64,000 bases of DNA, taken from contig NZ_LT984895.1 in assembly GCF_900258505.1 (NCBI RefSeq), positions 542,306 through 606,305 on the forward strand, given 5' to 3'. The notes beneath the pieces were generated by a model. That model saw nothing but the letters and a program-made list of their open reading frames with translations. It made no database searches and had not been told where the DNA came from. How positions within the stretch are numbered: the stretch's first letter is position 1; each line of letters opens with the position of its first letter. The position numbers and the translations under genes are program-made. The DNA comes from Brachybacterium timonense. Its GTDB lineage: Bacteria; Actinomycetota; Actinomycetes; Actinomycetales; Dermabacteraceae. This document shows, in pieces, positions 1 to 64,000 of the stretch.

Positions 1-843
1 CTCGATGGCGCTGGCCAGGGCACGATCGGCGTCCTCCCGCATGATCGTCGGATTCTCTGCGGCGTTCGCCCAGGTCTGGGCGCCGACGTACTGGATCAGA
101 TAGGGGTAGCCCTGGGAGATTTCGGCGGCGCGCACCGCCGCATCCGGTTCGATGGTTTTCGACGTCGACGCCACGGTGGCCTGGATCGACGCGGCAGCCG
201 AGCCGATGTCCACCATGCCGATCTCCACTCGGCGTGCACGGCGCAGGAACGTCGTCTTCGGGGAGTCCAGCAGGGTGTGCACGCCCGCCCCCAGACCGGC
301 GCCGACGAAGGCCACGTTCCGCTCGGACCGCACGAGATCCTGGTACGCCTGGGCGAAAGCCGCAAGCGATGCCGGATCCACGGACTGCACCTCGTCGAGC
401 GTGAACAGCAGGCCCGTCTCTGTTCCGAGCAGGTCCGTGAGCCTCTCGAGTGTTGCGGCAGGGGAGAGCGGCTCGGTGTAGCGGTCGACGTGCTCGCCCC
501 GCACGGAGCCGACGGTCGCGAGCGAGCCGCCGGTGAGTCGATAGCCGCGCGCATCCGGGTCCAGTTCCCGCAGGATCTCGACGGCCCGCACACGTGCTTC
601 CTCCAGTAGGGACGCCGCGGAGGTGTGCAGGGAGATGACGTGCCAGTCGTGGTCGCGGGCGATGGACTCCATCTCTGTGAGCAGCACCGTTTTGCCGGTG
701 CCGCGGGCGCCGATCACGAGGCTTGCCCTGGCCTCTGCACCGGGCGCGTAGTCCAAGGCCTGCTCGAAGCCATCGAGGGCATGGTCACGCCCGGCCAGGA
801 ACAGCGGCACGGCGCCGAAGGACGCCCTGAACGGGTTGCGCAC
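1..843 (-). CDS. AAA-family ATP-binding protein (3' end cut off by the window)
   Basis: Predicted P-loop ATPase of the AAA_16/archaeal-ATPase-like type. The frame reads leftward from a GTG at 843 and is still open at base 1, giving 281 codons. Walker A GARGTGKT lies at residues 45-52 and a Walker B-like LLFTLDE at about 145-151. A later SQGYPYLIQ motif near residue 243 resembles the segment that follows the sensor region in this family. No signal peptide or membrane segment is visible, so it is probably cytoplasmic. The start is 5 bp after the glutaminase stop on the same strand, so the two are likely co-transcribed. The substrate or partner is not evident; such ATPases occur in several stress, defence and regulatory settings and nothing here decides between them. 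Confidence 0.75.
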   Translation of the reverse strand, partial: MRNPFRASFGAVPLFLAGRDHALDGFEQALDYAPGAEARASLVIGARGTGKTVLLTEMESIARDHDWHVISLHTSAASLLEEARVRAVEILRELDPDARGYRLTGGSLATVGSVRGEHVDRYTEPLSPAATLERLTDLLGTETGLLFTLDEVQSVDPASLAAFAQAYQDLVRSERNVAFVGAGLGAGVHTLLDSPKTTFLRRARRVEIGMVDIGSAAASIQATVASTSKTIEPDAAVRAAEISQGYPYLIQYVGAQTWANAAENPTIMREDADRALASAIE

Positions 844-848
844 CGGAC

Positions 849-1892
849 TCAGCTCTCCTGCGGCGCGTCGGTGGCGGCGTCAGCCTGGTCGAGAGCCAGG
901 TCTTTCGTCGGCCCCTGCGCCTGCACGCCGTCGCTGTCCAGCAGTCGGGCGGCACGGTCCTCGAGATCTTCCGGCGGGCGGCCCGACAGCATGTGCAGCT
1001 CGAACTCCTCGCTGAGCGTCTCGAAGGCCACCGAGCCGCGCACGGAGTTGCCGTGCCGGTCGAGCTTCGGGGCATAGGTGGCGATGCCGAAGCGGGTGGG
1101 CAGTGCAGCGATGATGCCGCCAGCCACACCGGATTTCGCCGGTAGGCCGACGTCTGTCACCCAGTCGCCGGCGTTGTCGTACATCCCGCAGGTGAGCATC
1201 ACGGACAGCACCTGCCGGGACGCGCCCTGCGAGAACACGCGTCGACCGGTCAGCGGATTCACGCCACCGTGGGCGAGCGTCGCCGCCATCACGGCGAGAT
1301 CGGAAACCGTCACCAGCACGCAGCAGCCGCGGATGTAGCCGTCGACCACCTCGCGTGCATCCTCCTGCATGCTCCCGGCAGCGCGCAGCATATGGGCGAG
1401 TGCGAGGTTGCGGTCAGCGGTCCTGAGCTCCGCGTCGTAGGTCGCCTCGTGCATCGCGAGAGGGCGGCCAGCCGCAGCATCGAGGGTGTCGAGCAGACGC
1501 TCAGTGCGCTCGGACTGCGTCGCGCCCAGCATGGCATGAGTGCGGATCGCCCCGATGTTCACCAGTGGGTTCTTCGGTCGCCGGGTGACGGCGTCGAGGC
1601 TGATCGCGTTGAACTCCTCGCCACTGGGCTCCTCATCCACGGCCTCGCGCACGTAATCGAGGCCGTGGAGATCCAGGGCGGCGCCGTAGGCGAACGCTTT
1701 GGAGATCGACTGGATCGGAAACGCGTGCGCTGTGCCGGCGGCGGTCACCTCACCGTCCAGGTCGCACACGGCGATGCCGAGCTGGTTCGGGCGCGCCCCG
1801 GACAGCCGGGCGAGTGCAGGGATCTCCCCACCCAGATCGAGATCGCGCAGATCCTCGGCGAGGGACAGAAGGTAGCGGTGCAGTGCGGTCAC
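849..1892 (-). CDS. glsA: glutaminase
   Basis: Serine-dependent glutaminase of the beta-lactamase-like fold, hydrolysing L-glutamine to glutamate and ammonia in the cytoplasm. The SxxK motif (SISK, residues 62-65) supplies the expected catalytic Ser and Lys. PKNPLVNIGAI, YDNAGDW and the glycine-rich GLPAKSGVAGG segment match conserved family positions. At 347 residues it is about 40 longer than the usual 300-310; the extra is an acidic, Asp/Ala-rich C-terminal tail that looks disordered. It is followed 5 bp later by the AAA ATPase on the same strand. The family assignment is firm; the role of the tail is unknown. Confidence 0.93.
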   Translation of the reverse strand: MTALHRYLLSLAEDLRDLDLGGEIPALARLSGARPNQLGIAVCDLDGEVTAAGTAHAFPIQSISKAFAYGAALDLHGLDYVREAVDEEPSGEEFNAISLDAVTRRPKNPLVNIGAIRTHAMLGATQSERTERLLDTLDAAAGRPLAMHEATYDAELRTADRNLALAHMLRAAGSMQEDAREVVDGYIRGCCVLVTVSDLAVMAATLAHGGVNPLTGRRVFSQGASRQVLSVMLTCGMYDNAGDWVTDVGLPAKSGVAGGIIAALPTRFGIATYAPKLDRHGNSVRGSVAFETLSEEFELHMLSGRPPEDLEDRAARLLDSDGVQAQGPTKDLALDQADAATDAPQES

Positions 1893-1910
1893 GATGCGAC
1901 CGTACAGGGC

Positions 1911-2363
1911 TCAGAGCTCGGCCTTGTCCTGAAGCTGGCGTTTGATGCGGGTGAGCATGCCGGTCATGCCGCGCAGTCGCAGCGGGCTGACCACGCCCTC
2001 GAGGCCCAGCGCGTGCGGGGCGTCGATCGGCACGCTCATCACCTCGCGCACCGGATGCCCGTCAAGGGACTCGGCGAGGATGCCGGCGAAGCCGCGGGTC
2101 GTCGGCGCCTCCGCCGGGGCGGAGAAGAACAGGCGAGCCGTCGCGTCAGGGCCGGTGCCGTCGACCTCCGTGACGAGGAACAGGGGGCTCTGGCACTCCG
2201 GCACCGGCTCCAGCCGCTCCGGGTGGTCGCCGTAGCGCGCTGGCAGCTCGGGTAGGCCTTCGGAGAACTCCAGCAGCAGTTGCAGTCGATCGCGCGGCTG
2301 CAGTGCGTGGAAATCATCAACGATCTGCTGGAACGAAGCCGGCAGCGGGGTCTGGTCAGTCAT
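1911..2363 (-). CDS. SufE-family sulfur acceptor protein
   Basis: SufE-like protein of 150 residues. Known members accept persulfide sulfur from a cysteine desulfurase and pass it to Fe-S assembly. The likely acceptor Cys57 lies in VPECQSP, followed by the conserved LFLVTEVDG strand; the C-terminal [21 protein letters not shown] matches the family tail. I chose the ATG at 2363 because it overlaps the stop of the upstream rhodanese gene as ATGA. A longer frame to 2435 would translate only rhodanese sequence in the wrong phase. Translational coupling to a sulfurtransferase rather than to sufS suggests it takes sulfur from, or gives it to, the rhodanese. Confidence 0.9.
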
Positions 2364-3271
2364 CGGGTCGCCTTCCCGGGGACCTCGCCGGGAGCGTCGC
2401 CGGTGACGACCGGGACGCGGACGAGGTTGCCCCACTCAGTCCAGGATCCATCATAGTTCCGGACGTTCGTGAAACCGAGCAGGTAGCGCAGCACGAACCA
2501 GGTATGGGAGGAGCGCTCACCGATTCGGCAGTAGGCGATCACGGGCTGTGACGGATCGAAATCGAGCTCCTTGCGGTAGATCGCCTCGAGTTCGGCGCGG
2601 GGCTTGAAACGACCATCCTCCTGCGCGGCGCGCCCCCACGGCACGGAGCGGGCGGTGGGGATGTGACCGCCGCGCAGCGCACCTTCCTGCGGGTAGTCGG
2701 GCATGTGGGTGCGCTCGCCGGTGTACTCCATGGGGGAGCGCACGTCGATCAGCTGACCGCCGAGGAAGTCGAGCACGTCTTCGCGGTAGGCGCGGAGAGG
2801 TGCGTCCTGCCGTTCGACGACGGGATAGCTCTCGGTGGCCGTGCGCTGCGGCGTCTCGCGGGTCATCTCGCGCCCCTCGGCCTCCCAGGCGCTGCGACCG
2901 CCGTCGAGCAGTCGCACGTCGGGGTGCCCGAACAGCTCGAACACCCACAGGGCGTAGGCCGCCCACCAGTTCGACTTGTCGCCGTAGATCACGACCGTGT
3001 CCTCGCGGCGGATGCCGTGCGAGTCCATGAGGCGGGCGAACCCGGCACCGTCGACGTAGTCGCGGGTCACCTGGTCATTGAGGTCAAGGTGCCAGTCGAT
3101 CTTCACGGCACCGGGGATGTGCCCGGTCTCGTACAGCAGCACATCCTCGTCGGATTCGACCACCACGAGCCCGTCACTGTCGAGATGGTCGGCGAGCCAC
3201 TGGGTGGTGACGAGCTTCTCGGGATGGGCGTAGTCCTGCAGGGACGTTGCCGGGTCCAGATCGACGGGCAC
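2360..3271 (-). CDS. two-domain thiosulfate/3-mercaptopyruvate sulfurtransferase (rhodanese)
   Basis: Tandem rhodanese of 303 residues transferring sulfane sulfur to an acceptor in the cytoplasm. The inactive N-terminal rhodanese domain spans about 15-135 and carries [10 protein letters not shown]. The active domain spans about 160-290 and carries the catalytic Cys248 in the loop CRIGERS, the loop sequence typical of actinobacterial CysA/SseA enzymes. The start is a GTG at 3271 with GGAGGT five bases upstream; a frame extending to 3325 lacks a ribosome site and conserved residues. The stop overlaps the SufE start by ATGA, so the two genes form a sulfur-relay operon. Confidence 0.92.
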
Positions 3272-3703
3272 AGAGCACCTCCGGTGCGGGTGGGGTCTCA
3301 AAGGTGAACGACCCCAGTGTGTCACTTGGCGCCGAAGTCTTCACCGTCGGGCCACCGAGCCGTGACGTGTCAGGCCGCACGCTGCGCTGGGCAGTGCTGA
3401 CTGGGCAGTCGACGTCGCGTGGATCCGACGGAAGGGCAACACGTGCCAGAAAAGAGTCGGTGAACAGAGTGGCGCCAAGGATTTGATGTCTGGCCATGTC
3501 TGCTCCCATCGCGCGTGACCTGCGCTCCTTAGCGTGGGAGCGCACTCACTGCTGATGGCGCCGATCGCCGACGGGCGCAGACGGCCACTGGTGGTTGCGG
3601 GATCGTGCTGTGCTGGATCGTTCAGCTCTGGCGAGCATGGCTCCGGTTGCCATCGCAGTGCACCGGGTGCGTGTTGCGCTCGCGATGCTGAAAGGACGCC
3701 GAC
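3272..3703. other. 432-bp intergenic region without a supported gene
   Basis: This gap separates the divergent rhodanese and phosphatase genes. Short frames exist on both strands but none has a ribosome site combined with a recognisable protein. It presumably carries promoters for both directions. No convincing -35/-10 pair, operator or terminator was identified. Confidence 0.5.
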
Positions 3704-5146
3704 ATGACCACTGACCCCAACGCAGGCCCGACCATCGACTCGACCGCAGTTCCCGCTGTGAACCGCACTCATACCCCCACCGTCGGCTCATCCGTTGCTC
3801 CGGCTGCTGACCCGACCGTCGGCTCAGCCACGCCCGCGGCCCGCACCGAGCCCCACCGCCTCGTCGTGATCTCCGTCGACGCCATGAGCGACGTCGATGT
3901 GCCCTTCGCCCGCACGCTGCCGAACTTCGCGCGCATCTTCGAGGGCGCCTGGGCGCGGGCCACGGCCATTTACCCGAGTGTCACCTACCCCAACCACACC
4001 GCGCAGGTCACCGGTCGCACCGCCGCCGGGCACGGCATCTACGCCAATGAGCTCGTGCAGCCCGGCGTTCGCCGCCCCGACTGGTTCTGGGACGCCCGCG
4101 CGATCGCCTGCCCCACCATCTTCGACCTTGCGAAGGCGGCGGGTCTGCGCACCGCCACCGTGAACTGGCCCGTCACAGGATGGGCTCCGAGCACTGACTT
4201 TTCGGTGCCGGAGATCGTGGACCGGCGCGGGCTCGAGGAGACCCGAGCCCTCGTGCGTGAGGCCGCCTCGGAGTCGGCCCGGGAGTACGTGGACCGTCAC
4301 AGCGAGCTGATCGAATGGACGAAGAAGCCGCACTTCGGCCGGTTCGCCACGTCAGTCGCAGTGGACGTGATCCGTGAGCAGCAGCCGCATGCCCTGTTCA
4401 TCCACCTGGTCGATGTGGATTCTGAACGCCATGCGACCGGTCGTTTCACGCCGGAGGTGAAGGCAGCCCTCGAGCGCGTTGACGGCTGGATCGGCGAGAT
4501 CCTCGCGGCCATCGAGGACGCCGGTCTCGCATCGAGCACCAACGTCGCGATCGTCTCCGACCACGGTCATGTCGAGGTGGGTCGCTGCTGGCGACCGAAC
4601 ACGCTGCTGGTCGACGAGGGGCTGGTGCGCGTGGACGCCGACGGCGAGGTCGAAAGCTGGGATGCCTGGGTCCACGCCTGCGGGCTCACCGGTCAGCTCC
4701 ATCTTCATCCGGAAGCGTCTGACGATGTACGTGCTCGGGTGCTGGAGCTGGTGCAGGGCTGGGTGGCGGATCCGGAGGTGCCGCTCGAAGCGTTCCACCC
4801 GTCGGCGGATATGCGGGAGCGTTACGGGTACGACGGGCCCTTCCTGGGCGTGCTCGAGGGCACAAGCGGAACGAACTTCCAGAACATGTGGGACGGCCGC
4901 AGCCTGTACACGCGGTTCGACGAGGACTACTCCTTCCTGCTCAGCCAGCATGGGCACCTTCCCGAGCAGGACATCCAGGCGGTGTTCGCGCTACAGGGCC
5001 CCGACGCGGCGCAGGGTGCGCGCATCCCGCGCTGCACCGTACCGGATGAGGCCGTGACCTTCGCTCATCTCCTGGGCCTCGAGATCCCGGAGGCGGATGG
5101 CGCGGTCGTGCGGGAGATGCTCACCGGGGATGCTGCGCGGGGTTGA
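3704..5146 (+). CDS. alkaline-phosphatase-superfamily phosphodiesterase / nucleotide pyrophosphatase-like
   Basis: Metal-dependent phosphodiesterase of the type I phosphodiesterase/nucleotide pyrophosphatase family (480 residues). VVISVDAMSD gives the first metal Asp (residue 59), PSVTYPNHT the nucleophilic Thr94, VDVDSERH and SDHGH further metal ligands, and SQHGHLP a C-terminal His. There is no C/S-x-P-x-R sulfatase motif. About 50 Thr/Pro/Ala-rich residues precede the domain; no clear signal peptide is seen, so it is probably cytoplasmic. The ATG at 3704 has AAAGGA upstream. Its 3' end overlaps the convergent rlmC remnant by 26 bp. The natural substrate is not predictable from the sequence. 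Confidence 0.88.
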   Translation: MTTDPNAGPTIDSTAVPAVNRTHTPTVGSSVAPAADPTVGSATPAARTEPHRLVVISVDAMSDVDVPFARTLPNFARIFEGAWARATAIYPSVTYPNHTAQVTGRTAAGHGIYANELVQPGVRRPDWFWDARAIACPTIFDLAKAAGLRTATVNWPVTGWAPSTDFSVPEIVDRRGLEETRALVREAASESAREYVDRHSELIEWTKKPHFGRFATSVAVDVIREQQPHALFIHLVDVDSERHATGRFTPEVKAALERVDGWIGEILAAIEDAGLASSTNVAIVSDHGHVEVGRCWRPNTLLVDEGLVRVDADGEVESWDAWVHACGLTGQLHLHPEASDDVRARVLELVQGWVADPEVPLEAFHPSADMRERYGYDGPFLGVLEGTSGTNFQNMWDGRSLYTRFDEDYSFLLSQHGHLPEQDIQAVFALQGPDAAQGARIPRCTVPDEAVTFAHLLGLEIPEADGAVVREMLTGDAARG

Positions 5147-6149
5147 CGCTGCGCGGAGCTAACGCTGCGCTCCGCTCGAGCCGCACCAGAACCTCGGCGT
5201 GCTCGGTGTGCGGGAACATGTCGACGTACCGTGCGGCGGTGATCTGCAGTGACGGCATGGCCTCCAGGTCGCGGGCAAGGGTCTCCGGTTGGCAGGAGGA
5301 ATAGACCAGGCGCGCAACGCCGCTCGCCTCGATCCAAGCGGCGAGGTCGCGCCCGAGGCCACGACGTGGAGGGTTCACCACGAGCACATCTGGCGGGCCG
5401 TCGGTCTGCGCGGTGCGCTGGGCCCAGGTGGTCGCGTCGGCGCTCAGGAAACGGAGGCGTTCGCCGAGCCCGGCGTCCTGCGCCGAGCGGCGTGCCCCCT
5501 CGACCGCATCGGCACGGGTCTCGACGCCGGTGATGAGCGGCAGCGGGTGCTGCGGGCCGCGGCCGACGGGGACGCCTGCGCGGGCGTCGCGTGCGCGCAG
5601 GCCCCGTGAGTGGACGCCGCGGGCAGGTTCGTTCGTGCAGGCCAGGGCCGCGTGCAAGGCGAAACCACCCAGCCCGCAGTACAGGTCCCAGACGGTGTGG
5701 GGTGCCCAGGCGGCAATCCACCGACCCGCTTGACGGTACAGCTCCCCGGCCACGGCAGTGTTGGTCTGGACGAAGGAACGCGGCCCGGCGTGCAGGGTCG
5801 CGTCGCCGGTGGTGATCGGCAGCGTGCGCTCGCCGGCGAGGTGGATGTCGGTGGGGCCGGTGATCGCGGTGGTGTGGTCGGGATGGATGTTCGCCCACAC
5901 GGAGGTGACCAGTGGAGCGGGTCCGAGCAGTCGGGGCATATGTTCGCGGATGCGCTCGAGGGCCCGCTCGCTGCGCAGGACGAGCTGGACCATCGTGCTG
6001 CCATCCGGAGCGGCGGTGACGATGACGTAGCGGATCTCGCCGCGCCGGCGTGCGACGTCGTACGGCGGCACCTGGGCGCGACGGATCAGGTCGCGCACCT
6101 GCTGCAACACCGTGAGGACGGGCGGTGGGTACAGCGGGCAGTCGGCTAG
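5121..6149 (-). pseudogene. rlmC: rlmC, C-terminal part of a gene split by an IS element
   Basis: C-terminal three quarters of a TrmA-family 23S rRNA m5U methyltransferase (RlmC/RumB type). From the junction the frame opens with DCPLYPP, which matches the RlmC segment just after the Fe-S/TRAM-like N-terminal part. It continues with the SAM motif DLYCGLGGFA, then VNPPRRG, and the catalytic Cys in YSSCQPET. The first third, including the cluster cysteines, lies 2.9 kb away at 9060-9315. Joining the halves through one CTAG gives 1,281 nt, exactly 427 codons including the stop. A GTG at 6110 could in principle restart translation of 329 residues, but without the N-terminal part this should not be active. 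Convergent overlap of 26 bp with the phosphatase gene. Confidence 0.92.
6146..6149. repeat. left copy of CTAG target-site duplication
   Basis: CTAG abuts the left inverted repeat; the same four bases abut the right inverted repeat at 9060-9063. Collapsing the two copies restores the rlmC reading frame (codons GAC CTA GCC GAC), which identifies them as the target duplication. The site fits the CTAR/CTAG preference known for IS5-family elements. Confidence 0.9.
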
Positions 6150-6163
6150 GGCGTGTTGCTAAA
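6150..6163 (+). repeat. left terminal inverted repeat (IRL)
   Basis: GGCGTGTTGCTAAA; pairs with 9046-9059 with one mismatch at the second base. Confidence 0.9.
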
Positions 6164-6197
6164 CACCTCTGGCTGGGGTGCGGGTGAGCCTTGGAGG

Positions 6198-6587
6198 ATG
6201 TCGCGTGATGTGATCTCGGATCAGGTGTGGGCTGTGATCGGCCCGTTGTTTCCGTCGGTGAGGGCTACGGGGCGCCCACCGGTGGACCGGCGCACTGTGG
6301 TGGAGGCCGTGGCGTGGCGGTATCGCACCGGGGCGCCGTGGCGGGATTTGCCGTCGCGGTTCGGGAACTGGAACACCATTTATAGGAACTTTCGCCGGTG
6401 GGCGACGGCCGAGGTGTGGGCGCGGGTGTTGGAGAAGGTCCAGTCGCTGGCGTACCAGCGGGGAGACCTGGACTGGGTGACCTCGATCGACTCCACGGTG
6501 GTGCGCGTGCACCAGCATGGGGCGACCTTGCCCAGGGACACAGGGGGCCGGATCGAACTACAAGAAGTTCGGGCCGGAGACGCCTGA
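6198..6587 (+). CDS. IS5-family transposase, N-terminal frame (orfA)
   Basis: N-terminal portion of an IS427-like IS5-family DDE transposase. The DUF4096-type DNA-binding segment is visible (VIGPLFP, GRPPVDRRTVVEAVAWRYRTG, PWRDLP.RFGNW) followed by the first catalytic Asp in SIDSTVV. I prefer the ATG at 6198 (MSRDVISD); the frame also opens at a GTG within the inverted repeat at 6153. The second Asp and the Glu are in the overlapping downstream frame, so this product alone cannot be an active transposase. The frame change occurs near a run of five G at 6543-6547. Confidence 0.88.
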   Translation: MSRDVISDQVWAVIGPLFPSVRATGRPPVDRRTVVEAVAWRYRTGAPWRDLPSRFGNWNTIYRNFRRWATAEVWARVLEKVQSLAYQRGDLDWVTSIDSTVVRVHQHGATLPRDTGGRIELQEVRAGDA

Positions 6588-7095
6588 CCACGCCATCGGT
6601 CGCTCTCGGGGCGGGCTGACCACAAGGACGCATCTGGTCTGTGACGGGCGCGGCCGGGCGCTGGCGTTCATCCTCACCCCGGGGCAGGCGGCCGATACGA
6701 GCATGTTGGTCCCTACGCTGGGCCAGATCCGCGTGCCCGGTGCGGTCGGCAGACCGCGGACCCGTCCGGACCGGGTGCTGGCCGACAAGGGCTACCCCTC
6801 GAAAGCGAACCGGGCCTGGTTGCGCGCGCACGGCATCGCCGCGACGATCCCCGAACGCGACGATCAGATCGCCCACCGTCGGAACAGGCCGGGCCGACCG
6901 ATCGATTTCGGGGAGCAGCAACGGGCCCGTTATCGCGGCCGGAACGTCGTGGAGCGATGCTTCAACCGGCTCAAGCAGTGGCGCGGGATCGCGCTGCGAT
7001 CAGACAAGACCGCCGGCAGCTACCACGCCGGTCTGTGCCTGGCCGCCGCCCTCCACTGGCTCGCCACCGGTCAGCGTAGCGCGGCTCAGACGTAA
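6517..7095 (+). CDS. IS5-family transposase, C-terminal frame (orfB)
   Basis: C-terminal half of the same transposase. The family sequence resumes at GSNYKKFG and DHAIGRSRGGLTT, then shows the second catalytic Asp in VLADKGYPS and the Glu in RNVVERCFNRLKQW with the DKTAGSYHAG tail. The shift from the upstream frame is +1 (equivalently -2) and lies at or near GGGGG at 6543-6547; deleting one G would make one continuous frame. This may be programmed slippage or a recent inactivating indel. The last 10 bases overlap merR on the other strand. Confidence 0.87.
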   Translation: MGRPCPGTQGAGSNYKKFGPETPDHAIGRSRGGLTTRTHLVCDGRGRALAFILTPGQAADTSMLVPTLGQIRVPGAVGRPRTRPDRVLADKGYPSKANRAWLRAHGIAATIPERDDQIAHRRNRPGRPIDFGEQQRARYRGRNVVERCFNRLKQWRGIALRSDKTAGSYHAGLCLAAALHWLATGQRSAAQT

Positions 7096-7475
7096 CGGCA
7101 GACCTGGTCGGGGCCGCAGGTGTCGGGGTGGAGGGTGGTGGCCTCGTCGCGGAGAGCGGTGAGGGTGTCGCGCAGTGCGCTCAGGCTGCGCAACTGGTCC
7201 TCGATGTCCGCCAGGCGTTGGTCGAGCAGGTCGCGGACGTGGTCGCAGGGCGCCTGCCCGCCGTCGCGGATCTCCAGCACCTGCTGGATCTGGGCCAGCG
7301 TGAGCCCGGCGGCCTGGCCGCGGCGGATGAAGTCCAGCCGGTCGAGCACGGTCGGGTCGTAGTCCCGGTACCCCGCGGCCGTGCGGTCCGGGGCGGGCAG
7401 CAAACCCTGCCCCTCATAGAACCGCAGCGTCTTGGTGCTGGTGCCCGCGGCGGAGGCGAGTTCACCGATCCTCAT
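7086..7475 (-). CDS. merR: MerR-family metal-responsive regulator
   Basis: 129-residue MerR-family regulator. The winged-helix domain covers residues 1-70 (MRIGELASAAGTSTKTLRFY, GYRDYD, FIRRGQAAGLTL), followed by a dimerisation helix with Cys77 and a C-terminal metal loop with Cys120 and Cys126. The three-cysteine layout resembles the Hg(II) ligands of classical MerR (82, 117, 126). Divergent placement 92 bp from merA, with a MerR-type promoter between, supports mercury as the signal. Related zinc, copper or cadmium regulators share this layout, so the mer assignment rests partly on the neighbour. It is a passenger inside the IS element. Confidence 0.85.
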   Translation of the reverse strand: MRIGELASAAGTSTKTLRFYEGQGLLPAPDRTAAGYRDYDPTVLDRLDFIRRGQAAGLTLAQIQQVLEIRDGGQAPCDHVRDLLDQRLADIEDQLRSLSALRDTLTALRDEATTLHPDTCGPDQVCRYV

Positions 7476-7511
7476 GACAGCCCTCTTCTCGGGGTCTCCG
7501 GCGGGGTGGGC

Positions 7512-7543
7512 TTGACCTTGCCCTGCACTGGAAGGTCCATTCT
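7512..7543 (+). promoter_or_regulatory. MerR-type operator-promoter for merA
   Basis: TTGACC (-35) at 7512-7517 and CATTCT (-10) at 7538-7543 are separated by 20 bp, the over-long spacer characteristic of MerR-activated promoters. The spacer region holds the dyad GACCTT-N12-AAGGTC (7514-7537), a perfect inverted repeat. This fits promoter remodelling by the divergently encoded MerR. Confidence 0.8.
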
Positions 7544-7567
7544 GGCCTCAGTGGAGTATTTCGCCAA

Positions 7568-9016
7568 GTGATGGGGGTATCTCAAGTGGACCAAAAGGTT
7601 GACCTGGCGGTGATCGGCTCCGGGGGTGCGGCGTTCTCCGCCGCGATCCGGGCCCGGAACCTGGGCAAGTCGGTGGTGATGATCGAACGGAGCACGGTCG
7701 GCGGCACCTGCGTGAACATCGGTTGCGTGCCGTCCAAGGCGCTGCTCGCCGCCGCCGAGGCCCGGCACGTCGCCGCCGACGCCCCCGGCCGGTTCCCCGG
7801 CATCGCCACCGCGGCCGGCCCGGCGGACATGCCGGCCCTGATCCATGCCAAGCAATCCCTGGTGGAGAACCTGCAGGCGGCGAAGTACGTCGATCTCGCC
7901 GCCTCCTACGACTGGCCGATCCGGCAGGGGGTGGCCTCCTTCGGAGGCTCCCCAGAGGCGCCGGTGTTGCGGGTCACCGGCCCGGACGGGAGTACCGAGG
8001 TGCTCGAGGCTGCCCACTATCTGGTCGCCACTGGCGCACGCCCCTGGGTCCCGGACCTGCCGGGACTGGAGCATGTGGACTACCTGACCTCGACCACCGC
8101 GATGGAACTCACCGAGGTGCCCGAGTCCCTGCTGGTCCTCGGCGGTGGGTACGTCGCCCTGGAGCTGGCCCAGCTCTTCGCCCGGCTCGGCTCGACGGTG
8201 ACCATGCTGGTCCGCTCCCGGCTGGCCTCCGCCGAGGAGCCCGAGGTCAACCAGGTCTTGGCATCGGTGTTCGCCGACGAGGGCATCACGGTGCTGCGCC
8301 ACGCCCAGCTCGAAACGATCGCCCAGGACGAGACGACCGGTGAGGTAACCGCCACCGCGACGGTCGAAGGCCAGGCCAGCCAGTTCCGCGCCCAGCGGGT
8401 GTTGGTGGCGCTGGGCCGCCGTCCGGTCACCGACGACCTGAACCTGGACACCGTCCAGGTCCCGACCGGCGTGGGCGGGGAGGTCGTCGTCGACGACGCG
8501 CTGGCCACCACCAATCCGCGCATCTGGGCCGCCGGGGACGTCACCGGGCACCCGGAGTTCGTCTACGTCGCAGCCCACCACGGGGCGATGGTCGTTGACA
8601 ACGCCTTCACCGGGGCCGGACGCACGGTCAACTACGGCCACCTGCCCCGGGTGACGTTCACCAGTCCCGCTATCGGCGCGGTCGGGATGACCGAGACACA
8701 GGCCCTGGCGGCCGGCTACCGGTGCAACTGCCGCGTGCTGCCGCTGGACAACGTGCCCCGCGCACTGGTCAACCGGGACACCCGCGGATTCATCAAGGTC
8801 GTCATCGACGACGACACCGGCCGCATCCTCGGCCTCACCGCCCTCGCAAAGGACGCCGGTGAACTCGCCGCCGCCGGCGTCTTCCTCCTCGAGGGACACC
8901 AGACCTACCAAGACGTCGCCGCCATGTGGGCGCCCTACCTGACCATGGCCGAAGGCATCAAGCTCGCCTGCCAGTCCTTCACCACCGACCCCTCCCAGCT
9001 GTCCTGCTGCGCTTGA
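7568..9016 (+). CDS. merA: mercury(II) reductase
   Basis: Flavoprotein disulfide reductase reducing Hg(II) to volatile Hg(0) with NADPH in the cytoplasm. FAD motif GSGGAA near residue 17, redox pair GTCVNIGC (Cys48, Cys53), NAD(P) motif GGGYVALELAQ, and the second FAD motif AAGDVTGHPEF are present. The C terminus LSCCA carries the vicinal cysteine pair that separates MerA from other family members. The protein has no N-terminal NmerA (HMA) domain. Starts are a GTG at 7568 immediately followed by an ATG at 7571. It ends 30 bp inside the right inverted repeat. No merT/merP transporter or merB is present in the element. Confidence 0.95.
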   Translation: MMGVSQVDQKVDLAVIGSGGAAFSAAIRARNLGKSVVMIERSTVGGTCVNIGCVPSKALLAAAEARHVAADAPGRFPGIATAAGPADMPALIHAKQSLVENLQAAKYVDLAASYDWPIRQGVASFGGSPEAPVLRVTGPDGSTEVLEAAHYLVATGARPWVPDLPGLEHVDYLTSTTAMELTEVPESLLVLGGGYVALELAQLFARLGSTVTMLVRSRLASAEEPEVNQVLASVFADEGITVLRHAQLETIAQDETTGEVTATATVEGQASQFRAQRVLVALGRRPVTDDLNLDTVQVPTGVGGEVVVDDALATTNPRIWAAGDVTGHPEFVYVAAHHGAMVVDNAFTGAGRTVNYGHLPRVTFTSPAIGAVGMTETQALAAGYRCNCRVLPLDNVPRALVNRDTRGFIKVVIDDDTGRILGLTALAKDAGELAAAGVFLLEGHQTYQDVAAMWAPYLTMAEGIKLACQSFTTDPSQLSCCA

Positions 9017-9045
9017 AACGGCCACGCAATAGTCGCGCGGCCACC

Positions 9046-9059
9046 TTTAGCAACACGGC
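9046..9059 (-). repeat. right terminal inverted repeat (IRR)
   Basis: TTTAGCAACACGGC on the plus strand; its complement matches the left repeat at 13 of 14 positions. Confidence 0.9.
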
Positions 9060-9063
9060 CTAG
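9060..9063. repeat. right copy of CTAG target-site duplication
   Basis: Second CTAG, directly outside the right inverted repeat; matches 6146-6149. Confidence 0.9.
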
Positions 9064-9315
9064 GTCGACGCCGGTGCCCTGCCCGGGCAGGCCGAGCACA
9101 GGGTCGCTCGCGGTGCCGGACACGGCCATCTTGGCGCGGGCGCGGAACCCGGACTCGTCGCCTATGATCGGCGGACCCCACACGGCGCTGTCTTCTGTGC
9201 CAGGTCCCAGCAGCGCACGCACGCGAGCCTCGCCGTCGCTGACCTGGCGGGCATGCGGCAGCGCGAGCAGCGTGCACGACCGGCAGGTCGCGGCGTCGAA
9301 GTGGGGGCAGTGCAC
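9060..9315 (-). pseudogene. rlmC: rlmC, N-terminal part separated by the IS element
   Basis: First 85 codons of the RlmC-type methyltransferase. Cys3, Cys11 and Cys14 in MHCPHFDAATCRSC match the Fe-S cluster ligands of the family, whose fourth Cys lies in DCPLYP in the other half. FRARAKMAVSG matches the conserved FRNKAKM region. At the CTAG the frame passes into the element and would run on through unrelated residues to a stop at 8935, antisense to the merA end. The downstream three quarters are at 5121-6149. In the intact state the protein would be 426 residues, somewhat longer than E. coli RlmC (375). Confidence 0.92.
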
Positions 9316-9364
9316 GCGGGGAGTCTAGGCGAGCGCGACGATCCTGCCCGATGGGGAGCCTCGG

Positions 9365-10801
9365 CTACTGCCGATCCGTGAACCGCTGGGGCCGACGGTG
9401 ATCGTGCCAGTTCACGGCCGCAGGCGGTGGTGGATCCACCAGTCGTGGTGCGCTCGCGTGAGCCACGCGCCCGGTGCTCGTCTCCCAGTGCGTCACATGA
9501 CGGCCGATGATCCTGCCCGGTCTCACCGCGGGCAGCAACTCTTTGATGCTGTTGCAGTGCCGGCACAGGCCCTGCAGGTTCTCCAGGGACGTGCTGCCTC
9601 CGCGGGACCAGGGGCGAGCGTGGTCGATCTCTCGCACCGGTGCGTCGCAGAACGGTGCACGGCAGCGCTGATCGCGCCAGCGCACCAGCCGTGCGAGCCC
9701 TTCCGGCACGGCACGGGACCGAGACTCGACGGCGACCAGCTCTCCACTGGTCGGATGTGTGAACAGGCGGCGCATGACCGCTTCGGGCGCATGCCGAACC
9801 CAGTCGGGCACCACCTCAGCGGCGACCGGACCGTACCCTTCGAGCACAGCGGGCTCGCCATGGGAGGGCTCCATCAGCGAGCGCTCGGTGATCACAACGC
9901 CGAGGTCGATCCGTACGGGGCTCGTCCCGTCGGCGCGTCCCAGCAGGTGGTCGCACAGCAGATCCGCCATGATCGCGCCGTGGCCACGACGGTCACCGTG
10001 CGCACGTAACCGTTCCGCCTCCAGTGAGAGTCGCTTGCGGATCGCGGTGGCCTCGAGCGCAGGCAGATGCGCGTGCAGATCTGCCATGCCGTGCGGTGCG
10101 GGACGCACGCTCACCGACCGTTCGCGACCGGCGCGAACAGCACGCCCCGCATGCCCTGCAGGGTCTAGTTGATGGGCCACACGCCCCGCTTCCCGCGCCC
10201 ACTCACCGGGGCTTGCACTGTCCATGTAGGGCAGAGCCCGAGATAAATGCTCGTCGATCTGCGTGCGCTCATCGGGCCGTAACGGGCCGACGCTGCGTCC
10301 CACGGCAAGGGCAGCGGATTCGTCGATCTGCCCATGGGCGAGAGCAGCGAAGAGCAGAGGCATGTCTGTGACAAGACGGTGGGATGCGCGCAGCCGTCGG
10401 CGTGCATCTGCGAGCCCGCGACGTGATGCGATAGCCGTCTCGAGAGCAACGGTGCGGCCCTGGTCAGCCTCGGGCGTGCCCGTTGCGGCTTCGTCGGCGC
10501 GTGATCGAGCATCACGGGAGGTGAGAAGCCGCGCCTCGAGAGCGCCCGCGGCGTCGCGCACACGGCCAAGAGCGGCGAGCGCGTGGTCCAGATCCGCAGT
10601 ACTGAGCCTGGGCGGGGCGCCGTCGTGAGTCCCGATCTCGCTCAACCCGGATGCTGCGGACGGTGCGAGCGCGAGCCGTGCAAGCTGTTGCGCGAGCATC
10701 TCGAGATCCAGGCCGCCGGCGAGCACGGCGCCATCGGGGCCGACGACGATTCGTGGCCCCTCTGCGTGACGCTCCGGTGCGCCCGACTGCTCGATGTCCA
10801 T
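9365..10801 (-). CDS. 13E12/DUF222-family HNH endonuclease domain protein
   Basis: 478-residue member of the DUF222 (13E12 repeat) family common in actinobacteria, with a C-terminal HNH nuclease domain at about residues 380-417: CRAPFCDAPVREIDH, RGGSTSLENLQGLCRHCN. The two CxxC pairs for structural zinc and the catalytic His are all present. I chose the ATG at 10801, preceded by GGTGGAG; the frame remains open to 11002 but without a ribosome site. Predicted DNA nicking or cleavage is inferred from the fold only. These genes are often multicopy and have been discussed as mobile or selfish genes. Confidence 0.85.
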   Translation of the reverse strand: MDIEQSGAPERHAEGPRIVVGPDGAVLAGGLDLEMLAQQLARLALAPSAASGLSEIGTHDGAPPRLSTADLDHALAALGRVRDAAGALEARLLTSRDARSRADEAATGTPEADQGRTVALETAIASRRGLADARRRLRASHRLVTDMPLLFAALAHGQIDESAALAVGRSVGPLRPDERTQIDEHLSRALPYMDSASPGEWAREAGRVAHQLDPAGHAGRAVRAGRERSVSVRPAPHGMADLHAHLPALEATAIRKRLSLEAERLRAHGDRRGHGAIMADLLCDHLLGRADGTSPVRIDLGVVITERSLMEPSHGEPAVLEGYGPVAAEVVPDWVRHAPEAVMRRLFTHPTSGELVAVESRSRAVPEGLARLVRWRDQRCRAPFCDAPVREIDHARPWSRGGSTSLENLQGLCRHCNSIKELLPAVRPGRIIGRHVTHWETSTGRVAHASAPRLVDPPPPAAVNWHDHRRPQRFTDRQ

Positions 10802-11118
10802 GACTCCACCCTCGGGGAGGGGTCTGACAAACGAAGGCGCCCAAGCCCCACCGAAGGTCACGGAAAGGTCACGAAAGGGTGGGTGGGCGTCGTCTGCGGG
10901 GCCAGGTGGTTGATGCTTGCCCGGCCGGGGTGTCATGTGCTGGGCCCGGGTGGATACCGTCTGCTCGGCCAAAGCGGCTGCCGCCCGCCCGGCGTTACGC
11001 ACCTACTGTCACCCGCCGGACGTGCCTACGGTCACCCGCAGCCCGAGCACATCTCGAGCGGCACCCTCGCTTTCCTCTACCCCTCGTCTTCATCTGCACC
11101 GTGCGGCACACTGTTCGC
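10802..11118. other. intergenic region upstream of HNH and GPP34 genes
   Basis: 317-bp divergent intergenic region. The one clear structure is a direct repeat AAGGTCACG at 10854-10862 and 10865-10873, spaced 11 bp (one helical turn). It lies about 55 bp upstream of the HNH gene and could be a tandem binding site. No other feature is supported. Confidence 0.4.
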
Positions 11119-11826
11119 GTGATTCACACCACTGCCTCAGAACCCGCGCCCGCCCACCTCAGCCTGTCCTCCGAGCTGTTCCTGCTGCTCACGAAAGACT
11201 CTGGTCGACAGGACTCCACGTCCTACCGGCAGTACGCCCTCGTCGGCGCCGTGCTGGCCGAGCTGCTGCTGCACCAGCGGATCTCGCTGGATGATCGACG
11301 TGACCCGCGCGTGCAGGTGATCAGCACCGAACCCACCGGTGATCCTGTGCTCGACCAGTTCCTTCCCGAGCTCGAGAGACTGGACGGCACAGCGATCTCT
11401 CGCGTGATGGGTCACCGTCGGATGAACCCCACCGAGGCGATCGGCGGTGCTCTCGCATCCGTCGGCATCCTCGAGCAGCGGCGCGGGCTGTTCGGCAACA
11501 GGTGGCCTGTAGTGAACCCGCAGCCCGAACAGGCTCTTCGGGAACGGATCGCGAGGAGTGTTCGCGGTGAGGGAGAGCCCGACAGTCGTGACGCGATCTT
11601 GGTGGGTCTGCTCGATGCGACGCAGGTGCTTCACGCGATCCTCCGGCATGATCTGCCGGAGCTGTCTCGCCGTGAGCTGAGCGCTCGCGCGAAGGAACTG
11701 ATCGAGACGGCGTCTGCCCCAGGCGTCACCAGTGCTGTTGCGAAGCAGATCCGCAGTGCGATGGCCGCGATGATGGCCTCCATGGCCGCTATCACTGCGG
11801 CCACGACCGCGACCGCCGCGCACTGA
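11119..11826 (+). CDS. GPP34 (GOLPH3-like) family protein
   Basis: 235-residue GPP34-domain protein, the bacterial relatives of the eukaryotic phosphoinositide-binding Golgi protein GOLPH3. Typical features are LSLSSELFLLLTKDSGR, YALVGAVLAELLLHQRISLD, and the later DILVGLLDA-like segment (RDAILVGLLDATQVLHAIL). The bacterial role is not established. I start at the GTG at 11119 because residues upstream in the same frame are unlike the family; no strong Shine-Dalgarno is seen, so a leaderless transcript is possible. The C terminus is an Ala/Met/Thr-rich helix. A single-gene unit. Confidence 0.8.
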   Translation: MIHTTASEPAPAHLSLSSELFLLLTKDSGRQDSTSYRQYALVGAVLAELLLHQRISLDDRRDPRVQVISTEPTGDPVLDQFLPELERLDGTAISRVMGHRRMNPTEAIGGALASVGILEQRRGLFGNRWPVVNPQPEQALRERIARSVRGEGEPDSRDAILVGLLDATQVLHAILRHDLPELSRRELSARAKELIETASAPGVTSAVAKQIRSAMAAMMASMAAITAATTATAAH

Positions 11827-11920
11827 ATCCGTGGCCGCGCGGTGACCGGGCCGCACTCGGTCGTGTGTCAGGGCCCTGTCCTATCCTGCCTCTGTCACTC
11901 GTGGGATGGAGAGGGAGTCG

Positions 11921-14002
11921 ATGAGCATCCGCATCAGCATCGGGCACGGCGGTCAGACCACCGTCGATGTCCAGGGCGTCGTGCATGCCATCGAGGAGAC
12001 GGCGAGCGACCTGGCTGAGGCGCGGGCCGTCCGCATCGTGGCCGCACATGCACAGGCTCAGGGGCACCCCGTGACAGCACAGGTCCGTGAGGCCGGGCGC
12101 GAGCACCTGCTTCGCATCTACCCCGACGGCCGTGCCGAACGGGTCGCTGGCGCCATCGCGAGCGATGACGCGAGCAGCGTGACCGCCGCTGAGCCGGGGC
12201 GCCGCTCCGCGCCGGCCTCTCGTCCTGACCCGGTGGTGCCGATCGATGACGGCATCGACGTCTGGTCCCAGGACGCCGACGGTACCTGGGCCGACGGCGC
12301 CATGGCGGATGGTCCTGGTGATCGCGATGCTGCAGAGCAGAGCGCCGAACAGCCCGCTGCACCGCTGGAGATCGCGCCGCACCCGGCGCAGACTCCGGCG
12401 CCTCGCTCCGCCTCCAGCCCATCGGCCGCCGAGACGTCCGAGGCCGACGCCGCATGGCAGGCCCAGGCCGCCGCACCCGCGCGAGACGGTTTTCGGGGCC
12501 TGCTCGCGAGCATGGGCATGGCCGTGCGGCCCAGCGCCGAGGAACTCGCACGCCGGCGTGAAGCCTTCGACGCCGACCAGCAGCGCAACACCCAGCGGGC
12601 GACCGATACGCCACAGAACGCGACGGGTGAGAGCCCTTCACCGGATGAGGGCGGCCCCGACCTGTCGTTCGCGCCGCCCGCCCCCGCGTCACACGATTCG
12701 CAGATGCCGGAAACCGCGCAGACCGCAGGACACCCGTATGACCCCCGAGACAAGGAGCACGAGCCGATGCAGGACCCGCAGCGACCCGCCCAACCGTTCC
12801 CCGCAGACGATGCTCGCGCACGTCAGCAGGCAAGCGCCCAGGAGCAGCGCGAGCAGGAACGCGCCCGACGCGCCCTGATCCAAACGCAGTACGACGGTCC
12901 GCGCACCATTCTGGTGGCGAACCCCAAGGGTGGCTCCCGCAAGACGACCAGCACGTACCTGCTGGCGGCGATCATGGGCATCGCCCGTGGCGGGTTCGTC
13001 GTGGCGTGGGATGCGAACGAGACGATGGGAACGCTCGGGGATCGCTCCCTGGCCAGCATCAACACCCGCACCTCGATCGACCTGCTCGAGGAATCCGCCG
13101 AGCGGTTCGGCTCGGTGCAGAGCTCGCGGATCAGCGAGATGGACCGCTATGTGCGTCCGCAGGGCGATGCGCATTTCGACGTGCTCGCCTCTGACGACAC
13201 GCTCATCCGCCAGGACATCGTCGATGCCGACGGCTTCGAGACGGTTCACGAGATCCTCACGCGGTTCTACCGAATGGTGCTGGTGGATACCGGTAACAAC
13301 ATTCGCGCCGGGCACTTCCAGGCAGCGGTTGCGGCCGCAGATCAGCTGGTGATCCCGGTGACGGCAAGCCGCGACTCCGCCAAGGTGGCGCTGCAGATGA
13401 TGCATGCCCTCACGTCCACCGGTCATGACGAACTGGTCCGACGCGCAGTCGTACTGCTGCAGGATCTTGAGCCGCGAGCAGCCGCCGACGAGGCCTATCT
13501 GCGTACCGTCGAGGAGATCAGCGCCGAGTTCGAGAAGCGGGCCGCCGCGGTTGTGTCGGTGCCGTTCGACCCGGCGTTGAAGGCCGGCGACCGGATCGAC
13601 ATCGTCGCGCTCGCCCCGGCGACCCGTGCCGCCTACTCAGAGGCAGCCGCTGCCATCGCTGAGAGCCTGCGATCCGCGATGGAGCCGGACAACGCGCCAG
13701 CATCGAACGTGCCGGACCGCGCGCCAGCATCGAACGTGTCAGGTAACGAGCCAGCAGCGACGGCGCCGGCCACGCAGGAGGCGTCGCAGGACCCGGCGCA
13801 CGATGATGCGTCGGCCGCGAACGCCTTCGTGCCGGATGCGGCCGCGTTGGACCAGACCGTGCCGCGCATGCCGAAAGTCGCCCCTCAGGCCGACGCGGCA
13901 GCGGGGGACCAGCAGGGGGCCGACGGCTCAGCAGTCGATGAGCTGAAGACCGACCGCATTCCGCCAGCTCCCGGCGTGGACGGCCGCGAACCGCGCGCCT
14001 GA
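11921..14002 (+). CDS. MinD/ParA-like ATPase with long disordered arms
   Basis: 693-residue protein with a central MinD/ParA-type (SIMIBI) domain, about 325-600. The P-loop reads NPKGGSRKTT (334-343), with Arg340 where KGGxGKTT proteins have Gly; AWDANETMGTLG follows as switch-I region and VLVDTGNN as Walker B. About 300 Ala/Pro/Gln-rich residues precede it and about 100 follow, including the repeat PASNVPDRAPASNV. The first 75 residues form a small ordered domain ending in RIYPDGRAERV. ParA-like proteins of this build occur with type VII secretion (EspI-like), and WXG100 genes lie 7 kb away, so a secretion role is possible but inferred. Start at 11921 is favoured by GGAGAGGGAG upstream. Confidence 0.75.
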   Translation: MSIRISIGHGGQTTVDVQGVVHAIEETASDLAEARAVRIVAAHAQAQGHPVTAQVREAGREHLLRIYPDGRAERVAGAIASDDASSVTAAEPGRRSAPASRPDPVVPIDDGIDVWSQDADGTWADGAMADGPGDRDAAEQSAEQPAAPLEIAPHPAQTPAPRSASSPSAAETSEADAAWQAQAAAPARDGFRGLLASMGMAVRPSAEELARRREAFDADQQRNTQRATDTPQNATGESPSPDEGGPDLSFAPPAPASHDSQMPETAQTAGHPYDPRDKEHEPMQDPQRPAQPFPADDARARQQASAQEQREQERARRALIQTQYDGPRTILVANPKGGSRKTTSTYLLAAIMGIARGGFVVAWDANETMGTLGDRSLASINTRTSIDLLEESAERFGSVQSSRISEMDRYVRPQGDAHFDVLASDDTLIRQDIVDADGFETVHEILTRFYRMVLVDTGNNIRAGHFQAAVAAADQLVIPVTASRDSAKVALQMMHALTSTGHDELVRRAVVLLQDLEPRAAADEAYLRTVEEISAEFEKRAAAVVSVPFDPALKAGDRIDIVALAPATRAAYSEAAAAIAESLRSAMEPDNAPASNVPDRAPASNVSGNEPAATAPATQEASQDPAHDDASAANAFVPDAAALDQTVPRMPKVAPQADAAAGDQQGADGSAVDELKTDRIPPAPGVDGREPRA

Positions 14003-14110
14003 GTGTGCAGTGGCGGCAGCCGTGCCGCCACCGGCGAATACCCGCGAATCAGCGCCCGCGCGTTCGGGCGGTGGCTGGTCGTGCGCTGCGTGATCGCACG
14101 CCGTCGGGCC

Positions 14111-16789
14111 TCAGCGTGTGCGTGTGCGTGCCGTGGCCGGAGCGCTCCACGGATCCTCCGGCCACGGGTGTTTCGGGTAGCGGCCGCGCATGTCCCGTCG
14201 GACCTGCTGGTACGGCCCGTCCCAGAAGGAACGCAGGTCATCAGTGACGGCGAGCGGCCGACGAGCAGGGGAGAGCAGCTGCATCTGCACCCGCACGCGT
14301 CCGCCCAGCAGCATCGGCGTCTCGGCCAGGCCGAACATCTCCTGCAGCTTCACGGCGGCGACCACGCGTCCGTCGGTGTCATCCGGGTCGGGATACAACA
14401 GCCTCACCCGCGACCCCGAGGGCACCTCGAGGTGCTCCGGAGCCAGCGCATCCAGCTGTGCGGCCTCCGGCCAAGGCAGGAGCGCGCGCAACGCAGCGAG
14501 CAGGTCGATCCGGTCCAGGTGCCCGGAAGCATCCGCAGCCGCGGCGCCGAGCCAGGCGGCGAGGTCCGCGCACAGCGCAGCCGCGCGTACGTCGGGCCAC
14601 GGGGCACCCAGTTCGCGGTGCAGCACTCCGAGCCTGTATCGCAGTGATACGGCTGCATCGCTCCAGGTCAGAGCGTCCAGGCCGGCCGCCGTTACGTGGT
14701 CGAGCAGTGCCTGTTCCGCCTCGTCGCGTGTCGCCGCCACCGGGGTGGCTCGCAGGGTGATCGCGCCAAGACGCTGCACCTCGCGCACCGACACCGTGCC
14801 GTCCCGCACCGTCACCTCGCGAGCCGCGGTACGCAGCGGCGCGCCGATCGCGAGGGCGTCGTCCTCATGCAGTGCCGCGGCGGCTCGTACCACGGCGCCC
14901 GTGCCGTCGGCGTGCTGACCCGCTGCCCGCTGCACGTCCCACACGGCGACCCAGTCGCAGCCGATCAGGGTCGAGGCTGGCGGCAGCGCTGCCCGCGTCC
15001 CGGCAGCGAGAAGCACGGTGCGTCCACCGGGAAGGCACCGGGCGATCCAGTCCGGGCGGGCGAGCGCGACCACGGCACCCACCTGCTCCGCCTCGGTACG
15101 GTTCGTCGCGCCCGACCGGTGGCCGCCCGGTTGGTCCGTGCTCGGCCGATCCGCGCTCCCCGGCCGGGTGTTCGTCATGCGTGTGCGCGCAAGGCGCTCC
15201 AGTCGATCAGCCTCGCGTCGCCATCGGCGTGCGCGGTCATCGCGTCCGTGTCGCAGCTGGCGCAGCAGGGCGGCAAGATCCGCGCCGTCGGCCCGTTCAT
15301 CCCCACTGAGCAGGGCCGTCACCTCAGCGGCACGGCGTGAGCCATCGCCAGAGCGGCCCAGCTGCAGGCGGCTGCCGTCATGCAGCGCACGCGCCTCCCG
15401 CACGCCGATAGGCAGCAGCGCGACCTCACGTCCGTGCTCCGTGATGCTGCCGTCCTCCTCCACCAGGCCGAGCGCATGCAGGGCGTGCTGCGCTGCATCG
15501 ACTTCGAGAGCCGGCGGCGGGGTGAGCAGCGGAAGTCCGTCGCCGCGAGGGGTGCCCCAGCTGGCCAGCCAGAGCATCGCATCGGTGAGATCAGCCGTGG
15601 TGATCTCTGGCGGAGCCTGCTGGGGCATGCGCGCGAAGTCCTCTTCGGCGTAGGCACGCACCACCCGGCCCGGGCCCTGACGGGCGGCGCGCCCGGCGCG
15701 CTGCGTCGCGGAGGCCTGCGAGGCGCTGACGGTGACAAGCCCCGTCATGTCGCGCTGCCGGTCGCGGCGTACCTGCCGGTCAAGGCCCGCGTCCACCACC
15801 GCGCGCACACCCGGCACCGTCAGGGAACTCTCCGCCACCGCAGTCGACACGATGATCCGGGGTGGGCTGCCGGGAGCACCCCCGCGTGTGGCGCGGTCCT
15901 GTGCTGCGACGGGCAGGCGGCCATGGAGTGGCAGCACCTCGGGCCGCGTCGGTCCCGTTTGAGGCGAATCTGTCCGAGGAGACGACTCTGCGCCTCCCGC
16001 AGCATCCGGTACACGTGCACGCCCCGTACCCGCTGCGCCGACACCGCGCAGCTCCCGCACCACGGCGTCGACCTCCCGGGCGCCGGGCAGAAAGACGAGC
16101 ACATCGCCCTCATCCCGCGACGCCTCCTCACGGGCCAGCTGAGCGACATGTCGCAGAAAACCCGGGTGAACACCGCGAGCGTCTAGGCGCGGCGTCGGCC
16201 CTGGCGCCCAACGGACCTCGAGCGGGTGCAGTGCACTGGGTACCTCGACGATGGTCGCGGGATCGAGCAGATCCGCAACCTGTTGCGCCTCGAGCGTGGC
16301 GGACATGGCGCCGACCAGCAGGTCATCGCGCAGCAGACGCGCCTCGGCGAGCATCCCGAGCAGCAGATCCGTCTCGAGAGACCGCTCATGCACCTCGTCC
16401 AGCAGCACGGCGCCGACGTCAGGCAGCGCAGGATCGGCGAGGAGCCGACGCAGCAGCACACCGGGGGTGAGCACCTCGATTCGCGCCGACGGCTGCAGGA
16501 TCCGCTCCCCGCGCACCGTCAGGCCCACCCGCTCTCCGAGCACCGATCCGTCAAGCTCGGCGATGCGGCGGGCAGCGGCACGCACCGCGACCCGACGCGG
16601 CTGCGTCACCAGCACGCGGCCGTGCACCCGGTTCGCGACCAGGGGTGGTAGCAGGGTCGTCTTCCCGGTACCGGGCGGGGCGGTGACCACCATGGCACCC
16701 GTGGCCGTCGCGCGGTCGAGCTCGTCTCGAGCGCGGGCGACGGGCAGGCCGTGCCCGATTCGGTCGAGGTCGAACGGGTGGGCGTCCAC
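14111..16789 (-). CDS. hrpB: ATP-dependent RNA helicase HrpB
   Basis: DEAH-box helicase of the HrpB family, 892 residues, near the usual 800-850. Motif I APPGTGKTT (37-45), Ia TQPRRVAVRAAARR, II DEVHERSLETD, III SATLE, V-like STAVAESSLTV and VI QRAGRAARQGPG are all present. The HrpB-specific C-terminal region ends RYPKHPWPEDPW. The start is a GTG at 16789, two bases from the stop of the upstream lipoprotein gene (16791), suggesting co-transcription. Bacterial HrpB has no firmly known RNA target. Confidence 0.93.
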   Translation of the reverse strand: MDAHPFDLDRIGHGLPVARARDELDRATATGAMVVTAPPGTGKTTLLPPLVANRVHGRVLVTQPRRVAVRAAARRIAELDGSVLGERVGLTVRGERILQPSARIEVLTPGVLLRRLLADPALPDVGAVLLDEVHERSLETDLLLGMLAEARLLRDDLLVGAMSATLEAQQVADLLDPATIVEVPSALHPLEVRWAPGPTPRLDARGVHPGFLRHVAQLAREEASRDEGDVLVFLPGAREVDAVVRELRGVGAAGTGRARVPDAAGGAESSPRTDSPQTGPTRPEVLPLHGRLPVAAQDRATRGGAPGSPPRIIVSTAVAESSLTVPGVRAVVDAGLDRQVRRDRQRDMTGLVTVSASQASATQRAGRAARQGPGRVVRAYAEEDFARMPQQAPPEITTADLTDAMLWLASWGTPRGDGLPLLTPPPALEVDAAQHALHALGLVEEDGSITEHGREVALLPIGVREARALHDGSRLQLGRSGDGSRRAAEVTALLSGDERADGADLAALLRQLRHGRDDRARRWRREADRLERLARTRMTNTRPGSADRPSTDQPGGHRSGATNRTEAEQVGAVVALARPDWIARCLPGGRTVLLAAGTRAALPPASTLIGCDWVAVWDVQRAAGQHADGTGAVVRAAAALHEDDALAIGAPLRTAAREVTVRDGTVSVREVQRLGAITLRATPVAATRDEAEQALLDHVTAAGLDALTWSDAAVSLRYRLGVLHRELGAPWPDVRAAALCADLAAWLGAAAADASGHLDRIDLLAALRALLPWPEAAQLDALAPEHLEVPSGSRVRLLYPDPDDTDGRVVAAVKLQEMFGLAETPMLLGGRVRVQMQLLSPARRPLAVTDDLRSFWDGPYQQVRRDMRGRYPKHPWPEDPWSAPATARTRTR

Positions 16790-16790
16790 G

Positions 16791-17276
16791 TCAGTCGATG
16801 ACGTCGAACTCGACCTGCTTCGTGTCGGGGCAAATGCTCGTCACCGACAGTGTCCACAGGTCGATCTCGATCGTGTCGCCCACGGCCGCCGGATCGATGG
16901 GCCGTGGCTCGCCATTACCGATGGTTGCGGTGAGCGAAGCGGTGGCGTCATCCAGCGAGTGCAGGCCGATGCTCAGGGTCTCGCCCGCGCGTTCCGGTAA
17001 AGCGGGGTCCGTGGGTTTTCCGGGCTGGACCAGATGCATTCCCTCGCCCGTGCAGCCGCCCGATGGCGGAGTGAAGTCGGCAGGCGCTGGCGTGACCGGG
17101 ATCGGATCGAGGTCGTCAGGCACGGTGGCGGCGGTTGCGCCACCGTCGGAGGCCGACGCTGCACCGCCCGCATCCGAGGTCGGCCCTGGGTCGGAAGCTG
17201 GGCCGGGGTCGGCTGCGCCGGTGCAGCCAGCCGCCAGCAGAACGATGGCGGCGCAGGTGAAGCGAAGTGCGCGCAC
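16791..17276 (-). CDS. putative lipoprotein of unknown function
   Basis: 161-residue predicted lipoprotein. A short signal (VRALRFTCAAIVLLAAGC) ends in a lipobox with Cys18, followed by a low-complexity Ala/Pro/Ser/Asp linker and then a compact domain of about 90 residues with DTIEIDLWTLSVTSICPDTKQVEFDVID at its end. Two further cysteines (SGGC and SICP) may form a disulfide outside the membrane. The GTG at 17276 has CAGGGA upstream. The domain is not recognised. It lies directly before hrpB, probably in one transcript. Confidence 0.65.
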   Translation of the reverse strand: MRALRFTCAAIVLLAAGCTGAADPGPASDPGPTSDAGGAASASDGGATAATVPDDLDPIPVTPAPADFTPPSGGCTGEGMHLVQPGKPTDPALPERAGETLSIGLHSLDDATASLTATIGNGEPRPIDPAAVGDTIEIDLWTLSVTSICPDTKQVEFDVID

Positions 17277-17414
17277 GGGAAGTCCCTGGGGATCGGGGCC
17301 GATGAACAGACATAGCGTATCGGAACGCTCCTGGTCACGGCCGGATCGGTTCAGCATTCGCCCGGCCGTGGCAGGATCGTTCGGGCCAGGCGGAGCGCAG
17401 CGAGAGGACCCGTG

Positions 17415-18308
17415 ATGAGCAAGGAGCACCCGGTGCCGCCCACGCCGCGTGCGCTGCGCGGCCGCACGGATCCGGCTCGCCGCGTGCGGCCGGTCGACTG
17501 GACCTCCCGACCGGCTCGCCCGCGCAGTCCTCAGGAGGAGCAGGCCCAGGGCGCGGCATCTCCTGCAGGCAGCGCCGAGCCCACGGCGACGGTCCAGCAC
17601 GAGGAGTCTCAGGCCAAGTCTCAGCAGGAGAACTCCCAGCAAGCGAACTCCCAGCAGGCGGACTCCCAGCAGGCGGAGCCTGCGGCGAAGCATCCGAACG
17701 CACGCAGATCCCGTCGGCTCCGCAGCCGCAGCCTTCCCAGTTCCGGCGGGCCGCCGCCGCCCGAGGCGGTGCACGTGCTGCGTCCGGAGGACCCCCGTCC
17801 GCTGCTGCGGCCACTGCGGATTCAGGAGGAGCTGATCCGCACCCCGGGGCCGATGGATCTTCAGGCACAGGCGATCGTCGAGGTCGTCGCGCAGCCGGAG
17901 CAGGAATGGAGCTCCGATGGCGGGGTCAGTGATCATTTCCTGCGCGGCACCCTCGTGGTCCAGGTCCGACGGTCCGATAACACGGTGATCGGCGTCTTTC
18001 CGACCGCCTACGCGCTGCGCGTCCGGCCGGAGGAGGCGGCGCATGATCCCGACCGCGATCTCGAGACCGCTGGCCCGTCGGCCCGTGGCGGGCGCGGCAC
18101 CCGCCACCCCACCAGCCGACGAGAACTCCTCACGGCGCTCGAGAAGGCGGGATTCACCGTCGCCTCGGGCGGCACGCATGATCGCGTGACGCATCCGGAG
18201 CATCCAGGACTGTTCGTGCCGCTCGCCACCACGCCCTCGGACCGGCGCTTCACCCGGCACACCGTCGCAGCAGTGCGGCGAGTCTTCGGCATTGATCTGA
18301 AGCGCTGA
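17415..18308 (+). CDS. disordered protein with C-terminal HicA-like domain
   Basis: 297-residue protein. Residues 1-110 are Arg/Pro/Gln-rich and low in complexity, with three adjoining copies of a SQQAxSQQA-like repeat. A middle segment (about 115-205) is of unknown fold (DHFLRGTLVVQVRRSDNTVIGVFPTAYAL). The last 60 residues resemble the HicA/YcfA toxin fold: RRELLTALEKAGFTVASGG with THDRVTHPEHPG, where HicA has its catalytic His, then FTRHTVAAVRRVFGIDL. There is no hicB-like antitoxin nearby. It may be an RNA-binding protein rather than a toxin. ATG at 17415 (after a GTG at 17412) with AGAGGA upstream. Confidence 0.6.
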   Translation: MSKEHPVPPTPRALRGRTDPARRVRPVDWTSRPARPRSPQEEQAQGAASPAGSAEPTATVQHEESQAKSQQENSQQANSQQADSQQAEPAAKHPNARRSRRLRSRSLPSSGGPPPPEAVHVLRPEDPRPLLRPLRIQEELIRTPGPMDLQAQAIVEVVAQPEQEWSSDGGVSDHFLRGTLVVQVRRSDNTVIGVFPTAYALRVRPEEAAHDPDRDLETAGPSARGGRGTRHPTSRRELLTALEKAGFTVASGGTHDRVTHPEHPGLFVPLATTPSDRRFTRHTVAAVRRVFGIDLKR

Positions 18309-18351
18309 GGCACGCAGCACGCAGCATCGGTCTGCCCTCAGACAGGAAAGT

Positions 18352-18379
18352 GCCCCGGCCCGTCCCCACGAGCCGGGGC
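18352..18379. terminator. hairpin between convergent genes
   Basis: GCCCCGGC (18352-18359) and GCCGGGGC (18372-18379) form a perfect 8-bp stem with a 12-nt loop, followed by CATCCCTTTCCC. It sits 44 bp after the HicA-like gene and could serve as terminator for that strand; the T-run is weak. Confidence 0.6.
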
Positions 18380-18563
18380 CATCCCTTTCCCCCGCGTCCC
18401 GGTCGTCGGGATCCCGCCTCCTCCTCAGTCAGCGGTCCCTCCGGTGACGCGTTGGGTTGAGTGAAGCACTGCAGTCAGAACGTGGGCTGTGGAGCACCTT
18501 CCGATTTCCTGGGAATCGATATGCCGGGAGCTCATATACCGGAAACCGGCTCGCGTGACATGC

Positions 18564-20060
18564 TCAGCGCTGCTCCTGCACCGGCAACGGCCACTCATGC
18601 ACCGGGGCGCCGGAGTCGACGCACTCCCGGTAGCGGCGCGTCATCTCCGCGAGCGCCTGCGGGCGGTCCATGCCCCGCAGCTCGAGCGAAGTGACCGTGT
18701 CGATCTGCCAGCGGGCACCGTTGCGGCCGCTGCGGGCGCGTTCGGCGAGCACATGCTCGTACCGATCCACCACACTGCCGTCGGCGCCCAGATCCCGCAG
18801 ACCGTCCATTGCGAGCGGAATGAGCTGCTCCAGCAACAGGTCCGCAACGCGGACCCGACCCAGTCGTGGCCAGCGCACCCGACCCTCGAGGCCCCAGCGG
18901 GCGCAGGTTTCGAAATTCTCCCTGGCCTGCTCGAAGCTCATCCGCGACCACAGCGGGCGGCGCTCATGCACGAGCGTGCGCACCAGCCCGTAGAACAGGG
19001 CGGCGTTCGCGGCCATGTCCACGGCCGTCGGGCCCGCTGGCAGCAACCGGTTCTCTAGTCGCAGATGGGGGACGTTGGTGCCGGGATCGTAGATCGGGCG
19101 ATTCCAGCGCCACACGGTGCCGTTGTGCAGCATGAGCTCGTGCAGGCGCGGTGCGGCGCCCTCGGTGAGCAGCGGCTCTTCCGCCATGGATCGTGACTCG
19201 GGGATGAGCGCGGGGAACATCCGCACGTTCTCTTCGAACAGGTCGAACATCGAGGTGATCCAGCGTTCGCCGAACCACACCCGGGGGCGAACGCCCTGCG
19301 CGGCATACTCCGGCGGTCTCGTATCCAGAGACTGCACGAACACGGGGATGCGCGTCTCATGCCAGAGGCGTCGGCCGAACAGGAACGGAGAGTTCGCCGC
19401 GAGCGCTAGCTGCGGCCCCGCGATCACCTGCGCCGCATTCCATGCGGCGGCGAACTGCTCGGGCGGCACCCGCAGATGCAGCTGCATCGAGGTGCATGCC
19501 GCCTCCGGTCCGATGGAGTCGAAGGTCGCTTCCAGGCCTTTTCCTTCGCCCTTGATCGACAGCGCGATCTCCTCGCCACGCGCCTCGGACACCGCATGAT
19601 CGAGCGCCGCATAGCGGGCGCCGGGGGAGCGCCACGCCCCCGAACGGAACAGGTCCTCCTCGAGCGTGGGCAGATGGCCGACGGGCACGATGCGGGCCCC
19701 GCTCGCCTGAGCGGCGGCGTCGGCGCGCTGCATCCGCTGTTCGAGCTGCTGCTCGAGCATGCGCAGCCCGTCGCCGTCGGGATGGGTCACCGGCAGGTTC
19801 ATCTCGAGGTTGAACACCCCGATCTCATGCACGAAGTCGGGGTCATCGAGCGCATCGAGCACCTCGACCGAACTGAGCGCGGGCTGCCATGTGTCCGCGT
19901 CGGCCAGGTTCATCTCCAGCTCGACACCGATTGTGCCTTCGTCGACGAACTCGGCGGTGTCCAGGAATCGCTCGAAGATATCGAGGTTGCGGCGCAGCGC
20001 ATGCCGATACCTGGTGCGTTGACCGCGCGTGTATCGGGTATCGGTGATCTCGCGTCCCAT
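18564..20060 (-). CDS. glutamate-cysteine ligase family protein
   Basis: 498-residue carboxylate-amine ligase of the glutamate-cysteine ligase (GCS2/archaeal GshA-like) family, predicted to join glutamate to an amine or cysteine using ATP. GTIGVELEMNL and HEIGVFNLEMNLPVT carry the metal-binding acidic residues, STMQLHLRVP-type strand (ACTSMQLHLRV) the substrate site, and LRLENRLLPAGPTAVDMAANAALFYGL the later conserved region. ATG at 20060 has GGGAGG upstream. Actinobacteria normally make mycothiol, so the product may be gamma-glutamylcysteine or another gamma-glutamyl compound. Confidence 0.85.
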   Translation of the reverse strand: MGREITDTRYTRGQRTRYRHALRRNLDIFERFLDTAEFVDEGTIGVELEMNLADADTWQPALSSVEVLDALDDPDFVHEIGVFNLEMNLPVTHPDGDGLRMLEQQLEQRMQRADAAAQASGARIVPVGHLPTLEEDLFRSGAWRSPGARYAALDHAVSEARGEEIALSIKGEGKGLEATFDSIGPEAACTSMQLHLRVPPEQFAAAWNAAQVIAGPQLALAANSPFLFGRRLWHETRIPVFVQSLDTRPPEYAAQGVRPRVWFGERWITSMFDLFEENVRMFPALIPESRSMAEEPLLTEGAAPRLHELMLHNGTVWRWNRPIYDPGTNVPHLRLENRLLPAGPTAVDMAANAALFYGLVRTLVHERRPLWSRMSFEQARENFETCARWGLEGRVRWPRLGRVRVADLLLEQLIPLAMDGLRDLGADGSVVDRYEHVLAERARSGRNGARWQIDTVTSLELRGMDRPQALAEMTRRYRECVDSGAPVHEWPLPVQEQR

Positions 20061-20162
20061 GAGGACCTCCCTGAGCGGCAGTGGGGCAGGCACATCATGC
20101 GGCATTCGGGCCGTCGAGGTCACGGCCCGGTCGCGATGGTGAGACTGTGCCAGCATTGCTGC

Positions 20163-20960
20163 ATGAGCACACGCTTGCCTTCAGCCGTCCCGTGGCCGAC
20201 GGGCGCCGCGCCCCTACCGATCGCCTCGCAGCGTCCGGTTCTGGAGCGCCTTGCCTCCCTTGCCCTCACCCATCCTGACGACCTCACGCCTATCGCGGGC
20301 CTCGCTCAGAGCGATGAGGACGTGAGCGCTGATCCGCCGCCGGCGCTCGAGCAGATCGTCGACGAGTTCGGCGGGATCGTGCGCCACGGCATCACTGAAC
20401 TGACTCTGCTGGCGGAAGAGCGCACCGATGTGGGCCCCTACACGCTGCTCGGCCCCGCCGAGACCTACTACCCGCTGCACGAGGATCCGGAGTCCGCGGT
20501 GGTGCTCGCCATCGACCCCGACGGGACGCCGGGGGCCGTGTACGGGATCGGTGAGGACCTCGCCCTCCAGCTCGCTGCGTCGGACCTTGGCGGCTACCTG
20601 AATCGCGTGGCCGATGCGCTGCAGGCCGCCGTGGATCCGGCCGTGGTCGGGGATGGCGACGTCGATGCACGTGCCGAACGGGCCGAGCAGGTGATGGACC
20701 GCGAGCTCTACCGCGAGGTGCTCGGCATGCAGGGCCTCGGCGATGTGCCGGACGTTGCCCTGCAGCAGGTCACCGAGTGCGCGCAGGACCTGCGCGCCCC
20801 GGGCGCGCTACCGGAGGGCACAATCGCTGTTGCGGACCTGCGTGAGGCCCCGCGCGGTGCCCGCGTGGACCTGGTGGACGCGGATCTTCCCGGCGACCCA
20901 CTCGAACGTTCGGTGGTGTTCAGCCATCGCGGCCTCGTGGTGTGCATCCTGGATACGTGA
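20163..20960 (+). CDS. hypothetical protein upstream of the WXG100 toxin gene
   Basis: 265-residue soluble protein with no recognised domain. A stretch with VVLAIDPDGTPGAVYGIGEDLALQLAASDLGGYLNRVADALQAA resembles the end of SUKH (SMI1/KNR4) immunity proteins, where a leading strand precedes a helix, but this is weak. The start ATG at 20163 lies 103 bp from the divergent ligase gene. The next gene downstream encodes a secreted WXG100 toxin after its own promoter dyad, so an immunity or accessory role is conceivable but unproven. Confidence 0.6.
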   Translation: MSTRLPSAVPWPTGAAPLPIASQRPVLERLASLALTHPDDLTPIAGLAQSDEDVSADPPPALEQIVDEFGGIVRHGITELTLLAEERTDVGPYTLLGPAETYYPLHEDPESAVVLAIDPDGTPGAVYGIGEDLALQLAASDLGGYLNRVADALQAAVDPAVVGDGDVDARAERAEQVMDRELYREVLGMQGLGDVPDVALQQVTECAQDLRAPGALPEGTIAVADLREAPRGARVDLVDADLPGDPLERSVVFSHRGLVVCILDT

Positions 20961-20973
20961 ACAGAAGATCCGC

Positions 20974-20991
20974 ATGGGGAGTTCTCCCCAT
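20974..20991. promoter_or_regulatory. dyad ATGGGGA-N4-TCCCCAT, copy 1
   Basis: Perfect 7-bp inverted repeat with GTTC centre, 88 bp upstream of the WXG100 toxin start. A TCTTAG hexamer (-10-like) begins 19 nt after it. The same arrangement occurs before the second WXG100 gene. Confidence 0.7.
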
Positions 20992-21079
20992 TCCCCGCTC
21001 TCACCTGCACTCTTAGCGTTGATGACCGGTGGCGGAAGCCAATACGGCGAGCGGGCGCATGGGCGGAGGATGAGCGGTT

Positions 21080-22378
21080 ATGGGCGGTTTCCTGGGGGCG
21101 GACACAGCAGCCCTGCGTGAGCACGGGTCCGTGCTCACGGCGAGGGCTGGTGAGGTAGAGGACCTCGCCGCGCGCCTGGCCGCGATGGTGGACCAGGTGA
21201 ACTGGATCGGGCCCGACGCCGAGGAGTTCCGCACTGACTGGGCAGTGCGCGTTCGGCCAGCACTACACGACTGCTCCGATGCCATCCGCTCCCGGGCCGA
21301 CGAGATCGACACGCACGCCGAAGAGCAGGACGGTGCCTCAGACGTCGGTGGCGTTGGCGGTGCCCTGATGAACGGCGCCGGTGACGCCCCCATCGTCGAG
21401 ATGCCCGCTGACTCCATCCAGCTGGCGTCCATGTCGATGCCGCTGCAGGCCTTCGGTGCCCTGGGTGATGCGGTCGAATCAGGTCGAGATGCCGCTGGCC
21501 GCCTCATGGGCACCGTCCGTGACGCGGGCGAGAGCGTGCTTGCCTTCGCGGCAGGCAAGGCCTCCGGCGACATCGGCGAGAGCACCCTGCAGTTCAACGA
21601 CTCCGGTATGCAGCTCGAGCCGCCGAAGACCACCGACACCGTGAAGGTCACCTCCGGGGATGACCTGTACCCGGGCTCCGGCAGTGCCCCCTTCGGCATC
21701 GACAAGGACGGCGCGCAGATCGAGCTTGAGCCCAACACCCGCTACAGCGTGGGGGAGCGTGGCGAGTACTACACCGACGGTGATGGCCGCATCGTGTACG
21801 TCGAAGCCGAGGGCGGCGGCAAGGAGATGAACCCGAACCTGCGTCAGGTGCTGCCGGATGTGACGTACCACGTCAACGACAAGACGTACTACCAGACCGA
21901 TGAGCTGGGTCGTACCGAGCACATGTACATTCCCGAGGTCGAGGTCGACCGCGACATGAGCCGCAGCCAGTCGATCCAGTCGAAGATCGCTGACCGCTTC
22001 GACATGAAGACCTCCGACGGCACGGAAACGATCGAGTTCAACGCCGGCCACATGGAAGCCCGCCAGCTGGGTGGTATCCGCGAGGAGATCAACTACACCC
22101 GGCAGTGGGACGATGTGAACCAGGCGCGCCAGGGCACGGATAACATCTACGCCTTCGAGTCGCTGCTGGTGGACGGCATCGAGGATGGCAAGAGCTACTC
22201 GTACGAAACGCGCGTGACCTTCGGTGATCAGCAGCCGCCGGGCGTCGGCAAGGGCAGTGAACCGTGGGAGTACGTGCCCGAGAGCTACGACGTGGCGATT
22301 CACGAAAACGGCAAGCAGGTCGTTGATGCGCACCTTCCGAACTACCCTGACGGCGCGACGTTCGTGAAGAAGGAGTGA
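21080..22378 (+). CDS. WXG100-type secreted toxin with C-terminal nuclease-like domain
   Basis: 432-residue polymorphic toxin. Residues 1-90 form a WXG100/ESAT-6-like helical hairpin with WIG at 42-44 and a tail ending EEQDGAS, the type VII secretion targeting unit. A middle region (about 100-300) is partly low complexity. The last 113 residues carry FNAGHMEARQLGG (His324), INYTRQWDDVNQ, then NIYAFESLLVDGIEDGKSYSYETRVTF, which parallels the G-H-x-x-A…N…W layout of Endonuclease_NS_2 DNA/RNA non-specific nucleases. The gene overlaps the GTG of the immunity-like gene and is followed six bases later by its preferred ATG. Nuclease activity is inferred. Confidence 0.8.
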   Translation: MGGFLGADTAALREHGSVLTARAGEVEDLAARLAAMVDQVNWIGPDAEEFRTDWAVRVRPALHDCSDAIRSRADEIDTHAEEQDGASDVGGVGGALMNGAGDAPIVEMPADSIQLASMSMPLQAFGALGDAVESGRDAAGRLMGTVRDAGESVLAFAAGKASGDIGESTLQFNDSGMQLEPPKTTDTVKVTSGDDLYPGSGSAPFGIDKDGAQIELEPNTRYSVGERGEYYTDGDGRIVYVEAEGGGKEMNPNLRQVLPDVTYHVNDKTYYQTDELGRTEHMYIPEVEVDRDMSRSQSIQSKIADRFDMKTSDGTETIEFNAGHMEARQLGGIREEINYTRQWDDVNQARQGTDNIYAFESLLVDGIEDGKSYSYETRVTFGDQQPPGVGKGSEPWEYVPESYDVAIHENGKQVVDAHLPNYPDGATFVKKE

Positions 22379-22383
22379 CTTCG

Positions 22384-22869
22384 ATGACGCAGAGCACCGA
22401 GGCGGCGGGCCCGTCGCCGATGGAGCGCCAGGGCGCGCTGATCCAGGACCTGGCACGTGAGGTGCTGGTGTCGGCAAACCTGTCGGAGACGTGGCGCACG
22501 CTGACGATGGCCTTCATCCCTCATGGCACCGGGTGGGTGGGTCGTGTGGTGGTCAAGGACGCCGACGGCAGTGCGCTCGGCGGCGACACCCAGTTCGGTG
22601 AGGACGCCCAGATCACGCTGCTGATCGACGCACTGCAGCAGGCCAGTGCCGAGCAGTCGCAAGCTTTTGTGTCGCTGCGGATCGATGCGCAGCGCCGCGA
22701 GGAGGATTCTGACCGGATCGCAGTCTCCTCGCAGATGAACTTTGACCAAGACCCGGGTGACTTTGAGGGCGTTGGCGGGGTGGATGCCCTCGTGGCGCAG
22801 CGCTGGGTGGAGCGTTTCGGCGCGGACCGCGTGCCCGGATGGGTGGGCGAGCGCGCTCAGTCGCTCTGA
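22384..22869 (+). CDS. YezG/DUF600-like immunity protein
   Basis: 161-residue acidic protein immediately downstream of the WXG100 toxin; ATG at 22384 preceded by AAGGAG that lies in the toxin's final codons. The sequence resembles YezG (DUF600) immunity proteins: an N-terminal helix, WRTLTMAFIPHGTGWVGRVVV strands, an acidic region, then FDQDPGDFEG. YezG-type proteins neutralise LXG/WXG nuclease toxins in other Gram-positive bacteria. Position and order (toxin then immunity) match polymorphic toxin systems. The exact family match is my reading and needs an HMM search. Confidence 0.68.
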   Translation: MTQSTEAAGPSPMERQGALIQDLAREVLVSANLSETWRTLTMAFIPHGTGWVGRVVVKDADGSALGGDTQFGEDAQITLLIDALQQASAEQSQAFVSLRIDAQRREEDSDRIAVSSQMNFDQDPGDFEGVGGVDALVAQRWVERFGADRVPGWVGERAQSL

Positions 22870-22909
22870 GCAGTCGTGACGAGGCCAGCACATCTGCCCC
22901 GTTATCCCC

Positions 22910-22927
22910 ATGGGGACTCCTCCCCAT
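22910..22927. promoter_or_regulatory. dyad ATGGGGA-N4-TCCCCAT, copy 2
   Basis: Identical 7-bp arms with CTCC centre, 115 bp upstream of the second WXG100 start, followed 19 nt later by TTCTAG. Here a further half-site is joined on the left, giving the palindrome TCCCCATGGGGA at 22905-22916. Confidence 0.7.
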
Positions 22928-23042
22928 GTTCTCAATGGCGGATCGTTTCTAGGCTGGTCAGTGACGACGGGGTGGCATGCGGTGTGATGACTGACGGTTT
23001 CGCACGTGAGCCGAACAGGATGTGAGAGGGAGGGCGTTGAGC

Positions 23043-24356
23043 ATGACCGGTTTCTACGGTGCGGACTCTGAAGCGCTGCGCACGATGAGTTCGATCATGG
23101 CGCGACGCTCCGAGGCGGTCGCCGATCTGTCGACGGCCTTGCACAGCGTGATCGACTCGATCGAGTGGATCGGCGAGGACGCCGACGAATTCCGCGCGGA
23201 CTGGACCGGTCGCGTTCGTCCGAACCTGGAGGACTGCTCATTCGAGCTGCGAGATCGTGCGCGTCGTCTGTTGGACAACGCGGATGAGCAGGATGGCGCC
23301 TCCACTGTTGATGCACCCGGGGCCTTCAGTCCGGGTGGTGCTGGCGGTGGCGGTGGTGCCGGTGGTGGCAGCGGTGCGGGCGGTGGTGCTGGTAGCGGTG
23401 CTGGCGGCAGCGGCGGTGGTGCCGGTGGCGGCGGCGCGGGGGCGCTGGCAGCATTGGAAGCGACCGGCGGCCTGGGCGACGCTGTCGCAGGAACGTTGCT
23501 CGGAAACATGGTGGCTCCCGTTCTTGACGCGGTGACCTCCGGTGCGATCAGCGAGGGGCTCGCCTCCGTCCTCGGCCTGGCCGATGGCCCCGAGGGCGGC
23601 TTCGCAGAGGTGCTCGGCCAGGTCACGCAGGCCGTGCGTGATGCGCTGGTGGGCGATGGCTCCCCGCCTCTGCAGCAAGCGCTCGCCTCGTTCCTCGACA
23701 CGCCACTGGGCCGCATCGGGCTGGCGACTGGCCTGCTCTCTGGCATGTTCGGCCCGGCGGTCGGCGGCATGATCGGCGGTGCTCTGACCGCAGGTCTGGT
23801 GTTCGACCAGCTGATGTCGACCCTGAGCCCGGGGCCGATGGTGGGCGATGCGATCGGCTTCGATGGCGAGCTCTCCGGTTTGGAATCTGGGGTAGGTCGC
23901 GGGGACAGCGTCTCCGACTTCAGTTCCTCAAGCGATGCGCTCACTGATAGCGCCTCGAGCAGCGGTGAGTCCGGCGGCGGGTCGGATGCGGGCAGCGCCG
24001 GTGGCGGTGAGTCTGCTGGCGGCGCCGGCGGGGGCGGCGAGTCCGGTGGGGGCTCTGGCGGCGGTGCCGGAGGGGGCTCGGGCGCCGGCGAATCCGGTGG
24101 TGGCCACAGCGAGGCTCCGGCAGAGGCTGCCGGTCCTGTCGCTGATAGCCGCGCCCACACGGTCGGTGAGGCCAGCGAGGGCGGCGCCGCGACGTCGGCG
24201 GCCCCCGCGGGACGCGTGGGCAGCGCCATCGGCACGGGCGAGGAGGACCTGAGCATCCTTCAGCAGCTGCTGCAGTGGCTTAGCTCCGCCGGTGAGTTCA
24301 TCGGTTCCCCCGGTGCCTCGGCGGGTGCTGAGATCGGCAGTCGTCTGCGCGACTGA
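23043..24356 (+). CDS. WXG100-type secreted protein with Gly/Ser-rich linkers
   Basis: 437-residue protein whose first 90 residues match the toxin above: GFYGADSEALR, EWIGEDADEFRADW (WIG at 42-44), VRP, DCS and DEQDGAS. A Gly-rich tract follows (about 98-140), then a hydrophobic helical middle (about 145-270, e.g. IGLATGLLSGMFGPAVGGMIGG) that could enter membranes, then a second Gly/Ser tract (about 310-365) and a short C-terminal helix (EEDLSILQQLLQWL). No catalytic domain is recognised and no immunity gene follows. ATG at 23043 has GGGAGG nine bases upstream. Probably exported by type VII secretion; function unknown. Confidence 0.75.
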   Translation: MTGFYGADSEALRTMSSIMARRSEAVADLSTALHSVIDSIEWIGEDADEFRADWTGRVRPNLEDCSFELRDRARRLLDNADEQDGASTVDAPGAFSPGGAGGGGGAGGGSGAGGGAGSGAGGSGGGAGGGGAGALAALEATGGLGDAVAGTLLGNMVAPVLDAVTSGAISEGLASVLGLADGPEGGFAEVLGQVTQAVRDALVGDGSPPLQQALASFLDTPLGRIGLATGLLSGMFGPAVGGMIGGALTAGLVFDQLMSTLSPGPMVGDAIGFDGELSGLESGVGRGDSVSDFSSSSDALTDSASSSGESGGGSDAGSAGGGESAGGAGGGGESGGGSGGGAGGGSGAGESGGGHSEAPAEAAGPVADSRAHTVGEASEGGAATSAAPAGRVGSAIGTGEEDLSILQQLLQWLSSAGEFIGSPGASAGAEIGSRLRD

Positions 24357-24454
24357 GTGTGCCTTGCTGACCAGCTGAGGACGGGGCCCCTACCCTGGTG
24401 GGACACCACAGCGCCGTCGGCGTCCACGCGGCGGCCTCGACCCCAGGAGCCCCG

Positions 24455-25360
24455 ATGCCTGCCCATAATGCCCCGTCGCCCGTTCTTGTGCTTGTTCCCG
24501 GGATCGTGGGTGATCCCGATGGTGGCGGTGAGGCTCTGCGCGTCGTTGACGAGCGTGACGCACAGCTGTGCGTCACCGACCTGGGCGTCACGCGCGGTGA
24601 GGGCGTGTTCGAGACGATCGGTGTGTTCGATGGCCGCGCCGTGAACATGCGGGCGCATCTGCGCCGCCTGCAGCGCAGCGCCGACATGATCGAGCTGCTG
24701 CGTGCCTGCGACACCGATCAGCTGGACCTGGGGCTGCTCGAGCAGGCCGTGCAGCGCGCCGTCCAGGAACACGATGACGTTCCCGAACTCACCGTCCGGA
24801 TCATCGTCACCGCCGGTGATGAGGCTGATACCCGGCCGTTCGCATGGGTGCATGCCCGCGCTGTCGATGACTGGACCCAGGCGCGTCGGGGGCTGCGCGT
24901 GGTCACCCTCGACCGTGGCCTGCCGTCGACTGTGACCGCCACCAGCCCGTGGCTGCTCGCCGGAGCGAAGACCATCAGCTACGCCGTGAACATGGCGGCC
25001 GGCCGCGAGGCGGTACGCCGCGGGGCCGACGACGTTCTGTTCACCACGAGCGACGGGTACTGCCTGGAAGGCCCGACGTCGACGCTGCTGGTGCGTCGCG
25101 GGAACGAGTTTGTCACCACGCCACCGGATGCCGGTGTTCTGCCAGGCACGAGCGTTGCCTCCCTGTTCGCCGATCGCACAGCCGCTGGGGCACGCTGCCG
25201 CGAAGCCCTGCTCACCCCGCAGGAGGTGCTCGAGGCCGACGGGGCATGGTTGCTCTCCTCCGTGCGGCTCGCCGCCCCGATCACACACCTGGATGGCACC
25301 GAGCTGCCCGTGGACCGTGCACTCACGGATCACTTCAACGAGGTGCTGCGCGGCCGCTGA
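24455..25360 (+). CDS. pabC: aminodeoxychorismate lyase-like PLP enzyme (fold type IV)
   Basis: 301-residue fold-type IV PLP enzyme of the branched-chain aminotransferase/PabC group, most like 4-amino-4-deoxychorismate lyase making p-aminobenzoate for folate. VTRGEGVFETIGVFDG near the N terminus, Lys172 in LAGAKTISY for PLP, and DDVLFTTSDGYCLEGPTSTLLV at the cofactor phosphate match the family. ATG at 24455 has AGGAG upstream. D-amino acid transaminases share this fold, so the substrate is likely but not certain. No other folate genes are adjacent. Confidence 0.8.
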   Translation: MPAHNAPSPVLVLVPGIVGDPDGGGEALRVVDERDAQLCVTDLGVTRGEGVFETIGVFDGRAVNMRAHLRRLQRSADMIELLRACDTDQLDLGLLEQAVQRAVQEHDDVPELTVRIIVTAGDEADTRPFAWVHARAVDDWTQARRGLRVVTLDRGLPSTVTATSPWLLAGAKTISYAVNMAAGREAVRRGADDVLFTTSDGYCLEGPTSTLLVRRGNEFVTTPPDAGVLPGTSVASLFADRTAAGARCREALLTPQEVLEADGAWLLSSVRLAAPITHLDGTELPVDRALTDHFNEVLRGR

Positions 25361-25379
25361 CAGCGCCGCCCCCACCGGC

Positions 25380-25400
25380 AGCACCACACCGCACGGTGCT
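25380..25400. terminator. small hairpin between convergent genes
   Basis: AGCACC and GGTGCT form a 6-bp stem with a 9-nt loop in the 81-bp gap between pabC and the convergent SorC gene. Weak and without a T-run. Confidence 0.35.
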
Positions 25401-25441
25401 CTGCAGGACTGGCCGTCGTCGTCTGTGCCGGCGGCGCGCCC

Positions 25442-26395
25442 TCAGGTGGCGAGCAGTGCGCGGGCGAGCTCGAGATCGATCACGAGCGTGTCGATCGCAC
25501 CGCTGCGCAGCACCCCGCGCACGCCCGGTGCTTTCTCCGCACCGGCGGCCACCCCGATGACGTGGCCGATGCGCAGCAGTTCGGAGAAGGTCACGCCGAG
25601 CACGCGGTCATCGGTGGGGGCGCCCAGGGGGATGCCGCCCGCGTCCACGAAGCGCCCACACACATCGCCCACCGGGTTCTGTGCCTGGAAGGCCTGCTCC
25701 TCCTCGGGGCTGAGCCGCATCATGCGGACCAGGTGCGGGGACGAGTGATGGCCCATCGACCCGATGCCCACGAGAGCGAGTTCCACGGCAGCCGCGACCT
25801 CGAGCACCCGGGCGATGGAGGACTCTGCCCGCAGTGTTCGCACCGCGGTGGCGGACTCGAGCAGGGCGGGGGCGTACAGCATCTCCCCGCGGGCACCGAG
25901 CCGTGCGGCGAGCACCCGCAGCACCGACTCGCCGCTCTCGTACTCATCGAGCGCGCTCAGCCCACCCACCAGCGGCAGCACACGCGGCGCGGGACGCAGG
26001 CGCAGCGGTTCGAGATGCTCGACGACGCTTTGGACGGTGTGACCCCAGGACACGCCGATGCTGTGTGCGCTCGGGGCGAGTTGTGCGAGCAGGGCGGCGC
26101 CTGCACGGGCAACGGCGTCGAGACCGTCGGCGCGCGGCGTATGCACCACGTGCACGTCACGCAGTCGGAATGTCGAGCGCAGCACGTGCTCGAGCGCCGC
26201 ATCGCGCAGCGGCGGCCCTTCAGGATCGTGGATGGTGATCTCGACGATGCCGCGCTCGCGCGCCTGCGTCAGGATGCGGGAGACGTTGGAGCGGGACAGC
26301 CCCAGAACCGTAGCGATCTCCGACTGGGAGCGTCCCTGCTCGTAGTACAGCCGGGCTGCGTGCACCACTGTGGCGGTATCCCGTGCTGCGGGCAT
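25442..26395 (-). CDS. SorC/DeoR-type sugar-binding transcriptional regulator
   Basis: 317-residue SorC-family regulator. Helix-turn-helix at about 20-42 (QGRSQSEIATVLGLSRSNVSRILTQARERGIV) followed by a phosphosugar-binding domain with GVSWGHTVQSVV, LVGGLS, LVGIGSMG and IPLGAPTDDRVLGVTF. ATG at 26395 has AAGGAGG upstream; the frame runs open to 26569 without other support. Usually such genes sit beside the sugar operon they control; here the neighbours are pabC and a Nudix gene, so the target is unclear. The divergent Nudix gene starts 88 bp away. Confidence 0.87.
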   Translation of the reverse strand: MPAARDTATVVHAARLYYEQGRSQSEIATVLGLSRSNVSRILTQARERGIVEITIHDPEGPPLRDAALEHVLRSTFRLRDVHVVHTPRADGLDAVARAGAALLAQLAPSAHSIGVSWGHTVQSVVEHLEPLRLRPAPRVLPLVGGLSALDEYESGESVLRVLAARLGARGEMLYAPALLESATAVRTLRAESSIARVLEVAAAVELALVGIGSMGHHSSPHLVRMMRLSPEEEQAFQAQNPVGDVCGRFVDAGGIPLGAPTDDRVLGVTFSELLRIGHVIGVAAGAEKAPGVRGVLRSGAIDTLVIDLELARALLAT

Positions 26396-26483
26396 GGCCC
26401 CTCCTTCATGCAGTGTTCGCCAGACTAGTCTGGAGCAGCCTGCTGAGCGGAGCACCTGATGGATGGACAGTAAGGGGAACAGG

Positions 26484-27011
26484 GTGAGCACGGACGGTCG
26501 ATCACCGCGCGTGGGCGTGAAAGCGCTGATCGTGCATGACGGGAAACTCCTGCTGAACCACATCGTCACCCCCGACGGGCATTCGCTGTACGGCCCGCCC
26601 GGCGGCGGCCAAGAGCATGGTGAAACCCAGATCCAGGCGCTGATCCGCGAATGCCGTGAGGAGATCGGCGCCCTCGTGGAGGTGCACCAGGTGGCGTGCG
26701 TCTACGAGGTGATGACCGACCGACGCTTCCGCGACGGCGCCGCCATCCCGCCGTTCCACCAGGTCAATGTGGCCTTCTGGTGCGGTCTCGCCCCCGGTGA
26801 GGAGCCGGGGGAGCCCACCTCGCCGGACGCCGGGCAGGTGGGCTGTGTGTGGCTGCCGATGGAGCAGCTGGACCAGTACGACGTGCGCCCGGCCGAACTC
26901 GTGCAGTGGCTCGGATCAGATCCGAGCGCCCGCGAGGTACGCATCGGCGTGACGGGCGAGCAGCGGCGCCGCTCCGCCGCGGATGCTGTCACACCCCCAA
27001 CTGCCCCATGA
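26484..27011 (+). CDS. NUDIX hydrolase
   Basis: Nudix-fold pyrophosphohydrolase of 175 residues. The Nudix box GGGQEHGETQIQALIRECRE followed by EIGA is complete (about 41-63 from the chosen start), so metal-dependent hydrolysis of a nucleoside diphosphate derivative is expected; substrate unknown. I favour the GTG at 26484, preceded by AAGGGG; an ATG at 26463 adds seven residues but lacks a ribosome site. The 3' end overlaps the convergent GH15 gene by 23 bp. Confidence 0.88.
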   Translation: MSTDGRSPRVGVKALIVHDGKLLLNHIVTPDGHSLYGPPGGGQEHGETQIQALIRECREEIGALVEVHQVACVYEVMTDRRFRDGAAIPPFHQVNVAFWCGLAPGEEPGEPTSPDAGQVGCVWLPMEQLDQYDVRPAELVQWLGSDPSAREVRIGVTGEQRRRSAADAVTPPTAP

Positions 27012-28347
27012 TCACCACCGATGCCGTCCAGGTCAGCGGCGCGACCGCGGCGGGGGAGCCGTCAGCCAGCACCTTCTCCGGCAGGGACCCGGCCGACGTG
27101 CAGTGCACCGCAAGCCAGTCCCACAAGCGCTGCGCCTCCTCGCGCAGGCCCAGCTGAGCGTAGGCCTGGGCGAACAGGGCGGTCTGCGGTGTCCACGAGA
27201 TTCCGTCGCGCTTCCACCCCTCCCCGGGGGCGACGCCTCCTGCGGGGCGGCGCATCCGCTGCTCGGCCGGGCGGAGAAGGTCGGCTACCTCATCGTCGGC
27301 GTGCAGGGCGTAGGGCGGCAGGAGGAACAGCATGCCGGCATCGGCAGTGGTGCCGCCCGCGTAGCGGGTGAAACCGCTCGGGCCGAAGGCATCGCGGATC
27401 GCCGCACGCACCTCGACTGCGCGCTCATGGGCGTGAGCAGCCATCTCCTCGCCGATCAGCGCGGGCAGCCGGCCCGCACGCTCCAGGCCGACGGCCACCA
27501 GGGCCGCGGTGGCGATGGTGAGGCGCCGTTCGCGGACCTCCCAGTAGTCCGGTGAGGGCGGCGGGAGCCGATCATCGTTCGCCGTCAGCTCGAGCAGAAG
27601 CGCCGCGGCGCGGCGGGCAGCGCTCTGGACAGTGCCGTCGGACGCCAGAGCCGAGGCAGCGTTGGTCTCGCGCACCGCTGTTGTGTCGTCGTCGGCGAGG
27701 ACACTGTCGAGTGCCCAGAGGAACCAGCCGGTGCCGTCCAGCTGCCGCGGTCGCCCGTCGGGAGCATGCCGACGACCGGGCACATAGCGGGCCTCGAACC
27801 AGCCGTCGGAGCCGCAGAGCACCGCGAGCTCGTGCACGGTGGCCCAGGCGCGTTCACGCAGCCCGAGCTGGTGCAGGGCCACCGCCGCATGTGCGGCATC
27901 CCGCGGCCAGACGTATCGCCAGTTCGAGGACCATCCAGCCACCGGCGCCGGAAGCCCCGTCGACAGCACATGCAGGTCACGCACGGCATCGGTGAGCAGC
28001 GGGTTCGGTGCCGAAGACCGGGCAGCGAGCGCCTCGAGCACGCGGTTCTCCTCGGCGCGTAACTCCTCATGCGCGTGTGCATCGGGCAGCACCCGGGTGT
28101 CGGGCGGCACTGTCGGCCCGCTGCGGCGCACGAGCACGCGCTCGCCGGGCCCGCGCAGAGCCACGGTCAGGGAGAGCAGGTCTACATGCGCCGGAGGGCG
28201 TCGGTGAGCGGTGCCGCTGGTGGTGACCGCCGCGAGTGCGGCGCCCAACGCGATCGCCCCGCGCCGCGCCACCGAGTGGCCCGGGCTACTGTCCGAGCCG
28301 GGGGTGGCGGGGCGGGGATGAGAGCTCTGCCCGGGGTCGTCAGTCAC
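26989..28347 (-). CDS. GH15-like glucoamylase-family protein, exported
   Basis: 452-residue (alpha/alpha)6-barrel protein of the GH15 type. NWRYVWPRDAAHAAVAL, DGTGWFLWAL, SPDYWEVRER (general acid Glu position) and GSLPEKV (general base Glu position) are recognisable. The N terminus has twin arginine (ARRGAIALGAALAAVTTSG), suggesting Tat export. It is shorter than full GH15 enzymes (about 600) because the N-terminal beta-domain is missing. It overlaps the upstream carboxypeptidase by 8 bp, so the genes are coupled. Alpha-glucan or trehalose-like substrates are possible. Confidence 0.82.
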   Translation of the reverse strand: MTDDPGQSSHPRPATPGSDSSPGHSVARRGAIALGAALAAVTTSGTAHRRPPAHVDLLSLTVALRGPGERVLVRRSGPTVPPDTRVLPDAHAHEELRAEENRVLEALAARSSAPNPLLTDAVRDLHVLSTGLPAPVAGWSSNWRYVWPRDAAHAAVALHQLGLRERAWATVHELAVLCGSDGWFEARYVPGRRHAPDGRPRQLDGTGWFLWALDSVLADDDTTAVRETNAASALASDGTVQSAARRAAALLLELTANDDRLPPPSPDYWEVRERRLTIATAALVAVGLERAGRLPALIGEEMAAHAHERAVEVRAAIRDAFGPSGFTRYAGGTTADAGMLFLLPPYALHADDEVADLLRPAEQRMRRPAGGVAPGEGWKRDGISWTPQTALFAQAYAQLGLREEAQRLWDWLAVHCTSAGSLPEKVLADGSPAAVAPLTWTASVVIMGQLGV

Positions 28348-29881
28348 CCGGCTCCTCAGCGGCGCTGCCCTGTGCGGCGTGCGATCCTCCGCCGACGAAA
28401 CGCGCCAGATGCTCGCTCAGAGCGATGCGGCTGGGCTCGTGCACGTACATCATGTGCCCGGCCTCGTAGTACTCGATCTGGATGCGCTGCTCATAGTCCT
28501 GCTGCGGGATCTGCAGGTGGGCGAGCACATGCTCGCTGGCGTGGAAGGGTGTGGCCGCGTCGTGGTAGCCGTGGGCGACGAACACGCGTGTGTGCGCAGA
28601 CTTCCGCAGCAGACGCGAGAGGTCCGTGAACACCTCCACCGCGCGGCCCTCGAACTCCTTGTAGCTCCACGGATGCACGCGGCCGGACATGATCTCGTAC
28701 ACCACATCACTGCTGTACTCGAGCTCGGTGCGCAGGTACTGGTTCATCGCAGCGGTGTACGCGGGCGCGAGCTGGTCGATCGACGGATCGGTCTCCATGG
28801 TCGCCGCATTGCGGTCCCCGGCCGGGGCGCTGAACCGGCCGTCGATACGGCCCGTGACCAGGCCGCGTTCGCGCTGCAGCTGGGCGAGGAACGCCATGTG
28901 CTCCACCCGCAGGTCGGCGCGCTCCACCCACTCCGGGTCCACACCGATCAGCGCACCGATCCGGGCGGCGGCTTCCTGCTTCTGCTCTGTGCTCAGGCGC
29001 TGACCTGCGGCGAGCAGCGCGGGGTACTCCTGCTCAGCGAATGCCTCCGCTTCGTCGACGACGTCCTGCAGCATGCGCCCTTCATGCATGCCGTGCGCAT
29101 GGGCGATCGCCGCATACGTGGGGAGGTAGTGCACATAGGGGCGGTCATTGCCGGGCGTGAAGCGGATCGTGCCGAAGTCGAGCACCGGCGAGATCAGCGA
29201 CAGTCCCTCGACGGCCACGTAGTAGCGGTCCATGAGGCGAGCGGCCACGGCGCTCGCGCGGGTGGTGCCGTAGGACTCGCCCACCAGGTGAATCGGGGAG
29301 GTCCAGCGGTCGTTGCGGGTCAGCCAGTCCACGATGAACGAGGCAATGAGGTCGCGGTCAGCGGCCAGCCCGTGGTGCCGATCAGGCTTCGCACCGCGCA
29401 CCGGGCGCGAGTAGCCGGTGGTCATGGCGTCGACCACCACCAGATCGGCGGTGCGCAGCAAGGTCTCGTGATTATCCAGCAGACGGTACGGCGGGCCCGC
29501 CTGCTCATGGGCGTCGGGGGCGTCCACGCGGCGCGGCCCCAGCTGACCCAGATGCAGCCAGACCGTCGACGCGCCGGGACCGCCGTTGAAAGCGAAGACG
29601 ACGGGGCGAGCAGCGGTGTCCTCGACCGAGGTCGCGACGTAGCTGACGGAGAACATTTCCGCGTACGCGCTGCCGCGGCCGTACGTCTCGCTCTCCGGCT
29701 CCTCGCGCAGCACGACGGTGCCGGTGGTGGCCGTGTAGGCGAGCGGGCCGTCGGGCAGCGTGATCGAGTGGGCGGTGACGACCAGGTGGTCCTCCGGCTC
29801 GGTTGCGTCGGTACTTGTCTCGGCGCGGGTGCTGCTGTCGTGGTTCGCGGCGTCCTCGACGGGCCGGTGGGTGCTGGTCAT
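28340..29881 (-). CDS. S10-family serine carboxypeptidase-like protein
   Basis: 513-residue alpha/beta-hydrolase of peptidase family S10. NGGPGASTVWLHLGQLGP forms the oxyanion-hole region, GESYGTTRAS carries the nucleophile Ser, HGYHDAATPFHASEH the Asp, and YYEAGHMMYVHEPS the His. No signal peptide is visible, unlike eukaryotic relatives, so it is probably cytoplasmic. ATG at 29881 follows AGGAGG. Overlap with the GH15 gene suggests an operon of two hydrolases. The peptide substrate is unknown. Confidence 0.88.
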   Translation of the reverse strand: MTSTHRPVEDAANHDSSTRAETSTDATEPEDHLVVTAHSITLPDGPLAYTATTGTVVLREEPESETYGRGSAYAEMFSVSYVATSVEDTAARPVVFAFNGGPGASTVWLHLGQLGPRRVDAPDAHEQAGPPYRLLDNHETLLRTADLVVVDAMTTGYSRPVRGAKPDRHHGLAADRDLIASFIVDWLTRNDRWTSPIHLVGESYGTTRASAVAARLMDRYYVAVEGLSLISPVLDFGTIRFTPGNDRPYVHYLPTYAAIAHAHGMHEGRMLQDVVDEAEAFAEQEYPALLAAGQRLSTEQKQEAAARIGALIGVDPEWVERADLRVEHMAFLAQLQRERGLVTGRIDGRFSAPAGDRNAATMETDPSIDQLAPAYTAAMNQYLRTELEYSSDVVYEIMSGRVHPWSYKEFEGRAVEVFTDLSRLLRKSAHTRVFVAHGYHDAATPFHASEHVLAHLQIPQQDYEQRIQIEYYEAGHMMYVHEPSRIALSEHLARFVGGGSHAAQGSAAEEPGD

Positions 29882-30174
29882 CGCGGGGCCTCCTGACGGG
29901 GTGCGGGTTGAGTGCGATCGTACGGGACCGACGCGGCATCGGCCTCGACACGACGGTGCGGGCCGCACAGCGGCGAGTGGTGTGCACAGCGGCCCTTGCG
30001 CGCGGGACCTCGGTGATCATCGGGCAGCGTGCACGCATCGTGGCCACACGGGCCGACTTTCGCGGAACTTCGGGACGAGCGTAAGCGGTACCGTAGGTGC
30101 ACTGATGTGATGCCGCGTCGGTGCGTGCAGGAGGGGATGCTCCCTGCATCGACCGCTCGACTCGAGGAGGAGCA

Positions 30175-31506
30175 GTGCGTGCAGTGACGAGGCGAGGTCT
30201 GCTCGCCGGATCAGCCGCCGGGATGATCGGCGCGGCCGCGGGATGTGCCCCTCCGGATCCCGGAACCGTGAATCAGGACCCAACGATTCCGCCCGCCGAC
30301 GGGCCCGTGACACTCACGTACTGGGCGTGGCTCAAGGACCTCCAGAAGGTCGCCGACGTCTTCAACGCAACGCAGGACCGGATTCGTGTGGAAGCCACGT
30401 GGATCCAGGGCGGCGGCAGCGGCGGCTACGCGAAGATCCTTTCGGCGGTCGCTTCTGGCGGCGGTCCGGATATCGCCCAAGTCGAGCTGCGGAACGTACC
30501 CGAATTCGCGCTGGCCGGAGCGCTCGTGGACCTGTCCCGGTACGGTTTCGCCGACTCGGAGGACCTCTTCGACCCGGGGGCTTTCTCCCAGGTGAAGGTC
30601 GGTGATTCCCTGTATGGCGTGCCGCAGGACACCGGTCCGGTCGCCCTGTTCTACAACCGCGACGTGCTCGTTGACGAGCTCGGGCTCGAGCCCCCGGCGA
30701 CCTGGGAGGACTATCGCGATCTCGCCCGGGAGGTGGCCGACGCCGGAAAGATGCTCACCGTGCTCGACCCCACGGATGGATCCCACCCGATCGCCTGGGC
30801 CATGCAGTCCGGCGCTGTGTGGTTCCGCCCCGAGGGCGACGGGTGGATCGTGGATATGACCGACGACGCCTCCGTGCGCGTGGGCGAATTCTGGGACCAG
30901 ATGCTCAAGGACCGAACTCTGGGCACCAACTTCGGTGTTTTCGCCACACCCGGAATGGCAGCGGCCGGCGATGACAAGGTGCTCTCTGCGATGACCGGTT
31001 CCTGGGGTGACGCGCTGGTCGAATCGATTCCCGGCGCATCGGGCCGCTGGGCTGTCGCACCGATGCCAACCTGGAAGGATGGATACGCCTCCGGCGCTCA
31101 TGGCGGGTCGGCCGCTGCTGTGCTCTCCACCAGTCAGCACCCGGCCGAAGCGCTCGAGTTCCTCACGTGGATGTGCACGGATCCTGCGGGCATCGACGCG
31201 ATGATCGAGTACTCCGGCATCGGCTGGTCGCCAGCCGCTGACTACATCGGAGAAGTCCGCGAAGGCCCCTCGGAGTTCTTCAGCGGTCAGTCCTACAACG
31301 AAGACGTGATCCGCCCCATGGCCGCGGGCCAGAACCTCGACTGGACGTGGGCGCCGCTGATGCAGCGTGCATCCGCGATCCTCGGCGACGGGTTCGCCGC
31401 AGCGGTGAACGGATCAACCTCCCTGGTCGATGTGTTCGCCGATACCCAGCGAGAGATCGTCGAGATCATGCGCACCATGGGCCTGGACGCGGAGGAGGCA
31501 CGATGA
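30175..31506 (+). CDS. sugar ABC transporter substrate-binding lipoprotein
   Basis: 443-residue family 1 extracellular solute-binding protein of a CUT1 sugar importer. TRRGLLAGSAAGMIGAAAGC is a Tat/lipoprotein signal with lipobox Cys. LTYWAWLKDLQKVADVFN begins the binding domain; GVPQDTGPVALFYNRDVL matches the sugar SBP core. The start is a GTG at 30175 with GAGGAGGAG upstream. The stop overlaps the permease ATG as ATGA. First of a three-gene import unit without its own ATPase, which usually relies on a shared MsiK-type ATPase elsewhere. The GH35 gene downstream suggests a galactoside ligand. Confidence 0.9.
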   Translation: MRAVTRRGLLAGSAAGMIGAAAGCAPPDPGTVNQDPTIPPADGPVTLTYWAWLKDLQKVADVFNATQDRIRVEATWIQGGGSGGYAKILSAVASGGGPDIAQVELRNVPEFALAGALVDLSRYGFADSEDLFDPGAFSQVKVGDSLYGVPQDTGPVALFYNRDVLVDELGLEPPATWEDYRDLAREVADAGKMLTVLDPTDGSHPIAWAMQSGAVWFRPEGDGWIVDMTDDASVRVGEFWDQMLKDRTLGTNFGVFATPGMAAAGDDKVLSAMTGSWGDALVESIPGASGRWAVAPMPTWKDGYASGAHGGSAAAVLSTSQHPAEALEFLTWMCTDPAGIDAMIEYSGIGWSPAADYIGEVREGPSEFFSGQSYNEDVIRPMAAGQNLDWTWAPLMQRASAILGDGFAAAVNGSTSLVDVFADTQREIVEIMRTMGLDAEEAR

Positions 31507-32384
31507 AACACCGCAGCGCCCCCTGGATCCTCATGGCACCGTTTCTGGTGCTGTTCATCGGCACCATCATCGTGCCGATTCTGATGACCATCGGTTACAG
31601 CTTCACCACGGTCGAGCGCTCAGGCCTGCTCGGAGAGAAGGGCACCACGGCACGGTTCGCTGGACTCGACAACTACCTCGCCGCGCTGTCGAACGTGAAC
31701 TTCGTGGCCTCTATCGGCCGCATGCTCCTGTTCGGCGTCGTACAGGTGACCGTCATGATCCTTGCCGCCGTGATCCTCGCTCTCCTGCTGGAGAGCGCAG
31801 CGGCGAAGTGGCCAGGCTTCTTCCGCTCGGCCTACTTCCTGCCATACGGCATCCCCGGCGTCATCGCCACAATTCTGTGGTCGTTCCTGTACATCCCGGG
31901 GCTCAGCCCGATCATCGACGTACTCAGCCTGGTGGGTATCGAGATCGATTTCCTCGGCCCCAACCTGGTGCTGTGGTCTATCGCGAACATCGTCACCTGG
32001 ACCTACACCGGCTACAACATGCTGATCATCATCGCGCAGCTGAAGTCGATCCCCGGTGAGCTGTACGAGGCCGCCCGGATCGACGGTGCGGGATCCTTCC
32101 GCATTGTCCGCTCCATTCAGCTGCCTCTGATCCGGCCGGCGGTGATGCTCACCGTCATCTTCTCGATCATCGGCACGCTGCAGCTCTTCGCTGAGCCGCA
32201 GGTGCTGATGACCATGAGCTCCGGCATCACCTCTGAGTACACCCCGAACATGTCGGCCTATGCGTTCGCCTTCCAGTACAACGACGTCGGGATGGCTGCG
32301 GCGCAGGCCGTGATCATCGCGGTCTCCGCGTTCACTCTCTCGGCGATAGCCCTGACTGTTTCCAACCGTGCGGGGAAGGACTGA
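31503..32384 (+). CDS. sugar ABC transporter permease (MalF/UgpA type)
   Basis: 293-residue inner-membrane permease with six predicted helices, the first being WILMAPFLVLFIGTIIVPIL. The EAA loop ELYEAARIDGAGSFRIVR that contacts the ATPase is intact. It starts inside the stop of the binding-protein gene (ATGA) and ends one base before the second permease's ATG, so translation of the three genes is coupled. Confidence 0.92.
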   Translation: MKHRSAPWILMAPFLVLFIGTIIVPILMTIGYSFTTVERSGLLGEKGTTARFAGLDNYLAALSNVNFVASIGRMLLFGVVQVTVMILAAVILALLLESAAAKWPGFFRSAYFLPYGIPGVIATILWSFLYIPGLSPIIDVLSLVGIEIDFLGPNLVLWSIANIVTWTYTGYNMLIIIAQLKSIPGELYEAARIDGAGSFRIVRSIQLPLIRPAVMLTVIFSIIGTLQLFAEPQVLMTMSSGITSEYTPNMSAYAFAFQYNDVGMAAAQAVIIAVSAFTLSAIALTVSNRAGKD

Positions 32385-32385
32385 C

Positions 32386-33252
32386 ATGAGCACCACGGAC
32401 CGCTCTGCCGGCCGCAAGCCGACCACCACCATCCTGGTCACGGCGATCCTGGCCATCGTCGCCATGTACTTCCTGGTGCCCGTCTACTGGGTGATCGTCA
32501 ACGCGACGAAGTCCACCGAGGACCTCTTCGGCACCAATGGCTTCTGGTTCGCCCCCGACGTTCGGCTGATTGAGAACCTCGGCAACGTCCTGACCGCGAA
32601 CAACGGAGTGTTCCTGCGGTGGGCAGCGAACTCCCTGATCTACTCCGGTATTGGCTCGATCTTCGCCACCTACTTCGCTGTGGCCGCTGGGTATGCCCTG
32701 GCCAAGTACCAGTTCGCGGGGCGGAAAGCTGTCTACGCCCTGGTGCTGGGCGGTGTGCTCGTGCCCGGAACCGCCACAGCGCTGCCGCTGTTCTTCCTGT
32801 TCAGCGCGATCGGTATCACCAACACGTATTGGGCGGTGCTGATCCCCAGCCTGGTGAGCCCCTTCGGTATGTTCCTCGCCTCGGTCTACGCCGGTGCGGC
32901 GGTGCCAGACTCGGTGATGGAAGCCGGCCGTATCGATGGCGCCTCTGAGCTGAGGATCTTCCACTCGCTGTGCTTGCGTCAGCTCACCCCGGCGATCGTG
33001 ACGATTCTGCTGTTCCAGTTCGTCGCGATCTGGAACAACTACTTCCTGCCGCTGATCATGCTGGCCGATGAGGACCTGTACCCGATCACCCTGGGGCTTT
33101 CCAGCTGGCGTGCCCAGACGGACCGCCTGCCGGAGTTCTTCCAGCTGACCATTGGCGGCTCCCTGCTCAGCGTGATCCCGCTGGCGATTCTCATCCTGGT
33201 GCTGCAGCGCTTCTGGCGTGGCGGCCTCACCGAGGGTGCCGTGAAGGGCTGA
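32386..33252 (+). CDS. sugar ABC transporter permease (MalG/UgpE type)
   Basis: 288-residue second permease of the CUT1 importer. Six predicted helices, with ILAIVAMYFLVPVYWVIVNA as the first and MEAAGRIDGAS-like EAA loop (VMEAGRIDGASELRIFHSL). ATG at 32386 follows the first permease directly. After it the operon is interrupted by 117 bp before the serpin gene. Confidence 0.92.
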   Translation: MSTTDRSAGRKPTTTILVTAILAIVAMYFLVPVYWVIVNATKSTEDLFGTNGFWFAPDVRLIENLGNVLTANNGVFLRWAANSLIYSGIGSIFATYFAVAAGYALAKYQFAGRKAVYALVLGGVLVPGTATALPLFFLFSAIGITNTYWAVLIPSLVSPFGMFLASVYAGAAVPDSVMEAGRIDGASELRIFHSLCLRQLTPAIVTILLFQFVAIWNNYFLPLIMLADEDLYPITLGLSSWRAQTDRLPEFFQLTIGGSLLSVIPLAILILVLQRFWRGGLTEGAVKG

Positions 33253-33369
33253 GGTGGCGCGCCCGAGGCGGCTCCGCATCGGTGCTCTAGGGGAGTTGCT
33301 TGCGCCGTGGCCGTCGGCGCGGTTCTATGACTCTTAGACACTCTGACGCGCCTGCGACGGGGAGGAACG

Positions 33370-34704
33370 TTGACCGCGCGAGCACTGAGCTGGGACCGCC
33401 GACGGTTTCTGGGTGCGGCACTGGCTGTTCCCCCGGCAGCAGGCCTTATGACGGGATGCGACGCACGGGGAGGGCACGGTATGGGCACGGATAACCCCGA
33501 CCTGCGCAGCGACGTCGAGCGGGCAGCGCCCGGCGCCGTCGAGGAGGCGGGCAACCTCACCGCGCCCTTCGCGGCGGCGCTGCTCAGCCAGCTTGACCGT
33601 GAGACAACGAACCTGGTCTGCTCCCCACTCTCAGCACAGATCGTGCTGTCCATGGTGGCTGCTGGCGCAGGCGGATCGACCCGGGCGCAAATGGAGGATG
33701 TGCTCGGCGCGGATGTGCGCACGCTCGGGGAGACCGCGAACACGCTCGCCCAGCATCTGGCCGCGATGGGTGAGAAGGAGCGCGCGAACAACGGCAGCGA
33801 CGGGCCAGAGCCTCCGCGCGCCTCCCTGGTGAACGCTGTGTGGGCTGCGGACGGACTGGAGCCGACCCAGGCGTTCCTCGATGCCCTCGCCACCTGGTTC
33901 GACACCGGTATCTACACTGCCGATTTCACGGACGCGACAGGCCGAGAGGCGGCCTGCGAGAGGATCAACGCGGTGGTCGAGCACGCCACCGAGGGGCTCA
34001 TCACCGATCTGGTCGCCCCCGACGCGCTGACGGAGCAGACCGTCATGGTGCTGGTCAACGCACTGCACCTGAAGACCGCCTGGCTGAAACCCTTGAACCC
34101 GGATGAAGCCGTCGACTTCACCACCTCGGATGGCGAGACTGTTCGCCCCGAGATGCTGACCGGCGAGGTGCCCGGCTGGTACGAGGACGAGCACTGCACC
34201 GCGTCGGCATTGCGGGGCACCGGCGGGCAGCTCGCCCTCGCACTCGTCCGCCCCACCGGCGAACCCCACGAGGTGCTCGAGACCTGGGCCGCCGACGGAC
34301 ACCGGCTGGGCGCCGTGCTGCGCGGCATCGAGGGGTCAGCGGATGTCACCACCACGGTGACGACCCCCGGTTTCGACATCGACTGGGATGGCGAACTGAC
34401 AGATCCACTGAAGCAGCTGGGTATGACCGAGGTATTCGATCCCGGCACTGCGGATCTTTCCGGCATCAGCACGGACCGCGACCTCGCAGTCACCATGGTG
34501 TTCCAGAAGGCCGTGATCACAGTGGATGCCGACGGTATGGAGGCTGCCGCTGCAACGGCTGTGGCTGTTGGCACCACTGCCTACGTGCCGCAGGAGACGA
34601 AAGAGCTCGTGCTGGATCGCCCCTTCCTGTTCGTCGCATACGACACCGCCTCATGCACCCCGCTCGTGCTGGGCTGGATCGGCGACCCGACGCAGACTCG
34701 ATAA
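33370..34704 (+). CDS. lipoprotein serpin (serine protease inhibitor)
   Basis: 444-residue serpin with a signal ending in a lipobox (DRRRFLGAALAVPPAAGLMTGC), so it is probably displayed on the outer face of the membrane. LVCSPLSAQIVLSMVAAGAGG matches the serpin helix B region; FQKAVITVDADGMEAAAATA is the breach and hinge, followed by VAVGTTAYVP of the reactive loop and DRPFLFVAYD near the C terminus. The small-residue hinge suggests an inhibitory serpin; counting from it puts P1 at about the second Thr of VGTT. The start is a TTG at 33370 with GGGAGGAA upstream. Located between a sugar importer and beta-galactosidase. Confidence 0.88.
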   Translation: MTARALSWDRRRFLGAALAVPPAAGLMTGCDARGGHGMGTDNPDLRSDVERAAPGAVEEAGNLTAPFAAALLSQLDRETTNLVCSPLSAQIVLSMVAAGAGGSTRAQMEDVLGADVRTLGETANTLAQHLAAMGEKERANNGSDGPEPPRASLVNAVWAADGLEPTQAFLDALATWFDTGIYTADFTDATGREAACERINAVVEHATEGLITDLVAPDALTEQTVMVLVNALHLKTAWLKPLNPDEAVDFTTSDGETVRPEMLTGEVPGWYEDEHCTASALRGTGGQLALALVRPTGEPHEVLETWAADGHRLGAVLRGIEGSADVTTTVTTPGFDIDWDGELTDPLKQLGMTEVFDPGTADLSGISTDRDLAVTMVFQKAVITVDADGMEAAAATAVAVGTTAYVPQETKELVLDRPFLFVAYDTASCTPLVLGWIGDPTQTR

Positions 34705-34893
34705 GGGATCCGGTACGGCAGAGCCGAGAGTTGGCGTGGACAGGTTCGGAGTATCGACGTCGCGGTCTGCGATGCCGACGGGACGTGACCCTGCGGGCCG
34801 ACGACCTGTGCCACGCCGTGTCGCTGCCTGATTCGCTGAGGCGCGGGTCTTCTGGATGTCGCATTATCGGCGGCGGCGTGAAAGGGTTAACAG

Positions 34894-36891
34894 ATGGCAT
34901 CCCACGACATTGATTCCCCGCTCACCGGCACTGTTGCCCTCGGCTCTGGAGTTGCCGGCTCTGCCGCTCCCGCCTCCGGGACGACCGACTCCGCCGCCCC
35001 CACTCTTGTACCGACGCCCGACGGCTTCCTGCGTCGCGGCGAGCCGCACGTGATCATCTCCGGCGCGATCCACTACTTCCGCGTCCACCCCGAGCAGTGG
35101 CGCGACCGCCTCAAGCGTCTCGTGGCCATGGGCTGCGACACCGTCGAGACCTACGTCGCCTGGAACGTGCACCAGCCCTCACAGCACGAGACCACCTTCG
35201 AGGGGATCGCGGACCTGGGGCTATTCCTCGACATCGCCGCCGAGGAAGGACTCGACGCCATCGTGCGCCCCGGGCCCTACATCTGCGCCGAATGGGAGAA
35301 CGGTGGCTTTCCCGGCTGGCTGCTGCGCGATCCCGCCATGCCGCTACGCAACCGTGACGAGCGCTACCTGCGCCACGTCGACTCCTGGTTTGATCAGCTC
35401 ATCCCCGCCATCGCCGAGCGTCAGGCCGCCCGCGGCGGCAACGTGGTGATGGTGCAGGTGGAGAACGAGTACGGCTCCTACGGCGACGATACCGCCTACC
35501 TGGAGCATCTGCGCGACGGTCTGCGTGCGCGCGGCATCACCGAGCTGCTGGTCACCTCCGATGGTCCGGCTCGGATGTGGCTCACCGGCGGCGTCGTCGA
35601 CGGGGCGCTTGCCACCGTGAACTTCGGCTCGCGCACCCTGCAGGTGCTCGATATGGCCGCTGAGGAGCTGCCTGATCAGCCGCAGATGTGCATGGAGTTC
35701 TGGAATGGCTGGTTCGACCACTGGGGCGAGGAACATCACACGCGTGATGCCGCCTCCGCCGCGTCCGAGCTCAGCGACATGCTCACCCACCGGATGAGCG
35801 TGAACTTCTACATGGCGCATGGCGGCACGAACTTCGGGCTCAGCGCCGGCGCGAACGACGACGGCACCTACGGGCCCACCACCACCAGCTACGACTACGA
35901 CGCACCGATTGCGGAGAACGGCGAGCTGACGGAGAAATTCCACGCCTTCCGTGAGGTCATCGCGCAGCATCGCCAGCTGCCGGCCCTCGAGGAGCATTGT
36001 GCCCAGCTCGGGATCGAGGCAGTACCGGCGCGCCTGCCTGCACGGGAGCTCGCTCTCGAGTCTGTGGTGCCGTTCCGCGGCACGGACCTCTTCCAGAGGA
36101 CAGCGCCAGTTCACCCCGTCCCGCCAGCCTTCGAGGAGGTGGGTCTCGAGCGCGGCATCATGCGCCTGGCCCGCGACATCGAGATCACCCGCAACCATTC
36201 CGCCGAGGATGACGACAGCCCGGCAATCGATCCGCTGCGCCTGTACGGCCTGCACGACCGCGCGTGGGTGTATGTCGATGGCATCCACGTCGACACGGTC
36301 CAGCGCGGCAACGACCCGGTGGCCGTGAACCTCGCCGACCACGTGGAGGCGCTGCTGCCCAAGGGTGGGCGCCGTACCGTGCGTGTCGAGATCCTGGTCG
36401 AAAGCCTGGGGCGCACGAACTTCGGACCACGCCTGGGGGAGCGAAAAGGCATCCTCGGCGGCGTCTGGCAGATCATCCGCTACCTCAACGACTGGGAGGT
36501 CGACACCTACCCGCTCGAAGGCATGGCGGACGAGCTCCGCGCCGCACTCGATGCGGGCACGTCGATCCTCGATGCCGTGCAGGGTGGGGATGCGGATCCG
36601 CGCCGCACGCTGCCGGTGCTCATCGCATCCTCCTTCGAGGCCGACGAACCCACGGATACCTACCTGGATGTGTCCGCTGCCGGACACGGTGTGGCCTGGG
36701 TGAACGGATTCTGCGTGGGCCGCTACTGGAGTGTCGGACCGCAGCAGAGCCTGTATGTGCCGGCGCCCGTTGTGACCGCTGGGCGCAATGAGGTGCTGCT
36801 GCTCGAGCTTGAGCAGGTTCCGGAGCGGTTGGGTCTCGTCGAGCGCATGCAGTTCGGCGGCGCCGGGACGGGTATCGCGACGCAGGGCTGA
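34894..36891 (+). CDS. beta-galactosidase, GH35
   Basis: 665-residue family 35 beta-galactosidase. ISGAIHYFRVHPEQWRDRL, VETYVAWNVHQP, RPGPYICAEWENGGFPGWLL, the acid/base Glu in QVENEYGSYG and the nucleophile Glu in MEFWNGWFDHWG are all present, as is MAHGGTNFG. The C-terminal third holds beta-sandwich domains ending in WVNGFCVGRYWSVGPQQSLY. No signal peptide, so it probably cleaves imported galactosides in the cytoplasm. A strong hairpin follows. It likely works with the importer at 30.2-33.3 kb. Confidence 0.94.
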   Translation: MASHDIDSPLTGTVALGSGVAGSAAPASGTTDSAAPTLVPTPDGFLRRGEPHVIISGAIHYFRVHPEQWRDRLKRLVAMGCDTVETYVAWNVHQPSQHETTFEGIADLGLFLDIAAEEGLDAIVRPGPYICAEWENGGFPGWLLRDPAMPLRNRDERYLRHVDSWFDQLIPAIAERQAARGGNVVMVQVENEYGSYGDDTAYLEHLRDGLRARGITELLVTSDGPARMWLTGGVVDGALATVNFGSRTLQVLDMAAEELPDQPQMCMEFWNGWFDHWGEEHHTRDAASAASELSDMLTHRMSVNFYMAHGGTNFGLSAGANDDGTYGPTTTSYDYDAPIAENGELTEKFHAFREVIAQHRQLPALEEHCAQLGIEAVPARLPARELALESVVPFRGTDLFQRTAPVHPVPPAFEEVGLERGIMRLARDIEITRNHSAEDDDSPAIDPLRLYGLHDRAWVYVDGIHVDTVQRGNDPVAVNLADHVEALLPKGGRRTVRVEILVESLGRTNFGPRLGERKGILGGVWQIIRYLNDWEVDTYPLEGMADELRAALDAGTSILDAVQGGDADPRRTLPVLIASSFEADEPTDTYLDVSAAGHGVAWVNGFCVGRYWSVGPQQSLYVPAPVVTAGRNEVLLLELEQVPERLGLVERMQFGGAGTGIATQG

Positions 36892-36902
36892 GTGCAGGAT
36901 CC

Positions 36903-36940
36903 GCGCTGTGCGGCTGTCGATGTCGAGAGCCGCACAGCGC
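36903..36940. terminator. strong hairpin after the GH35 gene
   Basis: A 13-bp perfect inverted repeat (GCGCTGTGCGGCT and its complement, 12-nt loop) starts 12 bp after the stop of the beta-galactosidase. No T-run follows, as is common in high-GC actinobacteria. Confidence 0.8.
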
Positions 36941-37212
36941 GCCCTGGTGTGGCCCCATCTCGGGGCAACCGCCGCACCATTTGTGACACAACCGTGATCA
37001 TTCGGGGCCCGCTGATGGTTCCCGGCTTGCTTACCTGGGCTTACTCTGAGTGAACCGATTTGCAGGCGGTTGGGATCACTTACCGTCTGCTCGACGCCAC
37101 GACGATCGCCCGATGACGGGTTGAACAGCCCGATGAGGGGACGCCCGTGGCGCGGGCACGCTGATCGATCGGCCTGACGCAGTGAAGCGGATCGAGAGAG
37201 AGGAGGCCGGGC
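36941..37212. other. intergenic region before the Dpp-type operon
   Basis: About 270 bp between the GH35 terminator and the dpp-like operon. It must hold that operon's promoter. A region around 37049-37079 has ACCG and CGGT half-sites nine to ten bases apart, a possible LacI-type operator given the LacI gene at the end of the operon, but the symmetry is imperfect. Confidence 0.4.
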
Positions 37213-38313
37213 ATGGCGATGCAGGACACCGCCACGGGCCGACGGGACGTCGTCCTGGATGACCCCGTGACGAGCTCCCCCGGAGCAGCGCGAGGCCGTC
37301 GGCGCGGAGGAACGAGGGGGCGCTACTTCCTCAACCGACTGGGAAGCTATCTGATCGTCATCTGGGCCGCGGTGACACTGAACTTCATCATCCCGCGGTT
37401 CATGCCCGGCGATCCGGCCGAAGCCGTCCTGCGCAAGATCCGCCAGACCACCGGTGAGCCACCCACGGAGGCACAGGTCGAAGCCGTGCACCGCATGTAC
37501 GGGAACCCCACGGAGAACCTGCTGCAGCAGTACTTCGACTACTGGGTGGGCGTGGCACGGTTCGATTTCGGGGTCTCGACAGCGAACTACCCGACGCCCG
37601 TCTCCGAGCTGATCCTCCAGGCGCTGCCGTGGACGCTGTTCCTGATCGGCATCTCCACGATCGTCGCGTGGATCATCGGCACTGCACTCGGCGCGATCAT
37701 GGGCTGGAAACCGGGCAGCATCTTCGACTCCTGGTTCGCTCCGCTGTCCACGTTCTTCCATGCATTCCCGGGTTTCTGGATCGCCCTCGTGCTGCTGTGG
37801 ATCTTCTCGATCGTGCTCGAGTGGTTCCCCGTCTCCGGCGGATACGACACCAGCGTCCCGATGTCGCTGAACAACTTCTACTTCATCATGAGCGTGCTGT
37901 GGTACGGCGCGCTGCCGATGGGTTCGCTGATCTTCATCGGCTTCAACGGCTGGCTCTTCTCTATGCGCAACGTCATGGTCGCCACCGTCACCGAGGACTA
38001 CGTCCTGCTGGCACGCGCGAAGGGGCTGACCGAGCGCTCCGTGCTGTTCGGATACGCCGCGCGCAACGCCCTGCTGCCCAACGTCACCGGGCTCGCCCTC
38101 GCGATCGGCGGCGTGATCGGCGGTGCCGTGCTCATCGAAGCCGTCTTCACCTACCCGGGTATGGGGTACCTGCTGCAGACCTCCATCACCGGTCACGACT
38201 TCCCGGTGATGCAGACGGTGCTGCTCATGCTGACGTTCACCGCGATCATCGCGAACTTCGTCGCCGACTCGATCTACGTGCTCCTGGATCCGCGCGCGGC
38301 GGACATGGGCTGA
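37213..38313 (+). CDS. DppB-type ABC transporter permease
   Basis: 366-residue permease of the peptide/nickel/oligosaccharide (DppB) family. After a basic cytoplasmic leader the first helix is YLIVIWAAVTLNFIIPRFMPGDP with the family's conserved MPGDP. The inner loop EDYVLLARAKGLTERSVLFGYAARNALLP is the ATPase-contact motif, and GMGYLLQTSITGHDFPVMQ ends the protein. ATG at 37213 has GGAGG upstream. First gene of the operon; the second permease follows 13 bp later. Confidence 0.92.
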   Translation: MAMQDTATGRRDVVLDDPVTSSPGAARGRRRGGTRGRYFLNRLGSYLIVIWAAVTLNFIIPRFMPGDPAEAVLRKIRQTTGEPPTEAQVEAVHRMYGNPTENLLQQYFDYWVGVARFDFGVSTANYPTPVSELILQALPWTLFLIGISTIVAWIIGTALGAIMGWKPGSIFDSWFAPLSTFFHAFPGFWIALVLLWIFSIVLEWFPVSGGYDTSVPMSLNNFYFIMSVLWYGALPMGSLIFIGFNGWLFSMRNVMVATVTEDYVLLARAKGLTERSVLFGYAARNALLPNVTGLALAIGGVIGGAVLIEAVFTYPGMGYLLQTSITGHDFPVMQTVLLMLTFTAIIANFVADSIYVLLDPRAADMG

Positions 38314-38326
38314 GAGGAGCATCGGA

Positions 38327-39247
38327 ATGTTCACAGGGTTCCTGCGCAACCGTCGCGTGCAGACCGGCCTGGTCATCTTCGCTATCTGCGCGATCGTCGC
38401 GATCTTCGGCGACTTCATCCTCGCCGTGTACGGCTTCCAGCCGCTCGAGGTCGACTACGGCAACACCGCCGTCCCGCCGGGCGTCGGCGGTCACCTGCTC
38501 GGCACCACGGTCTCAGGTCAGGATGTGCTGGCGCAGCTGATCGCGGGCGCCCGCGGCTCGCTCGCCGTGGGCACACTCTCTGCGCTGCTCGCCATCAGCG
38601 TCGGTGCTGTGCTCGGCGTGAGCGCTGGCTTCCTCGGCGGCGTTTTCGACACCATCGTCAACGCGATCACTAACGTGTTCCTGACCATGCCGTCCTTCGC
38701 TCTCACGCTCATCGCAGCCGGCTACATCTCGGCAGCAGGCGGCCCGGGCTCAGCCGGCATGGGCTGGGTGCTGATGGCCTTTCTCATCGGCATCTTCGAA
38801 TGGCCGGGCATGGCGCGCTACATGCGCGCACAGACGCTCACTCTGCGCAGCCGCGACTTCGCGATGGCCACCCGCCTGCTCGGCGAGTCGCGCTGGCGGC
38901 TGATCTTTTCGGAGATCATGCCGCACATGCTCGGCATCATCTCCGCGAGGTTCCTCGCCGCGATCATGGCCGGGATCATGGCAGAGGCGGGTCTGAACTT
39001 CCTCGGCGTCTCCACCGGTGGCGTCATCTCCTGGGGAACGATGATCACCAACGCACAGAACCAGGGCGCCCTCACGCTCGGTTGGTGGTGGTGGTTCCTG
39101 CCGCCGGGTCTCGCGATCGCGCTGATCGGCACTGCCACAGCGTTCGTCAACTTCGGTCTGGACGAGGTCACCAACCCCAAGCTCCGTACCGGAAACAACG
39201 CAGTCGTCCGTCGATTTGTGAAGAAGCAGATCGCCGCGGCGCACTGA
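38327..39247 (+). CDS. DppC-type ABC transporter permease
   Basis: 306-residue second permease. HLLGTTVSGQDVLAQLIAGARGSLAVG is the usual DppC segment preceding the third helix, and TLRSRDFAMATRLLGESRWRLIFSEIMPH the ATPase-contact motif. ATG at 38327 with GAGGAG upstream. Followed by 63 bp and then the binding protein gene. Confidence 0.92.
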   Translation: MFTGFLRNRRVQTGLVIFAICAIVAIFGDFILAVYGFQPLEVDYGNTAVPPGVGGHLLGTTVSGQDVLAQLIAGARGSLAVGTLSALLAISVGAVLGVSAGFLGGVFDTIVNAITNVFLTMPSFALTLIAAGYISAAGGPGSAGMGWVLMAFLIGIFEWPGMARYMRAQTLTLRSRDFAMATRLLGESRWRLIFSEIMPHMLGIISARFLAAIMAGIMAEAGLNFLGVSTGGVISWGTMITNAQNQGALTLGWWWWFLPPGLAIALIGTATAFVNFGLDEVTNPKLRTGNNAVVRRFVKKQIAAAH

Positions 39248-39310
39248 CACCCCACCTCCACTGCAGCGGCACAGTCGCCGCATCCACCCACCCAGAGAAA
39301 AGAGCACGTC

Positions 39311-40990
39311 ATGACCACGTTCCATCCCTCACGCCGTCATGTCCTCGCCGGGTCCGCCCTCGCCGCTGTGGCCGCATCCGCGGGCTGCAGTTTCGACAAG
39401 GGTGACGGCTCCGGTGGATCCGATGGAGGTGGCGGCGGAAAGTCGAGCATCAACCTCAACTCCTTCGGCCCGAAGCCGACCTTCGTCAACAACTTCAACC
39501 CGTTCTCGCCGGCCGATGGCGTGGTGGGATCGAACTACCTGTACGAGACCCTCATGTACGAGGACGTCAACGCCGAGTACGAGATCAAGCCGTGGCTCGC
39601 GGAGAAGCTTGACTTCAACCCTGAGCAGCGCACGGCCTCTATCACCCTGCGTGACGACGCGACGTGGTCTGATGGCACGAAGATCACGGCTGACGACGTC
39701 GTCTACACCGTGGTGGACCTCCCCAAGCAGGCGGAGGAGCAGAAGGCCAACGCGACCGCGCAGGAGTTCACGGCGAAGAAGGTCGATGACCTCACCGTCG
39801 AGTTCGAATGGCCCGAGGACAAGTTCGATGTTGACGGCGATCGCGCCATCGCCCGCCTGCGCATCTACCCGAAGCACATCTTCAGCACGGAGAACCTGGC
39901 GAAGTTCACCAACACGGAACCGGTGACCTCCACGCCGCTCACGCTCAAAGAGTTCACGCCGCAGCGTGTGTCCTTCACCGTGCGTGAGGATCACTTCATG
40001 GGGCCGTGGGAGCACATCAAGGAGGTGAACTGGACGCCGTTCGGCAGCGCCGAGATCGGCAAGAGCATGATCCTCCAGGGAACCCTGGACTGGGCGACCC
40101 TCTCGCTGCAGAACGCCGACGAAACAATCGTGGCCCAGGGCAACCACTACTGGACCGTGGAGCTCGTCGGATCCGAAGGCATCATCTTCAACACCGCGAA
40201 GGCACCCTTCGACGACAAGCACGTGCGCAACGCGATCTATGCCGCACTCGACACCGACCAGATCCACAGCCTCTTCGACATCGGCCTGAAGAGCACCAGC
40301 CCGACGACGATGGACGAGAAGATCTACGGTGAGAAGGTGGCCGAGGAGTATCGCGCCCCGCACACGGCCGATCCGGAGGCAGCCAAGAAGTACCTCGCCG
40401 ATGGCGGCTGGACGGTGGAGGGCGGCAAGCTCGCCAAGGACGGAAAGACCTACGACATCTCCTTCAAGACTGTCGCTGACTACGTCAACTGGGCCACGTG
40501 GTCCGATGGCGTCAAGGCGCAGCTGAAGGATGTGCTCGGCCTCGACGTCAAGATCCTGAAGGTGCCCGATGCCCAGATCTGGGCGCAGTACGCCAAGGGC
40601 GAGTTCGACTTCGGCATGACCTGGATCGGCGGTGGACCGCGCATCTCTGCCGTCTACGCCGATTTCCACTCGAAGAACTTCCTGCCCCTGGGCGAGGAGG
40701 CACCGGGCAATGCCGCTCGCGTGAAGAACCCCGAGCTGGATGCGCTGCTGGACGAGTCCCGCGAGGAGTTCGACGAGACCAAGCTGAACGAGCTCGGCTA
40801 CCAGATGCAGAAGATCGTGGTGGAGGAGTGCTACTGCGGCCCGTTCAACCCGTCGGCCTCCTTCATCGAGGCGAGCGGCAAGAACTGGGAAGGCTTCCCG
40901 GGGATGCCACTGAAGAAGGGCGACATCATTCCCCGCCCGTACGGCCCGGAGGGCTGGCTGACCATGCAGAAGCTGAAGCCGGTCAAGTGA
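39311..40990 (+). CDS. family 5 extracellular solute-binding lipoprotein
   Basis: 559-residue SBP of the DppA/OppA class. Signal PSRRHVLAGSALAAVAASAGC has twin arginine and a lipobox; a Gly/Ser linker follows. WLAEKLDFNPEQRTASITLRDDATWSDGTKITADDVVYTV is the diagnostic family 5 block. Family 5 SBPs bind peptides but also oligosaccharides; the Gfo/Idh/MocA gene and LacI regulator in this operon favour a carbohydrate. A hairpin between this gene and the ATPase genes probably raises its expression relative to them. Confidence 0.92.
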   Translation: MTTFHPSRRHVLAGSALAAVAASAGCSFDKGDGSGGSDGGGGGKSSINLNSFGPKPTFVNNFNPFSPADGVVGSNYLYETLMYEDVNAEYEIKPWLAEKLDFNPEQRTASITLRDDATWSDGTKITADDVVYTVVDLPKQAEEQKANATAQEFTAKKVDDLTVEFEWPEDKFDVDGDRAIARLRIYPKHIFSTENLAKFTNTEPVTSTPLTLKEFTPQRVSFTVREDHFMGPWEHIKEVNWTPFGSAEIGKSMILQGTLDWATLSLQNADETIVAQGNHYWTVELVGSEGIIFNTAKAPFDDKHVRNAIYAALDTDQIHSLFDIGLKSTSPTTMDEKIYGEKVAEEYRAPHTADPEAAKKYLADGGWTVEGGKLAKDGKTYDISFKTVADYVNWATWSDGVKAQLKDVLGLDVKILKVPDAQIWAQYAKGEFDFGMTWIGGGPRISAVYADFHSKNFLPLGEEAPGNAARVKNPELDALLDESREEFDETKLNELGYQMQKIVVEECYCGPFNPSASFIEASGKNWEGFPGMPLKKGDIIPRPYGPEGWLTMQKLKPVK

Positions 40991-41013
40991 CCCGTCACTG
41001 ACCCCCGACCCGA

Positions 41014-41044
41014 GGTGGTGCGCCCGCTCAGAGGGCGCACCACC
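41014..41044 (+). terminator. intercistronic hairpin after the binding-protein gene
   Basis: GGTGGTGCGCCC and GGGCGCACCACC form a perfect 12-bp stem with a 7-nt loop, ending 19 bp before the GTG of the ATPase gene. Such hairpins after SBP genes partly terminate or protect mRNA, giving more SBP than ATPase. Confidence 0.75.
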
Positions 41045-41063
41045 CCTCACTCAAGGAGCGCAA

Positions 41064-42098
41064 GTGGCTCGACGTGAACTCGGAGACGTACTGCTCGATG
41101 TGAACGGGCTGTGCGTCGATTACCTGACCCTCAACGGTGCGGTGCGCGCCGTGACGGATGCGAGCTTCCAACTGCACCGCGGTGAGATCCTGGGCCTCGC
41201 CGGAGAGTCCGGCTCGGGCAAGTCGACCCTCACCACGGCGCTGCTGCGGCTGCAGCGACCGCCGGCCGTCACCGCCGAAGGGAGCGTCGTGTACCGCGAC
41301 GCCACCGGTACGGCGACGGAGCTGGTGGGCCGCACTGACAAGGAGCTGCTCCCGCTGCGCTGGAACAAGCTCGCGATCGTCATGCAGAGCGCGATGGACG
41401 CTCTCAACCCGGTCAAGCGGCTCGGCGCCCAGTTCCAGGACGTCCTGCAACAGCATGACCCGCGGATGAGCGCGAAAGAGGCCCGCACCCGGGCCCAGGA
41501 CCTGCTCGCCCTCTCCGGCATCCCCCGTGACCGTGTGGACTCCTACCCGCATGAGATGTCCGGTGGCATGCGCCAGCGCTCACTGATCTCACTCGCCCTG
41601 GCCTGCGATCCCGAGCTGGTGGTCATGGACGAACCAACCACCGCCGTCGACGTCGTCATGCAGCGCACCATCATGAGTCAGGTGCTGCGGCTGCAGCGCG
41701 AACTCGGATTCGCCATCATCTTCGTGACCCACGACCTGTCGCTGCTGCTCGAACTCTCCGACCGTCTGGCGATCATGTATGCCGGCCGCATCGTCGAGAT
41801 CGGCCCCGCCGAGGAGCTGTACCGTCGGCCGCACCACCCCTACACGAAGGCGCTGCGAGACTCGTTCCCGCCCCTGTTCGCCCCGTTGAAGGAGATGCGT
41901 GGCATCCCCGGGGCGGCGCCGGACCTGACAGACCTCCCGCCCGGCTGCGCCTTCGCGCCCCGATGCCCGCGAGCTATGCCCGTCTGCAACGAGGTCAGGC
42001 CCCAGATGGTGTCGGTCGGCGCGACAGTCGACGCCGCCTGCCATCTCAACGACCCGGCGCATGCGGCTGCCGGCGCCGCGGAAGGAGACGCCCGATGA
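41064..42098 (+). CDS. DppD-type ABC transporter ATPase
   Basis: 344-residue ATP-binding subunit. Walker [11 protein letters not shown]-loop VMQSAMDAL, signature MSGGMRQRS, Walker [13 protein letters not shown] and H-loop FVTHDLSLL are intact. The C terminus has the Opp/Dpp-type [17 protein letters not shown] cysteine segment (the [4Fe-4S]-associated region of this family). GTG start at 41064 with AAGGAG upstream. The stop overlaps the second ATPase as ATGA. Confidence 0.94.
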
Positions 42099-43372
42099 GC
42101 ACGTCGATGGATCGCGCGACCGAACCGAGCGGCACCGAACCTACCCAACGCGCAGAAGGCGCCGTGGGTGAGGTCGTTCTCGAAGCCCGGGACGTCACCA
42201 AGCACTTCGAGGTGCGAAGCCGGAAAGGCACCCAGATTGTTCGCGCTGTCGAGGGCATCGATCTCACCCTCCACCGTGGCGAGATCGTGGCCATGGTGGG
42301 CGAATCCGGCTCCGGCAAGACCACCGTCGCTCGCTTGCTGAGCCTGTACTACCCGGCCTCCAGCGGAGAGATCCGGCTGCACGGCAAGCCGATTCAGCAC
42401 GTCTCCGGGCGGAAAGCGCGCAGCTACTACGCCGAGGTGCAGCTGCTCTTCCAGGACCCATTCGCGTCGCTGAACTCGCTCAAGCCGATCCGGCACATTC
42501 TCGGGCGCGCCCTGCGCATCCACGGCCGGGCGACAACGAAGAAGCAGGTCGAGGAGCAGGTGCTCGAGCTGCTCCGACGCGTCAACCTGACCCCGGCTGA
42601 GCAGTACATCGACAAGTACCCCCATGAGCTCTCCGGTGGGCAGCGTCAGCGCATCGTGATCGCGCGCGCCCTGGCGGTGAAACCCGCGGTGATGCTCGGT
42701 GACGAGCCGATCTCCATGCTCGACGTGTCCATCCGGCTCGACGTGCTCAACCTGCTGCGACGCCTGCGCGACGAGGAAGGTCTCGCGCTGCTCTACATCA
42801 CGCACGACATCGCCTCCGCGCGCTACATCGCCGATCGCATCAACGTCATGTACGCCGGAGAGATGATCGAAGGTGGCGCATCAGAGCAGGTGATCCACTC
42901 GCCGCAGCATCCATACACGCGCCTGCTGCTGGATTCGTCGCCCGATCCCGCCCGTGGCCTGGAGGGAGACCAGCAGTCGCTGTTCGAAGAAGTAGGTGAC
43001 CTGGGCGAACCGCCGAGCCTGATCACACCGCCGCGCGGCTGCCGCTTCAACCCGCGTTGCCCCTTCGCGATGGATATCTGCAACGAGCAGAGCCCACCGA
43101 AGACGGAGGTCACCCCAGGGCACTGGGCACGTTGCTGGCTGCATCAGGAAGGCCGCGCCGACGAGTTGCGCGCTGAGCGGATCCAGTTCGGTGTGCCGCT
43201 GTCCAGCCAGGTCGAGCAGAGCGGCCTTGACACGATCCGTGACTTCGAAGCTGTCCGTGAGGAGATCGAGCCGCTGCCGGACGCCGAGGCCCCGTCGGCC
43301 GCCGCTGGTGAGCCTGCAGCCGATGCTCCGTCCCATCGCCCCGCACTGTCAGGAAAGGACCAGGACTCATGA
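42095..43372 (+). CDS. DppF-type ABC transporter ATPase
   Basis: 425-residue second ATP-binding subunit. Walker [10 protein letters not shown], signature LSGGQRQR, Walker B VMLGDEPISMLD and H-loop YITHDIAS, with the C-terminal RGCRFNPRCPFAMDIC motif. A tail of about 80 extra residues, acidic and Pro/Ala-rich, extends past the usual end. Its first and last codons overlap the neighbours (ATGA on both sides), so the ATPases and the oxidoreductase are translated together. Confidence 0.94.
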   Translation: MSTSMDRATEPSGTEPTQRAEGAVGEVVLEARDVTKHFEVRSRKGTQIVRAVEGIDLTLHRGEIVAMVGESGSGKTTVARLLSLYYPASSGEIRLHGKPIQHVSGRKARSYYAEVQLLFQDPFASLNSLKPIRHILGRALRIHGRATTKKQVEEQVLELLRRVNLTPAEQYIDKYPHELSGGQRQRIVIARALAVKPAVMLGDEPISMLDVSIRLDVLNLLRRLRDEEGLALLYITHDIASARYIADRINVMYAGEMIEGGASEQVIHSPQHPYTRLLLDSSPDPARGLEGDQQSLFEEVGDLGEPPSLITPPRGCRFNPRCPFAMDICNEQSPPKTEVTPGHWARCWLHQEGRADELRAERIQFGVPLSSQVEQSGLDTIRDFEAVREEIEPLPDAEAPSAAAGEPAADAPSHRPALSGKDQDS

Positions 43373-44541
43373 GCGATCTCAGGATCGGCGTCATCGGCTA
43401 CGGCGCCCGGTCGACCCTCGCCACTCACGCCCACAAGCCGGGGGAGGGCTCCCGCGTCACCGTGATTGCGGATCCCACCCAGCGTGCCAAGGACCTCGCC
43501 CGCGAGCGCCACGGCGAGGATGTCGCCTGCGTGGACACGGTCGAGGAGATGCTGGCCGAGCACGAGGTCGACGCCGTCATGATCCTCGCGCCCGACTACG
43601 CGCACGCCGGCATCGCCCTGCAGACCCTCGAGGCCGGTATCGCCACCTTCTGCGAGAAGCCGATGGCGATCGCCATCGAGGATTGCGACGCCATGCTGAC
43701 CATGGCGCATGAGAAGCGTGCCCGCCTCTACATCGGCCACAACATGCGGCATATGCCCGTGGTGCGGCAGATGAAGGAGATCATCGACGCGGGGCGGATC
43801 GGCCGTGTGCGTGCGATCTGGACCCGGCATTTCGTCGGCGCAGGCGGCGACTTCTACTTCAAGGACTGGCATGCTGAGCGCGCCAAGGCCACCAGCCTGC
43901 TGCTGCAGAAGGGTGCCCATGACATTGACGTGATGCACTGGCTGGCTGGCGGCTATACGCGCCGCGTCTCCGGGATCGGCGACCTCGCTGTCTATGGCGA
44001 CATCACCGATCGACGTGACAACTCCGACCGGATCATGTGGGACTGGTTCGACGCCGACGTCTTCCCGCCGACCACGCAGAAGGAGCTGAACCCCGTCATC
44101 GACGTGGAGGACATCTCCATGCTCTCCATGACGCTCGACAACGGTGTGCTCGCCTCCTACCAGCAGTGCCACTTCACCCCGGACTACTGGCGCAACTACA
44201 CCGTGATCGGCGACGCCGGCCGCCTTGAGAACATGGGCGATGGCGGTGGCGACCAGATCCACATCTGGTCCTCGCGCCGATCCGGCCCCGGGCGTCCCGA
44301 CGCTGTGGAGGTCATCGAGCGCGGCGACGGCGGCCACGGCGGTGCGGACCCGAACCTGGTGGCGGAGTTCCTCCGCTTCGCCAAGGACGGTGGCGCCACC
44401 GACGTCTCCGCGATCGCAGCCCGTGAAGCAGTCGCCACCGGATGCTGCGGCGCCGAATCGATCCGCTCCGGCGGCGTTCCCATCGACGTCCCCGAAGTGC
44501 CCGCTGACCTGCGTGCGTACTTCGACGGCGGACAAGCCTGA
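43369..44541 (+). CDS. Gfo/Idh/MocA-family oxidoreductase
   Basis: 390-residue NAD(P)-dependent sugar dehydrogenase family protein. Rossmann start LRIGVIGYGARS, the catalytic CEKPMAI Lys motif, and GAHDIDVMHWLAGG in the C-terminal substrate domain (the His and Asp of the family triad) are visible. It overlaps the dppF-like stop by ATGA and is therefore part of the transport operon. This links the importer to sugars or inositol-like compounds rather than peptides. The exact substrate is not predictable. Confidence 0.92.
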   Translation: MSDLRIGVIGYGARSTLATHAHKPGEGSRVTVIADPTQRAKDLARERHGEDVACVDTVEEMLAEHEVDAVMILAPDYAHAGIALQTLEAGIATFCEKPMAIAIEDCDAMLTMAHEKRARLYIGHNMRHMPVVRQMKEIIDAGRIGRVRAIWTRHFVGAGGDFYFKDWHAERAKATSLLLQKGAHDIDVMHWLAGGYTRRVSGIGDLAVYGDITDRRDNSDRIMWDWFDADVFPPTTQKELNPVIDVEDISMLSMTLDNGVLASYQQCHFTPDYWRNYTVIGDAGRLENMGDGGGDQIHIWSSRRSGPGRPDAVEVIERGDGGHGGADPNLVAEFLRFAKDGGATDVSAIAAREAVATGCCGAESIRSGGVPIDVPEVPADLRAYFDGGQA

Positions 44542-44555
44542 GCTCGGCGCACGCC

Positions 44556-45587
44556 ATGACGTCCCCGCTTCGCTCCCACAGCGCCGTTACCCTCGCTGAT
44601 GTCGCGAGAGAGGCGGGGGTGTCGACGGCCACAGCATCCTTTGTGCTGTCCGGTCGCGACGGCTCCACCTCCTCTGGATCACCGGCCACCAAAGCCAAGG
44701 TGCGCGCGGCCGCGGAGAGGCTCGGGTATGTCCCGAACCGGTCCGCGCAGGCCATGCGCACCGGCCGCGGCGGCGGGATCGTGCTGGCGCTGGGCACGCT
44801 CGCGGATCCATGGGGCGTGGCGCTCGCGCGCGAAGTGCGTGACAGCGCCCTCGAGCATGCCCTGTCCACGCTCGTGCTCGCCGATGAGCGCTGGTACGAG
44901 TACCTCTCCGGCGCGAGCCCCGACTGCGCTTTCATCACCGGCGTGGATTTCGTCGACGACGGGCCCGCGAAAGTGCAGCGCCTCGCCTCCGGTCTGGCCG
45001 GTGGGCTCGTTGCCTTCAGCACGCTCATGGAACCCGACTCCTTCGACGTGATCCACTCGTCGGCCTTCCCCGCCATCGGGAAGGCCTACCGGAAGCTGCG
45101 CGCCCGCCACGCACGCGTCCACTTCATGGCTCGCACACCGCGCGATAACCCCGACGGGGCTCTGGCCGCGCCGCGCACCCGCGCGTTCCTCGACGCCGTC
45201 GCCGCGGCAGGTGACGAACCATCAGAGGGCCTGGTCTGCGCGGCTGCCCCAGGAGCACGCGAAGCCCACCATGTGGCCCGCGACTGGCTCTCTGACACGC
45301 GGCGGCCGACGGCGGTCGTGGTGAGCACCGGCTACCAGGCTGTTGCACTGCACACGGCCGCGAATGAGCTCGGGCTGCGCTGCCCGGACGACCTCGAGAT
45401 CATCTCCATCGGGGATGTGCCCGAGCAGTCGCAGCTGTATGGCCCGATCAGCTACTACGGCGTGCGCGATGTGTTCCCCCGCATGGCTGATGTGATCGTC
45501 TCCCGCGCCACGGATCGCACCGGCCGGCCTGGGCAGCTGTATCGCTTCGACTGGGAGTTCTTCCCCGGCGCTACCACGGCGGACTGA
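44556..45587 (+). CDS. LacI-family transcriptional regulator
   Basis: 343-residue LacI-type regulator. VTLADVAREAGVSTATASFVLSG is the helix-turn-helix and hinge, though the hinge has the longer insertion DGSTSSGSPATKAKV. The effector domain ends ISIGDVPEQSQLYGPISYYGV. Starts 15 bp after the oxidoreductase and is probably co-transcribed or regulates the operon. It is followed at once by the palindrome GACCGCGGGCCCGCGGTC at 45586-45603. Confidence 0.9.
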   Translation: MTSPLRSHSAVTLADVAREAGVSTATASFVLSGRDGSTSSGSPATKAKVRAAAERLGYVPNRSAQAMRTGRGGGIVLALGTLADPWGVALAREVRDSALEHALSTLVLADERWYEYLSGASPDCAFITGVDFVDDGPAKVQRLASGLAGGLVAFSTLMEPDSFDVIHSSAFPAIGKAYRKLRARHARVHFMARTPRDNPDGALAAPRTRAFLDAVAAAGDEPSEGLVCAAAPGAREAHHVARDWLSDTRRPTAVVVSTGYQAVALHTAANELGLRCPDDLEIISIGDVPEQSQLYGPISYYGVRDVFPRMADVIVSRATDRTGRPGQLYRFDWEFFPGATTAD

Positions 45588-45603
45588 CCGCGGGCCCGCG
45601 GTC
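45586..45603. terminator. 18-bp perfect palindrome at the LacI gene end
   Basis: GACCGCGGGCCCGCGGTC overlaps the last base or two of the stop codon region of the LacI gene. It may act as terminator or simply be a GC-rich palindrome; no T-run follows. Confidence 0.4.
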
Positions 45604-45689
45604 CCGCTGAGGCCCCGGCCACCAGATCATGGCCGGTACCACCGGGCGGCTCTGCAGTGTTCGGACCGCCCGAACGGTTAACCCGCGAC

Positions 45690-45830
45690 CGGGCGCCCCC
45701 CGTACCCCGCCGCCCGGACCCGGGTGTCCTCGTACCCTCCCGCTCGCGCCCGGGCGCCCCCGTGCTCTTCCGCTCGCGCCCAGTTCCGCTCGTATCCTGC
45801 CGCCCGCGCCAAGGCGCCCCGCCGTACCCT
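45690..45830. repeat. degenerate 30-bp tandem repeats upstream of the peptidase gene
   Basis: About five units of 30-31 bp, each built as GCGCCCGGGCGCCCCCGTRC-like followed by CCTNCCGCYC. If read in the downstream frame they would encode 10-residue units rich in Arg, Pro and Ser. Similarity between units is partial. They lie in the 249-bp gap before the peptidase's ATG. Confidence 0.6.
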
Positions 45831-45836
45831 GGTCGC

Positions 45837-47123
45837 ATGCGTGAACACACCTGGTCTCTGCTCGGCCTGACCGTCCGCGACCTCACCGTCACCGCGCCCC
45901 TGGACCACGGTGACCCGGCATCGACACCGATCGAGGTGTTCGCCCGCGTGGTGACGAAGCCCGGCGGCGAGGACAAGCCATTCCTCGTCTACCTGCAGGG
46001 CGGGCCGGGATCCGAGGCGCCACGGCCGACGGAAGCCACCAACCCGTCGTGGATGGGGCGCGCCCTGGAGGACCACCAGGTCGTCATGCTCGACCAGCGC
46101 GGCACCGGCCGTTCCACCCCCGTCGGCCCCGACACCGCCCTGCCGGCCGGAGCGATCGACGGCGCTGCGACCCTGCGCGAGGCGAGCGTCGAGCAGCGCG
46201 TCGACTACCTCCAGCACTTCCGCGCCGACGCGATCGTCGAGGACGCCGAGCTCGTCCGGAAGGCGCTCGGCGTCGACACCTGGGGACTGCTGGGCCAGTC
46301 CTTCGGCGGCTTCTGCACTCTGCGCTACCTCAGCGCCCACGCCGACTCGGTCTCGCTCGCCCTGTTCACCGGCGGCCTGCCGTGCCTGGGGGAGCAGCTC
46401 GACGACGTCTACACCCACACCTGGCACGGCATGGCCGCCCGCTCAGAGGCCTACTACCAGCGCTTCGAGGGCGACCGCGACGTCATGCGGCAGCTCGCCG
46501 AGAAGGCCGACGCCGGCAAGCTCCTCCTGCCCGACGGCCAGAAGGTCGGGGTGGAGCGCCTGCGCCGGATAGGCCATCTGCTCGGAGCGTCCGGTGGCCA
46601 GGAGCGCCTGCACTACCTGTTGGACATGCCCCAGGACTCCCCGGCCTTCGCGCACGACCTCGCCTCGCTGCTTCCCTTCGGCGGCCGTAACCCGATCTAC
46701 GCGGTCCTGCACGAGTCCTGCTGGGCTGACGGCTTCGCCACTCGGTGGGCCGCCGACCGCACCATGCCGCACGGCGTGAAGCAGGACCCGACGCTGCTGG
46801 GCGGAGAGCATGTCCCGCGCAGCATCTTCGCGGAGGACCCGGAGCTGGCCATGTGGGCCGAGACCGCCGACGCGCTCGCCGAACATGTGTGGCCTCGCCT
46901 GTACGACGAGAAGGCCCTGGCTGCGGTGGATGTGCCCGCAGCGGCCGCGGTCTACTATGACGACGCCTATGTGCCTCGGGAGTGGTCCATGGAGGTCGTG
47001 GAGCTCGTGCCGTCGCTGAAGGCCTTCGTCACCAGCGAGTTCGAGCACAACGGCCTGCGCGCCAGCGGCGACGGCGTCTTCGAGCACATCCTGGACCTCG
47101 CCCACGGCCGCCGGGTGGCCTGA
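45837..47123 (+). CDS. proline iminopeptidase-like alpha/beta hydrolase (S33)
   Basis: 428-residue alpha/beta hydrolase resembling proline iminopeptidases. YLQGGPGSEAPRP is the HGGPG-type oxyanion motif, LDQRGTGRSTPV the next block, GQSFGGFCTLRYL holds the nucleophile Ser, VYYDDAYVPREWS the Asp, and FEHNGLRASGD the His. It is larger than classical PIP (about 310) and matches the long actinobacterial group. No signal peptide. ATG at 45837; the frame is open further up through 30-bp repeats but without conserved residues. Confidence 0.88.
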   Translation: MREHTWSLLGLTVRDLTVTAPLDHGDPASTPIEVFARVVTKPGGEDKPFLVYLQGGPGSEAPRPTEATNPSWMGRALEDHQVVMLDQRGTGRSTPVGPDTALPAGAIDGAATLREASVEQRVDYLQHFRADAIVEDAELVRKALGVDTWGLLGQSFGGFCTLRYLSAHADSVSLALFTGGLPCLGEQLDDVYTHTWHGMAARSEAYYQRFEGDRDVMRQLAEKADAGKLLLPDGQKVGVERLRRIGHLLGASGGQERLHYLLDMPQDSPAFAHDLASLLPFGGRNPIYAVLHESCWADGFATRWAADRTMPHGVKQDPTLLGGEHVPRSIFAEDPELAMWAETADALAEHVWPRLYDEKALAAVDVPAAAAVYYDDAYVPREWSMEVVELVPSLKAFVTSEFEHNGLRASGDGVFEHILDLAHGRRVA

Positions 47124-47763
47124 CCCGCGGGGCCGGGCTCGACCCGCCGCCTGGCCTGTGCTGCTGCCGGACCTGGCCCATGCCGCCCTGTCCTAACCTG
47201 CCGCTCGGCCGGGCCCGTCCCATGCCGCCTGGCCTGTGCTGCTGCCGGACCTGGCCCATGCCGCCGCCGGGCCGGGCCTGACCCGCCGCCTGGCGTGTGC
47301 CGCTGTCGGACCTGGCCCGACCCGCCGCTCTGTCCTGACCTGCCGCCCTGTCCACGCCGCCGCCTGGCCTGGATCGCCGGCCAGCTCCGTAGGAAATCGG
47401 TACTGAGGCGTGGCACCGCACTCTCCTGTAGCCATGACGCCACGTGTCAGTACCGATTCCCCTCGACCAGGTAGGTGCCCCGGCTCGCGCCGACACCCGT
47501 AAGCCGGTCACCCGCCCTGATGGACCGGCGTGGTGCACCCGGCTCGCGCCCAGTCGGGGTCGGTCGCCCACCCTTGCGAACTGGACAGGTGTGCTCGGTT
47601 CGAGCCCGCACCCGTAGACCGGTCACCCACCCTGACGGCCCGGCGTGGTGCGCCCGCCCCTGGGCGGCTCCGACGTTCCCGGCGATCCCTCCCCATGTGT
47701 CGGTGATCCACCGGACCGTCACTGCCCTGGCCGTGCCCTCGTCGGATCCTCGACGATCACCAC
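47124..47763. repeat. 640-bp non-coding repeat-rich region
   Basis: From 47140 to about 47370 a CCGCCTGGCCTGTGCTGCTG-type segment recurs at 47147, 47225 and, degenerate, at 47286. A hairpin follows at 47395-47458 (separate entry). At 47475-47540 and 47591-47655 a roughly 66-bp segment is repeated with a 116-bp period (cores CACCCGTAAGCCGGTCACCC and CACCCGTAGACCGGTCACCC). No gene is supported here. Confidence 0.65.
47395..47458. repeat. long inverted repeat related to the 49.4-kb repeat array
   Basis: Arms 47395-47414 and 47439-47458 pair over 20 bp with two mismatches (core AATCGGTACTGA…CGTGGC) around a 24-nt loop. The left arm plus four bases matches the core of the 74-bp repeats at 49434-49640 at 21 of 24 positions. 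Confidence 0.7.
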
Positions 47764-48627
47764 ATGGACCCCAGATCAGCGATGCGCCGTCAGCTCGGTG
47801 TGTGGTCGGCCGGCGACCTTGAAGCAGTCGGCATGCGGCATCGCAGTATCGCTGAACTGATGCGCGCAGGAACCCTGTACCGAGCAGGACATGGTTGGTA
47901 TGCCACGTCCTCGACGCCCGCTGCCGTGACCACGGCGCTGCGTCGCGGAGCGCGGCTCACCTGTGTGAGCGCGGCCGCTGTCCACGGGCTGTGGACGCCC
48001 CCGTTCGGAGAGGTGCACGTCGCACAGCGTCGAGGCGGCGGACGTCGCTGCCACAGTGTCGTCCATGAGCATCGGCCGGTCGTTCGTGCCTGGCCTGATG
48101 ATGAGCCGGTCCTCCCGCTGGACACGGCCTTGGTCCATGCCGGGACATGTCTGCCCGGAGAGTCCGTTGCGGTCCTCCTCGAATCTGCTCTCGAGCGAGG
48201 GGTGCTTGATCGCGCAGCCGTGGTGGACATCCTCGACAGGATCCCGGTGAGGGTTCGTCGGCAACTCACGGGTCTGCGGGTCGACGCCGGTAGCGGTTCC
48301 GAGACGCGCGTGCGCCGGTACCTCAAGCGTCGCGGCGTCCGTGTTCGTGCACAGGTGCAGATTCGCGACGTGGGACGCGTGGATCTGCTCGTCGGGGACC
48401 GGCTGATCATCGAATGCGATAGCCGCGAGTTCCACGACTCAGCGGATGCCTACGAGACCGACAGGGAACGAGACGTGCGGGCAATTGCCGCGGGCTACGC
48501 AGTCGTACGCCTCACCTGGTACAAGATCTGGGTCGACTGGCAGCGTACCTGCGAGACCCTCGACAGTCTGGTGCGGTCTGGCCTGCACCGGGCGCGTGGC
48601 GGTCGGCTGCGTCTCGCCTCTGGGTGA
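47764..48627 (+). CDS. AbiEi-antitoxin-like and DUF559 domain protein
   Basis: 287-residue protein: an N-terminal AbiEi_4-like winged-helix part (GVWSAGDLEAVGMRHRSI, LYRAGHGWYA) and a C-terminal DUF559 domain of the Vsr/restriction endonuclease-like fold (VDLLVGDRLIIECDSREFHD, FHDSADAYETDRERD, VVRLTWYKIW). The Glu and Asp of IIECD fit the endonuclease core. Such proteins are numerous in actinobacteria and their role is unproven; a nuclease or orphan regulator role is possible. Located inside the repeat-rich stretch with no partner gene. Confidence 0.78.
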   Translation: MDPRSAMRRQLGVWSAGDLEAVGMRHRSIAELMRAGTLYRAGHGWYATSSTPAAVTTALRRGARLTCVSAAAVHGLWTPPFGEVHVAQRRGGGRRCHSVVHEHRPVVRAWPDDEPVLPLDTALVHAGTCLPGESVAVLLESALERGVLDRAAVVDILDRIPVRVRRQLTGLRVDAGSGSETRVRRYLKRRGVRVRAQVQIRDVGRVDLLVGDRLIIECDSREFHDSADAYETDRERDVRAIAAGYAVVRLTWYKIWVDWQRTCETLDSLVRSGLHRARGGRLRLASG

Positions 48628-48950
48628 GGTGATCCGTTGTGGTCGACGACCAGCGCGGTGGCCGGTCGGTGGCTGCTGCGAACGGGCGGTTCGTGGCTGT
48701 GTTTCCTCGATCGGTAGCCAGGGTCTGCCGACTGGTGGAGGTGTCATGCCGGCCGGGGATTGCGGGTCGGTCGGCAGCTACGGTCGACGGGTGGCCGTGG
48801 GCAGTCGGCGGATGCGGTAGGTCGGCGGCCGGCGGCGATGAGTGGCCGGTGCCCATGTGCGACTGCGTGTGGCGGGACGATCCCCAGCACTGACGGCATC
48901 GTCGAGCACATCCTGGAGGCCAGCCCGGAGGCATAGCTCGGCCTGAGCAG
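48628..48950. other. 323-bp intergenic region, GGTCGG-rich
   Basis: The segment between the DUF559 gene and the YjbR gene is rich in GGTCGG, GGCCGG and CGGTGG words without a regular period. No gene, terminator or promoter was identified. Confidence 0.4.
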
Positions 48951-49334
48951 CTAGCACTGCGGCAGGAACGCCTCCGGGGCCACAGGGCGTTTGTCCTGCG
49001 GCAGTTTCTCGACGACGCATAGGTAGGAGCCAATCACCAGCTCCCGCACCAGCTCCTCGTCAAGCCTCGGTCCGGCCACCACGCTGTTCCAGTGTTTCTT
49101 GTTCATGTGGTATCCGGGCGTGACCTCAGCGAATTGTTCACGCAGTGCTAGGCCGTCCTCCGGGTCGGCCTTCACGATGAGCATCGGCTCGCCGCGCACC
49201 TCCGTGGTCAGCATGAAAACGCGGCCACGCACCTTGAACACGTCCCAGTCCGGACCGAACGGGTGGGTGAGCTCGGCGATTGGTAGGCCGACGGCGCACT
49301 CATGGGCGAGGGCGATCAGTTGTGCGGCGTCCAT
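48951..49334 (-). CDS. MmcQ/YjbR family protein
   Basis: 127-residue YjbR (CyaY-like fold) protein. DWDVFKVRGRVFMLTTEVRG, ILVKADPEDGLALREQF-like segment (LIVKADPEDG) and NKKHWNSVV match the family. Members are described as DNA-binding-like but have no known specific role. ATG at 49334 (MDAAQL) is preferred; the frame extends to 49373 in repeat DNA. Confidence 0.87.
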   Translation of the reverse strand: MDAAQLIALAHECAVGLPIAELTHPFGPDWDVFKVRGRVFMLTTEVRGEPMLIVKADPEDGLALREQFAEVTPGYHMNKKHWNSVVAGPRLDEELVRELVIGSYLCVVEKLPQDKRPVAPEAFLPQC

Positions 49335-49433
49335 GGCCCCATCGTGCCGTAGTGCGCGAGTTACCGCGCGCATGACCGGACTGCATGATCGGTTTCGGTA
49401 CCGGAGCGTGCGGTCACCGCCTCATGGTCGCGC

Positions 49434-49640
49434 GGTGCCACGCTGCAGTACCGAATTTGTGCGGCCCGCGGTCTGCGGGACGTGGAGGCGGAGCTCGCAG
49501 GTGGTCTGGTGCCACGCTGCAGTACCGAATTTGTGCGGCCTGCGGCCTGCGGGATGTGGAGGCGGAGCTCGCAGGTGGTCTGGTGCCACGCTGCAGTACC
49601 GAATCCGAACGGCCCGCGGTCTGCGGGACGTGGAGGCGGA
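49434..49640. repeat. 74-bp direct tandem repeats, three copies
   Basis: Units at 49434-49507, 49508-49581 and a partial one at 49582-49640. Each starts GGTGCCACGCTGCAGTACCG and contains the small hairpin CCCGCGGTCTGCGGG (or a variant). Copies 1 and 2 differ at only a few bases. An inverted, degenerate half lies just upstream at 49391-49418, so the array starts as a palindrome. Located between yjbR and the FGE-like gene. Confidence 0.85.
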
Positions 49641-49653
49641 CGCCGCCAGTTGC

Positions 49654-50820
49654 TCAGGTGTCGGCGGCGAGGCGGAAGCCCTTGTTGCCGCTCGAATCCT
49701 CCACAGCAGACGCATGTCGGGCGGCGACCCGGTAGCGGTTGCAGTACGAGTCGTGGCACAGGTACGAGCCGCCGCGCACCACCCGCACGTCCCCGGTGAG
49801 CGACGGCGCCGCGCCCGTCATCCAGCGATCCGTGCACCACTCCCACACGTTCCCCGCGACCTCGTACAACCCGAAGCCATTCGGTGGGTAGCTGCGGACT
49901 GGGGCGGTGCCCAGGTGGCCGTCTTCCACCGTGTTGCGGGTGGGGAAGACCCCCTGCCAGATGTTGCAGCGATGCTCGCCATTCGGTGTGAGCTCATCGC
50001 CCCAGGCGTAACGCGCCTGGTCGAGGCCGCCGCGGGCTGCCTTCTCCCATTCGGCCTCCCGCGGCAGACGCATGCCGCACCATGCGGCGAAGGCCTCGGC
50101 ATCGCGCAGCGACACATGCACCACCGGATGGTCGGCCCGTTCGCGCACATCGGAGCCGGGCCCCTCTGGCTGATCCCAGCGGGCGCCCTCGACGGCGCGC
50201 CACCATGGCGTGCCGGGCGGTTTCGGGCTGCCGCGGCGCAGCTCGGGGGTGAGCAGGGCGGCGAACACGTAGGACCAGCCGAATTCCTCGGCCTCGGTCA
50301 CATAGTCGGTCTCCGCAACGAAGACGGCGAATTCGCTGGTGGTCACGCATGTGGGGTCGATGCGGAATGCGGGGACGTCCACGGTGCGGATCGGGGATTC
50401 GCCGTCGTAGGGGTTGCGATCTGGGTCCTCGGTGCCCATCCGGAAGGGGCCGGCGTCGATCAGCACGGCGCGCTCGGCGCGGGCACGGACGACAGCCACC
50501 CGCTGTGGCGTGAGCTCCTCGCCCAGCAGCGCGATCGCGCGGCGACCTGGGGAGGGGGCTGTGACGTGCTGCGTGTGGTGACCGCCCTCTGCGGTTGCGA
50601 GGCCGCGTGGGGAGGGGGCTGTGACGTGCTGCGTGTGGTGACCGCCCTCTGCGGTTGCGAGATCGCGCGGGGAGGAGGCCGTGACGTGCTGGGCTTGGTC
50701 ACTGCCCCCTGTGGTCGCGAGATCGCGCGACGAGGACGCCGCATGCCCGATGCCGGGCGCTGCCGCGGCGTCGCGAGCGGGCCCGCAGCAGGGTGAGGGA
50801 GAGGGGTGCTCAGCATTCAC
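49654..50820 (-). CDS. formylglycine-generating-enzyme-type (SUMF1/FGE) protein
   Basis: 388-residue FGE-sulfatase domain protein. The core from about residue 118 has DAGPFRMGTED, PVVHVSLRDAEAFAAWCGMRLPREAEWEKAARGG and GNVWEWCTDRW. GGSYLCHDSYCNRYRVAARH preserves the Cys pair that binds copper in oxygen-dependent FGEs, so it may truly convert Cys to formylglycine. The first about 115 residues are unusual: three 20-residue repeats containing HVTAPSPRGLATAEGG, encoded by 60-bp tandem repeats. No sulfatase gene is seen in the window. The start (GTG 50820) is uncertain because of the repeat leader. It is 30 bp downstream of the first DUF4185 gene. Confidence 0.85.
   Translation of the reverse strand: MNAEHPSPSPCCGPARDAAAAPGIGHAASSSRDLATTGGSDQAQHVTASSPRDLATAEGGHHTQHVTAPSPRGLATAEGGHHTQHVTAPSPGRRAIALLGEELTPQRVAVVRARAERAVLIDAGPFRMGTEDPDRNPYDGESPIRTVDVPAFRIDPTCVTTSEFAVFVAETDYVTEAEEFGWSYVFAALLTPELRRGSPKPPGTPWWRAVEGARWDQPEGPGSDVRERADHPVVHVSLRDAEAFAAWCGMRLPREAEWEKAARGGLDQARYAWGDELTPNGEHRCNIWQGVFPTRNTVEDGHLGTAPVRSYPPNGFGLYEVAGNVWEWCTDRWMTGAAPSLTGDVRVVRGGSYLCHDSYCNRYRVAARHASAVEDSSGNKGFRLAADT
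50550..50729. repeat. 60-bp tandem repeats inside the FGE gene leader
   Basis: Three units of exactly 60 bp (50550-50609, 50610-50669, 50670-50729); the first two are nearly identical, the third more diverged. In frame they add 20 residues each. Confidence 0.85.
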
Positions 50821-50850
50821 AGCATGTGAGCCTACGGTTTTCGATACTGG

Positions 50851-52053
50851 TCAGGAGCTGCAGACGTCCTCGAGCGGCTTCTCGAAGCGGTACTGCTCGA
50901 CGTGGTAGGGCCAGTCCGGGCCGGTGTGCCACTGCGAGCAGACCAGGTGCAGCACGTCGAGCGTGGAGCCGGGCACGATGTAGGGCCCGTACAGCTGGGC
51001 GACCACATCGTTCTTCTCCTTGCCCCACTCACCGCCGTGCAGCAGCGTGATGTGCTCTGCCTCGGCGATCTTCTCCGGGGAATCGGCGCCGAGCAGGTCG
51101 CAGCGGTATTCGGCAGCGTTGAACCAGGTGAGCAGCCATTTCCCGTCGACGACGCGCAGGCACATCTCGCCGACCTGGCCGTCGACCATGATCTTCGGGG
51201 TGCCGCCGACGGCCCAGGATCCGTCTTCCTGGAGCGTCTCGTAGGCGTCGGGCTCGAGGATCTTCTCGGCGGCCACGCGTGAGAGGATCGCCGCCTTGTC
51301 CCGCTGGAAGCCGGTGGTCAGCAGGTACACGTTCCCGTCGTCGGGATGCGGGTACCAGGTGCACTGCTGGTACATGCCGTCGCCGTGCTGGCCGTCGAAC
51401 ATCTCGGCGCTGCGCTCCCAGGTCTCCCCGGAGTCGGTGGAGGACCAGATCTCGGTGTGCAGCACGTTGCCGAGTCCACGGTTGGCCATTACCCACACGT
51501 GCATGGTGTCGCCGATGGTGATCACGTCACCGGGGAGATAGGTGGAGATCACCGAGTCGTTGTGCTCGTAGTCGATGAGCTGCTCGGCGGTCTCGCCGCC
51601 CACGGCGCTGGTCCAGGCGATGCCGTCGTCCAGCGGCCGGTCCGGATCGGCGAACAGGCCGACGGGGGAGCGCCAGAAGCCTCCGCCCACCACGGCCTCC
51701 TCGAAGGTGTCGCCGAAGATGAACAGGATCCGGCCGTCGGGTGTGACCGCTGGCGCCCCCAGATCGGTGGCCTCCATGCGAAAGCGGGTGGTGATGCCGG
51801 GGCCCGTCACGGGGTTCATACGTCGCACGTGTTCACATCCGTCCTCGGTGAAGGCCTTCTCTTCGGTCATCTCGGCGTCCTCCTCGCCGGGGGCTTCGTC
51901 CGTCTCGTCGGAGCAGGAGGCCAGGGCGCCGCCGGCCAGGGCCATCCCGCCGAGCACCGTTCCTCCGCGCAGCAGTTCGCGGCGTGCGAGCCAGGGGCGG
52001 GGCGGGGGGGGTGGCTGTGCTGGGCTCGGGCCGATGGGCGGCGACGGAGTCAT
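50851..52053 (-). CDS. DUF4185 (GH183-family) secreted protein, paralogue 1
   Basis: 400-residue lipoprotein-type member of DUF4185, a family with characterised endo-D-arabinanases (GH183). LARRELLRGGTVLGGMALAGGALASC is a Tat/lipoprotein signal. The propeller begins PGITTRFRMEATDLGAPAV and VTPDGRILFIFGDTFE; later GDTMHVWVMANRGLGNV, SSTDSGETWER and LYGPYIVPGSTLDVLHLVCS recur in the paralogues. It follows paralogue 2 by 34 bp on the same strand and is closely similar, a tandem duplication. ATG at 52053 (MTPSPPIG) is preferred. Probable substrate: D-arabinan of mycobacterial-type cell walls, inferred from family. Confidence 0.85.
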   Translation of the reverse strand: MTPSPPIGPSPAQPPPPPRPWLARRELLRGGTVLGGMALAGGALASCSDETDEAPGEEDAEMTEEKAFTEDGCEHVRRMNPVTGPGITTRFRMEATDLGAPAVTPDGRILFIFGDTFEEAVVGGGFWRSPVGLFADPDRPLDDGIAWTSAVGGETAEQLIDYEHNDSVISTYLPGDVITIGDTMHVWVMANRGLGNVLHTEIWSSTDSGETWERSAEMFDGQHGDGMYQQCTWYPHPDDGNVYLLTTGFQRDKAAILSRVAAEKILEPDAYETLQEDGSWAVGGTPKIMVDGQVGEMCLRVVDGKWLLTWFNAAEYRCDLLGADSPEKIAEAEHITLLHGGEWGKEKNDVVAQLYGPYIVPGSTLDVLHLVCSQWHTGPDWPYHVEQYRFEKPLEDVCSS

Positions 52054-52087
52054 CGGGTGCAGGTCCTCAGGTGGTCGTGGCCGATGG

Positions 52088-53290
52088 TCAGAGTGCGGCG
52101 ATCTCTCGGCCGATGCCCTGCACGCGGTACTGCTGCACGTGGTAGGGCCAGTCGGGGCCGGTCTGCCACTGCGAGAGCGCGACATGCATGTCATCGAGCG
52201 TCGAGCCGGGCAGGATGTACGGCCCGTAGAGCTGGGCCACCCGCTCGTCGTCCTCCCGACCCCAGTTGCAGCCCCAGAAGAGCGTGTCGGCGAACAGGGG
52301 CGGTTCCGTGAGTTTCTCGGCGCTGTCGAAGACGAGGCACTCCACCCGGTAGAGGCCGGCGTTGAAGTAGGTCAGCACCCACTTGTCCTCGACGACTCGC
52401 AGACACATCTCGCCGACGTGACCGCCGATGACGTGGACCGGGTCGCCGACGCCCCAGCCGTCGGTGCCGTAGACCTCATAGGCTTCCGGGTTCAGGATGC
52501 TCTCCTTCGGGACGCGCTGGAGGATGACTTCCTTGTCGCGCTGGAAACCGGTGGTCAGGGCGTAGACGTGACCGTCGGCCTCGTTGAGTGCCCAGGTGCA
52601 CTGCTGGGAGAAGCCGTCGAGGTGGTCTGCTGCGAACATCTCCGCTGTGCGCTCCCAGGTCTCCCCGGAGTCCGTCGATGTCCAGATCTCCGTGCCGGTC
52701 ACGTTGCCGAGCCCGGCGTTGAGCATCACCCACAGGTACATGGTGTCGCCGATGGTGATGACGTCGGCCGGGAGGATCGTGGAGAGGGGGCCGTCGTGTG
52801 AATACTCGACGAGCTGCTCGGCGGTCTCGCCGCCGACGGCGCCCGTCCAGCGCAGTCCCTTCTTGAGCTTCACGTCGGGGTCCGCGTACAGGCCGACGGG
52901 GGAGCGCCAGAAGCCGGCGCCGACCTTCGCGCCCTCGAAGGTGTCGCCGAAGATCAGCAGGATGCGACCGTCCGGGGTGACCGCGGGGATGCCGAGGTCG
53001 GTGGCCTCCATGCGGAAGCGGGTGGTGATGCCGGGGCCCGTCAGTGTGGCGAGCCGAGTGATCTCGGGGCGCCTGGCTCGGGGGTTCGGATCGACGCCGG
53101 GGCGAGCCTGAGCGGGGGAGGCCGGGCCGAGGACGCCCGCCGCGCCAGCGGCACCGATGCCAGCGGCGAGTGCACCGCCGCGCAGGAACCCTTTCCGGCT
53201 CGTGTGCAGCGCTGGGCTGTTCGGAACGGTGTCCGTTGCATCGTGCTCGCCGGTGGTGTCGTGCGGGGTCCCGGTGATCCTGCGGGTCAT
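52088..53290 (-). CDS. DUF4185 (GH183-family) secreted protein, paralogue 2
   Basis: 400-residue DUF4185 protein with an RK-type export signal (SRKGFLRGGALAAGIGAAGA) ending at an AQA-like cleavage site, so it is likely released rather than lipidated. The propeller shares long stretches with paralogue 1 (TGPGITTRFRMEATDLG, SAVGGETAEQL-type, STDSGETWERTAEMF). ATG at 53290 is chosen; another ATG at 53302 would add four residues. First gene of the leftward unit with paralogue 1 and the FGE gene; its upstream region is shared with namZ on the other strand. Confidence 0.85.
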   Translation of the reverse strand: MTRRITGTPHDTTGEHDATDTVPNSPALHTSRKGFLRGGALAAGIGAAGAAGVLGPASPAQARPGVDPNPRARRPEITRLATLTGPGITTRFRMEATDLGIPAVTPDGRILLIFGDTFEGAKVGAGFWRSPVGLYADPDVKLKKGLRWTGAVGGETAEQLVEYSHDGPLSTILPADVITIGDTMYLWVMLNAGLGNVTGTEIWTSTDSGETWERTAEMFAADHLDGFSQQCTWALNEADGHVYALTTGFQRDKEVILQRVPKESILNPEAYEVYGTDGWGVGDPVHVIGGHVGEMCLRVVEDKWVLTYFNAGLYRVECLVFDSAEKLTEPPLFADTLFWGCNWGREDDERVAQLYGPYILPGSTLDDMHVALSQWQTGPDWPYHVQQYRVQGIGREIAAL

Positions 53291-53676
53291 CCTCGTCCAC
53301 ATCCTCGTGATCGGCCGGACGCATCGGCGGGTCCGGCGGGTGCCATGACCCTACGTGGACGGACCTGTTCTGGCAATCGTTTACCGACTGGGTTCGCGGT
53401 GTCATGCCGCGCTTCGACGTTGTCCACAGGTCGGCGCAGGGGGTGGTTCAGGGGTGCTCGCCCTGCTACCGTCGCACGGCACGACCTGGAACATGTGTAC
53501 ACAGGGGCGTGCTGCGAGCAATCGTGTTCTCCGAATGGACGATCGCGAGCAGCGGGGAGCAGGAGCTCGCCGAGCCAGTCCACGCGCCGCGCATGAGTCC
53601 CGGTCCGCTCGCATCCCGCGCAGGATCTCTGGATGCAGCCCCTCAGCAGGACCGATGACGACCCGAGAGGCTCAGC
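53291..53676. promoter_or_regulatory. divergent control region between DUF4185 and namZ genes
   Basis: 386-bp divergent region with several dyads. GGCAATCGTTTACC at 53372-53385 has the CG-centred form of LacI-family operators. TGTGTACACA at 53494-53503 is a perfect 10-bp palindrome. GAGCAATCGTGTTCTC at 53516-53531 is a second imperfect CG-centred dyad. No firm -35/-10 pair was assigned. Confidence 0.5.
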
Positions 53677-55071
53677 ATGAACCAGCAGTCGCCCCGATCC
53701 GACCACCGCCGCGGCGCCCCTGCGGCCCACCCCGAGGGGCCGATCGCACGGCCGATGCGGCGGCGCACACTCGCCGGACTCACCGCCGCGCTGCCGGTCA
53801 GCGCCGTGCTCGGCGCCGCGGCGCAGGCGGCGCCGCCGGACCCGCACCCCGGCAGGGGCAAGGGGCCCGGCAGAGGCAAGGGCAGAGGACGGAAGGATCC
53901 TTTCCGCCTCGGCGTGGAGAACCTCATGGCCGAGCGGCTCGATCTGCTCGCCGGTGCCTCCGTCGGCCTGATCACCAACCCGACCGGCACTGACAGCGCG
54001 CTGCGCTCGACCATCGATCTGCTCGTCGATGCGCAGGACGCTGCAGGATTCCGCCTGACCGCCCTGTACGGCCCCGAGCACGGTGTGCGCGGGTCGGTGC
54101 CCGCTGGCGGCTACGTCGAGGACTACACCGATGAGAAGACCGGCTTGCCGGTGCGATCCCTCTACGGCAAGACCCAGAAGCCCACGCCGGAGATGCTCGA
54201 GGACATCGATGTGCTCGTCTTCGACATCCAGGACATCGGCGCTCGCTTCTACACCTACATCTGGACCCTCTACTACGCGATGGAGGCGGCGGAGGAGAAC
54301 GGCAAGCGCTTCGTGGTGCTGGACCGCCCCAACCCGCTGGGGCGCCAGGCCGAGGGATTCGTCCTGGAGGATGGGCTGTCCTCCTTCGTCGGCCTCACAG
54401 CGATCCCGCAGCGCCACGGCCTGACCGTCGGCGAGCTCGCCCTCTACTTCGCCGACGAGTTTCTTGGCGGGGACCTCGATCTCTCTGTGGTCCCGATGAG
54501 CGGCTATGACCCCCGCACGCCGCAGACGGTCGACAGCCCCTGGGTGCTGCCCTCTCCGAACATTCCGACCCGCGAGACCGCGATCGTCTACGCAGGCACC
54601 GGTCTGCTGGAGTCGCTGAACGTCTCCGAGGGACGCGGCACGACCACCCCGTTCCTCTGGTTCGGCGCCCCGTTCATCACCGAGGCACACGCCGACCAGA
54701 TCATCCAGGACCTCTCGGTGCTGCCCGGAGTCCTGTTGCGTCCGATGTCCGCGACACCCACCACGAGCAAGCACGTCGGCGAGTTCTGCGGCGGCGTGCA
54801 GATCCATCTGGTCGATGAGGAAGCGATCGAGCCGGTGCGCCTGGGCATCCACCTCATCGCCACGCTGCTGCGTCGCGTCGAGGAGGCCGACTGGCGCGAG
54901 GGTGAGAAATGCCGCACGGCCGAGGACACGTGCTGGATCGACAACCTCACCGGCACCCGCCGCACCCGTCAGATGCTCGAGGACGGTGCCGAGCCCGACG
55001 CCATCGTCGATGCCTGGAAGAAGGAGCTGAAGGACTTCACCCGTCGTGCCCGTGCGCACCACCTCTACTGA
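53677..55071 (+). CDS. namZ: exo-beta-N-acetylmuramidase NamZ-like (DUF1343, GH171), exported
   Basis: 464-residue DUF1343 protein; characterised members remove MurNAc from the non-reducing ends of peptidoglycan fragments. PMRRRTLAGLTAALPVSAVLG is a Tat-like signal, followed by a Gly/Lys/Arg-rich stretch (about 58-72). The catalytic domain has SVGLITNPTGTD, LTALYGPEHGVRG, VFDIQDIGARFYTYIWTLYY and SPNIPTRETAIVYAGT. ATG at 53677. The NagZ gene follows after 100 bp, matching the namZ-nagZ order known from Bacillus. Probably acts outside the cell. Confidence 0.9.
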   Translation: MNQQSPRSDHRRGAPAAHPEGPIARPMRRRTLAGLTAALPVSAVLGAAAQAAPPDPHPGRGKGPGRGKGRGRKDPFRLGVENLMAERLDLLAGASVGLITNPTGTDSALRSTIDLLVDAQDAAGFRLTALYGPEHGVRGSVPAGGYVEDYTDEKTGLPVRSLYGKTQKPTPEMLEDIDVLVFDIQDIGARFYTYIWTLYYAMEAAEENGKRFVVLDRPNPLGRQAEGFVLEDGLSSFVGLTAIPQRHGLTVGELALYFADEFLGGDLDLSVVPMSGYDPRTPQTVDSPWVLPSPNIPTRETAIVYAGTGLLESLNVSEGRGTTTPFLWFGAPFITEAHADQIIQDLSVLPGVLLRPMSATPTTSKHVGEFCGGVQIHLVDEEAIEPVRLGIHLIATLLRRVEEADWREGEKCRTAEDTCWIDNLTGTRRTRQMLEDGAEPDAIVDAWKKELKDFTRRARAHHLY

Positions 55072-55171
55072 CGCGCACGCGCTGACCGAGCCGCCTCGCG
55101 GCACTGATCACCGACCGCACCGACCGCACCGACCGCGCCGGCACCGCCGGCAGAGATAAGGACGAGGACAG

Positions 55172-57043
55172 ATGACCCCCACCACCGCACGCTCCACCGC
55201 CGATGCGCACCGCACGACCCTCAGCCGACGCGGCTTCACAGCACTGGTCGGCGCCGCCGCGCCCCTCGCAGCCGCTGGAACGGCCGTCGCCGCCCCCGGC
55301 ACGGGAAAGGGTGACGGCAAAGGCAAAGGCAAAGGCAAAGGCAAGGGCAGGGGCAGAGGCAGGGGTAGGGGGTGCGACCGGGACGCCGAGCAGCTCATCG
55401 AGAAGGCCCTCGCCGAGATGAGCATCGAGCAGAAGATCGGCCAGCTCTTCGTGCCCTTCGTGTACGGCTCGACCATCGATGAGCCGAGCGAGCACAACGT
55501 GACCGCAACCGGTGTCGAAACGATCGAGGAGATCATCAGGACGTACCATGTCGGCGGCATCATCTACTTCGGGTGGAGCAAGAACCTCGAAGACCCGCAT
55601 CAGATCGCAACGCTCTCCGACGCCGCCAACGAGGTCGCCCTCGAGGAGGACGGCGCCCCGTTGCTGATCAGCACCGACGAGGAGCGCGGTGTGGTCACGC
55701 GTCTGCCCGCCCCGGCCACCCCGACCCCCGGCAACATGGGGCTCGGCGCCACCGGCTCCACGAAGCACGCCGCCGAGATGGCCCGGATCACCGGTGAGGA
55801 GCTGCGGGTCTGCGGCATCGCGCAGCCCTATGCCCCGATCCTCGACGTCAACGTCGACGCCAGGAACCCGGTCATCGGCGTGCGGTCCTTCGGCGCTGAC
55901 CCGCAGGCCGTGTCCGCACTGGGCGTCGCTCAGATCGAAGCCTTCCAGGACGCGAACGTCTCCGCGTCGGTGAAGCACTTCCCGGGTCATGGCGACACCG
56001 CGGTGGATTCCCACGTGGGCCTGCCCGTCATCGAGCACACCCGCGAGGAGATCGACGAGCTGGATCTGCCGCCCTTCCATGCGGCGATCCGGGCCGGTGT
56101 CGACGCGATCATGACCGCTCATATCGTCGTGCCGGCACTGGACGACTCCGGCCGACCTGCCACCCTCTCCCGGCCGATCCTCACCGGTCTGCTGCGCGAG
56201 GAGATGGGCTTCGAGGGTGTCATCGTCACCGATTCGCTGTCGATGGAGGGCGTGCGGACGATGTTCGACGACGATCGTGTCCCGGTCGAAGCGATCCTCG
56301 CCGGCGCCGATCAGATGCTCATGCCGCCGGACCTCGCTGTGGCCGTGGCGGGCGTGCGCGATGCTGTGGCATCCGGTGAGATCACCGAGGAACGCCTGGA
56401 CGAGTCCGTCCGCCGTATCCTCGCCCAGAAGGCGAAGCGGGGCCTGTTCGAGGACCCGTGGGCGCGCCATGACGAGATCGACCGCACCATCGGATCCCGG
56501 CGCAACATCCGTGCGGCCGAGTGGGCGGCCGACGACGCGATCACTCTGGTGACCAACGATGGCGGCGTGCCACTCGCGAAGCGCTCCACGGTCCTGGTCA
56601 CCGGCGCGGGCGGCAACGCCGCCGAGACTCTCGCCGCCGAGCTGCGGGAGCTCACGATCGACGCCTCTGCCGTGGTTCTCGAGGAGATCGATGAGACGTC
56701 CTCGCAGCTCGTCGCCGAGGCTGCTGAGGGTGTCCAGACCGTCATCGTGCTCACCTCCTCCTCGTCCTTCGAGACCGCGGACGCGCAGCTCGCCGTTGTC
56801 GAGGCGGCACGCGAGAGCGGTGCCGAGGTGATCAACGTGTCGATCCGCAACCCGTACGACGTGGTGCACGTCGGCCCGGTCGCGGCCGCGATCGCCGCGT
56901 ACGCCGGCATCAGCGCCGTGCTGCGCTCCGTGGCGCGCGTCCTGGTCGGCCGCCACCACCCCAGCGGCACCCTCCCGGTCGCGATCCCGAAGGCCGACGG
57001 TACCGGCGAGGCCTTCCCGCTGGGGCATGGGCTGAAAGGCTGA
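55172..57043 (+). CDS. nagZ: beta-N-acetylglucosaminidase NagZ-like (GH3), exported
   Basis: 623-residue GH3 enzyme. SRRGFTALVGAAAPLAAAG is a Tat signal; a long (GK)/(GR) stretch follows at about 47-66. KHFPGHGDTAVDSHVGLP is the NagZ loop with the His-Asp acid pair, and VTDSLSMEG holds the nucleophile Asp. A C-terminal domain (about 440-620) completes the extracellular two-domain form seen in Firmicutes. With NamZ it would release GlcNAc and MurNAc from wall fragments outside the cell. No murQ, amiE or nagK-type gene is in the window. Confidence 0.9.
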   Translation: MTPTTARSTADAHRTTLSRRGFTALVGAAAPLAAAGTAVAAPGTGKGDGKGKGKGKGKGRGRGRGRGCDRDAEQLIEKALAEMSIEQKIGQLFVPFVYGSTIDEPSEHNVTATGVETIEEIIRTYHVGGIIYFGWSKNLEDPHQIATLSDAANEVALEEDGAPLLISTDEERGVVTRLPAPATPTPGNMGLGATGSTKHAAEMARITGEELRVCGIAQPYAPILDVNVDARNPVIGVRSFGADPQAVSALGVAQIEAFQDANVSASVKHFPGHGDTAVDSHVGLPVIEHTREEIDELDLPPFHAAIRAGVDAIMTAHIVVPALDDSGRPATLSRPILTGLLREEMGFEGVIVTDSLSMEGVRTMFDDDRVPVEAILAGADQMLMPPDLAVAVAGVRDAVASGEITEERLDESVRRILAQKAKRGLFEDPWARHDEIDRTIGSRRNIRAAEWAADDAITLVTNDGGVPLAKRSTVLVTGAGGNAAETLAAELRELTIDASAVVLEEIDETSSQLVAEAAEGVQTVIVLTSSSSFETADAQLAVVEAARESGAEVINVSIRNPYDVVHVGPVAAAIAAYAGISAVLRSVARVLVGRHHPSGTLPVAIPKADGTGEAFPLGHGLKG

Positions 57044-57061
57044 CCCGGCCGGTACGGTAGG

Positions 57062-57085
57062 TTGACTCGATGAGTAAACGTTGTC
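57062..57085 (+). promoter_or_regulatory. possible promoter with LacI-type operator for the GH43-like gene
   Basis: TTGACT at 57062-57067 is -35-like; GTAAACGTTGTC at 57074-57085 is a CG-centred dyad (GwmAACGTTkwC) of LacI-operator form lying in the spacer. It is about 86 bp before the chosen start. No good -10 hexamer follows. Confidence 0.45.
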
Positions 57086-57171
57086 TTGCTCGAGGCGGCG
57101 AAGCCCCACCGGAGACATGCGCACGGGATTCGAGGAGGCACTCACGGCCAGGGAGAACGGAGAGTGACCCG

Positions 57172-58071
57172 GTGACTGTTCAGCTCACGCCCGGCGCGAA
57201 GCGCCACCTGCTCGATGCCTCGCCGTCCCCGCAGGAGCCCTGGTACATCAACGACCACACCCTGATCCGCGACGAGTCCGGCACCTGGCATGTCTTCGGG
57301 ATCTGGCATCCAGAGCCCGCTGCACCGCTGGACGAAACCTTCTTCCTGCACGCCACGACGGACACGCTTCCTGATGGCACGTGGACCGTGCACGACCCCG
57401 TTCTGCATGCACGCACCGAATTGGGGGAGACCCACGTGTGGGCGCCGCACGTGATCCGGCATGACGGCCGGTACTGGATGTTCTACTGCGGCGGCACCGA
57501 GGACCACACCCGCTACCGGATCGAGCTCGCCACCAGCGACGACCTGTTCACCTGGGTCCACCACCCTGGCGGGCCGCTGTTCGAGGACGGTTTCGATGCC
57601 CGTGACCCCATGGTGGTCCGCGACGCGGAGCGTGATCGCTGGCTGCTCTACTACACGAAGACCGAGACAGTCGACGGCGGGCACCACGAGGTCGGTGTGC
57701 GCACGAGCGATGACCTCATCACCTGGTCCGAGCCGAGCGTCGCCTACCGCTCCGAGCAGACCGGCACCTACGGCGGCCCCACCGAATCGCCGTTCGTGGT
57801 GCAGGTGGGGGAGCAGTGGGTCCTGTTCGTGTGCGAGTCCGGGATCTACGACTGCACGCTCGCCTATGCCTCCGATGACCCGATGCGCTTCACCGACGAC
57901 GGACGAATCGATGTCGAGCTTGACGAGCACTGCGCGGAAATCGTCGAGGATCCGGCGAACGGATGCACCTGGATCACCGGCGGCGGCTGGGGCCGCGGCG
58001 GGCTGAGCATCCGGGAGCTGGGCATCGAGGAGCTGCCCATCGGGGACCAGGGCGCAGCGGCCGGCGACTGA
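57172..58071 (+). CDS. GH43/GH117-like five-bladed beta-propeller protein
   Basis: 299-residue cytoplasmic protein with the blade repeats of five-bladed glycosidases: NDHTLIRDESGTWHVFGIWH, ETHVWAPHVIRHDGRYWMFYCGG, ARDPMVVRDAERDRWLLYYTKT and GPTESPFVVQVGEQWVLFV. The Asp and Glu positions (INDH, RDPM, TESPF) fit the catalytic triad of this clan, so a glycosidase is likely (arabinosidase, xylosidase or fructosidase type). I prefer the GTG at 57172; the frame opens at 57070. No signal peptide, so it may act on imported oligosaccharides from the DUF4185 products. Confidence 0.75.
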   Translation: MTVQLTPGAKRHLLDASPSPQEPWYINDHTLIRDESGTWHVFGIWHPEPAAPLDETFFLHATTDTLPDGTWTVHDPVLHARTELGETHVWAPHVIRHDGRYWMFYCGGTEDHTRYRIELATSDDLFTWVHHPGGPLFEDGFDARDPMVVRDAERDRWLLYYTKTETVDGGHHEVGVRTSDDLITWSEPSVAYRSEQTGTYGGPTESPFVVQVGEQWVLFVCESGIYDCTLAYASDDPMRFTDDGRIDVELDEHCAEIVEDPANGCTWITGGGWGRGGLSIRELGIEELPIGDQGAAAGD

Positions 58072-58094
58072 GACGACGGCCGGCAGCGGCGTGA

Positions 58095-59213
58095 TCAGAA
58101 CACGTCGGTGATACGGAACTGCTCTGAGTGGTACGCCTTGCCCTTGACCCACTGGCTTGCCACCAGATGCAGCTCGCGTCGGGTGGACCCGGGGATGATG
58201 TGGCCGCCGTACAGCGACGTGACGAGGGCATCTCCCTGCTTGTCCCAGGCTGCATTGCGCAGGATCGTGCGCCGTGGAGCCTCGAACATGTTCGCCAGGG
58301 GATCCTCCAGCAGCAGCATGTCGATGCGTGGATCGTCGTACAGGAACATCGTGAGCACCCAGACGCCGTCGATGACCCGCCAGTTCACGTGACGAGCTTT
58401 CATGGTGAGCACGAAGGACGGCGGGTTCCCCCACGCCCACTGTCCATTGGCGAAGCCCCATGACTCGTAGGCCGAGAAATCGGTCAGCTTCTCCGGGCGT
58501 ACGCGACGCAGGATCATGCCGGTGCCCTTGAAGTTCTTTGAGAGAACGTAGACGAAGCCGTCCTTCGGGTTCAGGCACATCGTCCCCTGTTGCGCACGGT
58601 GTCCGAGCGCGTCACCGGGTGCGAGGTGGTGGCGCTTCCAGGTGGCGCCGTTGTCGCGGCTCGTCCACATCTCGGTCGAGCCGACCTTGCCGAAGCCGTG
58701 GTTGAGCATCACCCACAGGTAGATCGTGTCGCCGACGGTGAGCACGTCGATCGGGAAGATCGTGGACAGAGCCGGTTCATGCCCGTGGGTGTAGGGAACG
58801 AGCTGCCGCGCATAGTCGCCGCCGACGGCGGACTCCCAGGCGAGCTTGTCGCGCATCGGCTCCTGCCGCGTGGCGTACAGGCCGATGGGCGAGCGCCAGT
58901 CGCCGGAGAAAACGCCCTTGTCCCAGGTGTCGCCGAACAGCGCAAGGATGCGGCCATCCGGCGTCAGGGTGGTGATCCCCAGATCAGTGAAGCCTGCCCC
59001 GAATCGACCGGTGATCTCCAGACCCGTGATCCTGCCGAGTCGCTCCACGCGTGCCGCTCCGAAATCAGGTCCGGAGCCGGCAGCCGCTGCGGGCGGCACC
59101 TGGCCCGCGACGCCCGCCGCGACAGACCCGGCGCCGAGGGCACTCAGTGCGCCGAGCCGGAGGAAAGAGGAACGGGACATCTCTGCAGATGCTGCAGCGC
59201 GCTCGGTGGCCAT
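58095..59213 (-). CDS. DUF4185 (GH183-family) secreted protein, paralogue 3
   Basis: 372-residue DUF4185 protein, more distant from paralogues 1 and 2 but with the same landmarks: FTDLGITTLTPDGRILALFG, GDTWDKGVFSGDWRSPIGLY, GDTIYLWVMLNHGFGKVGS, TSRDNGATWKRH and LYGGHIIPGSTRRELHLVAS. Export signal MSRSSFLRLGALSALGAG leads to a likely AxA cleavage. The preferred ATG is at 59213 with AAAGGA upstream. It is convergent with the GH43-like gene and downstream of the sugar permeases on its own strand, separated by 301 bp. Confidence 0.82.
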   Translation of the reverse strand: MATERAAASAEMSRSSFLRLGALSALGAGSVAAGVAGQVPPAAAAGSGPDFGAARVERLGRITGLEITGRFGAGFTDLGITTLTPDGRILALFGDTWDKGVFSGDWRSPIGLYATRQEPMRDKLAWESAVGGDYARQLVPYTHGHEPALSTIFPIDVLTVGDTIYLWVMLNHGFGKVGSTEMWTSRDNGATWKRHHLAPGDALGHRAQQGTMCLNPKDGFVYVLSKNFKGTGMILRRVRPEKLTDFSAYESWGFANGQWAWGNPPSFVLTMKARHVNWRVIDGVWVLTMFLYDDPRIDMLLLEDPLANMFEAPRRTILRNAAWDKQGDALVTSLYGGHIIPGSTRRELHLVASQWVKGKAYHSEQFRITDVF

Positions 59214-59514
59214 GGGGATCCTTTCGTCGACGCATCGGCTCGCACCCATCCCACCGTGAACGGAGCTGCCACGGAACCGCCCAGCACTACGACGTTCGGC
59301 CCGTTCCGGTCCGAACTCTCCGTCGAAGGTGCAACGCGAGCAGGATGCCTCGGTCGAAGGGGCCAGACGTCCGCTCCCGTCGAGCGGGGGTTCCTCGTGC
59401 ACCCGCCCGGTCGGGAGGTGAACTTTGCACCTCGCTTTCTCCGAGCGCGGGCTCTTCTTTGTCCCACTTCCCGGCTCCTATCGGCCACGACGCCCGGCTC
59501 TGTCTGAGAAGCGC
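59214..59514. other. 301-bp region between permease and DUF4185 paralogue 3
   Basis: Holds the dyad GAGGTG-N7-CACCTC at 59415-59433 (perfect 6-bp arms), about 200 bp upstream of DUF4185 paralogue 3. This could be an operator or a terminator for the permease operon. No other feature is supported. Confidence 0.45.
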
Positions 59515-60384
59515 CTATTTGAGGCCGGAGGTCTTGATCGAGGCGACGATCTGCTTCTGGAACACGAAGAAGATGGCGATCGTCGGCAGCGCTGCCACCG
59601 TTGCGGCGGCCAGGATGTAGTTCCAGTCGGCCGCGTACTGCTGCTGGAACGTCTGGATGCCGAGCTGGACCACACGCAGATTCGGGTCCGAGGTGATCGT
59701 CATCGGCCAGACGAAGGAGTTCCAGTTCGCGAGGAAGAAGAACACGGCAAGCGCCGCGAGGATCGGGCGGGACAGCGGCAGGATGATCCGCCAGTAGATC
59801 CGCCAATAGGACGCACCGTCGACCAGTGCAGCCTCCTCGAGCTCATCGGGCAGGGAGATGTAGAACTGCCGCAGCAGGAAGATGCCGAATGCGTTGAACA
59901 GTGCGGGCACGATCAGCCCGGCATAGTTGTCCACCATGCCCAGAGTCCTGACGATGATGAACGTGGGGATGATCGTCACCGGGGCGCTGACCAGCATCGT
60001 CGAGAAGATCGCGAGGAAGATGCGTTCTCGTCCGGGAAAGTCCAGACGGGCCAGCGCGTACGCAGCCATCGAATGGAACCACAGCGAGACGACGGTGACG
60101 ACAGCCGAGACGAAGAAGCTGTTGACGAGGTATCGGGCGAACGGCACCTCCGAGAACACGTACACGTAGTTCTCCAGGGTGAAGGTCTGCGGGATCAGCG
60201 CAGGGGAGTTCACCTCCTCGGCAGTCTTGAACGACCCGATGACCATCCAGACGAGGGGGAAGACGGCGACGAACGCGAGCACAGCGCCGAGCAGGCACAG
60301 CAGCCACGACAGGCGGCTGTACGGTCGCCGACGACGCCGTGGACGTGTCGCTGTGGACGTATGCAGGGCGATATCAGTCGTCAT
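59515..60384 (-). CDS. sugar ABC transporter permease (MalG/UgpE type)
   Basis: 289-residue CUT1 permease. Six predicted helices; EAA loop DELEEAALVDGASYWRIYWR is intact, as is FPLVWMVIGSFKTAEEV after the first helix. It overlaps the upstream permease by 11 bp. Last gene of a three-gene importer with no ATPase. Confidence 0.92.
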   Translation of the reverse strand: MTTDIALHTSTATRPRRRRRPYSRLSWLLCLLGAVLAFVAVFPLVWMVIGSFKTAEEVNSPALIPQTFTLENYVYVFSEVPFARYLVNSFFVSAVVTVVSLWFHSMAAYALARLDFPGRERIFLAIFSTMLVSAPVTIIPTFIIVRTLGMVDNYAGLIVPALFNAFGIFLLRQFYISLPDELEEAALVDGASYWRIYWRIILPLSRPILAALAVFFFLANWNSFVWPMTITSDPNLRVVQLGIQTFQQQYAADWNYILAAATVAALPTIAIFFVFQKQIVASIKTSGLK

Positions 60385-61339
60385 GGCTGAATCGACCTCC
60401 TCGGGTCGCGAAGAACATGCCGGCGGAGATCACCAGAAGAAAGAGCACCAGGACAGAACCGATCGCCGCTGCGTAGCCGAGATCTCCGAAGAGGAATGCC
60501 TGCTGGTAGATGTAGTAGATGAGCAGCGAGGTCGAGTTCGCCGGGCCACCGCTGGTCAGCACGAAGATCATGTCGAGCCCGCCGGTGACGACGGCGACCA
60601 TGGACGTCAGCAGCACGAAGAAACTCGTGGGTGCGAGCAGCGGGAGCGTGATCCGACGGAAGCGCTGCCAAGCGCTCGCCCCGTCGATTCGCGCGGCCTC
60701 ATACAGCTCCGCAGGGATGTCCTGCAGGCCGGCGAGGAAGATGATCATGTAGTACCCCATCTGCAGCCAGATGGTGACGACGATGACTGTCGCGAGGGCA
60801 TAGCGCGGGTCGCCGAGGAACGAGATCCCCTCGATCCGCAGCCATGACAGGACAGAGGCGATCACGCCAGTGCGGTCGGTCAGCATGAACTGCCAGACCA
60901 TCGCCACCACGACGATGGAGATCACGTAGGGCAGGAACAGGGCACTGCGCACCGCTGCAACACCGGGGAAGCGCTGCTGGACAAGCAAGGCAAGCCCGAG
61001 TCCCACGATGAAGATGAGCGGAACCAGCGTGACCAGATAGATGAACGTGACCAGGGCGCTGTTCCAGAACTGCGGATCCTGCGCCATACGGACGTAGTTC
61101 TGGATCCCGATGAAGTCGAAATTGCCGAAACCGTCGATCCAGAAGAATCCCAGCACGACAGAGAGAAGCATCGGGACCGCCACGAAGACGAGCAGCCCCA
61201 CAGCATCGGGAGCGAGGAACAGCGCCGCGACTCGTGCCTCCCGGCGTTGCCGTCGCGTCCTGTGTCGACCGGTGCCGGAGGTTCGTCGTGTCGGTGCAGC
61301 CGACGCGGTCGGCTGCGCTGGTGTAGACGTGGTGCTCAT
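60374..61339 (-). CDS. sugar ABC transporter permease (MalF/UgpA type)
   Basis: 321-residue permease. A basic Arg/Thr-rich cytoplasmic leader precedes the first helix (VGLLVFVAVPMLLSVVLGFFW); the EAA loop is ELYEAARIDGASAWQRFRR. The ATG at 61339 overlaps the binding-protein stop as ATGA; the frame remains open further upstream but that is antisense-type sequence of the SBP gene. Confidence 0.92.
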   Translation of the reverse strand: MSTTSTPAQPTASAAPTRRTSGTGRHRTRRQRREARVAALFLAPDAVGLLVFVAVPMLLSVVLGFFWIDGFGNFDFIGIQNYVRMAQDPQFWNSALVTFIYLVTLVPLIFIVGLGLALLVQQRFPGVAAVRSALFLPYVISIVVVAMVWQFMLTDRTGVIASVLSWLRIEGISFLGDPRYALATVIVVTIWLQMGYYMIIFLAGLQDIPAELYEAARIDGASAWQRFRRITLPLLAPTSFFVLLTSMVAVVTGGLDMIFVLTSGGPANSTSLLIYYIYQQAFLFGDLGYAAAIGSVLVLFLLVISAGMFFATRGGRFSHDD

Positions 61340-62721
61340 ACCAGAGTCCCTCCTCGGTACGTCTCGAGGTAGCTCTCGATGCTCGCTTGGGCGATGCCTG
61401 CCTGTTCCGCGGGATCGGCCCCGGCGAGCTGAACAGACTGCAGGGCGTCGGAGACTGCTTTGTAGACGTTCGGTGGGAAACGCGGCTCGCCGCGGCCCGT
61501 GGGCAGGATCTCGTCGTGGAACGTTCTTTGGTGTTCGTCGGCGAAGTAGTCCTTGGCCACCATCACGTCGTCCACCGATTGCCGGGCCGGCATGTTGCCT
61601 TTGACGGGACCGTTCCACTCCGCGAGGTGCTCGATCGAGCTGGGTTCCATGCTTCCGAGTGCTTCCACGGTGAACCGTGCGGCGGCCTCGGGGTCCCGTC
61701 CGCGGGCGTTCACGCACCATGCCCAGCCGCCGAGGATCGTGGCGGTGTCCTTACCGGCAGGTGCAGGCATCGGCATGACGCCGAACTCCTTGTCCGGTGC
61801 GTTCAGACGCAGATTCACCACGTCCCACACACCGCTATGCCAGAAACCTGCGTATCCGGCGGAGAATGCGCCGACGATGTCGCCGTTGGCGGGCCGAGTG
61901 CGAGGCGCGGCTCCGGTGGCGATCGACCGGCCGTAGAGATCGAGCGCCGCAATGGGGCCGTCGTCACTGAACATCGGGCGCTGGGACTGCGGGTCGATCA
62001 CATCTCCGCCGGTCTGCCACACCCACGGGTAGAACGTGAAGTTCTGGTAGTAGCCGGGGTCGACATCCAGCACCAGGCCGGTGGTGGTGCCACGGCTGAG
62101 GGATGCCGCGATGTTGAGCAGCTCATCCCAGTCCTTCGGCAGATCCCCCTCGGAGTATCCGCCCTTTTCGAGCACCGCGGGGTCGTAGAAGAGGGCCAGC
62201 GGCTCCTGCTCCATGGGAAGGCCCAGGATCTTGTCGCCGATGGTTCGGGTTCGCAGAGCATCGGGAAAGAAGTCGTCGATGGCCTCCTGCTCCATGAAGG
62301 GAGCGAGGTCGAACAGCACGCCGCCGTTCGCATATCGCAGGAAATCGCCCGGTGAGATGAGGAAGATATCGGGCCCCTCCCCGGAGGCGAAAGCGACGGG
62401 CATGCGCTGATTCATCTGGTCGCCGGTCATGTAGACCGCCGAGATCTGGCGGTCGTTGCGGCTGTTCCAACCGGAGATGACGTCCTCGAACCAGTCGGAT
62501 TGCGCGACGAGGTTGGGGTCCTGCTGCGGCGCGGGAGAGTAGAAGTTCCAGAACACCAGGGGCTCGTCATCGCTCCGGGCCCCGCAGGAGGACAGCAACG
62601 GAACAGCTGCGGCGGCACTTGCAGCTCCGGCTGTCAGCAACTGACGCCGACTGGGGCGGCCGGCGGGGATGGATGACACCGCTGGGCGCGGTGCTGGATC
62701 AGGGTGATGGAGTGTGGGCAC
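61336..62721 (-). CDS. sugar ABC transporter substrate-binding lipoprotein
   Basis: 461-residue family 1 SBP. SRRQLLTAGAASAAAAVPLLSSC is a Tat/lipoprotein signal. GLPMEQEPLALFYDPAVLEKGG and WHSGVWDV are typical of sugar SBPs. GTG start at 62721 has GAAGGAG upstream. It overlaps the permease by ATGA. The setting, between DUF4185 enzymes and a CBM-bearing protein, suggests that it binds oligosaccharides released by them. Confidence 0.9.
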   Translation of the reverse strand: MPTLHHPDPAPRPAVSSIPAGRPSRRQLLTAGAASAAAAVPLLSSCGARSDDEPLVFWNFYSPAPQQDPNLVAQSDWFEDVISGWNSRNDRQISAVYMTGDQMNQRMPVAFASGEGPDIFLISPGDFLRYANGGVLFDLAPFMEQEAIDDFFPDALRTRTIGDKILGLPMEQEPLALFYDPAVLEKGGYSEGDLPKDWDELLNIAASLSRGTTTGLVLDVDPGYYQNFTFYPWVWQTGGDVIDPQSQRPMFSDDGPIAALDLYGRSIATGAAPRTRPANGDIVGAFSAGYAGFWHSGVWDVVNLRLNAPDKEFGVMPMPAPAGKDTATILGGWAWCVNARGRDPEAAARFTVEALGSMEPSSIEHLAEWNGPVKGNMPARQSVDDVMVAKDYFADEHQRTFHDEILPTGRGEPRFPPNVYKAVSDALQSVQLAGADPAEQAGIAQASIESYLETYRGGTLV

Positions 62722-62772
62722 AGCGTCTCCTTCCGGGAGAGCTCAAGCGGTCACGTCGAGGGACAACGGACC

Positions 62773-62803
62773 GGGGCCGCAGAACACCAGGCTCTGCGGC
62801 CCC
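62773..62803. terminator. terminator after the CBM-bearing gene
   Basis: GGGGCCGCAGA and TCTGCGGCCCC form a perfect 11-bp stem with a 9-nt loop, 17 bp after the stop of the leftward multidomain gene and 52 bp before the binding-protein gene. It separates the two transcription units. Confidence 0.8.
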
Positions 62804-62819
62804 GATCGGGCCGATGCGC

Positions 62820-64000
62820 TCAGCGCGCTGTCGTGATCTCGACGTCGTCGATCTGGACGAAACGGTCGCCACCGTCGGCGCTGTAGCCAGCGACAACGTC
62901 GATGCTGGTCACGCCGTCTGGGATCGTCACAGTGTGCTTGTAGACGTCATAGGTGAACGTGCCGGGCGCCGTGAAAGATTTGATGCTCTTTCCACCCTCC
63001 CACCGGGCGCCCACGGCAAGCGTGCTGACTCCTTCCGAGGCCCGCAGAGCTGCCGTGACCAGATAGGAGCTGCCCGGGACCACGGACACGGTCTGATGAA
63101 TGACCTGCTGTCCGAGCTTCTCGGAGGTACGGATCCAGGCGTTGCGCTTGCCGGTGTTGGCGTGCTCGTCGCCGTTGTCGATGCCGCGTGCGGCCTGCCC
63201 GTCGAAACGCCAGGCGCCGGTGAAACTGTCCGTGGCCTCGAAGCCCCCGTCGATCAGCCGACCGGCGAGGTGATGTACCTGCACCTGCGACATCGAGCTG
63301 TACCGGTGCGATCCGCCCGGGTGCCCCGTGATGCGCACCCCCGTGGCATCGACGGCGGGGAACGCCACGGTGTACGTCGCACGCTTTCCGGCCTCAGCGC
63401 CCGGCGTGAACGTCGGATCGATGCTCTGGCCCTCAACGGGTTTCCACTCGCCGTCACGACGGACCTCGACCCATGGAACGTCGTCGAACCAGCCGCCGTC
63501 CTTGGCCACATCACCGGTGGTGAAGGTGAAGGAGTTCACCCGCTGCGTGAACGGCCATTCGACGCCCCACCAGGAGAGCTGTTTGACCTCGTTGTCCCAG
63601 TCGGTCAATGACGTCTCGCCTGTGCCGTCGGTGAGGGGCGAAGGATCAGCGGTGAACACCGACTTCGCGATCGGCACCGCGTCGGGGTCGCGCGCGAGGT
63701 CGTCGTCGGACGGCACCGTGCGGGTCTCATCGCGCAGCGGTTCGATGTGGTACGTGCGCAGATTGAAGTTGTATGCGGGGTTCGGATCAGGAATGCCGCA
63801 GCACAGGTTGGACTGCATCTGCATGGTCTTGCCATCTGCGGACAAGAACTTCGACATCAGAGAGACGCCATAGCCCCAGTGCTGCACATCTTCCTTGGCG
63901 GACCGAGTGAAGTCGTGGTACGAGAGCTCATGGAACGGTCCCCACGGGGCTGGTGCCTCATAGAACTGGTGCGAGCCCCAGGTCCAGGCGGACAGGATGT
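62820..64000 (-). CDS. secreted carbohydrate-active multidomain protein (5' end cut off)
   Basis: Frame open from the right edge; at least 393 codons of the C-terminal part are present. The first about 90 residues look like the end of a DUF4185/beta-propeller glycosidase (SAWTWGSHQFYEAPAPWGPF, YGVSLMSKFLSADGKTMQMQ). Next a discoidin-like (F5/8 type C) domain: WWGVEWPFTQRVNSFTFTTG, then ATYTVAFPAVDATGVRITGH. Last a beta-sandwich carbohydrate-binding module starting IDGGFEATDSFTGAWRF. Probably exported, though the signal is outside the window. A strong hairpin follows. The catalytic type cannot be fixed from this part. Confidence 0.72.
   Translation of the reverse strand, partial: ILSAWTWGSHQFYEAPAPWGPFHELSYHDFTRSAKEDVQHWGYGVSLMSKFLSADGKTMQMQSNLCCGIPDPNPAYNFNLRTYHIEPLRDETRTVPSDDDLARDPDAVPIAKSVFTADPSPLTDGTGETSLTDWDNEVKQLSWWGVEWPFTQRVNSFTFTTGDVAKDGGWFDDVPWVEVRRDGEWKPVEGQSIDPTFTPGAEAGKRATYTVAFPAVDATGVRITGHPGGSHRYSSMSQVQVHHLAGRLIDGGFEATDSFTGAWRFDGQAARGIDNGDEHANTGKRNAWIRTSEKLGQQVIHQTVSVVPGSSYLVTAALRASEGVSTLAVGARWEGGKSIKSFTAPGTFTYDVYKHTVTIPDGVTSIDVVAGYSADGGDRFVQIDDVEITTAR

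Follow-up and report, generated by a model that had tools for sequence, protein, structure and literature searches.

Whether merR and merA at this locus of Brachybacterium timonense travel as the cargo of a single insertion sequence (IS), or merely lie beside one, was examined in a window comprising the whole stretch of 64,000 nucleotides analysed. Positions 6150–9059 form one element of 2,910 bp with 14-bp ends and CTAG on either side. The relevant features are the following:

5121–6149 (−): 3′ part of the interrupted rlmC
6146–6149: CTAG, left copy of the target duplication
6150–6163 (+): left terminal inverted repeat, GGCGTGTTGCTAAA
6198–6587 (+): transposase, first reading frame, with a predicted start codon (6153–6587 in the list of open reading frames); NF033580, PF13340
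6481–7095 (+): transposase, second reading frame with the DDE domain, open from 6481; NF033580, PF01609
7086–7475 (−): merR, predicted metal-responsive regulator of the MerR family, from profile matches
7512–7543 (+): candidate MerR-type promoter/operator, TTGACC, a 20-bp spacer and CATTCT, picked by eye
7568–9016 (+): merA, mercury(II) reductase without the N-terminal metal-binding domain; start codon tentative
9046–9059 (−): right terminal inverted repeat
9060–9063: CTAG, right copy of the target duplication, as read in the sequence
9060–9315 (−): 5′ part of the interrupted rlmC

Ends and insertion site of the element

A reading made from the sequence alone (hereafter the sequence-only reading) had proposed 14-bp inverted repeats, 13 positions of which are identical, flanked by CTAG; both were read at 6146–6163 and 9046–9063. 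The probability of a match of at least 13/14 in a fixed repeat pair is about 1.6 × 10−7, with the CTAGs left out of the calculation. Allowing up to two mismatches, each terminal repeat was found only once in the 64 kb. Hence there is no second inverted repeat between the transposase and the mer genes, as had also been proposed.

The target of the insertion is rlmC, whose reading frame is unbroken across the site once the insert is taken out. The insert was absent from all congeners that align across the insertion point (37/37). At the junction, CTAG was not read in any of 11 aligned congener sites, and five of these 11 have gaps of 2–3 bases nearby, so that a CTAG at the site before insertion is presumed rather than read. 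Given the probability of the repeat pair, the continuous rlmC frame and the recurrence of the ends in a second genome (G024, see below), it is confirmed that the element is not a product of chance. One could still imagine accidental neighbours, that is an IS without a right end beside resident mer genes and a stray repeat at 9046, and a plasmid copy from Citricoccus, which has the transposase–merR junction and lacks a right repeat at up to three mismatches, would fit such an arrangement. The continuous rlmC frame outside the element, the occurrence in G024 of a unit with its two ends and CTAGs, and the uniqueness of the repeats in the 64 kb contradict it, and we rejected it as scarcely credible.

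A search of the same genome for a second copy of the element yielded no close one, only a far-away stretch of 203 bp with 66% identity. Since the element is present as a single copy, recent movement is without proof. We also rejected a present-day composite transposon, as two flanking IS copies were not found: the repeats are unique in the 64 kb and there is no close second copy in the genome.

An IS5-type transposase in two frames

Both halves of the transposase passed the model NF033580 (116.5 and 141.5 bits, cut-off 110) and, together with the matches to PF13340 and PF01609, identify an IS5-type DDE transposase, which agrees with the earlier claim of an IS5-family transposase in a single element. 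IS427-like members of the IS5 family duplicate 2–4 bp of their target, and the short 14-bp ends with CTAG on both sides match this pattern. Within the family the element appears most like the IS427 group, a name that rests on resemblance. Overlapping open reading frames in two frames are common to the window element and six of the seven plain relatives (elements without cargo) that were read, L080 being different. The two frames are probably joined into one transposase by a +1 (or −2) frameshift. The final codons and the stop of the second frame lie beyond the body of a plain IS.

The single copy in the genome, together with broken or cut transposases in other mer copies, could mean that the element is a relic, which moved as a unit in the past and whose transposase is now inactive. 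This we consider improbable, as both transposase frames are open, overlap as in six of seven plain relatives, and pass the IS5 model. The window element may still be capable of transposition.

The mer genes

The positions of merR (7086–7475), merA (7568–9016) and the right repeat (9046–9059) bear out the proposal that the two genes lie between the transposase and the right end, and merR overlaps the transposase open reading frame, which ends at 7095, by the 10 bp noted before. MerA passed TIGR02053 with 531 bits (cut-off 454), and its top PDB match is the mercuric reductase 5x1y. It is the only MerA over the cut-off in its genome. The gene is under purifying selection, with dN/dS values of 0.17–0.31 over 10 pairs. 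Close MerA proteins (87–93%) occur in Micrococcus terreus, Citricoccus nitrophenolicus, Janibacter terrae and Granulicoccus.

MerR is a regulator of the MerR family that passed no specific metal model, scoring 87.4 bits with TIGR02051 (cut-off 150.85) and 104.7 bits with CadR-PbrR (cut-off 151.45); it has Cys 77, 120 and 126. We infer that MerR responds to metal and that the gene pair confers mercury resistance. In the host, MerR would control the divergent promoter, and MerA would reduce Hg(II) to Hg(0).

The mer unit at other sites

The junction between transposase and merR recurs in four more loci, namely in G024 (L009), in Brachybacterium massiliense (L007), on a Rhodococcus plasmid (L004) and on the Citricoccus plasmid mentioned above (L005). 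In all of these except the Citricoccus copy, the right repeat follows merA. The copy in G024 has both ends and is likewise flanked by CTAG, at a locus other than that of the window; each of its ends has two mismatches to the left repeat of the window or its complement, and its transposase carries a deletion. The sequence-only reading had taken a unit with the same ends and CTAG duplications elsewhere as the decisive check, and such a unit is therefore present, with the transposase deletion as a qualification. The open reading frames adjoining it were read as arsenic-type genes.

The B. massiliense copy, with an interrupted and cut transposase, occupies the same insertion site as that in G024, and these two are therefore not independent. 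An empty counterpart of the G024 insertion site was searched for and none was found. The Rhodococcus plasmid copy lies at a third site, where the right end is kept, the left end is missing and no CTAG follows the right repeat. In the Citricoccus copy the left end is missing, too. Sites of the mer unit with both ends hence number only two. Because the other mer copies have a broken or cut transposase or lack the left end, the window copy alone looks autonomous.

Further searches added no mer chimera beyond these five loci. In overlapping taxon samples, the chimera was present in three of 47 genomes of the family (G000, G024, G014) and two of 396 of the order (G000, G024), and only in the own genome among 394 of the class and 396 of the phylum. 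Three other families gave 0/249, 0/24 and 0/201. The class, phylum and other-family searches were run with a 541-bp query over the junction and a limit of E ≤ 1e-40, and would miss a weaker chimera. Among 72,556 plasmid records, megablast found the junction in two. A scan of genome contigs for merA returned B. massiliense and one metagenome-assembled genome with a 70% merA and no transposase, and two matches, short or partial, came from a phage search with the mer part.

Plain relatives and a slot for cargo

Plain relatives of 922–973 bp have repeats of the same kind, some the same as the left repeat of the window and some similar, and their transposase stops at or within the right repeat. As the transposase of these elements reaches into the right repeat, the mer genes of the window are placed behind the transposase yet before the element's own right end. 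The counter-case named by the sequence-only reading, homologues with the right repeat directly after the transposase and mer always outside, holds for its first half: such relatives exist, but they are plain and without mer. A survey of 58 loci surrounding relatives of the transposase, in plain, cargo-carrying and partial copies, gave no match to merR and one match to merA, L115, which with 29% identity is, judged by sequence, too distant to be a MerA of the window kind.

We found 26 distinct copies with both ends, including that of the window: 14 plain ones and 12 with cargo, which is of 11 kinds. A twelfth kind was found later, outside this tally. The flanking 4-bp words are unequal in 5/26. 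In the cargo copies L018, L020, L076, L078 and L085 the right repeat lies 0.4–1.2 kb past the transposase, and an end search limited to ends up to 1.3 kb apart overlooks their cargo; the flanks are CTAG in the first four and CTAA in L085. One sister cargo unit of 1,307 bp is 99.7–100% identical at three sites, one of them flanked by CGAG/CGAG, and another of about 1,980 bp is 99.7% identical at two sites. Such near-identical units at different sites indicate that they move whole.

Passenger genes within one pair of ends, the unit at a second site in G024 and sister units at different sites together characterize a transporter IS. Taken as a whole, including origin and mode of movement, it is very likely that 6150–9059 is a passenger-carrying transporter IS in the IS5 family, resembling the IS427 group most, with the mer genes as cargo. 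A plain ancestor of the 0.93-kb type would have acquired merR–merA after the end of its transposase gene and before its own right repeat, whose internal copy would have been lost. The transposase would then act on the two outer repeats, insert the whole 2.9 kb at CTAG and duplicate 4 bp.

Another route to the same present structure would be a decayed composite transposon, in which the second of two IS copies around mer was reduced to its outer repeat. The right repeat is a true IS end, because it matches the left one at 13/14 positions, and L114, which carries other cargo, retains part of an internal right repeat, its first 7 bases, immediately behind the transposase; both would suit this route. 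Opposed to it are the lack of a second repeat in the window and of a close second copy in the genome, the identical transposase–merR junction across three genera and the one-transposase layout shared by relatives with other cargo. We regard this origin as unlikely, though worth keeping in mind. For the transporter IS as a lineage, we tentatively suggest, at somewhat less than an even chance, that actinobacterial IS5-family elements possess a standing cargo slot, with repeated gain and loss of genes at one point, behind the last transposase codon and ahead of the right repeat, and a shared capture step, for example one in which the internal right repeat is lost and the next repeat downstream is used instead. 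If true, the IS would be a minimal vehicle for gene capture, and mer would count among a dozen or more loads.

Comparison with known elements

In Actinomycetes, the plain members of the IS5 family (NF033580; PF13340/PF01609; IS427-like) share a related transposase, similar 14-bp ends and mostly CTAG sites with the window element, but have no cargo. Two-ORF members of the IS427 group are named in PMC4133298; for ISPsp10 of this group, passages of that paper describe two open reading frames giving a trans-frame fusion transposase and an ORF2 without its own stop. It is thus also a two-ORF element; in contrast to the window element, the target supplies the stop, TA is duplicated and those passages mention no cargo.

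ISPpu12a (ISL3, with czcD), ISPst2 (ISL3) and ISArsp12 (IS481) are described as transporter ISs, the latter two with an ArsR-type regulator and a permease as passengers (PMC4447125, PMC6305408). Like the window element, they have one transposase and passengers in one pair of ends, but they belong to other IS families, and the excerpts of these papers name no mer genes for them. In the text searched within the open-licence PMC literature, neither an IS5-family IS with mer genes nor a cargo lineage of this type was described. The earlier idea of a compact, possibly undescribed vehicle is to that extent upheld; it is not a lone oddity, as relatives carry other genes in the slot.

Mercury resistance would thereby have a 2.9-kb vehicle with one transposase and no need of a partner copy. 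Versions of it are present in three genomes of Brachybacterium, and truncated ones on plasmids from two further genera. The sister units show a simple IS lineage repeatedly carrying one or two genes at one fixed place, which offers a testable case of an ordinary IS becoming a gene carrier. Such cargo will be overlooked where annotation takes the transposase as the limit of an IS.

A mer transposon of the Tn3 family was rejected, since the four proteins between the ends (the two IS5 halves, MerR and MerA) include no Tn3 transposase or resolvase. Of the known Tn3-family mer transposons, Tn5044 has seven mer genes and Tn5563a has merP, merT and merR (PMC4133298). Both mobilize mer genes as the window element does, but by Tn3-type transposition and cointegrate resolution, whereas the only genes of the window element are those for an IS5-type transposase, merR and merA. 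The sequence-only reading named Tn3-family transposons as the vehicles of classical mer loci; that family is not the sole carrier, as one mer relative lies beside tniB/tniQ.

Insertion of the mer-carrying element into rlmC

The window occupies G000:C1:542306-606305 of the strain's own 3.09-Mb genome. The features of the IS5-family element and its borders follow each other in the order listed below.

Order of features across window positions 6146-9063
CTAG
left repeat, GGCGTGTTGCTAAA
transposase, in two frames
merR, minus strand
merA, plus strand
right repeat
CTAG

The right repeat matches the left one at 13 of 14 positions, and each occurs only once within the 64 kb when up to two mismatches are allowed. 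Profile searches assigned both transposase halves to the IS5 family, MerR to the MerR family and MerA to mercury(II) reductase. In MerA, Cys 48 and 53 are located inside a GTCVNIGC motif and Cys 480 and 481 at the C-terminus; we take these to be the redox pair and the metal-binding pair, respectively. A Pfam scan of this protein revealed no N-terminal metal-binding domain. The closest solved structures are mercuric reductases, and it is the only protein in the genome over the MerA profile cut-off, with eight weaker matches under it.

The element (6150-9059) splits rlmC, which encodes the 23S rRNA uracil-747 methyltransferase on the minus strand. In profile coordinates, the 5′ part of the gene ends at 86-87 and the 3′ part starts at 98-100; once the element and one CTAG are removed, the frame is uninterrupted. 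A genus search found the junction spanned by a match without insert in all congeners (37/37), and no 4-bp duplication was present at this site in the 11 congeners aligned base by base. None of these 11 sites reads CTAG and five have 2-3-base gaps nearby, so that the pre-insertion CTAG of the window strain is inferred. A DUF222-HNH endonuclease protein (9365-11002, minus strand) adjoins rlmC on its far side.

In the relatives without cargo that were read, the transposase frame enters the right repeat, which supplies the stop codon. The window transposase frame has about six extra codons and stops within the end of merR, and the right repeat starts 29 bp past merA. Therefore mer is situated, as the sequence-only reading had proposed, between the transposase and the right end that belongs to it. 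The internal repeat has been lost.

The mer unit at other sites

The copy in the congener G024 is located at a different site and comprises 2,527 bp, with CTAG on both sides and a deletion in the transposase; the adjoining ORFs were read as arsenic-type genes. Over 3.6 kb, Brachybacterium massiliense (L007, genome G014) and G024 share 95.5% identity. This identity reaches approximately 1.5 kb to the right of the element, and thus both copies share one insertion site; B. massiliense has an interrupted transposase that lacks its left part. The Rhodococcus pyridinivorans plasmid NZ_CP066854 retains the transposase 3′ end, merR, merA and the right repeat, without a left end and without CTAG on the right. 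On the Citricoccus plasmid NZ_CP039426, the transposase-merR junction and merA are present, and no right repeat was found at up to three mismatches. Since the junction can be aligned in all five loci, the window included, one capture of mer would be the simplest reading. The window and G024 transposases form one group on the tree (support 100/100). Over ten pairs, dN/dS was 0.17-0.31 for merA and 0.23-0.36 for merR.

Outside this unit, merR-merA relatives in this order are common (approximately 66-75% DNA identity); none of the loci tested, usually with at most 1.5 kb of flank, had a window-type transposase beside mer. Two loci from genomes of different families (L038 and L039) share another merR-merA segment, approximately 74-75% like that of the window. 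Over 3.5 kb the two copies are 99.7% identical, which points to a further mobile vehicle for mer. On a Cellulosimicrobium plasmid (L006:1-6647), merR-merA-merB adjoins a Mu-type transposase, tniB, tniQ and a recombinase gene.

Survey of relatives and their cargo

Several relatives of the window IS carry the right repeat at a greater distance downstream of the transposase. Altogether, 39 new loci (29 genome regions and 10 plasmid regions, the latter from 10 of 18 plasmid records) and seven earlier ones were analysed with a single script. Excluded were 23 partial transposase matches and four loci without a detected left repeat, among them the G024 copy owing to its deletion; four rows were duplicates. 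A right repeat with CTAG-like 4 bp was detected for 26 of the 31 distinct transposase bodies having a left repeat and for none of the other five. Under stricter limits it was found for 25/31 bodies, compared with 0/26 upstream windows and 1/7,000 shuffled windows. The two-ended copies comprise 14 plain ones (922-973 bp) and 12 with cargo, including that of the window, a proportion that is not a frequency because the loci were picked from search matches. The flanking 4-bp words are the same on both sides in 21 of these 26 copies and unlike in five.

Besides mer, 11 kinds of cargo lie between transposase and right repeat (L076, L078, L085, L102, L103, L104, L106, L112, L114, L116, L121, L136, L143 and L144).

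Cargo kinds, named from profile matches alone
merR-merA
AHSA1-like protein
LysE-type exporter and AsnC/Lrp-type regulator
MepB-like protein
EXLDI protein
DUF6226 protein
unplaced 135-aa ORF
DF-family-like protein, two bodies (64 bits, below the cut-off of 70)
formyltransferase (Pfam Formyl_trans_N; PurN 135 bits, below the cut-off of 150)
99-aa protein with weak likeness to DUF1330 (17.3 bits, below cut-off)
GNAT acetyltransferase
PF00144 beta-lactamase-family ORF, apparently frame-split (twelfth kind, found after the survey)

Where the cargo gene adjoining the transposase faces back at it, the distance from the 3′ end of that gene to the transposase stop is about 20 bp or less in the examples read, which are those of mer, AHSA1, LysE, MepB, EXLDI and DF. 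The left end of the GNAT-carrying unit (L121:4221-5747) duplicates the final bases of the cargo gene. This lengthens the inverted repeat well past 14 bp and resembles the product of copying one end onto the other.

ISs with passenger genes are an accepted kind (PMC7986276), and some from other families carry metal-type genes, such as ISPpu12a with czcD (PMC4447125). The window element differs from ISPpu12a in both family (IS5) and passenger (merR-merA). In searches confined to the open-licence PMC literature, we came across neither an IS5-family IS described as carrying mer nor an account of the present cargo-carrying lineage.

Sister units and turnover of cargo

The 1,307-bp DF unit is 99.7-100% identical across Microbacterium paraoxydans, the sampled genome G026 and Microbacterium sediminis, and similarity breaks off within a few bases of its ends. 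It is flanked by CTAG/CTAG in M. paraoxydans, by CGAG/CGAG in G026 and, within a palindromic flank, by TCAG/CTGA in M. sediminis. As CGAG/CGAG is a repeated word other than CTAG, this pair suggests that the 4 bp beside the IS ends are target sequence and not part of the repeat. On both sides of the plasmid-borne M. sediminis copy (L136:4959-6286) stands a 10-bp word, whose two copies are in inverted rather than direct orientation. A second sister unit, of 1,981 and 1,980 bp in the genomes G1545 and G1534, is 99.7% identical and has CTAG at both sites; the flanking sequences compared showed no match.

On a tree of 28 rows (15 plain, 13 with cargo), the best topology requires six switches of the label, and a minimum of four are placed on branches with good support; eight of 25 inner branches are not resolved and one plain row is long-branched. 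These switches may be gains or losses, and therefore the tree shows turnover without direction. We infer that cargo may be gained by a shared capture step. The transposase of the cargo-bearing locus L114 is followed by seven bases that belong to an internal right repeat, as would be expected of a broken repeat.
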